A DNA stretch of 54,856 bases. Origin: Chthonomonadales bacterium (GTDB taxonomy: Bacteria > Armatimonadota > Chthonomonadetes > Chthonomonadales > CAJBBX01). The stretch lies in contig JADLGO010000021.1 in assembly GCA_020849275.1 (NCBI GenBank), positions 136,324 through 191,179 on the forward strand, read 5' to 3'. The first letter of the stretch is position 1, and the number at the start of each line of letters is the position of its first letter. Below the pieces are notes generated by a model that saw nothing but the letters and a program-made list of their open reading frames with translations, had not been told where the DNA came from and ran no database searches. Positions 1-54,856 of this stretch are shown in pieces. The position numbers were made by a program, and so were the translations under genes.

Positions 1-858
1 CTGGCTGGCGCGCTCTTCGTGCTGCCGTGGGTGGTCGGGTTCAGCGTCTTTCTGCTCTACCCGCTGCTGGCCTCCATCTACTACAGTTTCTGCGACTACT
101 CCGTGCTGCGCCCGCCCGTGTTCACCGGCCTGGCCAACTACCGCGCGCTCTGGCGCGACGAGGTGTTCTGGATCGCGCTGCGCAACACCGCCGTGTACGC
201 GGCCTGGGCGCTGCCCGTGAGCGCGGTGGTGGCCATCGGCCTGGCTCTGCTGCTCAATACGGGGGTGCGCGGCATGACCGTGTACCGCACCATCTTCTTC
301 GTGCCGTCGCTCGTGCCGATGGTTGCGCTCGCCGTGCTCTGGCAGTGGATCTTCAACGGGCAGGTGGGCGTGCTGAACGACCTGCTCGGAAGGGTCGGGG
401 TGCGCGGGCCCAACTGGCTGGGAGATCCGGCCTGGGCGAAGGCGGCGCTCGTGATCCTGGCGGCCTGGGGCGTCGGCAACGCGGTGGTCATCTACCTGGC
501 CGGTCTGCAGGATGTGCCGCGGCAGCTCTACGAGGCCGCCGGGCTCGACGGAGCGGGCGCCTGGCAGCAGACGCGCCACGTCACGCTGCCCGTGCTCTCG
601 CCGGTCATTCTGTTCAACGTGATCATGGGCATCATCGGCACGCTGCAGGTGTTTACGGTGCCCTACGTCATCTCGCCCGCCGGGTCGCCGGCCCGCTCGA
701 TCTACTTCTACGCCATGTACCTTTTCGATAACGCGTTCATCTATCACCGCATGGGTTATGCCTGTGCGATGGGATGGATCCTCTTCGTGGTGATCCTCGC
801 GCTGACGATGGTCGCGCTCAAGCTCTCCGAGCGGCACGTCCACTATGGAGGGATCTGA
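1..858 (+). CDS. Sugar ABC transporter permease, MalF/UgpA type (5' end outside window)
   Basis: Inner-membrane subunit of a carbohydrate ABC importer. The reading frame is open from the first base, so the start codon and first membrane segment probably lie left of the window; 285 residues are visible. Several hydrophobic helices are clear, and the permease EAA loop that contacts the ATPase reads EAAGLDGAGAWQQ followed by LP near residues 178-198. This is the BPD_transp_1 domain in its MalF/UgpA-like form. The stop overlaps the start of the next permease (ATGA), so the two are translationally coupled as a heterodimer. The solute-binding protein is presumably upstream, outside the window. The substrate cannot be told from the sequence; the GH109-like gene downstream suggests a sugar or amino-sugar. 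Confidence 0.9.
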   Translation: MAGALFVLPWVVGFSVFLLYPLLASIYYSFCDYSVLRPPVFTGLANYRALWRDEVFWIALRNTAVYAAWALPVSAVVAIGLALLLNTGVRGMTVYRTIFFVPSLVPMVALAVLWQWIFNGQVGVLNDLLGRVGVRGPNWLGDPAWAKAALVILAAWGVGNAVVIYLAGLQDVPRQLYEAAGLDGAGAWQQTRHVTLPVLSPVILFNVIMGIIGTLQVFTVPYVISPAGSPARSIYFYAMYLFDNAFIYHRMGYACAMGWILFVVILALTMVALKLSERHVHYGGI

Positions 859-1715
859 TGCGCCGAAACGGGTACCGCGCGCGCGCGGTCGCCCTGCATG
901 CCGCTCTGATCGCGCTATCTACCGTCTTCTTGTTCCCGCTCGCATGGCTGATCTCCACGTCGCTCAAACCGATCGAGGAGACGATGAAGACGCCGCCGAC
1001 CTACCTTCCCACTCACTTCGTGCTCGCCAACTACGCCCGCGCGTTCACCTACGGTGGCGACACGCTCGGCTTCATCCCGTTTCTGGTCTATGGGCGCAAC
1101 ACGCTCCTGATCGCCGTCCTCGCCGTCAGCGGCGCGGTGGCCAGCAACGCCGCCGTCGCGTACGGCTTTGCGCGCCTGCGCTGGCCAGGGCGCGACCTCG
1201 CTTTCGCGGTGACGCTGGCGACGATGATGGTGCCGTTTCCCGTGCTGATGGTGCCCCTCTTCGCGCTCTTCCAGAAGCTCGGCTGGACGGGCACCTTCCG
1301 CCCGCTCTGGGTGCCCGCCTGGTTCGGCAGCGCCTTCAGCATCTTCCTTCTGCGGCAGTTCTTTCGCACGATCCCGACCGAGCTCTCCGAGGCCGCGCGC
1401 ATCGACGGCTGCTCCGAGTGGTCGACCTTCACCCAGGTGATCCTGCCCCTGGCCAGGCCGGCGCTCGCCGTGGTGGCGCTCTTCACCTTCATGGCCGTCT
1501 GGAATGACTTCCTGGGGCCGCTCATCTATCTGTCCGACCAGCGGCTTTTCACGCTCAGCCTTGGGCTTCAGGCGTTTCAGACGCAGCACGGCGGCACCGA
1601 GTGGAACCTGCTGATGGCGGCCTCCACCATCGTCGTGCTGCCCGTGATCGCGCTCTTCTTCTTCACGCAGAGGCAGTTCATTCAGGGGATCGCGGTCACC
1701 GGGCTCAAGGGCTGA
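858..1715 (+). CDS. Sugar ABC transporter permease, MalG/UgpE type
   Basis: Second permease half of the importer, 285 residues. I chose the ATG at 858 because it overlaps the previous stop and gives the family-typical N-terminus: a short basic cytoplasmic segment (MRRNGYRARA), then a first membrane helix. An in-frame start at 774 would only add sequence antisense in style to the upstream gene. The EAA loop is EAARIDGCSEWST followed by LP. The MalG-type motif region LISTSLKP is present near the N-terminus. No ATPase gene follows, which is usual for sugar importers that share one MsiK/UgpC-like ATPase encoded elsewhere; that is inference. Confidence 0.92.
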   Translation: MRRNGYRARAVALHAALIALSTVFLFPLAWLISTSLKPIEETMKTPPTYLPTHFVLANYARAFTYGGDTLGFIPFLVYGRNTLLIAVLAVSGAVASNAAVAYGFARLRWPGRDLAFAVTLATMMVPFPVLMVPLFALFQKLGWTGTFRPLWVPAWFGSAFSIFLLRQFFRTIPTELSEAARIDGCSEWSTFTQVILPLARPALAVVALFTFMAVWNDFLGPLIYLSDQRLFTLSLGLQAFQTQHGGTEWNLLMAASTIVVLPVIALFFFTQRQFIQGIAVTGLKG

Positions 1716-1734
1716 CCGCCGGGGAGAGATCGCG

Positions 1735-2874
1735 ATGGCCGGCGAGATCGTCCGGATGGGCGTGGTGGGGGCGTGCGGCCGTGGCGCCAGCTTCAAGGCA
1801 GCGTGCGACCACATCGCCGAGGTGCGCGTGCAGGCGGTGTGCGACGTGCGCGCTGAGGGCCTTGCCGAGGCCGCCGAGCGGCTGGGGGCCGCGGAGCGCT
1901 ACGTCGAGTACGAGGAGATGCTCGAGAGCGGCCGTGTGGACGCCGTGATCCTGGGCACGCCGATGCACCACCACGTGCCGCAGGCCGTGGCCGCTCTTCG
2001 GCGCGGCATCCACGTGCTCAGCGAGGTGCCCGCCGGCGTCTCGCTGAACGAGTGTCGCGCCCTCGTACAGGCCACCTTCCGGAGCCCGGCCATCTACATG
2101 ATGGCGGAGAACTACATCTACACCCGGTCGACCGTGGTGGTCACGCAGATCGCCCGCGAGGGGCTGTTCGGGACGCCCTACTACGCCGAGGGCGAGTACC
2201 TGCACGAGCTCAAGGGACTCAACGAGACCACGCCGTGGCGACGCAAGTGGCAGACCGGGATCGACGGCAACACCTATCCCACGCACAGCCTGGGGCCGAT
2301 CCTGCAGTGGATGCCGGGTGACCGCGTCGTCTCCGTCTGCTGCGTCGGCTCCGGCCACCATCATCGCGACCCGCGGGGCGATGTGTATGAGAACCAGGAC
2401 ACGACGATCACGCTCTGCCGCATGCGCTCGGGAGGGCTCGTGAAGCTGCGCCTGGACATGCTCTCCGACCGGCCACACGCGATGAACAACCATCAGCTCC
2501 AGGGCACCGACGGGGCGTTTGAGTCGGCGCGCGCGCCCGGCGAGCCCAACCGCATCTGGCTGCGCTCCATGGAGCCGCGCGCCGAGCGCTGGACGCCCCT
2601 TGAGGCGCTGGAGGAGCGCTTCCTTCCCGCGCGGTGGCGCGAGGCGGCCGAGGTCGCCGCCAGTGCCGGTCACGGCGGCGGCGACTACTTCGAGGTACTG
2701 GACTTCGTCGACGCCGTGCTGGGACGACGCCCGCCAGCCGTCGACGTGCACGCGGCGATGGACATGACGCTGCCCGGCCTGGTCAGCCAGCAGTCGGTCC
2801 AATTCGCCGAACCTCGCTGGCTCGCCGTGCCCGACTCGCGCGACTGGGAGGCCGGTCGGCCGCCGGCGGTCTGA
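1735..2874 (+). CDS. Gfo/Idh/MocA family protein, GH109-like (NAD-dependent glycosidase-like)
   Basis: 379 residues; N-terminal Rossmann NAD(P) fold starting MGVVGACGRGASF, then a Gfo/Idh substrate domain. Instead of the usual EKP motif with its catalytic lysine, it has EVP at residues 97-99, and it carries YPTHSLGPILQWM near residues 181-193. Both features match the GH109 branch (alpha-N-acetylgalactosaminidase type), whose members use NAD in a redox-assisted glycoside cleavage. Whether this one is a glycosidase or a dehydrogenase cannot be settled by reading. A GGGGAGAGA ribosome-binding site precedes the ATG, 19 bases after the permease stop, so it belongs to the sugar operon. It ends 16 bases from a convergent gene. 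Confidence 0.85.
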   Translation: MAGEIVRMGVVGACGRGASFKAACDHIAEVRVQAVCDVRAEGLAEAAERLGAAERYVEYEEMLESGRVDAVILGTPMHHHVPQAVAALRRGIHVLSEVPAGVSLNECRALVQATFRSPAIYMMAENYIYTRSTVVVTQIAREGLFGTPYYAEGEYLHELKGLNETTPWRRKWQTGIDGNTYPTHSLGPILQWMPGDRVVSVCCVGSGHHHRDPRGDVYENQDTTITLCRMRSGGLVKLRLDMLSDRPHAMNNHQLQGTDGAFESARAPGEPNRIWLRSMEPRAERWTPLEALEERFLPARWREAAEVAASAGHGGGDYFEVLDFVDAVLGRRPPAVDVHAAMDMTLPGLVSQQSVQFAEPRWLAVPDSRDWEAGRPPAV

Positions 2875-2890
2875 GGCGGCGCGGACTCGC

Positions 2891-4954
2891 TCACGCCTCC
2901 GGCGCCGCGAACAGGACGATCATGCCGGCGGCGATAGGGCAGCCGACGATGAAGAGAGCGGCCACGATGCCCGAGTCGTTGAACAAGAGCGCCGCCAGCG
3001 CGCTCCAGGCCGCAGCCGCCAGCCCGGTGCTCCACCGCGGGTGCGCCGAGCGGAAGGCGGCGAGCCGATCGCGGTAGGGTCCGTGGTAGAGCGCGGCCAC
3101 CACGGCGATGCCGGCCAGCGCCGACAGGGCGCCATGCGAGAGGAGCAGGTGCAGGTTCATGCGGGCCTTGCGCGCGATGATCTCCGTCAGGTAGCCTGGT
3201 CCGTGCTCGGCGGCGCCGGCCAGCGCGCCCCCTAGATGCGTCGGCGTCCCGCCGCCCAGCGCGCGGTCGGCTGCGGCCAACAGGAGCGCGGCGCCGGCGC
3301 CGGCGGCCGCCCACAGTGCGGCATGCCAGGCGCGAACGCTCCGGCCGCGCAGCAGCGCCAGCGCGGCGCCGAGCGCCACGATGGCCGCCACGACGCCGCC
3401 CGCGTTCGCTCCCAGCCCTGGCCACCCAATGACGAGCGCGGTCGCGGCCAACAGCGCGCCAGCCGGCGCCAGGCGCATGCGCCCCATGAACACGGCCAGT
3501 AGCGCCATGCCGATCGTCACGCCCATGTGCTCGTTGCCGATGCCGTAATAGCGGATCCCGGGCACCTGGTAGGAGCTGAGCACGGAGAACCGCACCAGCC
3601 ATTGCCCGGTGACGGCGTCGGCTCCGAGCGTTGCGAGCATGGCCGCGGCCGCGAGCGTGACGGTGGCGGAGGGGCGATCCAGGCCGCGACTCCGCGCCAG
3701 CGCCCGCCCGCCCATCGTCTCTGCGGCCGCGGCGCCGGCCATCAGCGCCACGACGGCGACGGAGAGGAGCCACGGGTTGGCCGCGCGCACCGGCGAGAGG
3801 ACGGGCGCGAGGCCGGCCGCCCAGAGCATGGCCACCGGCATGTTCAGCAGGGCGAGCATCGCGAACCCGCAGAGGCGGGCCGCCCTCCGGCGGCGCAAGG
3901 CGAAGGCGGCGAGGCCGCCGAAGCCCGCGAGCGCAGCGGCCAGGCCGAGCGCCGTAAGCAGCGGTACGCGCGCGGCATCGGCGGTCCGGATTCGCGCGTC
4001 AAGCGCCCGCAGCGCGCGCCAGGCGTCGGGTGCCGGAGCGAGCGTCATCGCGTGGCCGGTCGCGAGTGGGGCGGGACGGGCGCCCAGCCACGTAAGGATG
4101 GTGGGCGCGACGTCGACGTTGGCGACGAGGCCGGCGGTGCGTGTCGTCGGCGATGACAGGAGGCCCGCCGGCACGCCCGGGCCGGCCGCGGCCACGAGAG
4201 TCAGCGCCGGCGTCCATCCCGCTGGAGGGCCGGGCGGTCTCGCCGACACGACGAGGGTGCGCGCGCCGGAGCTCGCCAGGCGTCCGACGAGGTCATCCAG
4301 CGCGCGCGCGCGCGCCGGGCCGAGCTCGCCTGCGTCCACCACGAGCAGCGCGGCCCGCCTGGCGGGCGGGTCGGGGATCCCGCGCGCCACGGGCACCTCG
4401 CGCACCCGGCCGCACTGGTCGAGCGCGAGCAGCGCCGCGCCGGCGGTCCCGCCCGGCTCCAGCCGTGCGAAGGCGATAGGCACCCCGGCCGCCGCCGCCA
4501 CCACGCCGAGCAGGCTGCCCGTCTGCACGCGCCGCGCGAGCGCGCCCCAGCCCAGGTTCACCAGGGCGCCGCCGTCCGCCGAGTCGGCACAGCCGGTGCG
4601 CCGCGCCTGGACCACGCCCGCGGGGTCGCCTTCCTCGGTTGGGGCGCTGGCCGGCAGCACGTCGAGGTCCCCCTGGCGCGCGGGAGCGAGGGCGCCCAGG
4701 GCGATGGCGAGTAGCGCGGCGGCCTCGGTGCGCTCGCCGGCGACGGCGGTGTTCAGCAGGCCCAGCCCGGCCGAGTGGCGCAGGCGCGCGAGCGCGGGCA
4801 GGTCGGGGCGAGCCAGGTCGGTGAGGCCGAGACCACGGACCACCACGACCACGATGGGGCCGGCACTGGCTCGCGGGTCCGAGCGGGCGCCGCGCGCCAG
4901 GACCAGGAGGGCGAGCACGAACGCGCCGGCGAGCCGTACGCGGCCGGGGCTCAC
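2891..4954 (-). CDS. Membrane protein with N-terminal alkaline-phosphatase-like domain
   Basis: 687 residues from a GTG start that overlaps the recN stop (GTGA); the frame stays open further upstream, but that stretch is antisense to recN. A signal/anchor helix (residues about 5-20) is followed by a roughly 300-residue extracytoplasmic region with motifs reminiscent of the alkaline phosphatase/phosphoglycerate mutase superfamily (IVVVVVRGLGL near the start, VANVDVAPTILTWLG near its end). The C-terminal half holds about ten membrane helices with two conserved-looking motifs, RYYGIGNEHMGV and FNDSGIVAALF. Proteins of this architecture occur in several Gram-positive-type phyla as uncharacterised proteins. 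Metal ligands of a classical phosphatase are not obvious, so activity is unproven. Translational coupling ties it to recN. Confidence 0.7.
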   Translation of the reverse strand: MSPGRVRLAGAFVLALLVLARGARSDPRASAGPIVVVVVRGLGLTDLARPDLPALARLRHSAGLGLLNTAVAGERTEAAALLAIALGALAPARQGDLDVLPASAPTEEGDPAGVVQARRTGCADSADGGALVNLGWGALARRVQTGSLLGVVAAAAGVPIAFARLEPGGTAGAALLALDQCGRVREVPVARGIPDPPARRAALLVVDAGELGPARARALDDLVGRLASSGARTLVVSARPPGPPAGWTPALTLVAAAGPGVPAGLLSSPTTRTAGLVANVDVAPTILTWLGARPAPLATGHAMTLAPAPDAWRALRALDARIRTADAARVPLLTALGLAAALAGFGGLAAFALRRRRAARLCGFAMLALLNMPVAMLWAAGLAPVLSPVRAANPWLLSVAVVALMAGAAAAETMGGRALARSRGLDRPSATVTLAAAAMLATLGADAVTGQWLVRFSVLSSYQVPGIRYYGIGNEHMGVTIGMALLAVFMGRMRLAPAGALLAATALVIGWPGLGANAGGVVAAIVALGAALALLRGRSVRAWHAALWAAAGAGAALLLAAADRALGGGTPTHLGGALAGAAEHGPGYLTEIIARKARMNLHLLLSHGALSALAGIAVVAALYHGPYRDRLAAFRSAHPRWSTGLAAAAWSALAALLFNDSGIVAALFIVGCPIAAGMIVLFAAPEA

Positions 4955-6618
4955 GCGGCCCCGAGCATCTCGCGGGCGTGCTGAATGACCACCTCGGAGA
5001 CGTCTGCGCCGCCGAGCATTCGGGCGATCTCCTGCACGCGCGCGTCGGCCGTGAGCGTGGAGACGCTCACGATCGTGCGGTCGCTGGCCGTCGTCTTCTC
5101 GATGAAGTGATGGGAGCCGCCCCGCGAGGCGATCTGCGGGAGGTGAGTGATGCAGAGGACCTGGGCCGCGCGCGCGAGGGCGGCGAGCTTGCCGGCGATC
5201 ACGCCGGCGGTGCGGCCGCCGACGCCGACGTCGATCTCGTCGAACACCATCGTGGGCAGCGGCTCCTGGCGCGCCATGGCGCCCTTGATGGCCAGCATCA
5301 CGCGCGACATCTCCCCACCGGAGGCGATGCGCGCGAGTGGGCGGAGTGGCTCGCCCGGATTGGGCGCGATCAGGAACTCGACGCGGTCGGCGCCGGTCGG
5401 GCCGCGCTGCGCGGGCTCGATCCCTGCCTCGAACCGAGTGCGCTCCATCGCCAGGTCGCCGAGTTCCGCGAGCACGGCCTCGGCGAAGGCGCGCGCCTGG
5501 CTTGTGCGCAGCGCGGTGAGCGCGTGGCAGCGGTCCGCGAGGCAGGCGTCGGCCGCGGAGATCTCGGCGTCGAGCTCGCGCCCACGATCCTCGCGGTGGG
5601 TGAGCGCGTCCAGGCGCGCGGCGATCTGCCTGCCGAACTCCAGCACCTCCTCGATGGTGTCTCCGTACTTGCGCTTGAGCGCGCGAACCGCCTCCAGGCG
5701 CGTCTCGATCTGCTCGAGGCGCTTCGGGTTGTCCTCGATGCTGCCCTGATAGCGGACCAGGTCGCGCGACGCCTCCTCCAGTTCGTACCGCGCGCCGTTC
5801 ACCGCCGCGACGAGCGGCGCCAGCCGCTCGTCCAGGGCTGCCGCCTCCTCGAGCTCGCGAGCCGCCGCGGCGATCGCCTGCACGGCGCCCTCGGCGCCGT
5901 CGCCGCTCAGCGCCTGGGCGGCCGCCGCCGCGGAACACGCAAGCTTCTGCGCGTTGGAGAGCCGGCGCGCCTCCTGGGCGAGCTCCTCCTCCTCGCCAGG
6001 CGATAGGGCGGCCTCGGCGATCTCGCGCGTCTGGAAGGCGTAGAGGTCCACGAGGTGCGCGCGCTCGCGCTCGTCGGTCTTGAGCGCGTCGCGCTCACGC
6101 ACGAGGGCGCGGAGGGCCTCGAACGCGAGGGCCGTCTCACCGCGCAGCGCGGCGGCCTCCGGGCCGCTCCACTCGTCCAGGATGTCGACGTGGCGGGCCG
6201 AGGCGAGCAACGACTGGTGCTCGTGCTGCCCGTGAAGGTCCACGAGCCAGTCGCCGACCGCCTTCAGTTGGGCGACGGCTGCGGGGCGGCCGCCGATGCG
6301 CGCGGAGGATTTCCCGGCCGACAGCAACTCGCGCGTGAGGTAGAGCAAGCCGTCCTCGGCGTCGAAGCCGAGGTCGGCGACGCACCCAAGGGCGCCGGGG
6401 GAGGCGCCGATGTCGAACACGGCGTCAATGACCGCGCGGTCGGCGCCGGCGCGCACCATCTCGGAGCCGGCCCGTCCGCCGAGGATCAGGTTGAGTGCGC
6501 CGATCAGGATCGACTTGCCGGCGCCGGTCTCTCCGGTGATGACGTTAAGCCCGGGGGCGAACTCCAGTACGAGTCGGTCGATGATCGCGAAGTCGCGGAT
6601 TGAGAGGGTTCGCAGCAT
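4951..6618 (-). CDS. recN: DNA repair protein RecN
   Basis: SMC-like ATPase that acts at double-strand breaks. 555 residues, the usual length. The start is the ATG at 6618, giving the family N-terminus MLRTLSIRDFAIIDRL; an in-frame start 25 codons upstream lies within or before the promoter described below and adds nothing conserved. Walker A GETGAGKS is at residues 29-36, followed by the long coiled-coil middle. The ABC signature region SGGEMSRVMLAIK and Walker B region PTMVFDEIDVGVGG are in the C-terminal third. Its stop overlaps the start of the membrane phosphatase-like gene, so the two are cotranscribed. Confidence 0.97.
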   Translation of the reverse strand: MLRTLSIRDFAIIDRLVLEFAPGLNVITGETGAGKSILIGALNLILGGRAGSEMVRAGADRAVIDAVFDIGASPGALGCVADLGFDAEDGLLYLTRELLSAGKSSARIGGRPAAVAQLKAVGDWLVDLHGQHEHQSLLASARHVDILDEWSGPEAAALRGETALAFEALRALVRERDALKTDERERAHLVDLYAFQTREIAEAALSPGEEEELAQEARRLSNAQKLACSAAAAAQALSGDGAEGAVQAIAAAARELEEAAALDERLAPLVAAVNGARYELEEASRDLVRYQGSIEDNPKRLEQIETRLEAVRALKRKYGDTIEEVLEFGRQIAARLDALTHREDRGRELDAEISAADACLADRCHALTALRTSQARAFAEAVLAELGDLAMERTRFEAGIEPAQRGPTGADRVEFLIAPNPGEPLRPLARIASGGEMSRVMLAIKGAMARQEPLPTMVFDEIDVGVGGRTAGVIAGKLAALARAAQVLCITHLPQIASRGGSHHFIEKTTASDRTIVSVSTLTADARVQEIARMLGGADVSEVVIQHAREMLGAA

Positions 6619-6674
6619 GTAGTGGGCCCCCGGGGTGCACCGGGCGGGCGCACCGCTCGTGATCTGTCTGCCTG

Positions 6675-6703
6675 ATTCTACCGTTGAGTGCACGGGGAGT
6701 CAA
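6675..6703 (-). promoter_or_regulatory. Predicted housekeeping promoter for recN
   Basis: Read on the minus strand: TTGACT (6703-6698), a 17-base spacer, TAGAAT (6680-6675). The recN ATG follows 56 bases downstream of the -10 box. Five of six bases match the consensus in each hexamer. The position between the DUF6785-like gene and recN means recN need not depend on readthrough. Confidence 0.75.
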
Positions 6704-6734
6704 GCGACGCAACGGTGCGCGGCGGCGCGAGCCA

Positions 6735-8738
6735 CTATGGCCAGAACGCGTAGGTGGGGACCTCGAACGTGATACCGATCAGCGTCCAGACGCTGCCGAT
6801 CACGCACTCACCCAGGATGATGCCGAGGAAGAGCGGCAGGGCCTGCCGGTAGGCGCGCAGGCCGCCATAGCGCAGGATAAGCAACTTGAGGATCCACGCC
6901 AGGAGCAGGGGAAGCCAGAGTAGACTCACCGACCACGAGCCGGACACGGCGTAGCCGACCGGATGGAACGGGAACCAGCCGACTCGTAGGCGCAGAGCAT
7001 TCAGCACCAGGGTCACCATGAAGCCGACGGCGATGGCGATCCGCGTGTTGTACTGCTGCTGGGGAGGTGTCGGCGAGCTGATCCAGCCGCTCATGCGGTT
7101 CCATGGTTCACTGCCGAAGATCAGGTTCACGTTCGGCGGACCGACCTTCTCGGCGGCGCCCGCGCGGTAGCCCTGGTCGATGACGGACCAGAAGCCGCAG
7201 ATGGCCCCGAAGCTCAGGGCGAGGAGCATGGCCCAGAAGAGCGCGCGATAGCTTCCGCCCGCGCGCTCGGCGATCTTGAAGCCCTCGAGTTGGATCGGCA
7301 TCGGGTGCGAGCGGTAGGCTCGGTTGAAGCCGTAGAACATGGAGAACATGGCTAGGTCGGAGCGGCCGATCTGGTTGGACTGCGTCACCGCCGGGATGAT
7401 GCTGTCTGGCCCCGCCATGTGCAGGTCGTGCGCCGGCGGGCCCAGCTCCGCCCTCATACGCGTGATCGCGATGGCCAGAGTGAAGTAGATGGCGAAGAAC
7501 GCGACGATGTAGATCGGGCTCATCTTGCATCGAAGGCAGAACCAGAAGACGGCGGCGCTCCCGAGGACGAGCCCCGCGGCCGCCCACCGGTAGGGGAGTG
7601 GCTCGTTGGCGTCACGCAGGTTGGCCGACGGCTGGAACAGCCCGCGCCAGATCGCGATGAAATGGCTACGGCTGACGAAGAGCGCGAAGATGGCCAGGCC
7701 GACGTAGGCTCCGAACGACTGCGCTTCCACGTAGGGGAAGCCCGGGATGTCCGAGTAGCCGAAGGCAGCGCCAAAGATGCGCTCGAACCTCCATACCCAG
7801 GCGAAGAACCAGACGGAGAAAAGGAGATCGACCGGCAGCAGCATCCCGAGCGCGACGCCGAACGGGTAGATGGCGATGGGAGTCCACCCCATCGCGTTCC
7901 AGGGGAGCGACGTGACGTAGGTGTTCAGATCCTGCATCGGCCCGAACCGCTTGAGCGGCAGGGTCGGCAGCGACGGGTACATGTAGGCGATGCCGTTCCA
8001 CAACTCTAGCGAGGCTGACAGGATGATGCCCCACCAGAACAACCTGGTCTTGAAGAGCTGGGTTCGCTCGCTCACCATCTCGAGGGGCAGCGCGACGAGC
8101 GGGTAGGAGAGCCGCTCGCTCTCGGTCCACTGTCGGCGCAGCAGCGTGTTGATGCAGAGCATCATGAAGCCGAGAACGGTGAGCAGGCCGGACCACCACA
8201 GCACGGGGCCCAGCCACGCGTGCCAGTTATGGTAGGCGTACAGGGAGCCCGTGCCCGTGTAGAACTCCTCCAGCGCGCGCTGGTTGGAGACAGCGAGCCA
8301 GGAGGGTATGTAGGGCAGGATGTTCGTGGCCCAGGCGTTCTCGGGGCGGGCGTAGTAGAAGGCGTGCGATAGGATCGGCGTCAGGACCTCGATCATGTCG
8401 TGCCCCGTCATGGCGGAGGAGATCGCGAGCATGATGTAGGTGGTCAGGAGTTCGCCCGGCGCGAGCGCGACTCGGGGGGCGATACGGCGCACGATGGCGT
8501 TCAGCCCGAGCAGCGCGGCCAGGATGAACACGACATTGAAGAAGAGCGAGATGGTGGTCGGGTGTCCGGCGTACCGCACCACCTCCATTCGCACGACCCA
8601 GTACGCGTTCAGCGGCATCAGCACTAGGGCCAGCACGACGGCGCGGAGGGTCACCATACGGGTAACGGGCCGCGACGCGGGCTGGACGTCGCGGGAGGTG
8701 GGGGAGGCGGCTACCGGCGTCTGCCGGGCCATGCGCAT
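6735..8738 (-). CDS. Large polytopic membrane protein, DUF6785/DUF6784-like
   Basis: About 667 residues with more than ten hydrophobic helices. I recognise the overall pattern as that of the DUF6785/DUF6784-type membrane proteins common in Armatimonadota and Planctomycetota (LAPGELLTTYIMLAISSAMTG region, then RRQWTESERLSYPLVALP, and RMRAELGPPAHDLH in the second half). No function is established, though the helix pattern resembles oligopeptide-transporter-like carriers. The start is uncertain: ATG at 8738 or ATG at 8732; a weak AGAGG lies 13 bases before the first. A longer in-frame extension to 8831 is arginine-rich and looks non-coding. It is monocistronic or followed by recN, which has its own promoter. 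Confidence 0.7.
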   Translation of the reverse strand: MRMARQTPVAASPTSRDVQPASRPVTRMVTLRAVVLALVLMPLNAYWVVRMEVVRYAGHPTTISLFFNVVFILAALLGLNAIVRRIAPRVALAPGELLTTYIMLAISSAMTGHDMIEVLTPILSHAFYYARPENAWATNILPYIPSWLAVSNQRALEEFYTGTGSLYAYHNWHAWLGPVLWWSGLLTVLGFMMLCINTLLRRQWTESERLSYPLVALPLEMVSERTQLFKTRLFWWGIILSASLELWNGIAYMYPSLPTLPLKRFGPMQDLNTYVTSLPWNAMGWTPIAIYPFGVALGMLLPVDLLFSVWFFAWVWRFERIFGAAFGYSDIPGFPYVEAQSFGAYVGLAIFALFVSRSHFIAIWRGLFQPSANLRDANEPLPYRWAAAGLVLGSAAVFWFCLRCKMSPIYIVAFFAIYFTLAIAITRMRAELGPPAHDLHMAGPDSIIPAVTQSNQIGRSDLAMFSMFYGFNRAYRSHPMPIQLEGFKIAERAGGSYRALFWAMLLALSFGAICGFWSVIDQGYRAGAAEKVGPPNVNLIFGSEPWNRMSGWISSPTPPQQQYNTRIAIAVGFMVTLVLNALRLRVGWFPFHPVGYAVSGSWSVSLLWLPLLLAWILKLLILRYGGLRAYRQALPLFLGIILGECVIGSVWTLIGITFEVPTYAFWP

Positions 8739-8862
8739 ATCCAAATGGGTGCCTCTAAGAGCGTGGTGTTGGCGGAAGGTACGGCGGACGGGGCGGCGTT
8801 TCCTGCCGCGTCGGCGGTGTGGCGGGCCCATCCGTTGGGAACAACCAGGTGGCGGTCGGCCA

Positions 8863-8891
8863 TTGCGTTCCAGCCGGAGCTATGGTAGACT
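8863..8891 (+). promoter_or_regulatory. Predicted promoter for the serine acetyltransferase-VanW pair
   Basis: TTGCGT (8863-8868), 17-base spacer, TAGACT (8886-8891). The leader to the GTG start at 8963 is about 65 bases. The site lies in the 224-base gap between divergent genes. The alternative upstream in-frame start at 8819 would lie before this promoter, supporting the shorter protein. Confidence 0.6.
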
Positions 8892-8962
8892 TTTCACTAC
8901 GCTACGTAACGGCGCGCGTGCCGCGCGGCCCTCGCACCGATGGCCGCACCACGGAGACACGA

Positions 8963-9673
8963 GTGATCGGGCGGCTGCACGAAGACATTCAGACGGCCAT
9001 GCGTCGCGACCCCGCGGCGCGCAACCGCTGGGTCGTGCTCCTCTATCCAGGCCTCCACGCCGTTATCCTGCACCGGGTCGCACATCGGCTGTGGAGCACG
9101 TCCATGTTTCCGCGCGAGCTCTGGAAGTACCTGGCTCGCGCCGCCTCGCAGCTCTCCCGGTTCATCACGGGGATCGAGATCCACCCAGGCGCGCGCATCG
9201 GCCGGCGATTCTTCATCGACCACGGGCTGGGCATCGTCATCGGCGAGACCGCCGAGATCGGTGACGACGTGCTGATGTATCACCAGGTCACCCTGGGCGG
9301 CACCAGCCTGGAGAAGGTGAAGCGCCACCCGACGATCGGCCACAATGTGCTGATCGGGATGGGCGCCAAGATCGTGGGCGCGATCAGCGTGGGCGACAAC
9401 TGCAAGATCGGCGCGAACGCCGTTGTCAACAAGGACATCCCGCCCAACTGCACCGTGGTCGGCGTCCCGGGTCGCATCGTCGCGCGCGACGGCCTCCGGA
9501 TCGAGGGCGACACACCGGTGATGGACAACCTGCTCAACCGGGCCGACCCGACGGCGGAAGCCATGCGCGAGATCCGCCAGCGGGTGGAGTTGCTGGAGCA
9601 GCATATCGAGAAGCTCGAGGTACATCTGGCCGAGCACGACAAGCTGCCGGCCGCTCAGGTCGAACGGGGCTAG
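8963..9673 (+). CDS. cysE: Serine O-acetyltransferase, short EpsC/CysE type
   Basis: Transfers acetyl from acetyl-CoA to serine, the committed step of cysteine synthesis. 236 residues from a GTG with GGAG six bases upstream. After an N-terminal helical segment ([20 protein letters not shown]) comes the left-handed beta-helix of hexapeptide repeats, with the signature [16 protein letters not shown], then [18 protein letters not shown] and [20 protein letters not shown]. The N-terminal domain is shorter than in enterobacterial CysE (about 273 residues), as in Bacillus-type enzymes. A predicted coiled coil ([20 protein letters not shown]) closes the protein. The VanW gene follows after seven bases. 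The cysteine desulfurase at 46427 uses the product of this pathway but is far away. Confidence 0.93.
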
Positions 9674-9680
9674 ACGATAC

Positions 9681-11126
9681 GTGACAAGGAAGACGAGGCG
9701 GCGCGCCCGGCGTGGTCACGCCGTTGGGTTGTTCATCATCGCCGCTGGCCTGCTGTCCGGCGCGGGGGCGGCCAGCGTGGCCGCCTACCGGCAGGCCCCG
9801 AGCGGCGTCGTGCCGCCCGGTGTGCGCGCCGCCGGCATGGAGCTCGGCGGCAAGAGCGTGGTGAGCGCGAGACACGAGTTGGACACCTGGGCGGCCGAGC
9901 GCCGCGACGAGGTCGTGCCTCTCACGCTCTCGCGCGGGGGTTCCTCGCGCACGTGGCGTCCGACTCGCGCGAAGCTCGGAGTCACCGTGGACGTGGACAC
10001 GACCCTGGCTGAGGCGATGGGCGTCGGCCGCCGCGACAGCGCCTTCGCGCGCCTGGTGAGCTGGTTCGCCGGGCGCGAGCCTGTCGACATCGCGCCGCGA
10101 TGGAAGTCCGATGTGCCGACGTTGCGGCGCTACCTGGCCGCCCGCGTGGCCCCGGCCGCGCGCATCGCGGAGCGCGATGCGCGCCTCGTGGTCGCCGGCT
10201 CCACCTTCCAGAGGCTGCCCGAGCGACCCGGCCAGGCCCTGGACGTCGATGGCGCTACCGACGCCGTGCTGCGGGAGGCGCGCCTGATCACGCCGCGCAC
10301 GGTCGACCTGCCGGTGCGCGCCGTGGCCCCGCGCGTCACGGCCGCCGACCTGGCCGGAATCCGCGAGGAGGTGACACGCTTCAGCACCCACTACGGGGAG
10401 CGCGGCAACCGCAAGCGCAACCTGGAGGTGGCCTGTGCGCGCATAAACGGGGTCGTGCTGCGGCCCGGCGACGTCTTCTCCTACAACAAGACCGTGGGAC
10501 CACGTGACGCCGACGCTGGCTTCAAGATCGCTCCCGTCATCGTGCGCGGCAAGCTGGAGCCCGGCATGGGCGGCGGCGTGTGTCAGGTGTCCACCACGCT
10601 CTACAACGCGGCTCTCCTGGCCGACCTCGAGGTCGTGTCGCGCTCACACCACGCCTTCCCGGTGCACTACGTGCCCGCCGGGCGCGACGCGACGGTGGTC
10701 TACGGCGCCATCGACTTCCGCTTTCGCAACAGCACGGACGGGCCCATCGCGATTGGCGCGAGCGCGGAGGGCGGGCGCGTCACCATGCGCGTCTTTGGGC
10801 GCCGAGCCGTGGGGCGCGAGGTGAGCATCGAGCGGACGGGGGTATCGAGTTGGGGGCCGAAGGTCGTTGCGGTGCGCGATTCGGGCCTGCGGCCCGGTGC
10901 GCGGCGTACGCGCGAGCCCGGCCGCTCGGGCCACCGGGTCACCGTCTGGCGCATCGTGCGCGTCGGCGGACGACAGGTGCGGCGCGAGATGGTGTCGCGC
11001 GATACCTATGCCGCCGCGACGCGCGTGGTGGCCGTTGGCCCCGCCGCTCCGCCTCGGCCGCCCGCGACACCGCCCGCCACAGGGGATGCCGGAGCGGGCG
11101 CGGCCGTCTCGGAGCCGGCCCCCTGA
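9681..11126 (+). CDS. VanW family protein with N-terminal membrane anchor
   Basis: 481 residues, GTG start. A basic N-terminus and one membrane helix (HAVGLFIIAAGLLSGAGAAS) are followed by a region resembling the peptidoglycan-binding domain often fused to VanW (residues about 50-225), and the VanW domain itself with NRKRNLEVACARINGVVLRPGDVFSYN and GGGVCQVSTTLYNAALLADL. The C-terminus is a Pro/Ala-rich tail. VanW proteins are associated with the cell envelope, but their biochemical role is not established. The gene sits seven bases behind the acetyltransferase, so it is probably cotranscribed, and it is followed by a strong hairpin. Confidence 0.9.
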   Translation: MTRKTRRRARRGHAVGLFIIAAGLLSGAGAASVAAYRQAPSGVVPPGVRAAGMELGGKSVVSARHELDTWAAERRDEVVPLTLSRGGSSRTWRPTRAKLGVTVDVDTTLAEAMGVGRRDSAFARLVSWFAGREPVDIAPRWKSDVPTLRRYLAARVAPAARIAERDARLVVAGSTFQRLPERPGQALDVDGATDAVLREARLITPRTVDLPVRAVAPRVTAADLAGIREEVTRFSTHYGERGNRKRNLEVACARINGVVLRPGDVFSYNKTVGPRDADAGFKIAPVIVRGKLEPGMGGGVCQVSTTLYNAALLADLEVVSRSHHAFPVHYVPAGRDATVVYGAIDFRFRNSTDGPIAIGASAEGGRVTMRVFGRRAVGREVSIERTGVSSWGPKVVAVRDSGLRPGARRTREPGRSGHRVTVWRIVRVGGRQVRREMVSRDTYAAATRVVAVGPAAPPRPPATPPATGDAGAGAAVSEPAP

Positions 11127-11149
11127 TCGGGTCCCAGCGCATGCATGCA

Positions 11150-11180
11150 CGCCCCGGAACGCTATCGCGTTTCCGGGGCG
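11150..11180. terminator. Hairpin between convergent genes
   Basis: CGCCCCGGAACGC, loop TATC, then GCGTTTCCGGGGCG: a 13-pair stem with one bulged base, 23 bases after the VanW stop and 10 bases before the stop of the opposing gene. It can fold in both transcripts. There is no clear T-run on either side, so termination may be weak or factor-assisted. Confidence 0.6.
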
Positions 11181-11190
11181 TCGCCGCGAT

Positions 11191-11478
11191 TCAGCGTCGG
11201 CGCCGGGCGTCGTTTCGGCGCCAGGGAGGCGGTCGGTCGAGCTCGTCGGTCATCGCGGCGCCGATCCCGACGGTGTAGACCGCGCACATCGGACAGAGCG
11301 CCTGGATGCGCTCCGCGATGGCGTTGTTGGGCTCGAACCAGAGGCGCAACTCGTGGTCGCGAATCAGCGCGGCGGCCAGGGCCGCGCGGTCGCGGTAGTC
11401 GAGTTGTTCGCCCCGGTCGCGGTGGCCGGGGAGGGGCGCATCGCGTAGCCAACGACCGATGCCGACGAATGGGTCCAT
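11191..11478 (-). CDS. Hypothetical 95-residue protein with a CPMC motif
   Basis: I do not recognise the family. The protein starts MDPFVGIGRWLRDAPLPGHR, contains the segment IRDHELRLWFEPNNAIAERI, and has a Cys-Pro-Met-Cys motif (residues about 62-65) just before AVYTVGIGAAM. The C-terminus is very basic (PPPWRRNDARRRR). The composition is that of a real protein rather than an antisense frame: the N-terminal 75 residues are mixed and not arginine-dominated. The CPMC pair could bind metal or be redox-active, but this is speculation. It lies alone on the minus strand between the VanW gene and the dcw operon and ends 10 bases from the shared hairpin. Confidence 0.55.
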   Translation of the reverse strand: MDPFVGIGRWLRDAPLPGHRDRGEQLDYRDRAALAAALIRDHELRLWFEPNNAIAERIQALCPMCAVYTVGIGAAMTDELDRPPPWRRNDARRRR

Positions 11479-11587
11479 GAGATGCTCGGGGCGGGCGCGG
11501 CGCCCGACGACCGCGCCGGCGCCATCCTGGACGGCAATGGGCGCGTGGCCCCGCCGGGATCCCCATATATGGTAGACAAAGGGTTCC

Positions 11588-11626
11588 CCCCGCCCCTATA
11601 TGTTGTGCCGATCCCTTCGGGCGGGG
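11588..11626. repeat. Inverted repeat upstream of the mraZ promoter
   Basis: CCCCGCCC (11588-11595) and GGGCGGGG (11619-11626) flank a 23-base AT-containing loop; an A6 run follows. It lies in the 268-base gap between the 95-residue gene and mraZ. The loop is long and there is no T-run after the stem on the plus strand, so it is not a standard terminator. It may be a protein-binding site or chance in GC-rich DNA. Confidence 0.35.
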
Positions 11627-11649
11627 CCCAAAAAACCTGCGTGAATCGC

Positions 11650-11679
11650 TTGACAAACCGGTGCTCGACGGCTTATGAT
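11650..11679 (+). promoter_or_regulatory. Main promoter of the dcw operon
   Basis: Consensus TTGACA at 11650-11655, then 17 bases to TTATGA (11673-11678), or 18 bases to TATGAT (11674-11679). Transcription would start near 11686, about 60 bases before the mraZ TTG start and directly before the MraZ-type repeats. Confidence 0.85.
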
Positions 11680-11692
11680 ATCTGCAGTTCGG

Positions 11693-11720
11693 TGGTGAGA
11701 CAGTGGTGAGTGGCTGGAGG
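11693..11720 (+). promoter_or_regulatory. Triple MraZ-box-like direct repeats
   Basis: Three TGG-led repeats begin at 11693 (TGGTGAGACAG), 11704 (TGGTGAGTGGC) and 11715 (TGGAGG), a strict 11-base period, i.e. about one helical turn. MraZ proteins are known to bind three or so direct repeats of this kind in front of their own gene and repress the dcw operon. Here the repeats lie just downstream of the predicted transcription start. Assignment to MraZ is from position and pattern. Confidence 0.7.
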
Positions 11721-11746
11721 ATGCTCACCAGATCCAGGAAACCCAA

Positions 11747-12211
11747 TTGCCTGCACCCTCTGATTACGGCTTCTGGGGCGAATACGAGCACGGTGTCGAC
11801 GACAAGGGTCGCGTCATCATTCCCCAGGATCTGCGCGCCCGGTTGGGCGATGAGTTCGTCGTCACCCGCGGGCCGGACCGGGCCATCTACGCGTTTCCCG
11901 TACCGGTATGGGAAGCGCTGGAACCCGGACTGAAGACCAGCGTTCTACAGCGGCAGGCGGGGTTCCTGCAACGAATGCTGGGTGGCCGGACCTATGTGCG
12001 CCTGGATCCTCAGTTTCGGCTTGCCATCCCGAAACACCTGCGCGAGTGGGCCGGCATCACCTCCGTGCAGACCGCGATCCTGATCGGGCAGGGGCAGAAG
12101 ATCGAGGTATGGAGCAAGCCCGTCTGGGACGCCTATAACGAGCGCTTCACATACGAGAACATGTTCGACGCGGCCGAGGCGGTAGGATTGGCGGAGGTGC
12201 TGGCCCGGTGA
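11747..12211 (+). CDS. mraZ: Transcriptional regulator MraZ
   Basis: First gene of the dcw operon; a ring-forming DNA-binding protein with two AbrB-like swapped-hairpin repeats. 154 residues. The start is TTG at 11747, with AGGAA six bases upstream. Repeat one contains HGVDDKGRVIIPQDLRARLG and repeat two contains VRLDPQFRLAIPKHLREWAG, the DxxGRxxxP motifs that contact DNA (the second is degenerate, PQFRLAIP). Its stop overlaps the GTG of rsmH. The repeats at 11693-11720 are its probable operator. Confidence 0.95.
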   Translation: MPAPSDYGFWGEYEHGVDDKGRVIIPQDLRARLGDEFVVTRGPDRAIYAFPVPVWEALEPGLKTSVLQRQAGFLQRMLGGRTYVRLDPQFRLAIPKHLREWAGITSVQTAILIGQGQKIEVWSKPVWDAYNERFTYENMFDAAEAVGLAEVLAR

Positions 12212-13164
12212 CATCGCCCTTCCACCTCCCGGCCATGCTCGACGAGGTGGAGAGGGTGCTGCGGCCCGCGGCAGGCGAGACCTTCGTCGACGGCACGGTC
12301 GGGGGCGGCGGCCATGCGGAGCGGCTGGCGAGAGCGCTGGCGCCCGGAGGCCGGCTGGTGATCGCCGATCGGGACGCGGAGGCGCTGGCGGCCGCGACGG
12401 GGCGGCTGGCAGGCGTCGTGGTGCCCGTGGTGGCTCTCCACTGCAGCTTCGCGGAGCTGCCGGAGCGTCTGGAGGCCGCGCGCATCGACGCCGTGAACGG
12501 CGTTCTGCTGGATCTGGGGGTCTCCTCGCACCAGCTCGACACGCCGGATCGCGGCTTCTCCTTTCGGTTCGATGGTCCGCTGGACATGCGTATGGACCCG
12601 ACCGCCGGCGAGGCCGCGGCCGACGTGGTGGCCCGACTCGACGAGCGCGATCTGGCCCGGGTGCTGTGGGACCTCGGCGAGGAGCGGTGGGCGCGCCGCA
12701 TCGCGCGGGCCATCGTAGATCGCCGCCGCGAGGGGCCCATCGTCACCACGCGGCACCTCGCCGACATCGTCCGCGGAGCGCTTCCTGGCGTCGCGAGCCG
12801 ACAGTCCATCCACCCGGCTACGCGGACGTTCATGGCGTTGCGGCTGTTGGTGAACGATGAGTTGTCGGCGCTCGAGAGGGCGCTACCCGCGCTGGTCAAC
12901 GTGCTGGCCCCTGCAGGCCGTGTTGCCGTCCTGAGCTATCACAGCCTCGAGGATCGGATCACCAAGCGCTCCTTCCAGCGGCTTTCGGGCCGCTGCCAGT
13001 GCCCGCCCGGGATTCCCGAATGCCGGTGCGAGGCCCGGCCGGTGGTAGAGGTGCTCACGCGCCGCCCTCTCACCCCGTCGGCGGAGGAGGTCGCCCACAA
13101 CCCGCGAGCGCGCAGCGCCAGGCTGCGAGCGGCGCGCAAGTTGGCCGACGCGCCCGTGCGCTGA
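12208..13164 (+). CDS. rsmH: 16S rRNA (cytosine(1402)-N(4))-methyltransferase RsmH
   Basis: SAM-dependent methyltransferase that modifies C1402 in the ribosomal P site. 318 residues, normal length. Motifs: FVDGTVGGGGHAERL (SAM binding, near residue 27), VLLDLGVSSHQLD, FSFRFDGPLDMRMD, and the C-terminal AVLSYHSLEDRITKR. The GTG start overlaps the mraZ stop. Standard second gene of the dcw operon. Confidence 0.97.
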   Translation: MTSPFHLPAMLDEVERVLRPAAGETFVDGTVGGGGHAERLARALAPGGRLVIADRDAEALAAATGRLAGVVVPVVALHCSFAELPERLEAARIDAVNGVLLDLGVSSHQLDTPDRGFSFRFDGPLDMRMDPTAGEAAADVVARLDERDLARVLWDLGEERWARRIARAIVDRRREGPIVTTRHLADIVRGALPGVASRQSIHPATRTFMALRLLVNDELSALERALPALVNVLAPAGRVAVLSYHSLEDRITKRSFQRLSGRCQCPPGIPECRCEARPVVEVLTRRPLTPSAEEVAHNPRARSARLRAARKLADAPVR

Positions 13165-13261
13165 GCGCCGGGCGAGAATGGCGACCTGGCGACGAGGCGC
13201 GTAGGCTGCACGGGACGCGTGATCGAGACGAAGGTGGCGCGAGCACACGGAGGAGACCGGC

Positions 13262-13654
13262 ATGGCGATCCTGCAGAGGCAGCTTCCCCGTTCCTACACC
13301 CAGGCCGCTGTTCGGGCCTCCGCGGCGCGCGCGCCGCGGCGCGCGCGCTCGGCCGGCCGAGCCGCGGTCCGTCCACTGCCGCGGGCCACCTACTGCTCCA
13401 TCGCCGGCGCGGCCCTCTTGGGGGCGCTTCTCGTGGCGCACGTGGCCGGATGCGCCCGCATGACGGCGGCGAGCTACCGCACGGTGCGCCTGACCGAACA
13501 GCTCGCCTCGGTACGCCTTCACAACCAGATGTGGCAGGAGCAACTCGACGCGCGCCGAGCTGGTCACGCCGTCGCCGAATGGGCCAGGACCAACGGCATG
13601 ACGCGCGACGGCCGGCCCATGGTGGTGCTGACCGCCGGCTCGGCCGGCGGCTAG
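13262..13654 (+). CDS. ftsL: FtsL-like division protein
   Basis: Small bitopic protein, 130 residues, at the ftsL position between rsmH and ftsI. A basic cytoplasmic segment of about 40 residues precedes one membrane helix (YCSIAGAALLGALLVAHVAG) and a short extracytoplasmic helix (LTEQLASVRLHNQMWQEQL) suited to coiled-coil pairing with FtsQ/DivIC-type partners. FtsL sequences diverge too far for motif proof; size, topology and context carry the call. GGAGGAG lies about ten bases before the ATG. Confidence 0.78.
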   Translation: MAILQRQLPRSYTQAAVRASAARAPRRARSAGRAAVRPLPRATYCSIAGAALLGALLVAHVAGCARMTAASYRTVRLTEQLASVRLHNQMWQEQLDARRAGHAVAEWARTNGMTRDGRPMVVLTAGSAGG

Positions 13655-13665
13655 GGGCCTGCGCG

Positions 13666-15495
13666 ATGGATGTGCCCGTCCGCCGCCCGCAGACGATCAG
13701 CCGTCGCATTCTGGCGGTGATGGCGGTGTTTGCCTGCGGCTACGGCGCACTCGCTGCGCGGTTGGCGTACCTTCAGGCGCTCCGGAGCGAGCACTACCGC
13801 GAGCAGGCCTGGGACATCCGTGGCCGCCTGCTTCCCCTCGATGCCGTGCGCGGCGACATCCTGGAGCGCTCGGGCGAGCCACTGGCGCGGACGCGCGAGG
13901 TCGGCCGGTTGGTGTGCGATCCGACGATGGTCGATGATCCCGGCGGGCCGGCCGCGCTCCTCGCCCCGATCGTGCACATGCCTGCGGCGACGCTGGTTCG
14001 GGCGATGACGCCGGCAGTCGGCAAGCCCCGGCGCTACGCCGTACTCGCCGACGACCTGGATGCGGACCAGGTGGAAGCAGTCGAGGCGAAGCTCGACGCC
14101 AGGGCAACGCGCAGGACGCTGGCGGGTTTGGCCGTGGAGACCCGGGCCGAGCGCAGTTACCCCGAGGGCCGCGAGGCCGCTCATCCCGTCGGGTTCGTGG
14201 TGCCCGGCCCCGGGGGAGTGCCGCGGGGTATGATGGGGCTCGAGCAGAGCCTGGACCCGCTCCTGCGCGGGACGCCGGGGAGGGTGCTGGCGGAGGTGGA
14301 CGCGCGCAAGCGCGTCATTGCGGGCACGCAGCGCGAGCGCAAGGACCCCGTCAATGGGACCAGCATTCGGCTGACCCTCGATTCGCGCATCCAGCACATC
14401 GCAGCGGCCGCGCTCGCCGAGTGCGTCGCCAGGCATCACCCACGAGCCGCCGCCGCCATCGTCCTCGACCCGGCCACCGGCGACGTGCTGGCGCTGGTCA
14501 GCTACCCGGATCTGGATCCGGTCACGCGCGAGGAGCTTGCGCGCGGCGACGCATCGCTCGCCAACCACGCCATATGGCTGGTGGAGCCGGGCTCGACGAT
14601 GAAGCCGGTGACCGTGGCGATCGCGCTCGAGACCGGCGCCATCGGGCCGCATACGACGTTTCAGTGTCCCGGCGCCCGCAAGATTGGCGGGCGCAACGTT
14701 CGTTGTGTTCTGCACGGCGACTCAGAGCGCAACGGGCACGGCACGGTGACGGCGCACGACGTCGTGGAGCACTCGTGCAACATCGGCGCCGGACTCATCG
14801 GGGTCCGCGTTGGCATGGAGCGCATGGCGGAGGAGCTTGAGACGTTCGGCTTGCTCGACCCGACCGGAGTCGGATTGCCCGCCGAGCCCGGCGGTACGTT
14901 GGGCTTCGGCTCGGAGCGGAGGAGCGGCGGCGAGGCCAAGGTGTCGCGGGTGGCCTTCGGGCAGTCCGTGATGGTGACGCCGCTGGGCCTCGTCGCGGCC
15001 TACGCCGCGTTCGCCAACGGCGGTGAGCTCGTGGCGCCGCGCCTGGTGGCGGCTACGCGGCCCGACGGCAGGCCGGAGCAGGCGGCCCCGCCCTCGTCAC
15101 GGCGTCGGGTGCTCCGCCCGGAGGTCGCCGCGCTCGTGCGCAGCTACCTGGGAGCAGTCGTCTCCGGCGGGACCGGACGGTCGGCCTCGGTGCCCGGCTA
15201 CACCGTCTACGGAAAGACCGGCACGGCGCAGAAGGTGCGGCCTGGCTCGCGCGGCTACACTCCCGGCGCCTACGTCGCGTCGTTCGTCGGGTTTCTGCCG
15301 GAGCAGCCGCGGGCCGTCATCGGCGTGGTAGTGGACGAGCCGCGAGACGGGCACTATGGCGCGCAGGTGGCCGGACCGGTGTTCAGGGAGATCGGTCGGC
15401 AACTCATGTGGTACTGGAAGGTCGCTCCTGACGATCCGGCGTCGCTCGCGCAGGGCACGCCGGAGGCGCAACGGGGGCGTGATGCAGACGATTGA
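13666..15495 (+). CDS. ftsI: Septal peptidoglycan transpeptidase FtsI (class B PBP)
   Basis: Cross-links septal peptidoglycan together with FtsW. 609 residues from the ATG at 13666; the frame is open further upstream, but that covers ftsL. One N-terminal membrane helix is followed by the pedestal domain (DAVRGDILERSGEPLA). The transpeptidase domain has all three catalytic motifs: S310-TMK (EPGSTMKP), SCN at 370-372, and KTGT starting at K517 (YGKTGTAQ). No PASTA repeats follow. It starts 11 bases after ftsL. Confidence 0.96.
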   Translation: MDVPVRRPQTISRRILAVMAVFACGYGALAARLAYLQALRSEHYREQAWDIRGRLLPLDAVRGDILERSGEPLARTREVGRLVCDPTMVDDPGGPAALLAPIVHMPAATLVRAMTPAVGKPRRYAVLADDLDADQVEAVEAKLDARATRRTLAGLAVETRAERSYPEGREAAHPVGFVVPGPGGVPRGMMGLEQSLDPLLRGTPGRVLAEVDARKRVIAGTQRERKDPVNGTSIRLTLDSRIQHIAAAALAECVARHHPRAAAAIVLDPATGDVLALVSYPDLDPVTREELARGDASLANHAIWLVEPGSTMKPVTVAIALETGAIGPHTTFQCPGARKIGGRNVRCVLHGDSERNGHGTVTAHDVVEHSCNIGAGLIGVRVGMERMAEELETFGLLDPTGVGLPAEPGGTLGFGSERRSGGEAKVSRVAFGQSVMVTPLGLVAAYAAFANGGELVAPRLVAATRPDGRPEQAAPPSSRRRVLRPEVAALVRSYLGAVVSGGTGRSASVPGYTVYGKTGTAQKVRPGSRGYTPGAYVASFVGFLPEQPRAVIGVVVDEPRDGHYGAQVAGPVFREIGRQLMWYWKVAPDDPASLAQGTPEAQRGRDADD

Positions 15496-15574
15496 TCGGG
15501 CGACAGTCCGCGGGAGGGGCCGGTCTCGCGGGTTCTGGGGACGCGGGAGCGTTCCCGAGGAAGGCCTGACTGCG

Positions 15575-17044
15575 ATGCGCCTTGACGACCTTTGCGGACT
15601 GCTGATGGATGCGCACGTGCGCGGCGCCGGCGACGTGGCGGTCGCGCGCGTGATCCACGACTCGCGCCAGGCCGGGCCCGGCGACCTTTTCGCGTGCCTT
15701 GTGGGCGGAGCGTTCGACGGCCACGCCTTTATCGGCGACGCGCTTGCTCGTGGCAGCGTGGCCGTGGCCGCCAACGAGAGCGCTCGCGAGCGCGTTCCAC
15801 CGCAGGTCCCGGCCCTGTTCGTGCCCGACACCCGCCGGGCGCTCCCGCGCATCGCCGCCGTGCTCAGCGGCTACCCATCGCGCGCCCTCAAGCTCGTGGG
15901 CGTCACTGGCACCAACGGCAAGACCACCACCATTCACCTGATCGGGAGCATTCTACGTGCCGCCGGGTACCGAACCGGCCTGATCGGCACGCTCGGGGCT
16001 GAGCTGATGGGTGAGCGCTTACCCTCCGAGCACACGACTCCCGAGGCTGACCAGCTTCAGTCGCTGCTCGCCGATATGCGCGCGCGGGGTGCCCAGGCGG
16101 TCGTGATGGAGGTGTCCTCGCATGCCGCCAGCCAGCGGCGAACCGACGCGTGCGAGTTCGACGCGGCCGCCTTCACGAACCTGACGCAGGATCACCTGGA
16201 CTACCACCAGTCGCTCGACGCCTATTTCGCCGCCAAGGCGCGCCTGTTCACCGATTACCCGGCCGCCTCCGACAAGCCCTTCTGCGCCGCGGTCAATGTG
16301 GACGACCCGCGCGGGCAGATGCTCGCGCGCACGGCGCGCGGGACCGTTGTGACGTTTGGCACCGGAGAGGGAGCCGACCTGCGCGCGCTGGACGTGCGGG
16401 TGGAGCCAACCTCGACCCGCTTCCGGCTCATGTGGCCCGAAGGGCCATTCGAGGTCGCACTGCGGATCGGCGGCGCCTTCCAGGTCTACAATGCGCTTGC
16501 CGCCGCCGCCGTTGCGCACGGGCTGGGGCTCGGCTCCGCGTGCGTGCGCGAGGGGATCGAGGCGCTGGAGGCCGTGTCCGGGCGCTTCGAGAGCGTGCCA
16601 ACAGGACGGGGCTTCCACGTGGTTGTCGACTACGCGCACACGCCGGATGGGCTGGAGAACCTGCTGGCCGCGGCGCGCCGACTGAAGCCGCGTCGCGTGC
16701 TGCTCGTGTTCGGCTGCGGCGGCGACCGGGACCGGGCCAAGCGGCCCATGATGGGGCGCATCGCCGCCGCGCGGGCCGATCTGGCGATCGTGACCTCCGA
16801 CAACCCGCGGACCGAGGACCCGAGCGCCATCATCGAGGAGATCCGGGCTGGGATGGACGACGGCGCGGCCGAGGTCGTGGTGGAGCCGGACCGTCGGGCC
16901 GCGATCGCGCTGGCGTTGGGGCGCGCGACCGAGGGCGATCTGGTCGTTGTCGCCGGAAAGGGCCACGAGACCTGCCAGATCGTGGGCGGACGGACCCTGC
17001 CGTTCGACGACCGCCTGGTCGCTCGGGAGCTCCTGGGTGCCTGA
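15575..17044 (+). CDS. murE: UDP-N-acetylmuramoyl-tripeptide synthetase MurE, meso-DAP type
   Basis: Adds the third amino acid to UDP-MurNAc-L-Ala-D-Glu in the cytoplasm. 489 residues from the ATG at 15575, preceded by GAGGAAGG; an alternative ATG at 15482 would overlap ftsI and add an arginine-rich leader. The ATP-binding GTNGKTT has its lysine at residue 116. The acceptor-specificity motif is DNPR at residues 409-412 (SDNPRTEDP), the form associated with meso-diaminopimelate rather than lysine. The C-terminal end (VVAGKGHETCQI) is canonical. The next gene is mraY, not murF, which is an omission from the usual order. Confidence 0.96.
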   Translation: MRLDDLCGLLMDAHVRGAGDVAVARVIHDSRQAGPGDLFACLVGGAFDGHAFIGDALARGSVAVAANESARERVPPQVPALFVPDTRRALPRIAAVLSGYPSRALKLVGVTGTNGKTTTIHLIGSILRAAGYRTGLIGTLGAELMGERLPSEHTTPEADQLQSLLADMRARGAQAVVMEVSSHAASQRRTDACEFDAAAFTNLTQDHLDYHQSLDAYFAAKARLFTDYPAASDKPFCAAVNVDDPRGQMLARTARGTVVTFGTGEGADLRALDVRVEPTSTRFRLMWPEGPFEVALRIGGAFQVYNALAAAAVAHGLGLGSACVREGIEALEAVSGRFESVPTGRGFHVVVDYAHTPDGLENLLAAARRLKPRRVLLVFGCGGDRDRAKRPMMGRIAAARADLAIVTSDNPRTEDPSAIIEEIRAGMDDGAAEVVVEPDRRAAIALALGRATEGDLVVVAGKGHETCQIVGGRTLPFDDRLVARELLGA

Positions 17045-17080
17045 TCGACGGCGTTGCCGCGCTTACCAGACGCGCCGCCG

Positions 17081-18055
17081 ATGGGCCTGAGCGCGCCGGC
17101 GGCGGTGTTCGCAGCGGCATTCGCCGTTAGCGTGCTCGTGGGTGGGCCCTGCATCCGGGCCCTGCGCCGCGTCGGCGCTCGGCAGACGGTGTCGGCGAAT
17201 GCGCCCGCGGCGCACGCGGGCAAGCAGGGCACGCCGACGATGGGCGGCCTGATCCTCCTGGCCGGGCTGGTCGCGGCGGCGGCGCTGTCGGCGCAAGCCA
17301 CCGGCGACGCGGGGGCCGTGGCGGGCTTGCTCGGGGTGACGCTGGCGTTTGGAGCCATCGGGTTCCTGGACGACTACCTGAAGGCTGCGCGCGGCAAGAA
17401 CCTGGGGCTCATCGCGCGGCAGAAGCTGGCGCTGCAGTTCGCGGCCGCGACGGCATTCGCGCTGTGGCTGGCGGCGCAGCACCGGCCGGGTCAGTCGGTC
17501 CTGCTCGGCGCGGACCTGGGCGTGTGGTACTACGCTCTTGCGGCGCTGTTGCTGGTAGCCGTCTCGAACGCCGTGAATCTGGCGGATGGCCTGGACGGGT
17601 TGGCCGCGGGCATCTGCGGGCTCGTGGGCGTTGGCGTGGTGCTCGTGGCGGCGGGGCGCGTCGGCGCGATGACCGGAGCCGCGACCGCGGGGGCGTGCGC
17701 CGGCTTTCTATGGCACAACGCGCACCCGGCCGCGGTGTTCATGGGCGACACGGGCTCGCTTCCGCTGGGCGCCGCGCTGGCCGCGGCCGCGGTGCTCGCC
17801 AAGGGCGAGGTGGCGTTCCTCGGCCTGGCCGCCGTGCTCTGGCTGGAGATGGCGTCTGTCATCGTGCAGGTGAGCGTGTTCAAGTTGCGCCGGCGGCGGG
17901 GAGGGCTGGAGTATGCGCGCGCGCACCGGGTGTTCCGGCGCACGCCGCTGCATCACCACTTCGAGGAGCTGGGCTGGCCCGAAACGCGGGTCGTGCAGAG
18001 GTTCTGGCTCGCGACCGCGGTCGCCGTGGCGATCACGTTGTCGCTATGCGGTTGA
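17081..18055 (+). CDS. mraY: Phospho-N-acetylmuramoyl-pentapeptide-transferase MraY
   Basis: Integral membrane enzyme that makes lipid I from UDP-MurNAc-pentapeptide and undecaprenyl phosphate. I chose ATG 17081 (324 residues) because it places GTPTMGG at residue 50, as in Bacillus MraY; a TTG at 17054 would add nine residues. Motifs: DDYLKAARGKNLGL (aspartates), NAVNLADGLDGLAAG, FMGDTGSLPLG, and the histidine-rich TPLHHHFE near the C-terminus. About ten membrane helices. Neither start has a strong ribosome-binding site. Confidence 0.96.
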   Translation: MGLSAPAAVFAAAFAVSVLVGGPCIRALRRVGARQTVSANAPAAHAGKQGTPTMGGLILLAGLVAAAALSAQATGDAGAVAGLLGVTLAFGAIGFLDDYLKAARGKNLGLIARQKLALQFAAATAFALWLAAQHRPGQSVLLGADLGVWYYALAALLLVAVSNAVNLADGLDGLAAGICGLVGVGVVLVAAGRVGAMTGAATAGACAGFLWHNAHPAAVFMGDTGSLPLGAALAAAAVLAKGEVAFLGLAAVLWLEMASVIVQVSVFKLRRRRGGLEYARAHRVFRRTPLHHHFEELGWPETRVVQRFWLATAVAVAITLSLCG

Positions 18056-18111
18056 GCGGCGGCGGTACCGGGAAGGCAGGCTCCCGGGCTAGCCGCGAGG
18101 AGCGAACGCAC

Positions 18112-19524
18112 TTGGTGGCGACGTTGGAGACCAGCGAGTTTGCGGGACGCGACATCGCCGTCGTCGGGCTGGCGCGGACGGGCGTCGCGGCCGCGGTGCG
18201 CCTTGCCGGGCTCGGCGCGCGCGTCGTCGCGTCGGACGTGGCTCGCGGGCCGCAGTTGGCGGAGCACGCGGCAGCGGCGGAGCGCGCGGGGGCGGCCGTG
18301 CGGCTTGGCGCGTGCCCCGAGGAGGCGCTCGAGGGAGCCGAGATCGTGGTTACCTCGCCGGGAGTCGCCCGCGACTCCAGCGTACTGCGCCTTGCACGGG
18401 ATCGGGGACTGTCGATCCTGAGCGAGATCGAGGTCGCCTACCGCATCGCGCGCGCCCCGGTACTCGCCGTCACCGGCACGAACGGCAAGACGACGACCGC
18501 CATGCTGCTGGGTCATCTGCTGCGCGCCGCGGGTGAGCGAACCTGGGTAGCCGGCAATATCGCTGCCGACGATGTGAAGCAGACACTGATCGCCGCGGCG
18601 GCAGACGCCGGCGCCGAGGATGTGATCGTGGCCGAGGTAAGCTCGTTTCAACTCGAGTGGGTGGAGCGTTTCCGCCCCGAGATCGGCATCTTGACGAACA
18701 TCACTCCCGATCACCTGAACCGCCACGGCTCGTTCGAGGCCTACGCAGCGTGCAAGGAGCGGCTGTTCGCCGCTCAGCGGCCCGGCGACGTGGCGGTACT
18801 GAACGCAGTCAATGCGCCCGCGCGGCGGATCGGCGAACGCGTGCCCTCGCGCGTGATGTGGTTCGACCGTGGCCACAGTGGCGCCCGCGACCGCGCTCAT
18901 GTGCGCGACGGGGCGTTGTGCGTGCGGTGGGCTGGCGAGGAGGTCGATCTCTGTCGTGCCGCCGACCTGAAGGTTCCGGGTACGCACAACGTGGAGAACG
19001 CTCTCGCGGCGGCCGCCGCGGCGATCGCCTTCGGGGCGGACCCCGGGATGGTGGCCGCCGCGTTGGTCACCTTCGCCGGCGTCCCTCACCGCATGGAGCC
19101 CGTGGTCGAGCGCTGCGGCGTGCTCTACGTCAACAACTCGATGTGCACGAACACGGACGCAGCCGTACGGTCGCTCGCGGCGATGGACCGTCCCACCGTG
19201 GTCATCGCGGGTGGCCTCGACAAGGGTGCGGACTTCGCGCCCTTTGGCGCCGCCATCGCCCGGCACGCCCGCCATCTCGTGGTGATCGGTCAGGCGGCCG
19301 AGGCGATCTCCTCGGCGGCCCGCGCGAGCGGCTTCGACCGAGTCTCGCGGGCCGCCTCGATGGAGGAGGCGGTCCAGGAAGCGGCTCGGATCGCCGTCAC
19401 GGGCGACGCGGTCATGCTGACGCCAGCGTGCGCCAGTCAGGACATGTTCGCCGACTTCGAGGAGCGCGGCCGCGCGTTCCGGGAGGCCGCGCACCGGCTC
19501 CCGAGCCCCGGGGGTGCGCCGTGA
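18112..19524 (+). CDS. murD: UDP-N-acetylmuramoylalanine-D-glutamate ligase MurD
   Basis: Adds D-glutamate to UDP-MurNAc-L-Ala. 470 residues from TTG 18112, chosen because GAGGAG lies nine bases upstream; the GTG at 18115 or an ATG at 18046 overlapping mraY are alternatives. The N-terminal Rossmann domain begins RDIAVVGLARTGVAAAVRLA; the ATP motif GTNGKTTT has K126; FQLEWVERFRPEIGILTNITPDHLNRHGS is the central-domain signature; MLTPACASQDMFADFEERGRAF is the C-terminal motif. The stop overlaps the ftsW start (GTGA). Confidence 0.95.
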   Translation: MVATLETSEFAGRDIAVVGLARTGVAAAVRLAGLGARVVASDVARGPQLAEHAAAAERAGAAVRLGACPEEALEGAEIVVTSPGVARDSSVLRLARDRGLSILSEIEVAYRIARAPVLAVTGTNGKTTTAMLLGHLLRAAGERTWVAGNIAADDVKQTLIAAAADAGAEDVIVAEVSSFQLEWVERFRPEIGILTNITPDHLNRHGSFEAYAACKERLFAAQRPGDVAVLNAVNAPARRIGERVPSRVMWFDRGHSGARDRAHVRDGALCVRWAGEEVDLCRAADLKVPGTHNVENALAAAAAAIAFGADPGMVAAALVTFAGVPHRMEPVVERCGVLYVNNSMCTNTDAAVRSLAAMDRPTVVIAGGLDKGADFAPFGAAIARHARHLVVIGQAAEAISSAARASGFDRVSRAASMEEAVQEAARIAVTGDAVMLTPACASQDMFADFEERGRAFREAAHRLPSPGGAP

Positions 19525-20705
19525 GCGGGCGAGCGCCGCGGCGCAGGCTGCACATCGACAGCGCACTGCTGCATCTGACCCTGGCGCTGCTGGTGGTCGG
19601 CGTCGCCGCAGTGTTCGATGCGAGCTACGCTCGCTCGCTTGACGCGAGATCGATCGGCTATGACGGCTTCCACTACCTGAAGCGTCAGGCGGTCTTCGCC
19701 GCGGTCGGCATCGCGGTGATGCTCCTCGCGATGCACATCGGCACCGCGACGCTGCGGCGCCTGGCGGTCCCGCTCCTGGGCGTCGCCATCGCCGGGCTGA
19801 TCGCCGTCTGGCTACCGGTGGTCGGCATCGAGGACGGCGGCGCCAACCGGTGGGTGGGCTGGGGGCCGATTCGCGCGCAGCCGTCCGAGTTCGCCAAGCT
19901 GGCGCTCGTGCTCTATCTGGCGGCGCTCGTGTCGCGTCGGGGCTACCCGATCCGCGATCTGCGCGAGGGCTTTCTGCCCCCGCTCTTCGTCGTCGTCGTC
20001 GTCGCCGCGCTCATCGAGCGCGAGCCCGACCTTGGCACCGCGCTCGTGGTAGCGCTCACGGGCCTCACCGTGCTCTTCACGGCCGGCGCACGCGCCCGGC
20101 ACATCGGCGCCATCGCGGCGATCGGGCTGGTTGCGGTCGTCCTGGCCACCGTGACGCACCCGTACCGCATCGACCGCGTGCGGGTTCTGCTGGACCCGAG
20201 CGTCGATCCGCTTAACGCTGGCTTTCAGGTTCGGCACGGACTGATCGCCGTCGGGTCGGGCGGGCTGACCGGTCAGGGCATCGGCGCGGGACGGGAGAAG
20301 TACTTCTTGCCGGCCTTCAACACCGACTACATCTTCGCGACGGTGGCCGAGGAGACCGGGCTGATCGGCAGCCTGCTCGTCGTCGCGCTCCTCGGCGGCC
20401 TTGGGATGCGTGCCTTCGTGGTGGCGCGCAGACACGGCGAACCGTTCGGGCAGCTCGTAGCGGTCGGCATCGCATCGATGATCTGCTGGCAGGGGCTCAT
20501 CAACATCGCGGTCGTGACCGGTTGCGTTCCGGCCACGGGCGTCCCGCTCCCCTTCGTCAGCTATGGCGGCTCCTCACTCGTGCTGCTGCTTGGCGGGGTC
20601 GGGCTTCTTCTGGGCATCGCTAGCCAATCGGCGATGCCCGGCGCGCGGACGATTCCGGGGCCGCGCGGCCGGGCGGCGCCGCCGCGCGGGAGGCGCAGCG
20701 CGTGA
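19521..20705 (+). CDS. ftsW: Septal peptidoglycan polymerase FtsW (SEDS family)
   Basis: Polytopic glycosyltransferase that polymerises lipid II at the septum with FtsI. 394 residues, about ten membrane helices, GTG start overlapping the murD stop. SEDS signatures: the segment VGWGPIRAQPSEFAKLAL, the loop EKYFLPAFNTDYIFATVAEE containing the conserved glutamates, and TGVPLPFVSYGGSS near the C-terminus. The C-terminal tail is arginine-rich and cytoplasmic. Its stop overlaps the murG GTG, giving three successive 4-base couplings murD-ftsW-murG-murC. Confidence 0.96.
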   Translation: MSGRAPRRRLHIDSALLHLTLALLVVGVAAVFDASYARSLDARSIGYDGFHYLKRQAVFAAVGIAVMLLAMHIGTATLRRLAVPLLGVAIAGLIAVWLPVVGIEDGGANRWVGWGPIRAQPSEFAKLALVLYLAALVSRRGYPIRDLREGFLPPLFVVVVVAALIEREPDLGTALVVALTGLTVLFTAGARARHIGAIAAIGLVAVVLATVTHPYRIDRVRVLLDPSVDPLNAGFQVRHGLIAVGSGGLTGQGIGAGREKYFLPAFNTDYIFATVAEETGLIGSLLVVALLGGLGMRAFVVARRHGEPFGQLVAVGIASMICWQGLINIAVVTGCVPATGVPLPFVSYGGSSLVLLLGGVGLLLGIASQSAMPGARTIPGPRGRAAPPRGRRSA

Positions 20706-21853
20706 GAGCGCTGCGCGCCGTGGTGACGGGCGGGGGCACCGGGGGACATATCTACCCGGCGCTCGCCGTCGTTGACGCGCTGCGCGATGCGCCCGGTGGC
20801 GCCGACGTGCGGTACGTCGGCGGGGTGAGCGGCATGGAGGCGCGCATCGTTCCCGCGGCAGGGGTGCCGTTCGTGGGAATTACGACGCGCAAGCTGCGCA
20901 AGCTGGCGAGCCCGGGCACGGTGGGCGTGCTGCTGGCGCTACTCCGCGGGTACCGCGAGGCGCGCGCGCTGGTCGACGTGTTTCGGCCGGACGTCGTGCT
21001 CGGCGCCGGCGGCTACGTGGCCGCGGCCACCGTGATGGCCGCCGCGCGTGCCGGTGTGCCCACGGCGATCCATGAGCAGAACGCGGTCATCGGCCGCACC
21101 AACCGGCTGCTCGCGCGCTGGGCTCGCTGCGTGTGCGTATCGTTCGAGGAGAGCCTCGCCGCCTTCCCGGCCGGTCGCACCGTCCTGACGGGCGTGCCGG
21201 TGCGCGCCGGCATCGTGAGCGAGGCGCCGCAGGAGGAGGCGCGGGTCGGCCTTGGTCTACGGCCAGGTGCTTTCACGCTCCTCGTGCTCGGAGGGAGTCA
21301 GGGAGCACGGGCGCTGAACGCGCTCGTTCCGGAGGCGGCGGAGCGGCTGGAGGAAGGTGTGCAGGTGGTGCACCAGACCGGCGAGCGCGAGGCCGCGACG
21401 GTCGAGGAGCGCGCGAGCGCGCTGCGCGCCGTCGGGCGAGCGTACGTTGTCCGGCCGTACCTGGACGCGCCGGAGTTCGCACTGGCCTATCGCGCGGCCG
21501 ATCTGGTGGTCTGCCGATGCGGTGCGTCGACTCTGGCCGAGGTGACGGCGAACGGGCTTCCCTCGCTGCTGGTGCCGTACCCGGCGGCCTACGCCGACCA
21601 TCAGACGGCCAACGCGCGGGCCATCGAGCGTGCCGGGGCGGGTGTCCTGCTGCCGGAAGGTACCCTGACGGCGGAGGCGCTGGCGGAGCGCATTGAGGGG
21701 TTGCGGAGGGACGCGGCGACGCGCGCGAGCATGGCTGACCGCAGTCGCGCGTTGGCGCGGCCGCACGCGGCGCGCGACGTATGCCGGGCGGCGACCGCTC
21801 TGGTGGCGGGGCGCGGCTCCGCCGCGGCGGGAGCGGCGGTAGGGCAGACATGA
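20702..21853 (+). CDS. murG: Lipid II synthase MurG
   Basis: Peripheral membrane GT28 enzyme that transfers GlcNAc to lipid I. 383 residues, GTG start. The N-terminal glycine-rich loop GGGTGGHIYPALAVVDAL, the second loop VLGAGGYVAAATVMAA, the AIHEQNAVIGRTNRLLA motif, and the donor-binding LVVCRCGASTLAEVTANGLPSLLVPYP are all present. The family normally has RAGA at this last site; RCGA here is a small variation. The stop overlaps the murC ATG. Confidence 0.96.
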   Translation: MRALRAVVTGGGTGGHIYPALAVVDALRDAPGGADVRYVGGVSGMEARIVPAAGVPFVGITTRKLRKLASPGTVGVLLALLRGYREARALVDVFRPDVVLGAGGYVAAATVMAAARAGVPTAIHEQNAVIGRTNRLLARWARCVCVSFEESLAAFPAGRTVLTGVPVRAGIVSEAPQEEARVGLGLRPGAFTLLVLGGSQGARALNALVPEAAERLEEGVQVVHQTGEREAATVEERASALRAVGRAYVVRPYLDAPEFALAYRAADLVVCRCGASTLAEVTANGLPSLLVPYPAAYADHQTANARAIERAGAGVLLPEGTLTAEALAERIEGLRRDAATRASMADRSRALARPHAARDVCRAATALVAGRGSAAAGAAVGQT

Positions 21854-23271
21854 CACACATGCATTTCGTTGGAATCGGCGGTGCGGGGATGAGCGGGCTG
21901 GCGCACATCGCGCTGGCGCGCGGCCACCGCGTCACCGGCTCCGATGCGTGTGAGAGCGCCGCCACGCGGCGGCTGCGAGAGCGTGGCGCCCAGATCGCCA
22001 TCGGCCAGTCCGCACCGAACGTCCTCAACGACCTGCCCGACCTGGTGGTGGTCTCCGCCGCCATTGGCTGCGGCGACGAGGAGGTGGCGGCCGCGCGCGC
22101 GGCCGGCGTGCCGATCGTGAGTCGGGCGGCGCATCTGGGAACGCTGATGGCCGAGCATCGTGGCCCGCGCATTGGCGTCACCGGGACGCATGGCAAGACG
22201 ACGACCACCGCCATGCTCGCGGAGATTCTGCGGGCGGGCGCGCTCGACCCGACCGTGCTGATCGGCGGCGACTACGCGCCGATCGGCGGCAACGTGATGT
22301 TGGGGGGAGGCGGCTCGTTCCTGACGGAGGCCTGCGAGGCGTACGAGTCGTTTCTTGAGCTCGCGCCGGATATCGGGGTGGTGACGAACGTGGACGCCGA
22401 TCACCTCGACCACTACGGAACATCGGAGCGCGTCGACGCGGCGTACGCGGCGTTCGCACGCCGCGTACGCCCGGGCGGCGTTCTGGTCTGGTGCGCCGAT
22501 GATCCCGGCTGCCGGCGCCTGGTCGCGGCCGCGTCGGAGGTGGGTGGACCGCGGCGGGTGTCGTTCGGCGTCGCCGAGGACGCCGACCTGCGCGGGGTGG
22601 ATGTGGCGATTGGCGGACGCGGGTCACGCTTCGCGGTGGAGCGAGGCGGCGAGCGTCTGGGCTCCGCGATGGTCGCGGTGCCCGGTGCCCACAATGTGCT
22701 CAACGCGCTCGGCGCCGCGACGGCGGCGCTCGAAGCCGGCGTGGCGTGGCCGTGCGTGGTGGAGGGCCTGTCCCGGTTCGGCGGCGTCGGACGGCGGTTT
22801 GAGCAACTGGGCGAAGCCGGCGGCGTGACCGTCGTGGACGACTACGCACACCACCCGGCCGAGATCCGCGCGACCATCAGCGCCGCGCGCACGGTGTTCC
22901 CGGGCCGGCGGCTCGTGGTGGTCTTTCAGCCGCACCTCTACAGTCGGACCCGCGACTTCCTAGACGGGTTCGCCGAGGAGCTCTCATCGGCGGACGCGGT
23001 GCTCGTCACGGGCGTCTACGCAGCGCGCGAGCGGCCGATCGAGGGGCTTCGGGTGTCGGACATCGTGCGCGGCGTGGGCGAGCGGTCGCCCTCGAAGACC
23101 GCCATTTTCCTGCCGGACAAGCACGACGCCGTGGGGGCGCTCGCCTGGGTAACGCGCCCGGGGGACGTCGTCCTCGTGATGGGCGCTGGCGACATCCGTG
23201 AGGTGGGCGAGGAGTTCGTCTGCGCGGGGCGCGCTTCCGGGGAAGGATGCGGCGATGCGCCCGGCGATTGA
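21850..23271 (+). CDS. murC: UDP-N-acetylmuramate-L-alanine ligase MurC
   Basis: First Mur ligase, attaching L-alanine to UDP-MurNAc. 473 residues from ATG 21850 (ATGA overlap with murG), start MTHMHFVGIGGAGMSGLAHIA, a typical MurC N-terminus. The ATP motif is GTHGKTTT with K116; FLELAPDIGVVTNVDADHLDHYG and VVDDYAHHPAEIRATI follow. murB, which usually follows murC, is missing here; ftsQ starts 17 bases before the murC stop. Confidence 0.96.
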   Translation: MTHMHFVGIGGAGMSGLAHIALARGHRVTGSDACESAATRRLRERGAQIAIGQSAPNVLNDLPDLVVVSAAIGCGDEEVAAARAAGVPIVSRAAHLGTLMAEHRGPRIGVTGTHGKTTTTAMLAEILRAGALDPTVLIGGDYAPIGGNVMLGGGGSFLTEACEAYESFLELAPDIGVVTNVDADHLDHYGTSERVDAAYAAFARRVRPGGVLVWCADDPGCRRLVAAASEVGGPRRVSFGVAEDADLRGVDVAIGGRGSRFAVERGGERLGSAMVAVPGAHNVLNALGAATAALEAGVAWPCVVEGLSRFGGVGRRFEQLGEAGGVTVVDDYAHHPAEIRATISAARTVFPGRRLVVVFQPHLYSRTRDFLDGFAEELSSADAVLVTGVYAARERPIEGLRVSDIVRGVGERSPSKTAIFLPDKHDAVGALAWVTRPGDVVLVMGAGDIREVGEEFVCAGRASGEGCGDAPGD

Positions 23272-24208
23272 TGGCTCGGCCTCGCGGCGCGGTCGAGCCG
23301 CCGATGCCGCCCGCGCTCATCGCGCCGTGGTGCGCCGCCCGGCGCCCAGCCGCCGGCGCGTGCGTAGGCGCATTCTGTGGCTCCTGGGCTTGCTCTGCGC
23401 GGTCGTCAGCGTGCGAGCGGTCCTGACAACGCCGCTACTCTACGTGCGCCGGGTCGTGGTGACCGGCACCGCCGGTCTGCTGACGGCGGAGCGCGAGGCG
23501 ATCCGGGCCCGCGCCGCGGTGCCGCCACGCACCGGACTGGTGCGGGCGCCGCTCGGCCACATCGCCGCCGCCGTGAGCGGGTCGCCGATCGTCGCCTCGG
23601 CCACCGTGTCGCGGCACTGGCCGGATCGGCTGGATGTGCATGTACGGCCGCGCGTGCCCATCGCGCTGCTCGAGTCGCCCTCGGGCCGGTGGGAACTCGA
23701 CGAGGCGGCGGTCGCGGTCCGCGCCGCGCGCGCCGATGCGGCCCTGCCGCGGATCCTCTACACGCCGGCCCGCGCCGTGCGGGTGGGGGAGAGGCTCGAC
23801 GACCCCGCCGTCGTGGGAGCCGTCGCGGCGGCGCTGGCGAGCGGGACGCCTCCGGCGATGCGGATTCGCGAAATTGAAGTTGACCCGAATGCGAATATGT
23901 GTTTGAATATGTCGGATCAGGTCGTCGTTACGCTGGGTCAGACGGACGACCTGGCGACCAAGTTGGCGCTTCTGCGCCGAGCGTACGAGGTGGAGCCGAA
24001 CATCGCGGCACGCGTGGCGACGATCGATCTCCGCTGCCCGCAGGCGACGGCCTGCACGCCCCGCATGGCAGCGCACGAGGGAGCCGCCGGCTCCTCGATG
24101 GGCCGCGGTTCGCGAGTACCGCGGTCTCGACCGGATCCCCGTTCAGCGGAAGGCGACGCGCCGGCGCTGGCGCGCGCCCGCCCTGACGGGATCCAGACGG
24201 CAAGATGA
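23255..24208 (+). CDS. ftsQ: FtsQ/DivIB-like cell division protein
   Basis: Bitopic divisome scaffold, 317 residues from ATG 23255 (GGGGAAGGA about seven bases upstream). A basic cytoplasmic N-terminus of about 50 residues, one membrane helix (RRRILWLLGLLCAVVSVRAV), then a POTRA-type domain (YVRRVVVTGTAGLLTAEREA and ASATVSRHWPDRLDVHVRPRVPIAL). The C-terminal 60 residues are low-complexity and basic. Codons 206-220 (IEVDPNANMCLNMSD region) are strikingly AT-rich compared with the rest of the operon; see the internal promoter entry. Position after murC supports the call. Confidence 0.88.
   Translation: MRPAIDGSASRRGRAADAARAHRAVVRRPAPSRRRVRRRILWLLGLLCAVVSVRAVLTTPLLYVRRVVVTGTAGLLTAEREAIRARAAVPPRTGLVRAPLGHIAAAVSGSPIVASATVSRHWPDRLDVHVRPRVPIALLESPSGRWELDEAAVAVRAARADAALPRILYTPARAVRVGERLDDPAVVGAVAAALASGTPPAMRIREIEVDPNANMCLNMSDQVVVTLGQTDDLATKLALLRRAYEVEPNIAARVATIDLRCPQATACTPRMAAHEGAAGSSMGRGSRVPRSRPDPRSAEGDAPALARARPDGIQTAR
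23880..23908 (+). promoter_or_regulatory. Possible internal promoter in ftsQ for DUF881-sbp-ftsA-ftsZ
   Basis: TTGACC (23880-23885), 17-base spacer, TTGAAT (23903-23908), inside an AT-rich stretch of about 50 bases that stands out in the GC-rich operon. Known internal ftsA/ftsZ promoters of other bacteria also lie within ftsQ. The -10 matches only four of six bases, so this is tentative. Confidence 0.4.
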
Positions 24209-24987
24209 ACGTGTTCACGTCGCGTCAACGACATCAACCCTGGGTCTGGCAGGTCACTGCCCTGTGCTTCATGCTGGGCATGCTGGTCGCCGGCTCGCTG
24301 CAGACGGTCAGCATCGTCGGCCGGACGGGTTTCGGCGGCTATCGCACCGGCGTGCCCCCGCCCGGCGCCGCCGCGCACACGGCGACCGTGCAGAAGCTCG
24401 AGAAGGAGATCGCCGACCTGCGAGAGCGCGCCACGAAGCTCGAGAACAGTCTGGCCAAGGGCAATGACCAGCTCAAGACGCTCAACGACGAGCTTCAGAA
24501 GGACAAGCTGCTCGCCGGCCTCACCGAGGTGAAGGGCCCGGGCATCGATCTCGTCCTGGTCGACAGCGAGAAACGGCCGCCGTCCAACCGCGCGTTCGAC
24601 GCCGACAAGTACATCATTCACGATGTGGACCTTCAGCAGGTGGTCAACGAGCTCTGGGCCTCGGGCGCGGAGGCCATCGCCATAAGCAACCAGCGGGTGA
24701 CGAGCCGGACCTCGATCCGGTGCGTCGGGCCCACGATCCAGGTCAACGGCGTGCCGGTGTCGCCGCCCTACAGCATCGCCGCGATCGGCGATCCGAGCAC
24801 GCTCGCCGGAGCGCTGAACCTGCCCTACGGCGTGCTGGACGGCCTGAGGCGCTACGACCCGGCCATGTTCAAGCTCGAGAAGAGGCAAAAACTCGTGTTG
24901 CCCGCCTTCACCGGTAGCACGGAGACGCGGTACGCCAGGCCCGTAGTCGACGGCGAGAGCGCCGGAAGTGGACCGAAGCGCAGATGA
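24205..24987 (+). CDS. DUF881 family protein (YlxW/YlxX-like)
   Basis: 260 residues; ATG overlaps the ftsQ stop (ATGA). One N-terminal membrane helix (VTALCFMLGMLVAGSLQTV) is followed by a coiled coil (QKLEKEIADLRERATKLENSL, residues about 62-100) and the extracytoplasmic DUF881 domain, with KGPGIDLVLVD, ELWASGAEAIAISNQRVT and SIRCVGPTIQVNG. In Bacillus two DUF881 genes (ylxW, ylxX) lie between divIB and sbp; here there is one. The molecular role is unknown, but the conserved place in division clusters suggests a divisome accessory protein. Confidence 0.93.
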   Translation: MNVFTSRQRHQPWVWQVTALCFMLGMLVAGSLQTVSIVGRTGFGGYRTGVPPPGAAAHTATVQKLEKEIADLRERATKLENSLAKGNDQLKTLNDELQKDKLLAGLTEVKGPGIDLVLVDSEKRPPSNRAFDADKYIIHDVDLQQVVNELWASGAEAIAISNQRVTSRTSIRCVGPTIQVNGVPVSPPYSIAAIGDPSTLAGALNLPYGVLDGLRRYDPAMFKLEKRQKLVLPAFTGSTETRYARPVVDGESAGSGPKRR

Positions 24988-25364
24988 CGGGAGCATTGCC
25001 GGTCCTGGGCTTGCTCGTGGGCTTCGGGTTCGGCTGGTTGGTGTTTTCGGCCCTGCACGTGTCGGGAGAGTTGGCCACCCTCTACGCGCCCTATCTATCG
25101 CTGGCGACGCTCGCGGGGCTCGACACGGTGTTGGGCGGCATTCGGGCGGGCATCGAGGGGCGGTTCCAGGACGACATCTTCGTGAGCGGGTTCGTGCTCA
25201 ACACGCTGCTCGCGGCCGGCCTGGCGCTGCTTGGCGACAAGATCGGCGTGGACCTCTTCCTGGCGGCGGTCGTGGCGCTCGGGACGCGCGTGTTCCTCAA
25301 CCTGTCACTGATTCGCCGATACTACTTGACGAAGGCTGCCCTCAGCAAGCGAAGAGAGCAGTGA
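24984..25364 (+). CDS. sbp: Small basic protein Sbp (DUF1290)
   Basis: 126-residue membrane protein, ATG overlapping the DUF881 stop. Helices at LPVLGLLVGFGFGWLVF, SLATLAGLDTVLGGIRAGIE, FVLNTLLAAGLALLGDKIG and VDLFLAAVVALGTRVFLNL; the tail YYLTKAALSKRREQ is basic. The segment YAPYLSLATLAGLDTVLGG is the family signature. It sits immediately before ftsA as in Bacillus. Function unknown; conserved with DUF881 and FtsA/FtsZ. Confidence 0.93.
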   Translation: MTGALPVLGLLVGFGFGWLVFSALHVSGELATLYAPYLSLATLAGLDTVLGGIRAGIEGRFQDDIFVSGFVLNTLLAAGLALLGDKIGVDLFLAAVVALGTRVFLNLSLIRRYYLTKAALSKRREQ

Positions 25365-25416
25365 GCGGAACCGGTCGCCGCGATGAGCGGCCGCGGGACC
25401 GCAATGGGGGATCGGG

Positions 25417-26652
25417 GTGCCGAGAAACGATCTGGTAGCCGGGCTGGACATCGGAACGACCAAGATCTGCTGCGTGGTGGCGGAGGTCGCGGACACCGGC
25501 GATCTGATCGTGAGCGGCGTCGGGCTCAGCCCGTCGCACGGCCTGAAGCGCGGCGTCGTCGTCGATATCGACGCCACGACTCAGGCGGTCGAGGAGGCGG
25601 TCGCCAAGGCTGCCCAGCAGGCCGGTCGCGACGTGCCCGCAGTGTTCGTCGGGGTGACCGGCGAGCATATCTCGTCGCTGAACTCCCGGGGCGTGACCGC
25701 CATCACGCACCCGGACCGCGAGATCACCGAGGAGGATCGCGAGCGCGTGCTGCAACAGGCGCGCGTCATCGTGATCCCGCCGGACCGGGTCATTCTGCAC
25801 GCGATCCCGCGGTCCTACTCGATCGACGGACAGAACGGCATACGACACCCTGTCGGGATGAGTGGGACGCGCCTGGAAGTGGAGACGCACATCGTCACCG
25901 GCGCGCAGACCTTCCTGCTGAACGTGGAGAAGTGCGTGGTGCGCGCCGGGCTGGTGCTGCGCGACATGGTGCTCGAGCCGCTCGCCACCGGCGAGGCGAT
26001 CCTGATGCCGGCCGAGCGCAGCCTCGGCGTATGCATGCTGGACATCGGCGGCGGCACGAGCGACCTCGCCATCTACCAGGATGGGGAGATCTACTACTCG
26101 GCGGTGGTGCCGGTTGGCGGCAACCACGTTACGACCGACATCGCGCAACTCCTGCGCGTTTCGGCGGAGGAGGCTGAGCGCGTGAAGATCGCGTTTGGCA
26201 GCGCAGCCCCGGCCGGCATGAGCGATACGGAGAGCGTGCCGATCACCCAGATCGGGCGAACGGAGCAGCGCCCTCTGCGGCGCCGGGCGCTCTGCGACAT
26301 CGTGGAGGCCCGAATGCAGGAGTTGTTCCAACTCGTGCAGCGGGAGATCGGCAAGTCCGGCTGTGCCGACGGCATGCCGGCGGGCATGGTGATGACCGGC
26401 GGGGGCGCGCAGTTGCACGGGGCCATCGAGTGCGCCGCGCAGATGCTGCAAATGCCCGTGCGGCTCGGGTCACCGGGAGGGGTCGCCGGCCTTGGCGAGT
26501 CGGTCAATAGCCCGATCTTCGCCACGGCGGTGGGCCTCGTGCAGTACGGGGCACGCCATCACGAGCGCGTCCGGCGGGCGCCCGGCGGAGATGTGCTTGG
26601 CGGTATCATGCGCGCAGTGTCCAGGATCCTCGAGCGATTCCGCCCGCGGTAG
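25417..26652 (+). CDS. ftsA: Cell division protein FtsA
   Basis: Actin-like ATPase that tethers FtsZ to the membrane. 411 residues, GTG start preceded by a purine-rich GGGGGA. Actin-fold phosphate loop 1 is AGLDIGTTKICCVVAEV; the 1C (SHS2) subdomain follows; loop 2 is CMLDIGGGTSDLAIYQDGEI; GMVMTGGGAQLHG is the adenosine motif. The C-terminal end (GGIMRAVSRILERFRPR) is an amphipathic basic helix expected to bind the membrane. There is a 52-base gap after sbp. Confidence 0.96.
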   Translation: MPRNDLVAGLDIGTTKICCVVAEVADTGDLIVSGVGLSPSHGLKRGVVVDIDATTQAVEEAVAKAAQQAGRDVPAVFVGVTGEHISSLNSRGVTAITHPDREITEEDRERVLQQARVIVIPPDRVILHAIPRSYSIDGQNGIRHPVGMSGTRLEVETHIVTGAQTFLLNVEKCVVRAGLVLRDMVLEPLATGEAILMPAERSLGVCMLDIGGGTSDLAIYQDGEIYYSAVVPVGGNHVTTDIAQLLRVSAEEAERVKIAFGSAAPAGMSDTESVPITQIGRTEQRPLRRRALCDIVEARMQELFQLVQREIGKSGCADGMPAGMVMTGGGAQLHGAIECAAQMLQMPVRLGSPGGVAGLGESVNSPIFATAVGLVQYGARHHERVRRAPGGDVLGGIMRAVSRILERFRPR

Positions 26653-26717
26653 GCTGACGGGCGACCACAGAGTCGGTAGAACGCAGACAGAGCGCTGCTT
26701 CAGGGGAGCAACAGGCT

Positions 26718-27905
26718 ATGGCAGGAGTTACGAGCGGTCGGTTCCAGCAGGAGCCCTACGGAGCCAACATCAAGGTGATCGGAGTGGGAGGCGGCGGCAC
26801 GAACGCCGTCAACCGCATGATCGAATCCGGGCTGAACGGCGTGGAGTTCATCGCGATGAACACCGATCGCCAGGTACTTAACATCTCTCTTGCCTCGGTG
26901 AAGATGCAGCTCGGCGAGAACCTGACGCGCGGACTCGGCGCCGGCGGTAACCCGGAGATTGGCCGCAGCGCGGCCGAGGAGAGCAAGAGCGAGATCAAGA
27001 AGGCCATGGAGGGCGCCGACATGGTCTTCATCACGGCCGGCATGGGCGGCGGCACCGGCACGGGCGCCGCGCCCGTGATCGCCGAGATCGCGCGCGACAT
27101 CGGCGCGCTCACCGTGGCCGTCGTCACCAAGCCCTTCAACTTCGAGGGGCCGCGCCGCATGCGCACGGCCGAGGAGGGCGTCGACAACCTCAAGGCCAAG
27201 GTCGACACCGTCATCATCGTGCCGAATGACAAGCTGCTCTCGGTAGGCGACAAGCGCATGACGCTCGTGGAGGCATTTAAGGTGGCCGATGACGTCCTCC
27301 GCCAGGGCGTCCAGGGCATCTCAGACATCATCACCATCCCCGGACTCATCAACGTTGACTTCGCCGACGTGAAGGCCACGATGGAGAACGCCGGAACGGC
27401 GCTCATGGGCATCGGCACCGCCTCCGGCGAGAGCCGAGCCATCGAGGCCGCCCAGGCGGCTATCTCCAGCCCGTTGCTGGAGACCTCGGTGGAGGGCGCG
27501 TTGCGCGTCCTGATCAACCTGACCTCCGGGCCGGACCTCACGCTGGCCGAGGCCAACGAGGCCGCGCAGCTCATCAGCAGCATGTGCGACCTCAAGGAAG
27601 CCAACATCATCGTCGGTTGGGTGCCGGACCCCGCGCTCGAGGGCCAGGTGCGCATTACGGTGCTGGCAACGGGCTTCGCGAATCGGCCCGCCTCGCCGAC
27701 GCAGGCCGTCCCCGCCCAGCAGGCGGCAGCGCAGCCGGTTCGCCGTTTCGAGGCGCCGCCTATGCCGCGCCAGCAGGCCCCGATCCCGGCACCGCAGGCC
27801 AGTGGTGCCGCCGGCGCCCAGCAACCGGAGCGCGAGGACCAGCCGACCGTCCACACCGCGGATCGCGAGAACCTGGACATCCCCGCGTTCCTTCGCCGCC
27901 GCTAG
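26718..27905 (+). CDS. ftsZ: Cell division protein FtsZ
   Basis: Tubulin-like GTPase forming the Z-ring. 395 residues. The GTP-binding glycine loop GGGGTNAVN lies at residues 24-32 and the tubulin signature GGGTGTG at residues 110-116; the T7-loop region [12 protein letters not shown] is present. A Pro/Gln/Ala-rich linker (residues about 325-380) leads to the C-terminal conserved peptide ([12 protein letters not shown]) that binds FtsA. The region before it fits SepF/FtsA-type docking. Last gene of the operon, 65 bases after ftsA. Confidence 0.98.
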
Positions 27906-27953
27906 ATCGGGTCCGGGCCGTCCTCACAAGCCTTGCCCCTGGAGCCTCCCGTG

Positions 27954-27990
27954 CCAGGGGCGGCATAGCCGTGCCGCCTCTGGTTTCTAC
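27954..27990 (+). terminator. Intrinsic terminator of the dcw operon
   Basis: CCAGGGGCGGCA, loop TAGCCG, TGCCGCCTCTGG: a 12-pair stem with one G-T pair, then TTTCT. A second, competing hairpin (CCCCTGG at 27936-27942 with CCAGGGG at 27954-27960) overlaps its left arm. It lies 49 bases after the ftsZ stop. The rest of the gap to the next gene at 28142 shows nothing else I can assign. Confidence 0.8.
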
Positions 27991-28141
27991 ACCCCTTGCC
28001 CTCGGCGCGAGCCGCCGCGCCCAGGGCTGCCCGTCCGTGGTGCCCGGCGCGGCCGAGACCGTTGAGCCGCTGAGCTCGCCGAACGCCGCCCGAGTGCCGG
28101 ACCTCGCGCGCAACCGAAGCCAGCATTTCCAGCCTACCGGC

Positions 28142-29002
28142 TCAGCCGGCGGACGCGCCCGTGTTCCCGCGGTCCACGGCCTCCACGCGGCCGTCCGTGT
28201 AGACAAGCAGGAGGTTGGTCAGCCGGCGACGCGGGCGGACCACCGTCTTGCCGTGGACGTACAGGCCCATCGAGCGTCCAGCGTCCAGGTTGATCGCGTT
28301 CCAGGCGCCGAGCGCTTTCATGACGCTCGCCAGGCGAAGGAGCGTGATGCGCCTGCGCGTGACGGCGATGACGAGCTTGCCGCCGCGAGTGACGCCGACG
28401 GCCACGCGACCGGCCCGCCCGAGGACGGCGGGATCGCGGAAGCCCTCCGCGCGCGGGTGCACGCTGGCGCGACCTTCCCACACCAGCCGTGGACCGGCGC
28501 GGAGCACGAGCTCGCTCTCGCCCCAATCGACGTGGCGGTAGAGCGGCGCCTTGCGGAAGGTGGCGCTATTGTCAGCGGTGATGCACAGCGCGGTACCGCG
28601 TCCCCCGAAGTGCTCGAGTGTGCCGTCGATGACGATGTCGCCCACGGGCAGCGCGGTTGCCACGTCGAAGTACGTGCCGGTGACGGCCACATCCGGGCGC
28701 GCCCGAGTGATCATGCTGCTCCAGGACTCCGTCGAGCCGCTCCCATCGGCGGCGAGCATGGCCGTCACCTTGACGGCCGGGTCGTTGAGGTTGACGTAGA
28801 CGACCTTGACAGGGACGCTGGCGACGGTGGTCTGAACGTAGACGATCGGGTCGCGGCGCTTCGCCGCGGGTCCGGCAGGGCGCGCGGTCGGCGCGGGGCG
28901 TGCCGCCGCTCGCGCGACGTCGGGGTTGCGCGGATCGTTATGCAGGTGGGATGGCCAGACGGATAGTAGCGACAGGGCGGCCAGAGCGGCAAGCCGCTGC
29001 AA
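28142..29002 (-). CDS. Secreted phosphodiester glycosidase family protein (NAGPA/DUF2233-like)
   Basis: 286 residues from a TTG at 29002, chosen because GAGGAGG lies about six bases upstream and the product begins with a clean signal peptide (LQRLAALAALSLLSVWPS); a GTG at 29044 would add an arginine-rich leader. The catalytic-type domain shows VKVVYVNLNDPAVKV, VTGTYFDVATALPVGDIVIDG, and NAINLDAGRSMGLYVHGK. The last replaces the usual NLDGGGS motif with NLDAGRS, a variation at a conserved site. Family members cleave sugar phosphodiesters or act on exopolysaccharide/wall polymers outside the cell. It is convergent with ftsZ. Confidence 0.85.
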   Translation of the reverse strand: MQRLAALAALSLLSVWPSHLHNDPRNPDVARAAARPAPTARPAGPAAKRRDPIVYVQTTVASVPVKVVYVNLNDPAVKVTAMLAADGSGSTESWSSMITRARPDVAVTGTYFDVATALPVGDIVIDGTLEHFGGRGTALCITADNSATFRKAPLYRHVDWGESELVLRAGPRLVWEGRASVHPRAEGFRDPAVLGRAGRVAVGVTRGGKLVIAVTRRRITLLRLASVMKALGAWNAINLDAGRSMGLYVHGKTVVRPRRRLTNLLLVYTDGRVEAVDRGNTGASAG

Positions 29003-29043
29003 AGGCGCCTCCTCTCCGCGGCGCCGTCGAGGGTGGCCGCACA

Positions 29044-29060
29044 CATCCCGTCACGGGATG
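29044..29060. repeat. Perfect palindrome upstream of the glycosidase gene
   Basis: CATCCCGT, one base, ACGGGATG, located 42 bases upstream of the TTG start of the glycosidase. Its size suits a dimeric operator. No regulator gene is adjacent and no clear promoter could be placed next to it. Confidence 0.4.
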
Positions 29061-29100
29061 GAACCTCACACACCCTGTCATACGAGCGAGCGCTCGACAC

Positions 29101-29144
29101 CGTTCGTACCGCGCGCGCCAGAGTGGGCGCACGCGGTACGAACG
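29101..29144 (-). terminator. 19-pair hairpin downstream of the glycosyltransferase block
   Basis: CGTTCGTACCGCGCGCGCC (29101-29119) and its near-exact complement (29126-29144) with one mismatch and a six-base loop AGAGTG. It lies 63 bases beyond the stop of the leftward glycosyltransferase gene, so a terminator is the simplest reading. There is no T-run on the downstream side, and the fully symmetric outer arms (GTTCGTACC/GGTACGAAC) could also be a protein-binding site. Confidence 0.55.
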
Positions 29145-29207
29145 TGCCCTGCGGAGGCTGCCGTGCGGGCCAGTGGGGAGGCGAGAGGCGGGGCGCGCGG
29201 CCGATGG

Positions 29208-30353
29208 CTAGCCGGCGGCGGCTGCCTGGCGGGAGGTGGCGGCGCCGTAGACCTGGCGGGTTGCGCGGGCGGTGCGGTCCCAGTCAAAGGCGGCGGCGCG
29301 CGCGACGCCCCGCGCGCTCCACGTCCGCCGCGCCGCCGGGTCCTTGAGCAGGGCGGCCAGCGCATCGCCCCACGAGTAGGCGTCCATCACCGGCAGAATC
29401 ATCGCTCCGTCGCCGACCACCTCGGGCATGGCCGGGGCGTCGCTGACGAGCGTGGGGGCACCGCATGCCATCGCCTCGAGCGGGGGCAGGCCGAAGCCCT
29501 CGTAGAGCGAGGGGAACGCCATGGCGTCGGCCGCCGAGTAGAGCGCCGGCAGGTCCTGATCGGCCACGTAATCGGTGAAGACGGCCGCGTCGCCGATCTG
29601 GAGTCGGGCGGCCTGTATGGCGAGGTTCTCGCATCCCCATCCACGCTTGCCGGCGAGCACGAGCTTGTGCGGGAACTCGGCCCGCATGCGTGCACGCGCA
29701 AACGCCTCCAGCAGCAGCGGCAGGTTCTTGCGCGGCTGGAGCACGCCGACGGTCACGACGTAGGGGCTGTCGAGCCCGAGGTGCTCGGCGACCAGCGCGG
29801 CGGCGTCGGCACGGGGCATCGGGCGATACTCCGGGCCGGCCGCGAGCGCGATGGCGGTGACATGCCCCGGTTCAAAGCCATATACCCGCAGGATGTCCCG
29901 TCGGGAGCTCTCGGAGTCGGTGATGACGACGCGCGCCCTGCGCATGGAGCAAGGGACCGTCAGGTTAAGCAGTACCCTGTGCTTGCGCGGGAACCACTCC
30001 GGGTAGAGGCGGAACGATATGTCGTGGACGGTGGTCACCACCGGGCAGGCGGCCCGCAGCGGGATGGTGTACTGCGTGTGCGCGACGTCGATGCCGTCGT
30101 GCCGCATCGCGCGCGGGAAGGCGAGGAGGGTCCAGAGGCGGTTGTTGGTTGCGGGCACCGTGCGGAACGACAGGTAGGGCGACTGCGGGAGCTCGCCGGC
30201 TGGCACCGGCAGGCGGGTGTAGACGATGTACTCGTGCCCGTCGGCCGCGTCGCGCGCCGCGGCGCGGAGGTGAGCCCGCACCAGGTTGCGCCAGTAGGTC
30301 CTGTCGCCGGTGAACCGCCCGGTCAGCGCTCGCCCGTCTATCCCGATCCGCAT
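29208..30353 (-). CDS. Glycosyltransferase family 1/4
   Basis: GT-B fold retaining glycosyltransferase, 381 residues. Start ATG 30353 (MRIGIDGRALTGRFTGDR), 16 bases inside the end of the upstream gene; a longer in-frame extension is arginine-rich and antisense-like. The N-terminal acceptor half has VVTTVHDISFRLYPEW; the C-terminal donor half has VTVGVLQPRKNLPLLLEAF and the complete EX7E motif in PSLYEGFGLPPLEAMACG. Donor sugar and acceptor cannot be deduced. Last gene of a three-gene leftward block, probably for surface polysaccharide. Confidence 0.92.
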   Translation of the reverse strand: MRIGIDGRALTGRFTGDRTYWRNLVRAHLRAAARDAADGHEYIVYTRLPVPAGELPQSPYLSFRTVPATNNRLWTLLAFPRAMRHDGIDVAHTQYTIPLRAACPVVTTVHDISFRLYPEWFPRKHRVLLNLTVPCSMRRARVVITDSESSRRDILRVYGFEPGHVTAIALAAGPEYRPMPRADAAALVAEHLGLDSPYVVTVGVLQPRKNLPLLLEAFARARMRAEFPHKLVLAGKRGWGCENLAIQAARLQIGDAAVFTDYVADQDLPALYSAADAMAFPSLYEGFGLPPLEAMACGAPTLVSDAPAMPEVVGDGAMILPVMDAYSWGDALAALLKDPAARRTWSARGVARAAAFDWDRTARATRQVYGAATSRQAAAAG

Positions 30354-31483
30354 CGCTTCCCCTGCTTCCGTACGGCACGGTACAAGGCCGCGGTCTCCGC
30401 GGCCACCCGGTCGTACGAGTGGCGTTCGGCATACTCGGTCGCGCCCCGCACCAGCCGCTCGCGCGCGGCGCTGTCGTCCCGCAGCGCCGCGGCCGCGGCC
30501 GCCATCGCTGCGCCGTTCGCAACTGGCGCCAGGCGCAGCGCGCCGGGCGTGTCCGCCACGATCTCGGCGTGCGGCGCTATGTCCGAGGCCAGAATGGGCT
30601 TTCGGCACGCGAAGGCCATAGCCAGACTACCCGATCCGCTGGACTCGGCGAACGGCGCCAGCACAATGTCGGTCGCGCTCATGACGGTCCTTACGGCATC
30701 CTCATCGAGGTAGCCCGTGACGCGGCAGCGCTCGCGCACGCCGGCAGCGTCGATGCGGGCCTCCAGATCCGCCACGTACCCGGTCTGATCGTCCGGGTGG
30801 CGCCCGCCCGCCAGCAGCAGCACCGCGTCTGGCGGCATCCGCCGCAGCGCCTCCACCGCGACGGCGTGCCCCTTGCGCCGCGACAGGAACCCGAAGATCG
30901 TCATCACGAACCGGTCCTCGAGGCCCAGGGCGCGCCGCGCCTCGTCGCGGGCCGGCAGCGCCGGAGCGGTGGGCACGCCGTGGCGCACCACGCACGCCCG
31001 ATCGCCATGGGGACCGAAGCGCGCCAGGCGGGCACGGTCCCATTCCGTATGCACGAGGATCCTTCGTACGGCCGGGCTCCCGAAATGCAGGCGGTTCGTG
31101 AGCGCGATGGCGCCGCCGCGAAGCGGCCCACCGGTGGGCTCCACGAACTCGTGGGCGGTCATGACGACCGGCCGTTCGATGCGGCGCAGAAGCCGCCCGA
31201 TGCGGCACTTCCACGGCGCGACGCCGCCGAACAGGAAGTACTGATGCTGGATGTGGACGAGGTCGCACCGGTTGTGCTCCGGCCTGAACCCGGCGGCTTC
31301 GACGACGGCGGCGATCCGCGCGTGGCCCTCGAGCGCCTCGAGCAGGTGGCGTACATAGTCGGCGATGCCGCATCGGGCGCCGAGGGGCGCAACCATGACG
31401 ACGCTCGGCTCGCGGCGGCTGTCCGCCGCCTGCTCCAGGAAGGGGCCCTCGCCCTGTGGCACGCAAGCCATTGCGCTGGTCAC
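30338..31483 (-). CDS. Glycosyltransferase family 1/4, degenerate EX7E motif
   Basis: 381 residues; GTG start overlapping the upstream stop (GTGA). N-terminal half: VVMVAPLGARCGIADYVRHLL, DLVHIQHQYFLFGG, RPVVMTAHEFVEP; donor half: MTIFGFLSRRKGHAVAVEAL and APFAESSGSGSLAMAFACRKPI. The first glutamate of EX7E is kept but the second is replaced. The N-terminal motifs are shared with the genes at 31480 and 37364, so these three are paralogues. A second in-frame start at 31396 would remove 29 weakly structured residues. Confidence 0.88.
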   Translation of the reverse strand: MTSAMACVPQGEGPFLEQAADSRREPSVVMVAPLGARCGIADYVRHLLEALEGHARIAAVVEAAGFRPEHNRCDLVHIQHQYFLFGGVAPWKCRIGRLLRRIERPVVMTAHEFVEPTGGPLRGGAIALTNRLHFGSPAVRRILVHTEWDRARLARFGPHGDRACVVRHGVPTAPALPARDEARRALGLEDRFVMTIFGFLSRRKGHAVAVEALRRMPPDAVLLLAGGRHPDDQTGYVADLEARIDAAGVRERCRVTGYLDEDAVRTVMSATDIVLAPFAESSGSGSLAMAFACRKPILASDIAPHAEIVADTPGALRLAPVANGAAMAAAAAALRDDSAARERLVRGATEYAERHSYDRVAAETAALYRAVRKQGKRCGSG

Positions 31484-32601
31484 CCCGAGGCCCCGTCGCG
31501 CGCCGGCGCGGCGGGCTCCGGCCGGCCTCCCACTCCTCGCGGCGCATGGTGCGGGAAGTCGGCAAGCAGCAGCTCATAGACGCCTGTCGTCGCCTCTGCG
31601 GCGGCGCTCCAGGGGTGCGCCGCCGCGTAGGTCGGCCCCCGGCCGCTCATCTCCGCCCGCCCCGCAGGGTTGTGCAGCACGCCGAGGATGGTCGCGGCGG
31701 CATGTGCCGCATCGCCGGGGCGGAAGAGGCGCAGGCAGCGCGCGTCGGCGTGAGTCTCGCGAAAGAGCGGCCCGGCCGGAGCAACGACCGGCATGCCCGA
31801 GGCAAGGGCCGCCATCAGGGCGTGCGGGCTGCGCGCGCGGGCATCCACAAAGATGGCCGCGTCGGCCGCCGGCGTCGCGGCCCCGGCGCCGACCTCGACG
31901 GTGACCCCGCCGTGGCCCAGGGCACGACCTGGCCGGCCGGCTGCCCGCGCGGCGTCGCCCGCGAGCACGAGGCGAAGGCCGGCGGGAAGCGCGCGTGCGA
32001 CTGCGTTCAGAAAGGGGGAGTCGGCGTCACGGAGCGTCTCGAACAGGCACAAGGTCGCTCCATCCGCACTCGGCGTCGATCGATCCTCGGGCCGGGTCGG
32101 CGGGCATCCCGGTCGCACTACGTGCACGTGCGCCGAGACGGCTCCCCGCGCGATCAACTCGTCGCGCTCGGCGGCGGTGTGCACGATGGAGCGGCCCGTC
32201 ACGAAGGGCGCGGCGTCGAAGGCCTGACGGTGGGCCGGCCTCAGGCCGAGCAGGGCGCGGGTCGCTCGGGCGGCCCGGGACTCCGGCGCGAAGCAGAGTT
32301 CGGCATAGGGCGCAGTCGAGTGCGCCGTGACTGCGACCGGCCGGCCAATCAGGTAGCGCAGGCGCCAGAAGAGCCGGCGGCACTGCTCGGGGCCGCCCCA
32401 GGCGTCGTGCGCGTGGTGGATGTGGACGACCTGCGCGGCGTTGAGGCGTTCGGCGAGTTCCGGGCCGGCGACCTCGAGTTGCTCGACCGGCAGGCGAACC
32501 ATGTCCAACTCGACACGCGCTCGGAGCGCCTCGTTGAGCCCGCCCACGTACGCGTCGAAGCCCCAGGATGAACTGGCAGGGGCGACCACCGCCACCTTCA
32601 T
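31480..32601 (-). CDS. Glycosyltransferase-like protein, divergent paralogue
   Basis: 373 residues from ATG 32601. N-terminal half MKVAVVAPASSSWGFDAYVGGL, AAQVVHIHHAHDAWGG, RPVAVTAHSTAPYAE matches the paralogues at 30338 and 37364. The donor half is much weaker: the usual loop is AAIFVDARARSPHALMAALASGMPVVAP with neither glutamate of EX7E, and the K/R site of the donor phosphate (RKN/RKG in relatives) is not evident. It may have lost catalysis or use another donor mode. The predicted -10 box ends only six bases before the ATG. Confidence 0.8.
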   Translation of the reverse strand: MKVAVVAPASSSWGFDAYVGGLNEALRARVELDMVRLPVEQLEVAGPELAERLNAAQVVHIHHAHDAWGGPEQCRRLFWRLRYLIGRPVAVTAHSTAPYAELCFAPESRAARATRALLGLRPAHRQAFDAAPFVTGRSIVHTAAERDELIARGAVSAHVHVVRPGCPPTRPEDRSTPSADGATLCLFETLRDADSPFLNAVARALPAGLRLVLAGDAARAAGRPGRALGHGGVTVEVGAGAATPAADAAIFVDARARSPHALMAALASGMPVVAPAGPLFRETHADARCLRLFRPGDAAHAAATILGVLHNPAGRAEMSGRGPTYAAAHPWSAAAEATTGVYELLLADFPHHAPRGVGGRPEPAAPARDGASG

Positions 32602-32607
32602 GCGGTC

Positions 32608-32613
32608 ATTATA
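32608..32613 (-). promoter_or_regulatory. Consensus -10 box implying a leaderless mRNA
   Basis: On the minus strand TATAAT is followed by six bases and then the ATG at 32601, so a start about seven bases downstream of the box would fall on the ATG itself. No good -35 is visible 16-18 bases upstream. It faces the lhr promoter across 45 bases. Confidence 0.5.
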
Positions 32614-32658
32614 GCCCATCGAGGCGTCTGGACCGTCCGACGGGCGCTCTGTTCCGAC

Positions 32659-32687
32659 TTGTAATGCAGACGACAGTCTGCTACAAT
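32659..32687 (+). promoter_or_regulatory. Predicted promoter for lhr
   Basis: TTGTAA (32659-32664), exactly 17 bases, TACAAT (32682-32687). Predicted transcript start about 32694, which is close to an in-frame GTG at 32696 and 47 bases before the preferred GTG at 32741. Confidence 0.7.
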
Positions 32688-32740
32688 GGCGGAGTGTGCT
32701 TGCGCGGTCGCCTGCTGCGGTGGCCGCGACGGAGGGGATC

Positions 32741-35700
32741 GTGACCGAGACAGCAGCGACCGGCGAGGATCGGGCCGGGTCCGGCTTGGCCGACTTCGCG
32801 GCGCCCGTGCGGCGCTGGTTCGCCGGCGCGCTCGGCGCCCCAACGCGCGCGCAGGCGCTTGGGTGGGGGGTCATCCGGAGCGGCGAGCATACGCTGCTGC
32901 TGGCGCCCACGGGCTCCGGCAAGACCCTCGCCGCCTTTCTTCTGGCCATCGAGCGGCTCATGTTCCGCCCGGCTCCGCCTGGCCCCGATCGCTGTCGCGT
33001 CGTCTACCTCTCGCCGCTCAAGGCGCTTGCGGTGGACGTGGAGCGGAACCTGAGGCGCCCGATGGCCGGTATTTCGCGCGAGGCGGAGGCCGAGGCGCTG
33101 GCGTTTCACGTGCCCGAGATCGCGGTCCGTACCGGCGACACGCCTCCTCGCGAGCGCGCGCGTTTCCTGCGCCACCCGTCCGACATCCTGATCACGACCC
33201 CCGAATCGCTCTACCTGATCCTCACGAGCGCGGCGGGCGAGCGGCTCGCGGGCGTCGAGTGCGTGATCGTGGACGAGATCCACGCGATGGTGGCCACCAA
33301 GCGGGGCGCTCACCTCGCGCTCACGCTCGAGCGGCTGGAGGAGGTGTGCCGCCGGCCGTTTCAGCGCATCGGTCTCTCGGCCACTCAGCGCCCCCTGGAG
33401 GAGGTGGCCCGCTTCCTCGGCGGCTACGCCCCGCGGGGCGCCGATGGCGACCCGGCTCCGCGCCCCGTGCGCATCGTCGACGCCGGCGCCTGCAAGGAAC
33501 TCGACCTGCGCGTCGAGGTTGCCGTGGAGGACGCGGCTCGCCGCGCGGCGCGGCCGCGCCCGCCCTCGCGCAACGCCGAGAGCGGCCGTGAGCCGACCGG
33601 CGTGTGGCCGGCGATCCACCCGATGCTGCTCGACCTGATCCGCAAGCACCACTCGACACTGATCTTCCTGAACAGCCGGCGCCTCGCCGAGCGCCTGGCG
33701 GTGGCCCTGAACGACCTGGCCGGCGAGACCATCGTGCACGCGCATCACGGTTCCCTTTCGCGCGAGCAGCGGCTGGAGATCGAGGGGGCGCTGAAGGCCG
33801 GCCGCTTGCCCGCGCTCGTGGCAACATCCTCTCTCGAGCTGGGGATCGACATGGGCGCCATCGACCTGGTCATCCAGGTCGAGTCGCCGCCGAGCGTCTC
33901 AAGCGGCCTCCAGCGCATCGGCCGCGCCGGCCATCGGATCGACGCCGCGAGCAAGGGCATCATCATCCCAAAGCAGCGCGGCGATCTCCTGCCGGCCGCC
34001 GCGCTCACCGATCGGATGCGCGCGGGCGACGTAGAGCCGATGCGCTATCTTCGCAACCCGCTGGACGTGCTCGCGCAGCAGGTCGTCGCGATGGTCGCGA
34101 TGCGCGAGTGGGAGGTAGAGGCGCTGGAGGCAGTTGTGCGCCGCGCCGCGCCGTTCCGCGATCTTGGCGGCGAGCTGCTGCACGGCGTGCTCGACATGCT
34201 CTCGGGCCGCTACCCGGCCGACGGGTTCTCCGAGTTGCGGCCCCGCATCGTCTGGGACCGCGCGGCCGGCAGGCTCCTGCCGCGCGACGGCTCGCGCCAC
34301 CTGGCCGTGCGCAGCGGCGGCACCATCCCGGACAGGGGCCAGTACCCGGTGATGCTCGCGGGCGCGGGTAAGGGCGGACGGGTCGGTGAGCTGGACGAGG
34401 AGATGGTGTTTGAAAGTCGCGTGGGCGACACGTTTCTGCTTGGAGCGAGCACCTGGCGGATCGAGCAGATTCAGCACGACCGCGTGCTCGTGAGCCCGGC
34501 GCCAGGCGTGCCGGGCCGTATGCCGTACTGGCATGGCGACGCGGCCAGCCGCCCGGCCGCGTTCGGCCGGGCCATCGGCGAGTTGGCGCGGACACTGCTC
34601 GCCGAGCCCGAGGCCGACGCGCGGCGGCGCCTTGTGAGCCGGCACGACTGCAGCCCGCGCGCCGCGCGCGACCTGGTGGCGTACCTCCAGGAGCAGGCGC
34701 GCGCGGGCGCCGTGCCGGACGATCGGACGATCGTGGTGGAGCGGTGCCGCGACGAGATGGGCGAGTGGCGGGTCTGCCTGCTCACCCCGTTCGGCGCGCG
34801 GGTCCATGCACCCTGGGCGATGGCGATCGGCGCGCTGGTGCGCGCGCGGACGGGCGCCGAGGCCGACATACTCTGGAGCGATAACGGCATCGTGGTTCGG
34901 TTTCCGGACGCCCTCGAGCCCCCTGAGCCCGATCTGCTGCTGCCGGCGGCGGAGGCTGCCGGCGATCTGGTGGTGCGCCAACTCGCTGTCGGCGGTGGCG
35001 GCGCCCGGCACGTCGGCCAGGGCGCGCCGGTGACCGCGCTGTTCGCCTCGCGCTTCCGAGAGGCCGCCGCGCGCGCGCTTCTGCTCCCGCGCATGCGCCC
35101 CGGCAAGCGCACGCCACTGTGGCAGCAGCGCAAGCGCGCGGCCGACCTGCTGCACGTGGCGGCGGGCTTCCCCGAGTTCCCGATCATGCTCGAGACCTAT
35201 CGCGAGTGTCTGCGGGACGTCTTCGACATGGAGGCGCTGCGCGAGCTCCTGCGCGGGGTGGAGGAGCGCAGCGTTCGCGTCGAGGTGGTCGACACACGGG
35301 CGCCCTCGCCGTTCGCGGCGTCGCTCCTGTTCAGCTACGTCGCCAACTTCATGTACGAGGGCGATGCCCCGCTCGCCGAGCGGCGCGCCCAGGCCCTCAC
35401 CGTGGACCCCGTGCAGCTCCGGCAGCTCCTGGGCGATGTGGAGCTGCGCGACCTGCTGGATCCCCGCGCGGTCGAGGAGGTGGGTCGGCGCGTTGCCCGG
35501 CAGGAGCCGGAGGCGGCGGCGCGGAGCGCCGACGACGTGCACGACCTCCTGCGGGCGCTCGGCGATCTCTCGCTCGAGGAGATCTCGGGCCGCTGCGCCG
35601 AGCCGGGAGCGCTCGCTGGCTGGCTGGCCTGCCTCGAGGCCGGAGCGCGCGCCTGCCGGGTGACAGTGGCCGGTTGCCAGCGCTGGATCGCCTCCGAGGA

Positions 35701-37354
35701 CGCCGCGCGCTATCGTGACGCGCTGGGAACCGCCCTGCCCACCGGGCTGCCTCCGGCCCTGCTTGAGCCGGCCAACGCGCCCACGCGCGACCTGGTGGCT
35801 CGCTACGCCCGCGCGCACCTGCCCTTTCGCGCCGGGGATGTCGCCGCGCGGCTCGGGCTCGGCATGGAAGCGGTGACGCGAGCGCTGGAAGAGCTGGAGG
35901 CCGACGGAACGGTGGCGCGGGGCGAGTACCTCCCGGGCGGAAGCGGGCTCGAGTGGTGTCACGCGGCCGTGTTGCGGGCGCTGCGGCAGCGGTCGCTCTC
36001 GCTCGTTCGCGGCGAGGTGGAGCCCGTCGAGCCCGAGACCTATGTCCGGTTCCTGCTGGCCTGGCAAGGCATTCAGGAGCCATCGGACCCGCGGGCAGAC
36101 CCGGCGCTCGCGCGCTCGCGAGCGCGAGGCTCCGCCGAGGGGCGTCTACTGGAGGCAGTGGGGCAGCTTCAGGGGTACGCCATACCGGCGTCCGCGCTTG
36201 AGGCGCACGTCCTGCCGGCCCGTGTGCCGGGCTACGACCCGCGCGACCTGGACACGCTCATGGCGGCCGGCGAGGTCGTCTGGGCCGGCGCCGGGTCGCT
36301 GGGGGAGCGCGACGGTCGCGTGCGCCTCTTCCTGCCTGAGGATGTGGAGCGGCTGACGGCAGCCCTGGCGATGGCGAGCGGGCCGGGCCCCGGCGGCCCG
36401 GTCCACGACGGCATTCGCCGCTCCCTGGCAGAGCGCGGCGCGCAGTTCTACCCTCAGCTCGCCCAGGCGGTCGGCGGATTCCCTCCCGAGATGCTCGCCG
36501 CGCTGTGGGAACTGGTGTGGGCGGGGGAGGTGACGAACGACACCCTTCGTCCGTTGCGCGCGCGGCTCCATCCGGAGGTGGGTACGCGCGCTCGCCGCCT
36601 GGCCGAGCGGGGTGTGCGGCTGCCCTCTCGCGCCCGGGCCGCAGCCGGCGGCGCCGCCGGGGGCGGTCTGCGCTCCGCGCCGCCGGAGGCCGCCGGCCGC
36701 TGGTCACTCGTGCGCGCGCCGGAGGCGGAGGTAGCGATCGGGGCCGACCCCACGGACAGCATCGCCGCGCTCACGGGACAGCTTCTGCGGCGCGGCGGTC
36801 TCCTGACGCGCGACGGTCTGGCCGCGGAGCTTGAGAGGGCCGGGGCCGTCGCCGGCGTCCTGGGCGTCGCGCGCGCGATGGAGGAGGTAGGCCACTGCCG
36901 GCGCGGGTACTTCGTGGCAGGCCTCGGCGCCCATCAGTATGGCCTGCCCGCGAGCGTCGAGCGGCTACGCGGCCTGCGCGTGCCGGGCTCCGGTCATCCG
37001 GTGGCCGTCCTGGCCGCCACGGATCCGGCCAACCCCTACGGCGCGTCGCTCGCGTGGCCGGAACTCAACGCCCCGCGACGGCCCGGGCGCGCGGCCGGCG
37101 CCCGGGTCGTCATCGTCGATGGCGCGCTGGCAGCCTGGCTCGGGCCGTCGGGTGACATGCTGTGGTTCGGTACGGACCTGGAGAGCGCGGCCCACGTCGC
37201 CGGCGCGCTGGCGCGGTGGGAGCGCGGACCGGATCGGGCCGGCGCGATCGTCACGTCGGTCAACGGAGGGCCGGTGGCGGGCTCGCCCATGGCCGGCGCG
37301 CTCGCGGCGGCTGGCTTCACCCTCGGCAGCGCGGGCGCCCTCCTGCGTCCCTGA
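32741..37354 (+). CDS. lhr: Lhr family ATP-dependent helicase, full length
   Basis: Superfamily 2 3'-5' helicase, 1537 residues, matching the roughly 1500-residue long form (Lhr core plus C-terminal extension). GTG 32741 has GGAGG five bases upstream; an in-frame GTG at 32696 would add 15 residues. Motifs: APTGSGKT at residues 55-62, VIVDEIHAM (DEIH box), SATQRP, HHGSLSREQRLEIE, VATSSLELGIDMG, and QRIGRAGHR. The core winged helix and Lhr-specific DSE region follow (WEVEALEAVVRRAAPFR). The C-terminal half ends with the FTLGSAGALLRP tail. Role: repair, possibly of alkylation or crosslink damage. It stands alone on the plus strand inside a leftward glycosyltransferase region. Confidence 0.95.
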   Translation: MTETAATGEDRAGSGLADFAAPVRRWFAGALGAPTRAQALGWGVIRSGEHTLLLAPTGSGKTLAAFLLAIERLMFRPAPPGPDRCRVVYLSPLKALAVDVERNLRRPMAGISREAEAEALAFHVPEIAVRTGDTPPRERARFLRHPSDILITTPESLYLILTSAAGERLAGVECVIVDEIHAMVATKRGAHLALTLERLEEVCRRPFQRIGLSATQRPLEEVARFLGGYAPRGADGDPAPRPVRIVDAGACKELDLRVEVAVEDAARRAARPRPPSRNAESGREPTGVWPAIHPMLLDLIRKHHSTLIFLNSRRLAERLAVALNDLAGETIVHAHHGSLSREQRLEIEGALKAGRLPALVATSSLELGIDMGAIDLVIQVESPPSVSSGLQRIGRAGHRIDAASKGIIIPKQRGDLLPAAALTDRMRAGDVEPMRYLRNPLDVLAQQVVAMVAMREWEVEALEAVVRRAAPFRDLGGELLHGVLDMLSGRYPADGFSELRPRIVWDRAAGRLLPRDGSRHLAVRSGGTIPDRGQYPVMLAGAGKGGRVGELDEEMVFESRVGDTFLLGASTWRIEQIQHDRVLVSPAPGVPGRMPYWHGDAASRPAAFGRAIGELARTLLAEPEADARRRLVSRHDCSPRAARDLVAYLQEQARAGAVPDDRTIVVERCRDEMGEWRVCLLTPFGARVHAPWAMAIGALVRARTGAEADILWSDNGIVVRFPDALEPPEPDLLLPAAEAAGDLVVRQLAVGGGGARHVGQGAPVTALFASRFREAAARALLLPRMRPGKRTPLWQQRKRAADLLHVAAGFPEFPIMLETYRECLRDVFDMEALRELLRGVEERSVRVEVVDTRAPSPFAASLLFSYVANFMYEGDAPLAERRAQALTVDPVQLRQLLGDVELRDLLDPRAVEEVGRRVARQEPEAAARSADDVHDLLRALGDLSLEEISGRCAEPGALAGWLACLEAGARACRVTVAGCQRWIASEDAARYRDALGTALPTGLPPALLEPANAPTRDLVARYARAHLPFRAGDVAARLGLGMEAVTRALEELEADGTVARGEYLPGGSGLEWCHAAVLRALRQRSLSLVRGEVEPVEPETYVRFLLAWQGIQEPSDPRADPALARSRARGSAEGRLLEAVGQLQGYAIPASALEAHVLPARVPGYDPRDLDTLMAAGEVVWAGAGSLGERDGRVRLFLPEDVERLTAALAMASGPGPGGPVHDGIRRSLAERGAQFYPQLAQAVGGFPPEMLAALWELVWAGEVTNDTLRPLRARLHPEVGTRARRLAERGVRLPSRARAAAGGAAGGGLRSAPPEAAGRWSLVRAPEAEVAIGADPTDSIAALTGQLLRRGGLLTRDGLAAELERAGAVAGVLGVARAMEEVGHCRRGYFVAGLGAHQYGLPASVERLRGLRVPGSGHPVAVLAATDPANPYGASLAWPELNAPRRPGRAAGARVVIVDGALAAWLGPSGDMLWFGTDLESAAHVAGALARWERGPDRAGAIVTSVNGGPVAGSPMAGALAAAGFTLGSAGALLRP

Positions 37355-37363
37355 CGGGTCGCC

Positions 37364-38503
37364 CTACGTCGCCGGCCCGCCAGCCTCGCCGAGTGCCTGG
37401 CGGTAGACCTCCATCGTTCGGCGCGCCACCGCGTCCCACGAGCGCTCGCGCGCGTACGCCGCGGCGCGGGTCGAGAGCTCGGCCCGCCGCGTGTCGTCGC
37501 CGAGGAGCGCGGTGAGCCGGTCGCCGAGAGCCTGCGCGCTGCCGTGAGGGAAGAGCTCGATGCACGCTTCGTTCGCGGCGATCTCGCGGAAGCACGCGTG
37601 GTCGGCTGCCAGGATGGGGCGACCGTGCGCTAGCGGGACGGTGACCGAGTAGGACCCCGTCGCCTGGAGGTGCGGCACGGCGACTACGTCGGCGGCGGCC
37701 ATGGCGTCGGCCACCTCCGCCTCGGGCAGGTAGCCGGTCACCACCACCCGGTCGGCCAGACCGGCCCGACGCGCGTGCTCCAGCAGGCCCGCCAGATACG
37801 GTGCCTCGTCGGCCGTGCGCGATCCCCCGGCGACGACCAGCACCACGTCGTCCGGCAGCGATGGGAGCGCCTCCATCACCAGTTCGTAGCCCTTGAACAT
37901 GGTGGCATAGCCGAACACGGTGACCGTCCGGGCTCGCTGGAGCCCGTGGCGCTCCCGGAACGCGCGCCCTCCGGTGGGCGCCGGAGCCGCGGGCGCGATG
38001 CCCGCCGCGATGGTGTGGACCCGCTCCGGACGGGCGCCACGCCGGATGAGCGTCTGACGGCCCTCCTCCGTGTGCACGATGACCGGGTCGCGAAGAAAGG
38101 GAAGGCTCTCCACATCGCGACGATAGCGTGGATGACGCGACAGGAGCAGCTTGGCCAGGCGGTGCGCTGGGCGGATCTCGTAGGGCACCCGCAGCATCTC
38201 GGCGAAGGTGTACGTGGTGTGTGCGGTGACGACGACGGGTCGCGTCAGGGCGTTGCGAAGGGAGCGCCAGCGCGAGCGGCCGGGCAGCACGCCCCCCCAG
38301 AAGGAGTGCTCATGCTGGATGTGCACCACGTCGGCGCGGTCGAGTTGTTCGGCCATCTCGCTGTAACGGTGAGGCTCGTGCCGACCCGGCTCCACCGGCA
38401 CGACCTCGAGCTCGACCAGGCCGCGCAGCGCCTCCGCCAGGCCGCGGGAGTACGCGGCGATCCCGCAGCGATCGCCGATCGTGGCATGGAGCGCGACCCT
38501 CAT
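37364..38503 (-). CDS. Glycosyltransferase family 1/4, degenerate EX7E motif
   Basis: 379 residues from ATG 38503 (ATGA overlap with the upstream GT2). [52 protein letters not shown] match the paralogues on the other side of lhr. The donor half has TVFGYATMFKGYELVMEAL and VPHLQATGSYSVTVPLAHGRPILA, where neither EX7E glutamate is kept although the fold-defining sequence is otherwise intact. Its stop lies nine bases from the lhr stop (convergent). A longer open frame upstream is the antisense of the GT2 gene. Confidence 0.88.
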   Translation of the reverse strand: MRVALHATIGDRCGIAAYSRGLAEALRGLVELEVVPVEPGRHEPHRYSEMAEQLDRADVVHIQHEHSFWGGVLPGRSRWRSLRNALTRPVVVTAHTTYTFAEMLRVPYEIRPAHRLAKLLLSRHPRYRRDVESLPFLRDPVIVHTEEGRQTLIRRGARPERVHTIAAGIAPAAPAPTGGRAFRERHGLQRARTVTVFGYATMFKGYELVMEALPSLPDDVVLVVAGGSRTADEAPYLAGLLEHARRAGLADRVVVTGYLPEAEVADAMAAADVVAVPHLQATGSYSVTVPLAHGRPILAADHACFREIAANEACIELFPHGSAQALGDRLTALLGDDTRRAELSTRAAAYARERSWDAVARRTMEVYRQALGEAGGPAT

Positions 38504-39384
38504 GGCGGTCCCGGCTTCCCGCGCCCGCGCAGCAGGGCGTCGCGCCAGCGAACGCCGGTGATCCGGGCAGCTCGCCCGGCCAGGGCTCCCAGGCCGAGAA
38601 CGCGCAGCAGCAGCGCCGCCGCGAGGCCGTGGTGCTTGCGGAAGTAGACGAACTGGGCGCGGTAGAAGCGCCGCATCGCGCCCAGCGCGTCCTGGCGGAC
38701 GCTGCCCATCCATACGTGCAGCACGCGCGCCTCGGGGACGTAGACGGCGCGCCACCCGGCCTTCCGCGCGCGCCGGCAGAAGTCCACCTCGTCGAAGAAC
38801 ATGAACAGGTCCTCGTCCAGGCCGCCGATCCGATCCAGGACCTCGCTGCGCGTCATCAGGCACGCGCCGCAGATGACGTCGACGTCGGCCATCCCGGTGA
38901 AGTCCGTCCGGCCGTACGACTGCAAGTCGTACCGGGCGCGGTAGAGATTGTGCAGGCCCAGGACGCCGACGGCCTCGCGGAGCACGCCCGGGAAGCAGGA
39001 GCCGGTGGGCGCCGGCTCGCCCGTCGGGGTCAGGAGCATCGGCCCGACCACGCCCACGTCGCGATGCTCGTCCAGGAAGGCCATCAACCGCTGCAGCGCC
39101 CCCTCGCGGACCTCGGTGTCCGGGTTGAGCAGCACGACGTAGCGCCCGCGTGCGAGCGCGATGCCCTGGTTGTTCCCGCGGCAAAAGCCCGCGTTCTGGC
39201 GGTTCTCCACGAGCCGCGCGCCCGGGAACTCGGCGCGAACCATCGCCGCGCTGTCGTCGCGTGAAGCGTTGTCGACGACGATCACCTCATATCGAACGCC
39301 GTCGAGGGTCTCGTGGAGGGAGCGCAAGCAGTTGCGGAGCAGGTCGCGCACGTTCCAGTTCACGATGATGACGGACAGGTCCAT
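38500..39384 (-). CDS. Glycosyltransferase family 2 (rhamnosyltransferase-like)
   Basis: GT-A fold inverting enzyme, 294 residues from ATG 39384 ([20 protein letters not shown]); an in-frame start at 39471 would add a low-complexity leader. [39 protein letters not shown] (metal-binding DxD equivalent is NPDTE), and [23 protein letters not shown] are typical of WbbL-type rhamnosyltransferases. The C-terminal helix may anchor it to the membrane. It is the first gene of a two-gene leftward operon with the GT at 37364. Confidence 0.93.
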
Positions 39385-39526
39385 CGGCTCTGACGCAACC
39401 TCCTGCGTATGACGCAACCGGCCGGGCGCCGGGGCGAGCCCGGCCGGCCCTGTGGGTGTCGGCTGCTCCACAGGATACGGACAGGCGGAGCGTGTCTCCT
39501 CCCCTGACCTGGCTGGCCGGTCCAGG

Positions 39527-39556
39527 TTGCCTCGGCGTGTCCATATGGGTTATACT
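39527..39556 (+). promoter_or_regulatory. Predicted promoter for rpmE
   Basis: TTGCCT (39527-39532), 18 bases, TATACT (39551-39556), 49 bases before the ATG. It lies in the 221-base gap between the divergent GT2 gene and rpmE; I see no equally good promoter for the GT2 direction. Confidence 0.6.
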
Positions 39557-39605
39557 ACTGCCTGCAACCGGCATTGTGCTTCGCGCCGACCGAGGTGGAA
39601 CAAGG

Positions 39606-39806
39606 ATGCGAGAGGGCATACACCCGAAATACGAGAAGGCTGTCGTGACGTGCGCGTGCGGCAACACGTTCGAAACGCGCTCAACGAAGCCCACCATACG
39701 CGTGGAGATCTGCTCCAACTGCCACCCGTTCTACACGGGCAAGCAGAAGATCGTGGACACCGAGGGGCGGGTGGAGAAGTTCCTTCAGAAATACAAGATG
39801 AAGTAG
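39606..39806 (+). CDS. rpmE: Ribosomal protein L31 (zinc-binding form)
   Basis: 66 residues, [20 protein letters not shown]. Cysteines C16, C18, C36 and C39 form the zinc ribbon, so this is the zinc-containing (C+) type; the family signature [14 protein letters not shown] is complete. Longer in-frame starts upstream precede the promoter and are rejected. First gene of rpmE-DUF1385-prfA-prmC, an order also seen in Firmicutes-type genomes. Confidence 0.97.
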
Positions 39807-39816
39807 GCGTCCCGCC

Positions 39817-39848
39817 GAGCGCCGCGTCCGGTGCGGAGACGGGCGCTC
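39817..39848 (+). other. Hairpin between rpmE and the DUF1385 gene
   Basis: GAGCGCC (39817-39823) pairs with GGCGCTC (39842-39848), with further pairing inside (GTC/GAC). It ends about nine bases before the ribosome-binding site of the next gene. It could partly terminate or stabilise the rpmE transcript; no T-run follows. Confidence 0.4.
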
Positions 39849-39866
39849 TCGCCGCCGAGGAGTTGC

Positions 39867-40835
39867 ATGGGAGACTACCTGCAGTACGGCGGCCAGGCCG
39901 TCATCGAGGGCGTGATGATGCGGAGCCCGCGGTTCGTGGCCATCGCCTGCCGGCGGCCCGACGGTGGCATCACCGTGCACGAGGAGCCGATCAGCGGGTC
40001 GATCCTTGGCCGGCTCCGATGGCTCAACCGGCCGCTCCTCCGTGGGACCCTGGCCCTCGTGGACGCGATGGTGCTCGGGATGCGCGCGCTGCGCTTCTCG
40101 GCAAGCGTGCAGGCCGAGGCGATCGGTGGCTGCGCGGCCGAGGCGGGCGCGTCGACGTCACCGCGTGGTCGGCTCAACGACATCTGGATCGCCGGCACGC
40201 TCGCCTTCGCCTTCGTTTTCGGCACCACGCTGTTCATTGCGCTTCCCACGCTAATGACCCAGCTTGTCCAGGCGCGCCTGGGCATCGGAGGCAGCGTGGC
40301 TCGAAACGCGGTCGATGGCGTGATCCGCATCGCAATCTTCCTTGGCTACATCGGGCTGATCTCGCGCATGGAGAACATCCGCCGCGTTTTCCAGTACCAT
40401 GGGGCCGAGCACAAGGCGATCAACACCCTCGAGGGCGGGCGGCCGCTGGTGATGGAGGCCTGCCTGATCGCGTCGCGCATCCACCCTCGCTGCGGCACGA
40501 GCTTCGTTATCGTGGTGCTGCTGGCCAGCATTCTGGTGCATTCGCTCTTCCCACGGCCGGACGCGGCGCCGGTGCGCATCGCCCTGCACACGGCCCTGAT
40601 CCCGGTCGTGGCGGGGCTCGCCTACGAGATCATCAAGATGGCCGGCCGGATGCGCAACGCGACCCCCTTGCGCGTGCTGCTGGCCCCGGGTCTCTGGAGC
40701 CAGCGACTGACGACGCGCGAGCCCGACGCGGAGCAGGTCGAGGTTGCCCTCTGCGCCCTGAACGCCGTGCTGGCGCGCGAGGAGGGCAGGGAGCCCGCGC
40801 TGCCGGAACCCGGCGTGCCCGCCGCCGTCGCCTAG
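39867..40835 (+). CDS. DUF1385 family membrane protein
   Basis: 322 residues from ATG 39867 with GAGGAG seven bases upstream. Family signatures: YGGQAVIEGVMMRSPRFVA at the N-terminus, RRVFQYHGAEHKAINTLEGG in the middle and IHPRCGTSFVIVVLLASI. Three or four membrane helices. The histidine and cysteine motifs suggest metal binding, but no function has been established. It is commonly found next to prfA and prmC. Confidence 0.93.
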   Translation: MGDYLQYGGQAVIEGVMMRSPRFVAIACRRPDGGITVHEEPISGSILGRLRWLNRPLLRGTLALVDAMVLGMRALRFSASVQAEAIGGCAAEAGASTSPRGRLNDIWIAGTLAFAFVFGTTLFIALPTLMTQLVQARLGIGGSVARNAVDGVIRIAIFLGYIGLISRMENIRRVFQYHGAEHKAINTLEGGRPLVMEACLIASRIHPRCGTSFVIVVLLASILVHSLFPRPDAAPVRIALHTALIPVVAGLAYEIIKMAGRMRNATPLRVLLAPGLWSQRLTTREPDAEQVEVALCALNAVLAREEGREPALPEPGVPAAVA

Positions 40836-40850
40836 CCGCCGACCATCACC

Positions 40851-40908
40851 CGGGGTCGCCCTCGCCACCGTTCGCCGGTTGCGGGGGCGCTCTTGCGTGT
40901 CGACCCCG
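40851..40908 (+). other. Inverted repeat in the prfA leader
   Basis: CGGGGTCG (40851-40858) and CGACCCCG (40901-40908) are perfect complements separated by 42 bases; a smaller hairpin CCCC/GGGG overlaps the right arm. Present in the 109-base gap before prfA. Meaning unclear. Confidence 0.3.
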
Positions 40909-40944
40909 TTCCGGTAGGGGACGAGCGCGACCTGGAGCAACACA

Positions 40945-42021
40945 TTGCCACTGGAACCCGCCATACCGAAACTGGATGAGCTCGAAGCCCGTTACGAAGC
41001 GCTTGCGCAGCAGATGATGACGCCGGAGGTCGCCGCCGACCCGCACCAGTATCACCGGATCAACAAGTCCTGGAGCGATCTAACGGAGGTGGTGGAGGCC
41101 TATCGCGAGTACCGCGGCGTCTGCCGGGAGATCGTCGATACCGAGGAGTTGCTCGCCGACGCCGAGATGCGCGAGCTGGCTCAGGCCGACCTGGAGGCGT
41201 TGCGCCCGCGCCTGGGCGCGCTCGAGGACCGGCTGAAGCTGCTCCTGATGCCGCGCGACCCGAACGACGAGAAGAGCGTGATCGTCGAGATCCGGCCGGC
41301 GGCCGGCGGTGAGGAGGCCGCGCTCTTCGCGGGCGACCTTCTGCGCATGTACACGCGCTACGCCGAGCGCCGCGGCTGGAAGGTCGAGGTGATGAGCGCC
41401 CAGGAGACCGGCATCGGCGGCTTCAGCGACGCCGTGCTCTCGATCCAGGGCAGGGGAGCCTATAGCCAGCTGAAGTTCGAGAGCGGCGTTCACCGCGTGC
41501 AGCGCGTCCCGGTCACCGAATCGAGCGGCCGCATCCACACCTCGACGGTCACCGTGGCCGTCCTGCCCGAGGCCGAGGAGGTGGAGGTGCAGATCAACCC
41601 AAACGACATCGACATGGACGTCTACCATTCCTCGAGCGCCGGCGGCCAGAACGTCCAGAAGGTCGCTACAGCCATCCGGATCCTGCACAAGCCCAGCGGC
41701 ATCGTCGTGACGTGCCAGGACGAGCGCAGCCAGCTACAGAACAAGGAGAAGGCGATGCGGATGCTGCGCGCCCGGCTCTACGAGCGCGAGTTGAGCGCGC
41801 GCACCGCCGAGCGCACCGAGACCCGGCGCTCGCAGGTGGGCTCCGGCGATCGATCGGAGAAGATCCGCACGTATAACTTCCCGGATGGACGCGTTACGGA
41901 CCACCGCGTCGGCGTGACCATCTACAACATGCCGCAGATTCTTGACGGCGGGCTCCAGCCGTTCGTTGACGCGCTGGTGACCGCCGATCAGGCCGATCGG
42001 CTGGGGGGCAGCGAGGGGTAG
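40945..42021 (+). CDS. prfA: Peptide chain release factor 1
   Basis: 358 residues, normal length, TTG start with GGAG eight bases upstream. Recognises UAA and UAG stop codons. The catalytic GGQ motif lies in SSSAGGQNVQKVATAI; the stop-codon-reading region is VPVTESSGRIHTS, which differs from the textbook PAT/PxT tripeptide form only in context (PVTE). The C-terminus (RTYNFPDGRVTDHRVG) is canonical. prmC, which methylates the GGQ glutamine, follows after five bases. Confidence 0.97.
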   Translation: MPLEPAIPKLDELEARYEALAQQMMTPEVAADPHQYHRINKSWSDLTEVVEAYREYRGVCREIVDTEELLADAEMRELAQADLEALRPRLGALEDRLKLLLMPRDPNDEKSVIVEIRPAAGGEEAALFAGDLLRMYTRYAERRGWKVEVMSAQETGIGGFSDAVLSIQGRGAYSQLKFESGVHRVQRVPVTESSGRIHTSTVTVAVLPEAEEVEVQINPNDIDMDVYHSSSAGGQNVQKVATAIRILHKPSGIVVTCQDERSQLQNKEKAMRMLRARLYERELSARTAERTETRRSQVGSGDRSEKIRTYNFPDGRVTDHRVGVTIYNMPQILDGGLQPFVDALVTADQADRLGGSEG

Positions 42022-42026
42022 CGCCG

Positions 42027-42893
42027 GTGACGCGGCCCGAGCGACCGGAATGGACCTTGCTGCGCGAGGCAGCGGAGCGGCTGCGCGCTGCCGGCACCGA
42101 CTCGCCGCTGATGGAGGCAGGGCTCCTTCTCGCCTACGCAGCGGGCGTCCGTCGCCTGGACGTGCTGGCCGGAACTCTGGAACCGCCGGATGCCGACGTG
42201 CGTGCGCGCTTTCGCGCCGTGGTGGCGCGGCGCGCCGAGCGGGTGCCTCTCGCGTATCTGCTCGGCCGGCAGGAGTTCTATGGCCGCGCCTTGGAGGTAA
42301 CGCCGGCCACCCTCGTCCCGAGACCGGAGACAGAGCTCCTGGTGGAGTTCGGCATGAGTACGGTCGGCGACGGGGCCGGCGCCCTGGCGATCGACGTCGG
42401 AACGGGCGGCGGCTGCATCGCGGTCAGCGTGGCGGCGGGGGCGCCGGGGGCCCGCGTGCTGGCGGTCGATCTGTCTCTGGAAGCGCTGCGGGTCGCGACC
42501 CGCAATGCCGAGCGACTGGGTGTCGGGTCGCGCGTAGCGTGCGTCCGGGGCGACCTGCTCGCGCCCGTGGCGAGCGGTTCGGCGGCGGTCGTGCTCTCGA
42601 ACCCGCCCTACGTGGCCACGGATGACCTGGCCGGTCTTCAGCCAGAGGTGCGCGACCACGAACCCCGGCTTGCGTTGGACGGAGGTCCGGACGGCCTCTC
42701 CATCCACCGTCGGCTGGCGCGAGACGCGCGGCGCGCGCTCCGGCCGGACGGCTGGCTCGCGGTGGAGGTCGGGGCCGGTCAGGCCGCGGCGGTCGCCGCG
42801 TTGCTGCGCGGCGAGGGCTACACACACGTTGCCGCGCAGCGCGACCTGGCCGGCATTGAGCGGATGGTCCGCGGGCGGCGCGGGCGCGCGTGA
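42027..42893 (+). CDS. prmC: Peptide chain release factor N5-glutamine methyltransferase PrmC
   Basis: Methylates the glutamine of the GGQ motif of release factors using SAM. 288 residues, GTG start. N-terminal helical domain (residues 1-85), then the SAM-binding AIDVGTGGGCIAVSVAAG (residue about 112) and the catalytic NPPY in VLSNPPYVATDDL. Adjacent to its substrate gene prfA, the usual arrangement. Confidence 0.95.
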   Translation: MTRPERPEWTLLREAAERLRAAGTDSPLMEAGLLLAYAAGVRRLDVLAGTLEPPDADVRARFRAVVARRAERVPLAYLLGRQEFYGRALEVTPATLVPRPETELLVEFGMSTVGDGAGALAIDVGTGGGCIAVSVAAGAPGARVLAVDLSLEALRVATRNAERLGVGSRVACVRGDLLAPVASGSAAVVLSNPPYVATDDLAGLQPEVRDHEPRLALDGGPDGLSIHRRLARDARRALRPDGWLAVEVGAGQAAAVAALLRGEGYTHVAAQRDLAGIERMVRGRRGRA

Positions 42894-42926
42894 GGCGGCC
42901 GGCGCACGGCCGGGAGGTGGGAACGG

Positions 42927-43748
42927 TTGCCAGACGAACCCGAAGGCGCTGTGCCGCTGGAGCATCCCGCCATGGCGGCGTCCGCCGCACCGACGATCGC
43001 CTGCCACGGGCTGACCAAGCAGTTCGGTTCGCTGCGGGCAGTGGACGACCTGAGCCTCGCGGTGTATCCCGGCGAGTTGTTCGGCTTCCTTGGCCCCAAC
43101 GGCGCCGGCAAGACGACGACCATCAAGATGATGGCGGGCCTGCTCCGACCGACGGCGGGCACGGCCACCATCGGCGGGTACGACATCCAGGTGGAGCCGC
43201 TTCGCGCCAAGGCCATCCTGGGCTACATCCCAGATAACCCGTTCCTCTATGAGAAGCTCACCGGCCAGGAGTTCCTGAACTTCATGGCCGACCTCTACTC
43301 GGTGGCCACACGCAACCGCGCGCGGCGCATCGACGACCTCCTGCGGCTGTTCGAGCTCCAGGACAAGGGCGGGGAGCTGATCCAGGGCTACTCGCGCGGC
43401 ATGCGGCAGAAGATCGCCCTCGCCGGGGCCTTGATCCATCAGCCGAGCGTCATCTTCCTGGACGAGCCGACGGTGGGCCTGGACCCCAAGAGCGCACGCC
43501 TGATGAAAGATGTGCTCCGCCAGCTCTGCCGGGACGGCACGACGGTGTTCGTCTCCACGCACATCCTGGAGATCGCGGAGCGAATGTGTGATCGCTTCGG
43601 CATCATCCACCGCGGCCGACTGGTGGCGCTCGGGACGATGAACGAGCTCCGTGAGCGGGCCGCCTCCGATACCAAGAGCCTCGAGGACATCTTCCTGGAG
43701 CTCACCAGTGGCGAGGAGCTGGGGGACCTGATCCGCTACCTCAGCTAG
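42927..43748 (+). CDS. ABC transporter ATP-binding protein
   Basis: 273 residues from TTG 42927 (GGGAGGTGG upstream); ATG 42972 is an alternative that keeps the whole domain. Walker A GPNGAGKT at residues 56-63, signature YSRGMRQKIALAGAL, Walker B VIFLDEPTVGLDP, and a switch histidine in VSTHILE. It is of the CcmA/NatA-like export class. No membrane partner permease is adjacent: the next gene is a CPBP protease. The partner permease may be elsewhere. Confidence 0.93.
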   Translation: MPDEPEGAVPLEHPAMAASAAPTIACHGLTKQFGSLRAVDDLSLAVYPGELFGFLGPNGAGKTTTIKMMAGLLRPTAGTATIGGYDIQVEPLRAKAILGYIPDNPFLYEKLTGQEFLNFMADLYSVATRNRARRIDDLLRLFELQDKGGELIQGYSRGMRQKIALAGALIHQPSVIFLDEPTVGLDPKSARLMKDVLRQLCRDGTTVFVSTHILEIAERMCDRFGIIHRGRLVALGTMNELRERAASDTKSLEDIFLELTSGEELGDLIRYLS

Positions 43749-43760
43749 GAGCGAGCCGTC

Positions 43761-44663
43761 ATGCCGGACCTGACGTCGAAGGAAGCCATGTACCTGGTCC
43801 TCGCCGCCCTCGCGGTGATCGGCCTGGTCGTGGTCGTCGACTTCGTCCTGTTTCTGGCGTGGGCGATCCGCAAGGAGGCCGTAGATGCAGGGCAGGCCCG
43901 CCCGATCTTCGCCCCCAAGTGGAGCCTGGCCGATCCGTGGATCGGTGGTCAGCTCGCGCTGATCCTGGTGGCGACCCTCACAGGCGGAATCGCGGCGGTA
44001 GCCGGGTACATTTCGGGCGGCATGAGGCTTGCCGGTGGGGGCCTGACTCGCGCGGCGCTCTGGGCCATGCTGATCAGCGTGGCGGCGCAGAACGTCGTGC
44101 TGGTCGGGGTCTCGGGCTGGTATCTGTTCCGCAAGTACCGCGCGACGGCGGCCGAGGTGGGCCTTACGCGTCCGTCGGCGAGACTGGTGGTTATCGGCCT
44201 TGCGGCGGGAGTGGGCGTGATGCTGCTCGGCGGCGCGCTCGAGTTGGGGCTCAACTGGGCCATCCGCCACCTCCTGCCCGTCGGCCTCTCGGCCACCCTG
44301 CGACACCTCAGCGCCGCGCTCAGCGCGGAGAGCCTCACCAGGCCACTGTCGGGTTCGCCGGCCATGTACGCGCTGTTCGTGGTGGGTGCCGGCCTCCTGG
44401 CTCCGATCGGTGAGGAGTTCTTCTTCCGCGCCTTTCTTTACAACTGCGCAAAGCGTCGCCTGGGCATCGGCCTCGGGCTTCTCGTGAGCGCGCTCGCGTT
44501 CGGATTTGCGCACGGAGGGCCGCTCCTGGTCCTCGCGATCGTTCCGATGGGCCTCGTTCTCGGCATCGCATACGAGTGGTCGGGGTCGCTGTGGGTGCCT
44601 ATCCTCATGCACGCGGTGAACAACACCGTCGGCCTCTTGGCGGCCTACGTCGGCGGCGGCTGA
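43761..44663 (+). CDS. CPBP family intramembrane metalloprotease
   Basis: 300 residues, about eight hydrophobic helices. The CPBP (Abi) motifs are complete: EEFFFRAFLYN (EExxxR), FGFAHGG (FxxxH) and HAVNNTVGL (HxxxN). These form a metal-dependent active site inside the membrane; bacterial members process prenylated or small membrane substrates or act in self-immunity. It follows the ABC ATPase by 12 bases, so the pair is probably an operon; an N-terminal region (VDFVLFLAWAIRKEA) is outside the catalytic domain. Confidence 0.92.
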   Translation: MPDLTSKEAMYLVLAALAVIGLVVVVDFVLFLAWAIRKEAVDAGQARPIFAPKWSLADPWIGGQLALILVATLTGGIAAVAGYISGGMRLAGGGLTRAALWAMLISVAAQNVVLVGVSGWYLFRKYRATAAEVGLTRPSARLVVIGLAAGVGVMLLGGALELGLNWAIRHLLPVGLSATLRHLSAALSAESLTRPLSGSPAMYALFVVGAGLLAPIGEEFFFRAFLYNCAKRRLGIGLGLLVSALAFGFAHGGPLLVLAIVPMGLVLGIAYEWSGSLWVPILMHAVNNTVGLLAAYVGGG

Positions 44664-44701
44664 AGCGTGCGCCGAGGACGGCGCGGACGGATGGTGGATA
44701 C

Positions 44702-45559
44702 ATGACACGCTCGTTCGGTCGCATCGTAGCGGTGGTGGCGGTCGCTGCGGCTCTGTCGGGATGCTCCCAGCTTGGCGGCCTGCCGCAGGCGGCGCCGCCG
44801 CGCGAGGTTCGCTCGGGGCTGGACCTGCTGCGCGCCGGCCGCGACGCGGAGGCGATGGCGCAGTTCGACGCCGCCGTGCGCAAACGCCCGAGTGACCTGC
44901 GCGTCTACGCGACGATCGCGCAAGAGGCCGGGAGCCGGCTCGGCCGCTGGCAGATCGCCGCGGCCTACGCGAAGCGCGGGCTCAAGGCGGCGCCAGAGGC
45001 CGCCGCGCCCGAGCGGGCCGCTCTGCACGGCATCCTCGGGCAGGCGCGCCAGGAGATGGGCGACTTCGAGGGATCCGTGCGTGAGCACAAGGCCGCGCTC
45101 AAGTTGTTGCCGGACAACCCCGGCCTGATGAACAACCTGGGCTACGTGTATGCCGAGATGCCGGGCGGCGAGGCCCACCTGCGCGACGCGCTGCACCTGA
45201 CCACCGAGGCCGTGCGCATCGGGCGCCAGCAGGACGTCAGCGACACGGAACTCGGCGTCTACATGGACAGCCTGGGCTGGGTGCAGTACCGTCTCGGGCG
45301 CTATGACGACGCGCTCAGCTCGCTCGCCTTCGCCGCCAGCATGGCGCCGGGTGAGCCGGACATCCAGTATCATCTCGCCATGGCCTATCGGGCGAAGGGA
45401 GACATCGCCTCGGCCCGCACCATGCTTCTGCGCACGCTGCGCGCCAATCCCCGCCACGCCCCGGCGCTCGCCGCGCTTGCGGCGCTGCCCGCGTCGCCGC
45501 CGAAGCGCGGCGGGGCGGCCAGCGAACCCCAGCAGGGCCCCGCCCTCGGCGCCGACTGA
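44702..45559 (+). CDS. TPR-repeat lipoprotein
   Basis: 285 residues from ATG 44702. The N-terminus is a lipoprotein signal peptide with lipobox LSGC (RIVAVVAVAAALSGCSQ), so the mature protein starts at Cys21. At least four tetratricopeptide-type units follow (residues about 35-260), e.g. GQARQEMGDFEGSVREHKAAL and GWVQYRLGRYDDALSSLAFA. The tail is Pro/Ala-rich. Such proteins scaffold envelope complexes; the partner is unknown. It starts 38 bases after the CPBP gene and is probably in that operon. Confidence 0.88.
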   Translation: MTRSFGRIVAVVAVAAALSGCSQLGGLPQAAPPREVRSGLDLLRAGRDAEAMAQFDAAVRKRPSDLRVYATIAQEAGSRLGRWQIAAAYAKRGLKAAPEAAAPERAALHGILGQARQEMGDFEGSVREHKAALKLLPDNPGLMNNLGYVYAEMPGGEAHLRDALHLTTEAVRIGRQQDVSDTELGVYMDSLGWVQYRLGRYDDALSSLAFAASMAPGEPDIQYHLAMAYRAKGDIASARTMLLRTLRANPRHAPALAALAALPASPPKRGGAASEPQQGPALGAD

Positions 45560-45621
45560 TCGTCCGGTTGGGGCGCGGCCTGGGTTCCACCAGCGCGACG
45601 CCTCAGGCCTCTGGCGCCCCT

Positions 45622-45660
45622 CCGCATGTTCGTTAGCCAGCGTTGACGAAACACATGCGG
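45622..45660 (+). promoter_or_regulatory. Long imperfect palindrome overlapping the marR promoter
   Basis: CCGCATGT (45622-45629) and ACATGCGG (45653-45660) are perfect complements 23 bases apart. Between them TTCGT (45629-45633) and ACGAA (45646-45650) form an inner inverted repeat. The -35 box of the next promoter (45643-45648) lies within it. A repressor bound here would block the promoter; MarR proteins are often autoregulated this way. It could alternatively be a terminator for the TPR gene, but no T-run follows. Confidence 0.5.
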
Positions 45661-45671
45661 TGTGGTAGGAT
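45643..45671 (+). promoter_or_regulatory. Predicted promoter of the marR-desulfurase operon
   Basis: TTGACG (45643-45648), 17 bases, TAGGAT (45666-45671). The leader to the ATG at 45875 is about 197 bases and contains no convincing ORF; I see no further element in it. With the palindrome above this accounts for the 315-base gap. Confidence 0.7.
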
Positions 45672-45874
45672 CGAGTTGGACGGCCTCGCTGCCGTGCCTG
45701 CCCCCGACGCGGGTTCTTCCTCGGGAGTTACGGCGGGCCGACGGTTCGAGCGGGGCCGTTGCGCGCGCGTCACGCCGCCGCTGAGACCGGTCCGTCTCTT
45801 GTCTGGCGGGGGACCTGCACGGGGCGGCGACACCATCGAACGGGCCGAGCTCACGCGCGGGCTGGAGGGGCGAT

Positions 45875-46414
45875 ATGTCTGAGGCGTCGTCCGCGGAGGC
45901 CATGCGGGCCTCCGACCTATTCGTGCAGATCATGTACAAGACGCTGAGCCAGCACCTGATCGCGGAGCTGACCGACGAGAAGGTTAGCCTGCCGCAGGTA
46001 CACGCGATGCGCTACGTCTGGCTCCATCAGAACGTGCTGATGGGCGATCTGGCCGCCGGCCTGCGGATCAGCTACCCGTCGGCCACCAACATGGTCAAGC
46101 GGCTCGAACGCCAGGGCCTGGTGGAGCGGATGGTGAACCCGGCGGATCGCCGTGAGGTGGAGGTCCGCTTAACCGTGCGCGGCCGCGATCTGACCGAGCT
46201 CATGGAGAGCGAACGCATCTCGCGCCTCCGCACGGTGCTGGACGCCATGCCCGACGAGGACCGCGCCGCCCTCCTTCGCGGCCTCTACCGCTTCGTGCAG
46301 GTGGCCGTGGGCGAGGATGAGGACATCGCCTCCGACGTCTGCCTGCGCTGCGGGGCAAGCGCTGCCCCAGGTTGTCCCATCGCCGAGTCCCATGTGCTCC
46401 ACGTCTGCCGGTAG
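45875..46414 (+). CDS. MarR-family regulator with C-terminal four-cysteine motif
   Basis: 179 residues. Residues 15-140 form a MarR winged helix: the recognition region is LMGDLAAGLRISYPSATNMVKRLERQ and the wing is NPADRREVEVRLTVRG. A terminal extension (residues 150-179) carries four cysteines, C156-X2-C159-X7-C167-X10-C178, near the very end. Classical MarR proteins lack this. The pattern could hold zinc or an Fe-S cluster, or act as thiol switch. The cysteine desulfurase starts 12 bases later, which links the sensor to sulfur or Fe-S metabolism by context. Probable autoregulation through the palindrome at 45622-45660. Confidence 0.87.
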   Translation: MSEASSAEAMRASDLFVQIMYKTLSQHLIAELTDEKVSLPQVHAMRYVWLHQNVLMGDLAAGLRISYPSATNMVKRLERQGLVERMVNPADRREVEVRLTVRGRDLTELMESERISRLRTVLDAMPDEDRAALLRGLYRFVQVAVGEDEDIASDVCLRCGASAAPGCPIAESHVLHVCR

Positions 46415-46426
46415 GACGGTCGATCC

Positions 46427-47599
46427 GTGGTCGACTCCCTGAGGTTGCCGGTCTACCTGGACCATGCGGCCACCACGCCGGTCGCGCCGGCCGTGCTTGC
46501 GGCGATGCAACCCTTCTTCTCCGACGTGTTCGCCAACCCCGCCGCGGCGCATGCCGCCGGCCTCGAGGCCCGCGAGGCCGTCGAAACGAGCCGCGAGACG
46601 CTTGCGCGGCTGATTGGAGCCGACCCCGAGGAGATCACGTTCACCTCTGGAGGGACGGAATCGGACAACCTGGCGCTGAAGGGGGTGGCGCGCGCGGTGC
46701 TCGGGGAGCGCCGGCACGTCCTGGTCTCGGCCATCGAGCACCACGCCGTGTTGGACGCGGCGCGAGCGCTGAGTGCGGAGGGCTTCGACGTGGAGACGCT
46801 GCCCGTTACCGCCGAGGGCATCGTGGAACCAGAGGCCGTGGCCGACCGTATATCTGCGCGAACGGCCTTGGTCTCGGTGATGCATGCGAACAACGAGGTG
46901 GGAACGGTGGAGCCGATCAGCGAGATCGGCCGCATATGCCGCGAGGCGGGTGTCCCCTTTCACGTGGATGCCGTGCAGACCTTCGGGCGGGCCCCGCTGG
47001 ACGTGAGGGCAAGCTTCGTCGATCTTGCCAGCGTCTCGGGGCACAAGCTCTACGGCCCCAAGGGCATAGGGGCTCTCTACGTCCGCCGTGGGGTGCGCCT
47101 CGTCCCGTGTCAGGATGGCGGCGAGCAGGAGCGGGGACGGCGGGCGGGGACGCTTAACGTCCCCGGAATCGTGGGACTGGCCGTCGCGGCGGAGGCCGCA
47201 TGTGCGGAGCGCGAAGCTGAGTCGGCGCGGCTGGCAACGCTCCGTGACCGGCTGATGGCGGCGCTCCTGGCCAACGTGCCGGGATGCCGGATCAGCGGGT
47301 CGCGCCGCCAGAGGCTACCGAACAACGTGCACGTGTGCATCGAGGGTGTCGAAGGGGAGCCGGTGCTGCTGGCACTGGACGCCGCCGGCGTCTTCGCGTC
47401 CGCCGGCTCGGCCTGTTCGGCGGGGTCGACAGAGCCCTCGCACGTGCTGATCGCGATGGGCCTTGGCCGCAACCTGGCTCGCGGAGCGCTGCGGCTGACT
47501 CTGGGTAAGGATACCGACGCGGCGGCGGTCGAGTACGCGGCGGAAGCGGTGGCCCACGCGGTGACGGAGGTCCGCGGCATGGCCGCGACGGGGTCGTGA
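46427..47599 (+). CDS. Cysteine desulfurase (NifS/IscS family)
   Basis: PLP enzyme that removes sulfur from cysteine for Fe-S clusters, tRNA thiolation or other acceptors. 390 residues, GTG start. YLDHAATTP at the N-terminus, TSGGTESDNLALKG, the PLP lysine K207 in VSGHKLYGPKG, and the catalytic cysteine C330 in SAGSACSAGSTEPSHVL, on a loop of the group I (NifS/IscS) type. No scaffold gene (iscU/nifU/sufU) or tRNA thiolase (mnmA) follows; the next gene is the sigma factor. Cotranscribed with the four-cysteine MarR protein. I leave the symbol blank because iscS and nifS cannot be told apart here. Confidence 0.94.
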   Translation: MVDSLRLPVYLDHAATTPVAPAVLAAMQPFFSDVFANPAAAHAAGLEAREAVETSRETLARLIGADPEEITFTSGGTESDNLALKGVARAVLGERRHVLVSAIEHHAVLDAARALSAEGFDVETLPVTAEGIVEPEAVADRISARTALVSVMHANNEVGTVEPISEIGRICREAGVPFHVDAVQTFGRAPLDVRASFVDLASVSGHKLYGPKGIGALYVRRGVRLVPCQDGGEQERGRRAGTLNVPGIVGLAVAAEAACAEREAESARLATLRDRLMAALLANVPGCRISGSRRQRLPNNVHVCIEGVEGEPVLLALDAAGVFASAGSACSAGSTEPSHVLIAMGLGRNLARGALRLTLGKDTDAAAVEYAAEAVAHAVTEVRGMAATGS

Positions 47600-47638
47600 G
47601 CGTTGACCCGGCCGAAGACACGGAATGGCGGGTGTGCC

Positions 47639-47667
47639 TTGACAAAGCGGCACACCCACCTTATAAT
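47639..47667 (+). promoter_or_regulatory. Fully consensus promoter for the sigma factor gene
   Basis: TTGACA (47639-47644), 17-base spacer, TATAAT (47662-47667): a perfect match to the housekeeping sigma consensus, 40 bases after the desulfurase stop. Predicted start about 47674. Confidence 0.9.
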
Positions 47668-47674
47668 GGTTCGA

Positions 47675-47989
47675 GCGGGGCGGTCGGTACGCGGTTTCGG
47701 CGCCCAATGTTATACAACACACTACCCGTGCCGCCTCAGTGTTGAGGCCGCCATCTATCCGGCGCATGGGCGCCTACGGGCCGCGAGCCGTGGATCCTGG
47801 CGGCGGCGTCGGTCTGCCGTCGAGGCGGGCCACACCCAGACGGTCCCGCGCCGCCGTTCCTCCACGCGCTCCAACGCTCGCTACCCGCCGATCGCCGAAG
47901 TCGTGTCGAGCCGACTGTGAAAAAGCGCACAGTCGCGGGGCAGTATGTGCGCGTGCCATACGATGCCCGACCCAAGGAGGGTTGTCCTC
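47675..47989 (+). other. Long structured leader of the sigma factor mRNA
   Basis: About 315 bases between the predicted start and the ATG at 47990. Close to the gene it can form CGACTGTG (47912-47919), loop AAAAAGCG, CACAGTCG (47928-47935), followed by a weaker GTATG/CATAC stem and then the AAGGAGG ribosome-binding site. A 105-codon ORF spans part of the leader, but it begins upstream of the promoter, is arginine-rich and has no ribosome-binding site, so I do not call it a gene. No known riboswitch is recognised. Confidence 0.5.
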
Positions 47990-49051
47990 ATGAGCAGCAG
48001 TCCCGCCACTCTGGAGCGGACGCCTGCGCCCGTGTCCGATGGCGAGGTGGGCGATCGCGAACCACACAGTGGTACGGCGACCAGGGAGTCGCCTGTTGAA
48101 TATGTAGACGAACCGGCCGCGGCGCTCCTGGCCATCGTCGACGATGGCGACGAGCCCGATGAGGACGCGCCGCCCGCGGCACTCGCCGAGACCGAGGAGC
48201 GCGCGGAGGACGAGTGCGTCGTGGAGCCCACCCGATCGGATGAGGACGTGCAGGTCTGGATGAGCCGCGCGCGGGGCGCTCAACTCCTGACCGCCGAGGA
48301 GGAGATGCGCCTGGCCCGTGCGGTGCAGCGCGGCGACAAGCGCGCCAAGGACGAGTTGACCGAGGCCAACCTCCGCCTCGTCGTCAGCATCGCCAAGAAG
48401 TACTCCGTGCGCGGGATCCCGCTACCCGACCTCATTCAAGAGGGCAATATCGGCCTGATCCGCGCCGTCGAGAAGTTCGACCCGGACAAGGGCTTTCGCT
48501 TCAGCACCTACGCGACGTGGTGGATCCGCCGCGCCATCGCGCGCGCCATCATCAATCAGGGCCGCACCATCCGAATTCCCGTGTACGTAGCCGAGATCAT
48601 TCACAAACTCGTGAAGGCCAGCGGCCGTCTGCGGCAGCAACTCCATCGTGAGCCCACGGTCGACGAGCTCGCCCGCGAGCTCGAAGTGCCGGTCGAGCGC
48701 GTGAACGAGATCATGCGCATCGCGCTCGAGCCACTCTCCCTCGAGACGCCCGTCGGCGAGAAGGACAACAGCCAGCTCTCCGACTTCATCCAGTCGAGCA
48801 GCGCTCCCTCGCCCTCCGAGGCCACGCTCAACCTGATCCGGCGCGAGCAGATCGAGGAAGTGCTCAACCGCCTGACCGGGCGCGAGCGCGACGTTCTGCG
48901 CATGCGCTTTGGCCTGGATGACGGTTACGCGCGCACGCTGGAAGAGGTCGGGAGCCGCCTGCACGTGACGCGAGAGCGCGTCCGCCAGATCGAGTTGCGC
49001 GCGCTGAAGAAGCTGCGCCACCTCGGGCCGGCGGAGCTGATCCGCCACTGA
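47990..49051 (+). CDS. rpoD: Primary RNA polymerase sigma factor, RpoD/SigA type
   Basis: 353 residues from ATG 47990, with AAGGAGG nine bases upstream. The N-terminal 85 residues are acidic and unstructured in appearance, replacing region 1.1. Region 1.2 ([20 protein letters not shown]), region 2 ([20 protein letters not shown], then [19 protein letters not shown]), region 3, and region 4.2 HTH ([20 protein letters not shown]) are complete. The linker [17 protein letters not shown] is the 3.2 finger typical of primary rather than alternative sigma factors. The nine or so promoters in this window that match TTGACA/TATAAT with 17-base spacers fit its expected specificity. Confidence 0.95.
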
Positions 49052-49073
49052 GGCGTGCCCGGAGCGTCGAGAT

Positions 49074-49101
49074 CAGGGAGGGAGCCGCGGCTCCCTCCCT
49101 G
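49074..49101 (+). terminator. Perfect 28-base palindrome after rpoD
   Basis: CAGGGAGGGAGCC, GC, GGCTCCCTCCCTG: 13 pairs around a minimal loop, 22 bases after the stop. Only CTCGATTCC follows, so there is no clear T-run. The remaining 190 bases to the next gene show no other element except an in-frame extension I do not believe. Confidence 0.65.
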
Positions 49102-49291
49102 CTCGATTCCGGCGGCGCGTAGCGCGTGCAACCGCGCCGTGTGCGGCCGCTCCGTCGTCGGAAGCGTGAGCATGTGGCGGATGGGGACCGCGCGCGCGGG
49201 CCGACGGTCACCGATCCATGTTGCGCTCGTGGCGTGGGGATGGATCGTCCGCACCGCCCGGCGAGAGCGCTGGGTTGCGGGAGGTGCCTTG

Positions 49292-50665
49292 ATGGCGATT
49301 GGCGCGGCGGTGGTGCTTGCGGGCGGTGCCGGCACGCGGATGTGGCCGTTCGCGGACGTACGCAGCAAGTGCGCGATGCCGGTGGCGAACATCCCCAACG
49401 TGCGACGGATCGCCGACGCCCTGGGCGCGTCGGAAATCGGGCGCATCGCCGTGGTGGTCGGGCCGCACGCCGGCAGCGTGCGGCACGCCCTGTATGGGTG
49501 GCCGGGCGAGGTGCGCTTCGTGCCGCAGCCGCCCGGCGGCGGCACGGCGGGCGCGGCCCTGGCGGGCATCGAGGCGCTCGACGGCAGCGACGATCTGCTG
49601 GTGGTCTACGGCGATACCGTGACGACCGGGGCGAACCTGCGCGCCGTCGGGGCGGCCATCGAGTCGGGAGCGGACGCCGCCGTGCTGTGCGACCCGATGC
49701 CCGCGGGCGACGGAGGCCTGTGGTACGCGGCGGAGACCGATGGCGCCGTCCTGCGTCGCATCGTGGGCCACGATGCCGACGCCCGTGTGCGCGCCTGCGG
49801 CGTGGTGGCTGTCCGCCGCGGGTTCGCACGGTGTCTTGAGGCCAACCCCGGCCGGATGCTGGCAGTGCCCGTGGGGGGAATGCCTCCCTCCGAGCCGGAC
49901 CTGACGCAGTCGCTCAACGATTGCGGCGGCGCCCTGGCTGCCGTGGCGGCCGCCGATTTCGTGGTGGACATGGACAAGCCCTGGCACGTCCTGGAGGCCA
50001 ATCAGCGCATGGGCGCGCACCTGACGGGGCGTCTGGAAGCTGACGATGTGCATCCGTCAGCTCGCGTGCACGACGGAGCCGAGATCGACGGGCATCTCGT
50101 GGTGGGCGAGGGCAGCGTGGTCGGGCGCCGGGTCGTGGTGAACGGGAACGCCATCGTGGGTCGCGGGACCCGCGTGGTGAACGGGGCGATCCTGCACGGC
50201 GCCAACGTGATCGGCGACCGATGCCGGATCCGCGACTACTGCCTGCTCGGCGAGCGCGCGATCGTGGGGAACGATTGCATCGTGGGGCATGGCGCAGAGC
50301 TGGACGGCGTGATGTTCGACGGCGCCTATCTGTACCACTACTGCGAGATCAGCGGCGTGGTTGGCGCCTCGGTGGACATCGGCGCGGCGACAGTCTGCGG
50401 CACGCTGCGGTTCGACGACGGTCTCGCCGAGCACCGGGTGGCCCGCCGACGCGAGCGGCCGGCGCTTGGGGCCAACGCCACCTACTTCGGCGACCACAGC
50501 CGCACGGGCGTCAACGCGGTCACGATGCCCGGCGCCAGGATCGGCGCCTACGCGTGCCTGGGCGCCGGCGTGGTGCTCACTGGCGACCTGCCAAGCCGCA
50601 CGCTGCTCCTGCTGAAGCAGGAGACCGTGCAGCGGCCGTGGGGGCCGGAGCGGTACGGCTGGTAG
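49292..50665 (+). CDS. Nucleotidyltransferase with C-terminal left-handed beta-helix (GlmU/GDP-mannose pyrophosphorylase-like)
   Basis: 457 residues from ATG 49292 with GGGAGGTG close upstream. The N-terminal half is a Rossmann-like sugar-nucleotidyltransferase: AAVVLAGGAGTRMWPF, KCAMPVANIPNV and VVYGDTV. The signature is divergent (the usual xxRPK site reads VRSKCAMP). The C-terminal half has about ten hexapeptide turns (VVGEGSVVGRRVVVNGNAIV, GANVIGDRCRIRDYCLLGER, ATYFGDHSRTGVNAVTMPGA), like the acyltransferase part of GlmU. It may make an activated sugar for the glycosyltransferases in this region. The acceptor sugar is unknown. It is convergent with the HD-GYP gene, stops 15 bases apart. 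Confidence 0.85.
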   Translation: MAIGAAVVLAGGAGTRMWPFADVRSKCAMPVANIPNVRRIADALGASEIGRIAVVVGPHAGSVRHALYGWPGEVRFVPQPPGGGTAGAALAGIEALDGSDDLLVVYGDTVTTGANLRAVGAAIESGADAAVLCDPMPAGDGGLWYAAETDGAVLRRIVGHDADARVRACGVVAVRRGFARCLEANPGRMLAVPVGGMPPSEPDLTQSLNDCGGALAAVAAADFVVDMDKPWHVLEANQRMGAHLTGRLEADDVHPSARVHDGAEIDGHLVVGEGSVVGRRVVVNGNAIVGRGTRVVNGAILHGANVIGDRCRIRDYCLLGERAIVGNDCIVGHGAELDGVMFDGAYLYHYCEISGVVGASVDIGAATVCGTLRFDDGLAEHRVARRRERPALGANATYFGDHSRTGVNAVTMPGARIGAYACLGAGVVLTGDLPSRTLLLLKQETVQRPWGPERYGW

Positions 50666-50680
50666 GGGGCGGGCCCGGTT

Positions 50681-51715
50681 CTAGCGGGAGGGTATATGGC
50701 CGCGTTCGTGCAGGCGCCCGAATGCCCGCACGACCGCGACGTCGAACTGCGTTCCCGCGCCGTTCCGGAGGCGGGCCATCGCCTCCTCGGCGCCGAGTCG
50801 CGGGCGATAGGGGCGGTCGCTTGTCATCGCCTCGTAGGCGTCCGCGACGGCGAGCACGCGCGCGAGGAACGGGATGTCGTCCTCCCGCAGGCCGTCCGGA
50901 TAGCCCCTGCCATCGATGCGCTCGTGGTGGTGGCGCACGATGCGGGCCACCTCACGCAACTCCTCCACCTGCATCACGATCTCCGCGCCGCGGCCGGGAT
51001 GCCTGCGCATCACGGCCCATTCGTCGGGCGTGAGGGGGCCGTCCTTGTCCAGGACGGCGTCCGGTACGGCGATCTTGCCGACGTCGTGCACCTGGGCGGC
51101 GAGCTCGATACTGGCTCGGTCCGACGGGCCCAGGCCCATTTCGCCCGCCAGCGCCACGGTGATGGCGGAGACCCGGCGCGAGTGCTCGGCCGTGCACGCC
51201 TGCTTGGCGTCGATGGCGGCGGCCAGGGCGGCGATGGCGCGGATGCGCAGCGTTCCCTCCTGCTCGACGATGCGGGCGCGCTGGAGGCGCCCGCGCTCCA
51301 GGTTGCGCGCGACCACGATGGGGATCGTGTCGATGTCGAGCGGCTTGGTGAGGAAGTCGCAGGCGCCTTGGCGCAGCGCCGATCGGGCCAGATCGGCGTC
51401 TCCGAAGCCGGTAAGCAGGACGACCGGGACGTCGGGGTACGCGGCGGCCATGAAGCGGGCGAACTCGACTCCGTCCATGCCGGGCAAGCGTACATCACAC
51501 AGCGCCAGCTCAACGGCCGTGTCGCGCAGCAGAGCGAGGGCGGTCTCCGCACTGGACGCCGTCTGAACGAGATAGCCGAACCCCAGCAGCGCACCAACGA
51601 GCAGTTCGCGGATCCGAGGGTCGTCGTCTATGACCAGAACGCGAACGAGTCGACCACCCGTCTCGCTGTGCCACTCGCTGGGGACGGAGAGTGGCACGTC
51701 AGCGGACTCGGGCAT
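50681..51715 (-). CDS. Response regulator with HD-GYP domain
   Basis: 344 residues from ATG 51715; a TTG at 51748 would lie inside the -10 box and is rejected. The receiver domain has the acidic pair in VLVIDDDPRI, phosphoacceptor D74 (CDVRLPGMDG), T102 and K124. The HD-GYP domain has H210-D211 (VHDVGKIAVPDAVL) and HHERIDGRGYPDGL near residues 263-276, the HHE and GYP motifs of c-di-GMP phosphodiesterases. No sensor kinase is adjacent. It is divergent from groES across 291 bases. Confidence 0.95.
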   Translation of the reverse strand: MPESADVPLSVPSEWHSETGGRLVRVLVIDDDPRIRELLVGALLGFGYLVQTASSAETALALLRDTAVELALCDVRLPGMDGVEFARFMAAAYPDVPVVLLTGFGDADLARSALRQGACDFLTKPLDIDTIPIVVARNLERGRLQRARIVEQEGTLRIRAIAALAAAIDAKQACTAEHSRRVSAITVALAGEMGLGPSDRASIELAAQVHDVGKIAVPDAVLDKDGPLTPDEWAVMRRHPGRGAEIVMQVEELREVARIVRHHHERIDGRGYPDGLREDDIPFLARVLAVADAYEAMTSDRPYRPRLGAEEAMARLRNGAGTQFDVAVVRAFGRLHERGHIPSR

Positions 51716-51747
51716 TTGGCTCTCCAGGGGGGGGACTTCTGGTACCA

Positions 51748-51776
51748 ATGATAGCAGAACGGGGCCCCTGTGTCAA
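51748..51776 (-). promoter_or_regulatory. Predicted promoter for the HD-GYP response regulator
   Basis: On the minus strand TTGACA (51776-51771), 17 bases, TATCAT (51753-51748); predicted start about 51741 and a leader of about 26 bases to ATG 51715. The -35 matches the consensus fully. Confidence 0.8.
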
Positions 51777-51856
51777 CCGGGTCCGGCGACAATCTGTAGC
51801 GCGAACTGGAGCGCGCCGCTCTGGTCCGAGATCGCGGCCGCGGTTGGGGCACACCG

Positions 51857-51896
51857 GCGCGGCGTGATCGCGCGGCGTGATCGGCGCGGCGTGATC
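51857..51896 (+). repeat. Three tandem 13-base direct repeats upstream of groES
   Basis: GCGCGGCGTGATC occurs exactly at 51857-51869, 51870-51882 and 51884-51896, i.e. spaced by 13 and 14 bases. The last copy ends two bases before the TTGACA of the groE promoter. A regular array so placed suggests binding by a regulator upstream of, or beside, RNA polymerase. Confidence 0.85.
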
Positions 51897-51898
51897 GC

Positions 51899-51927
51899 TT
51901 GACAAGCCCGGCGCGTCTGGGTATGCT
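51899..51927 (+). promoter_or_regulatory. groE promoter
   Basis: TTGACA (51899-51904), 17-base spacer, TATGCT (51922-51927). Predicted start about 51934, within the CIRCE element. Housekeeping sigma type, so induction would come from loss of HrcA repression. Confidence 0.88.
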
Positions 51928-51931
51928 GGAC

Positions 51932-51958
51932 TTAGCACTCGCCCTCGGTGAGTGCTAA
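51932..51958 (+). promoter_or_regulatory. CIRCE element (HrcA operator)
   Basis: TTAGCACTC, nine bases, GAGTGCTAA: a perfect CIRCE inverted repeat directly after the -10 box. HrcA is known to bind this sequence and repress groE; hrcA itself is not in the window. Confidence 0.97.
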
Positions 51959-52006
51959 GCTTGGTCGGCCTACGCCGAACCCATACCATTCGGGAGGTGA
52001 AGGAAA

Positions 52007-52294
52007 ATGCCTTTGCGCCCTCTGGCCACCAAGGTGGTGGTCGAACCCGCAGAGGAGGAAGAGAAGACCGCTGGCGGGATCGTGCTGCCCGACAGCGCCA
52101 GGAAGAAGCCCCAGGAGGGCAAGGTCATCGCCGTCGGCGCGGGCCGCACCCTGGACGAGGGCTCCGTCGTCGCTCCGGCCGTCTCGGTCGGCCAGACCGT
52201 TGTCTACTCCAAGTATGGCGGGACCGAGGTCACCGTCGAGGGCAAGGATTACGTCATCCTCGACGAGGATCAGATCTACGCGGTGAAGGAGTAG
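52007..52294 (+). CDS. groES: Co-chaperonin GroES
   Basis: 95 residues, normal length. [20 protein letters not shown], then the mobile loop [20 protein letters not shown], which contacts GroEL, and the closing [26 protein letters not shown] precedes the ATG. Forms the heptameric lid for GroEL, 90 bases downstream. Confidence 0.97.
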
Positions 52295-52300
52295 GACCGC

Positions 52301-52338
52301 GGCGCCGGTCCGCGCGAAGCGCGGCCGCTGCCGGCGCC
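52301..52338 (+). other. Nested hairpin in the groES-groEL gap
   Basis: Outer arms GGCGCCGG (52301-52308) and CCGGCGCC (52331-52338), inner arms CCGCGC/GCGCGG around GAA. It could stabilise or process the mRNA so that groEL is expressed more than groES; that role is inference. Confidence 0.5.
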
Positions 52339-52384
52339 CGGTGAACGCCGGCGACGCCGACCGCAGCGGCTTCGGGAGGATAAC

Positions 52385-54010
<1,626 letters not shown>

Positions 54011-54040
54011 GGTGCCGTCGCGGCGCCCGCGCCTCACGGA

Positions 54041-54070
54041 CGGCCCCCGGCGCGTACGCGCCGGGGGCCG
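54041..54070 (+). terminator. Terminator hairpin after groEL
   Basis: A perfect 30-base palindrome (CGGCCCCCGGCGCG, TA, CGCGCCGGGGGCCG) 30 bases after the stop, followed by CTCTCTTGT. Very stable; the downstream promoter begins within the following bases. Confidence 0.75.
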
Positions 54071-54075
54071 CTCTC

Positions 54076-54104
54076 TTGTGGCCGCTCTCGCGACCTGATA
54101 TAAT
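54076..54104 (+). promoter_or_regulatory. Predicted promoter for the 66-residue gene
   Basis: TTGTGG (54076-54081), 17-base spacer, TATAAT (54099-54104), directly after the groEL terminator. Predicted leader about 63 bases to the ATG at 54174. Confidence 0.72.
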
Positions 54105-54173
54105 GGCAGGCAGGCGGACCGGCCGCCGAGCGCCGGGCCGCGGCGCACACACTAGCGACGAGGAGCGCCAGGC

Positions 54174-54374
54174 ATGATCGTCATCGAGGGCACCGGAACC
54201 ATCAGCGTGACCGAACCCGGCCACGACCGCGGCACCTACTACGAGAAGGCCGAGATTCACGTCTACGGCGACATCGTCCACTTCATCGCCTACGGAAAGC
54301 ACCACACCGCGTCGAGCAGCATGTGCCTGATCGGCTGGGACTCGCCCCCCAGCGTCCGCGAGAGCGCGAGTTGA
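54174..54374 (+). CDS. Hypothetical 66-residue protein with its own promoter
   Basis: I do not recognise the family. The sequence (MIVIEGTGTISVTEPGHDRG, then AEIHVYGDIVHFIAYGKHH) alternates hydrophobic and polar residues as in a small beta-barrel or sheet, with several His, Glu and Tyr residues that could bind metal. There is one cysteine (MCLIGWD). AGGAG lies about ten bases before the ATG. A consensus -10 box, a good ribosome-binding site and a balanced composition argue that it is real. Opposed by the gene at the right edge, 30 bases away. Confidence 0.65.
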   Translation: MIVIEGTGTISVTEPGHDRGTYYEKAEIHVYGDIVHFIAYGKHHTASSSMCLIGWDSPPSVRESAS

Positions 54375-54404
54375 GCGGCCGCGCCTCGTGCCGGGCGCGC
54401 TCGG

Positions 54405-54856
54405 CTACCGCGTCGCTGCCGCGAACCGGTCGTCGAACCGCACGGTAACCGCCCCATCGGCGCCGTCGGCGCGCAACTCCGCCACCTTCCGCTGCATCGC
54501 GGAAATGTACGTCTCGTAGATGTCCACATCGTAAGGCCGACCGAACAGCGCGCGGGTCTCCTCGTGCGCCTTAAGCGCGACGTGGGCCATGTCCCAGCGC
54601 GGCATCATTGCGGCACACATCACCTTCAGCCGCCGATCGCTCAGGAACCGCAGTCCCACCGCCAAGCCGCGGTCGCGGTAGCGCTGCTTGAACAGGCTGG
54701 CGAAACGGTCGTGGCGCGTGTCGCTGAACCTCCCCGTGGCTCCGCTCCCCACGGCCGCCGCGATGTCCGCGGCCGTCGGGCGCCATTCGGCGCCCAGTCC
54801 CGGCGTCGCCGGCCGCGCGCGACCATTCGCCCACAGCGCTGCCCCCGTAGCGACGA
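54405..54856 (-). CDS. Hypothetical protein, incomplete at the window edge
   Basis: The frame is open from the right edge of the window to the stop at 54405, giving at least 150 residues; the true start may be outside. The first GTG inside (54752) has no ribosome-binding site. The C-terminal part (LSDRRLKVMCAAMMPRWDMA, EETRALFGRPYDVDIYETYI, MQRKVAELRADGADGAVTVR) is predicted helical with a short coiled-coil-like end and is not arginine-dominated. No family recognised. Confidence 0.5.
   Translation of the reverse strand, partial: VATGAALWANGRARPATPGLGAEWRPTAADIAAAVGSGATGRFSDTRHDRFASLFKQRYRDRGLAVGLRFLSDRRLKVMCAAMMPRWDMAHVALKAHEETRALFGRPYDVDIYETYISAMQRKVAELRADGADGAVTVRFDDRFAAATR

Follow-up and report, generated by a model that had tools for sequence, protein, structure and literature searches.

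Known regulators of Fe–S assembly

Most of the regulators known to be dedicated to Fe–S cluster assembly are either Rrf2 proteins or SufR. IscR and SufR are presented as the primary regulators of this process in a 2021 review, which makes no mention of MarR proteins and describes the control of suf in most Gram-positive bacteria lacking SufR as unknown (PMC8593673). The cluster ligands of such sensors vary, being Cys3His in IscR (PMC8593673), Cys3Asp in NsrR (PMC5411485) and Cys3X in ArnR (PMC12343034). The MarR-family protein that we describe here has much in common with IscR and its relative RisR, since these too are small winged-helix proteins with three invariant cysteines and a variable fourth ligand, and likewise stand at the head of Fe–S assembly operons with probable autoregulation. 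The likeness is one of function and not of membership: IscR and RisR are Rrf2 proteins, whereas our protein has no match to the Rrf2 domain (PF02082) up to an E-value of 0.01 and carries its cysteines in a C-terminal tail, as CX2CX7C.

SufR, which is found in cyanobacteria and some actinobacteria, resembles the proposed MarR regulator in that it autorepresses a suf operon, carries its cluster site near the C terminus and has a palindrome as its operator (PMC8593673), but it belongs to a DeoR-type family and its operator is CAAC-N6-GTTG. Its cysteines follow the spacing C-X12-C-X13-C-X14-C (PMC8593673), against C-X2-C-X7-C-X10-C in the protein under study. ArnR of Corynebacterium, a [4Fe-4S] protein, comes close in another way, having a winged helix-turn-helix reminiscent of MarR and ArsR, three conserved C-terminal cysteines and an uncertain fourth ligand; however, those cysteines (179, 193 and 223) lie in a separate sensory domain at a spacing that our protein does not match, and its targets are nitrate reductase and hmp, not Fe–S assembly (PMC12343034). 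In the open-access literature searched we found no report of a MarR regulator of Fe–S assembly or of a MarR protein with an Fe–S cluster. The protein probably works like IscR and SufR while standing outside their families, in a clade that is apparently undescribed in that literature, and we think it likely that the members of this clade are sensors of Fe–S status, which autorepress Fe–S assembly operons by means of a labile cluster in the tail.

The marR–nifS pair and its promoter

The window, by which we mean the whole stretch of 54,856 nucleotides that was analysed, encodes on its forward strand (45875..46414) a MarR-family winged-helix regulator of 179 residues (Pfam PF01047, E 3.5e-13, 49.7 bits against a cut-off of 24.6), and an RBS-like GGAGGGG can be read ahead of the gene at 45864-45870. 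The only cysteines of this protein are those of its C-terminal tail, C156-X2-C159-X7-C167-X10-C178, encoded on the same strand at 46340..46411 (codons 46340-46342, 46349-46351, 46373-46375 and 46406-46408). After a spacing of 12 nt from the marR stop codon, the GTG start of a second forward-strand gene (46427..47599) opens a NifS/IscS-type cysteine desulfurase of 390 residues, with its loop cysteine, Cys330, at 47414-47416. A preliminary description of this DNA had noted the regulator with its four spaced cysteines and the desulfurase 12 bases behind it, and both hold good. The desulfurase matches the class-V aminotransferase family (Aminotran_5, PF00266) with an E-value of 1.4e-82 and 278 bits and exceeds the cut-off of the NCBIfam ‘IscS subfamily’ model (NF002806; 310.7 versus 304 bits), and it falls short of the NifS equivalog model TIGR03402 (485.1 bits against a cut-off of 530.75).

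The sequence upstream of marR contains a predicted sigma-70-type promoter for the pair (45643..45671, forward strand), made up of TTGACG (45643-45648), a 17-nt spacer and TAGGAT (45666-45671), and several relatives have a comparable TTGACG...TAGCAT or TAGAAT 5' of their copy of the gene. The predicted leader, of about 195 nt, was also considered as the site of an RNA element, an idea that was dropped because Rfam had no match anywhere in the window. Beyond the 3' end of nifS there is also a near-consensus TTGACA...TATAAT promoter (47640-47670), which precedes a sigma-factor-like gene.

The body of the regulator is confidently predicted by AlphaFold 2 (AF2; pLDDT 89.8 and pTM 0.82 for the whole model) and has the MarR fold with its helical dimerisation part. 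Residues 1-153 of the model match known MarR folds with Z of about 16, including FabT (Z 16.1, rmsd 2.1 over 143 residues) and Rv1404 (Z 15.7), so that the predicted fold and DNA-binding domain are those of the MarR family at large (Rv1404, MepR, FabT, Rv0880 and others). These solved structures align only as far as about residue 153, and the cysteine tail lies outside every reported match; in the model it forms short helices, with a mean pLDDT of 81-85 over residues 151-170 and 62 at the end.

Conservation of the cysteine tail

How widely is this tail conserved? In an alignment of 23 relatives, C156, C159 and C167 are three of only ten invariant columns. When 291 Armatimonadota genomes were then searched with a profile, full-length matches extended down to an E-value of about 1e-34, with other MarR proteins beginning at about 1e-24. 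The loci that we call tailed are 96 taken from the upper group, chosen by profile and not by their neighbours. CX2CX7C is kept in 94 of these 96 loci, which span 25 families, while the full motif occurs in none of 39 control MarR paralogues. Even in a tree computed without the tail columns, the tailed proteins fall on one side of a branch from the 39 controls, with an SH-aLRT value of 92 that is below the 95 mark, and the deep forks of this tree are weak because few columns were available. A search of plasmids with a relative returned partial MarR matches only.

The cysteine pattern that the preliminary description had put forward for checking is thus conserved in its first three positions and not in its fourth, C178 being a lineage-specific residue found in a subset. 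A further cysteine some 10 residues on, as in the window, is present in 38 of the 96 loci; 41 instead have a histidine in mid-motif (C-X2-C-X3-H-X3-C), and 15 show other motif types beyond C-X2-C-X7-C, so the fourth ligand may be a terminal cysteine, the mid-motif histidine or nothing obvious. Two members of family f28 (in genomes G092 and G093) have no cysteine motif and yet still abut nifS, which means that regulation may persist without it; these two loci (L140 and L132, respectively) offer a natural experiment on the need for the tail.

Such a motif might also be a structural or sensory zinc site of CCHC or CCCC type, in which case the regulator would control Fe–S operons while responding to zinc or to a ligand in its pocket. 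CX2CG does resemble a zinc knuckle, the 41 histidine-containing members have a potential zinc binder, and zinc-sensing MarR proteins are known (AdcR; NCBIfam NF038251). Nevertheless, we regard this as unlikely, given that an unconserved fourth ligand (histidine, terminal cysteine or none clear) is unusual for a structural zinc site, that the AdcR/ZitR model NF038251 gives the window protein 18.8 bits against a cut-off of 175, and that the neighbours are Fe–S genes, with no recurring zinc gene among those inspected. What we favour and infer is a labile Fe–S cluster, whose loss would relieve repression, in keeping with the IscR pattern of three invariant cysteines and a changeable fourth ligand at the head of Fe–S assembly operons.

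Linkage to Fe–S assembly genes

The evidence that ties the tailed regulators to Fe–S metabolism is genomic. When about 3.5 kb on each side of every locus, where the contig allowed, was queried for NifS, IscU, Nfu, Mrp, SufB, SufC and others, an Fe–S assembly gene was found near 64 of the 96 tailed loci (19 of the 25 families) and near none of the 39 control loci, a difference with a Fisher p of 1.5e-14 if the relatedness of the loci is ignored. In all 64 linked loci the assembly gene is downstream on the same strand, and in 57 it is within 150 nt. The nearest such gene is NifS in 38, IscU in 16, Mrp in 6 and SufC in 4, and Pfam searches of representative neighbours confirmed NifU_N, NifU, NUBPL/FeS_assembly_P and SUFBD_core. 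The recurrent pairing with desulfurases, which the preliminary description had proposed as a check on its Fe–S-sensor interpretation, is therefore borne out, and together with the conserved cysteines it lends that interpretation support.

Of particular interest is that the type of partner switches several times along the tree, and that three genomes (G230, G231 and G232) each have two tailed MarR genes, one beside NifS and the other beside Mrp-IscU-Nfu. Since the partner differs between loci, even between copies in one genome, shared inheritance of a single neighbourhood does not explain the association, and a regulatory link between tailed MarR proteins and Fe–S assembly genes is strongly supported. 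The other 32 tailed loci have no Fe–S neighbour. They include family f29, in which 16 of 17 loci keep the tail, mostly with four cysteines, and have no assembly gene within about 3.5 kb, as well as the unlinked tailed genes of families f10, f11, f38, f42, f43 and f45; one unlinked locus, in G237, lies 150 nt from the end of its contig.

It could be argued that the cysteines form a thiol switch that senses persulfide, sulfide or oxidants, so that the module would govern the supply of sulfur and not Fe–S status. OhrR and other MarR proteins are well-known thiol switches, the partner seen most often is an enzyme that produces persulfide, the cysteine desulfurase, and a serine acetyltransferase gene (cysE) follows in some of the operons. 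Even so, we consider this improbable: in 26 loci IscU, Mrp or SufC, and not a desulfurase, is the assembly gene closest to marR, and three invariant cysteines arranged as CX2CX7C are more in keeping with a site for a metal or a cluster than with a switch of two cysteines. A neighbour other than a desulfurase is in most cases a different Fe–S assembly gene (IscU, Nfu, Mrp or SufC/SufB), and this favours Fe–S sensing over the sensing of zinc or of sulfur in general. That an ordinary MarR responding to some ligand should lie beside nifS by accident is scarcely credible, for although MarR genes are common and often adjoin unrelated genes, and a third of the tailed loci are without an Fe–S neighbour, the count of 64 in 96 against none in 39, the invariable downstream same-strand position and the exchange of partners within one pathway contradict chance neighbourhood already.

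The cysE genes were seen in family f8 (L086, L101, L102, L108 and L111), where they come after marR-iscU-nfu and place cysteine synthesis in the same operon.

Candidate operators

The preliminary description had pointed to a 39-base imperfect palindrome overlapping the promoter (45622..45660, with no strand assigned). The arms, CCGCATGT (45622-45629) and ACATGCGG (45653-45660), are indeed there and overlap the predicted promoter, but the repeat does not exceed chance: with dinucleotides shuffled, 79 of 200 versions of the 315 bases ahead of the gene, and 10 of 200 versions of the nearest 101, held inverted repeats of equal quality. Nowhere else in the genome does the palindrome recur with its outer arms exact, which is to be expected of any such 16 bases. 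Conservation upstream, which had also been suggested as a check, failed, because relatives lack the outer arms in front of this gene; as a conserved operator the palindrome is unsupported, and it is a weak candidate. What the closest relatives do share upstream of marR is TTAGC with a TTGACG element after it, and this may be the promoter alone.

Other candidates come from related lineages. When the 160 bases surrounding each gene start were examined, 32 of the 96 tailed genes proved to have a dyad, TAASNNNSTTA, where flanking DNA would lead one to expect it in 0.3%, and none of the 39 control MarR promoters had it. Almost every tailed gene (31 of 33) carries the dyad in ten families, f4, f8, f9, f17-f20, f36, f37 and f39, the 32nd match being in f11. 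In three genomes (G050, G036 and G217) KTAACYNRGTTAM is present as a single site, each time at the marR promoter, and in a fourth, G046, it has three sites genome-wide, two at the marR-suf promoter and the third upstream of mrp. When a doubled TAAG-N3-CTTA site was sought in ten genomes, the marR promoter matched with at most one mismatch in nine of them, and the remaining matches were repeats or had two mismatches, apart from a single one in a repeat-rich genome.

TAASNNNSTTA is absent from the window's own clade (families f1, f2, f3, f6 and f28-f31). Within that clade, genus g23 (f6) conserves another dyad at the promoter, AATCNGTTT-N8-RAACNGATT, which elsewhere has only a few sites with two mismatches. 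For the window's own lineage the operator is a presumed one. The position of sites at or just below the -10 box suggests repression.

Two further candidates were discarded. TTAGC-N3-GCTAA stands at many promoters of family f29, but it also occurs at 7-28 places per genome, and a reversed control pattern is at least as common, so it is not specific; the window's genome also has a GTAACTGGGTTAC site, which apparently falls within an open reading frame and is probably due to chance. Repetitive DNA was noticed as well. In f29 genomes (for example G182:C1:153151-153356), TTAGCCACGCTAA palindromes are grouped at spacings of about 77 and about 116 bases and are probably an interspersed repeat, and in G232 contigs C18, C45, C205 and C206 carry tandem repeats of an 8-base unit (TAAGACCC / TAAGAACC).

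A proposed mechanism

The invariant cysteines, the linkage to Fe–S genes, the operator-like dyads at related promoters and the predicted MarR fold are the observed basis of our proposal, in which a MarR dimer would bind a dyad over its own promoter and repress the operon that contains its own gene and the Fe–S assembly gene, nifS in the case of the window. The three tail cysteines and a variable fourth ligand would hold a labile Fe–S cluster. While clusters are ample, the holo-protein would repress; under a shortage of iron or sulfur, or when oxidants damage the cluster, repression would fall and the assembly genes would rise, much as with IscR, RisR and SufR. The binding of a cluster by the tail, a repressing and not an activating role, and the direction in which the protein switches are all put forward here as predictions.

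On balance, we believe that this MarR clade, in Armatimonadota and beyond, is a third route by which evolution has arrived at Fe–S-sensing control of cluster assembly, next to those of the Rrf2 and SufR types, and that it has been attached repeatedly to NifS, IscU-Nfu, Mrp and SufCB, and elsewhere to a ferredoxin-dependent Fe–S enzyme. If so, a very large family of bacterial regulators would have gained cluster sensing through a short tail of about 24 residues from its first cysteine. The variable fourth ligand (cysteine, histidine or neither) would then furnish a natural series on ligand choice versus cluster stability, and about a hundred genes of a poorly studied phylum would acquire testable functions.

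The host and other phyla

The genome of the window also has a SUF operon (G000:C59:66590-72415, locus L163), at whose head stands a distinct Rrf2 gene with the three-cysteine segment C-X7-C-X5-C. This arrangement is like that of IscR and RisR and is apart from the marR–nifS pair, and an Rrf2-SUF arrangement has been reported for Chthonomonas calidirosea (PMC9973013). As the SUF operon has its own Rrf2 gene, the tailed MarR would be the second Fe–S regulator of this cell, acting on nifS.

The range of tailed MarR proteins is wider than one phylum. Our sample of the rest of the domain consisted of about 106 genomes, together with one further phylum, that of G388, and an E-value of 1e-28 was reached in three of the roughly 106 genomes (G388, G295 and G374). 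The MarR of G374 has no cysteine tail; those of G388 and G295 end in C-X2-C-X7-C-X8-C and are followed by the genes of a 2-oxoacid:ferredoxin oxidoreductase, with its alpha and beta subunits and one that is ferredoxin-like. Such a MarR match is found in 5 of 7 genomes of G388's phylum. At four loci (L275, L276, L278 and L281) a tailed MarR gene lies directly 5' of the oxidoreductase genes, and in the promoter upstream of the tailed gene stand TAACGCAGTTA at L276 and TAACCGGGTTA at L278, both outside Armatimonadota.
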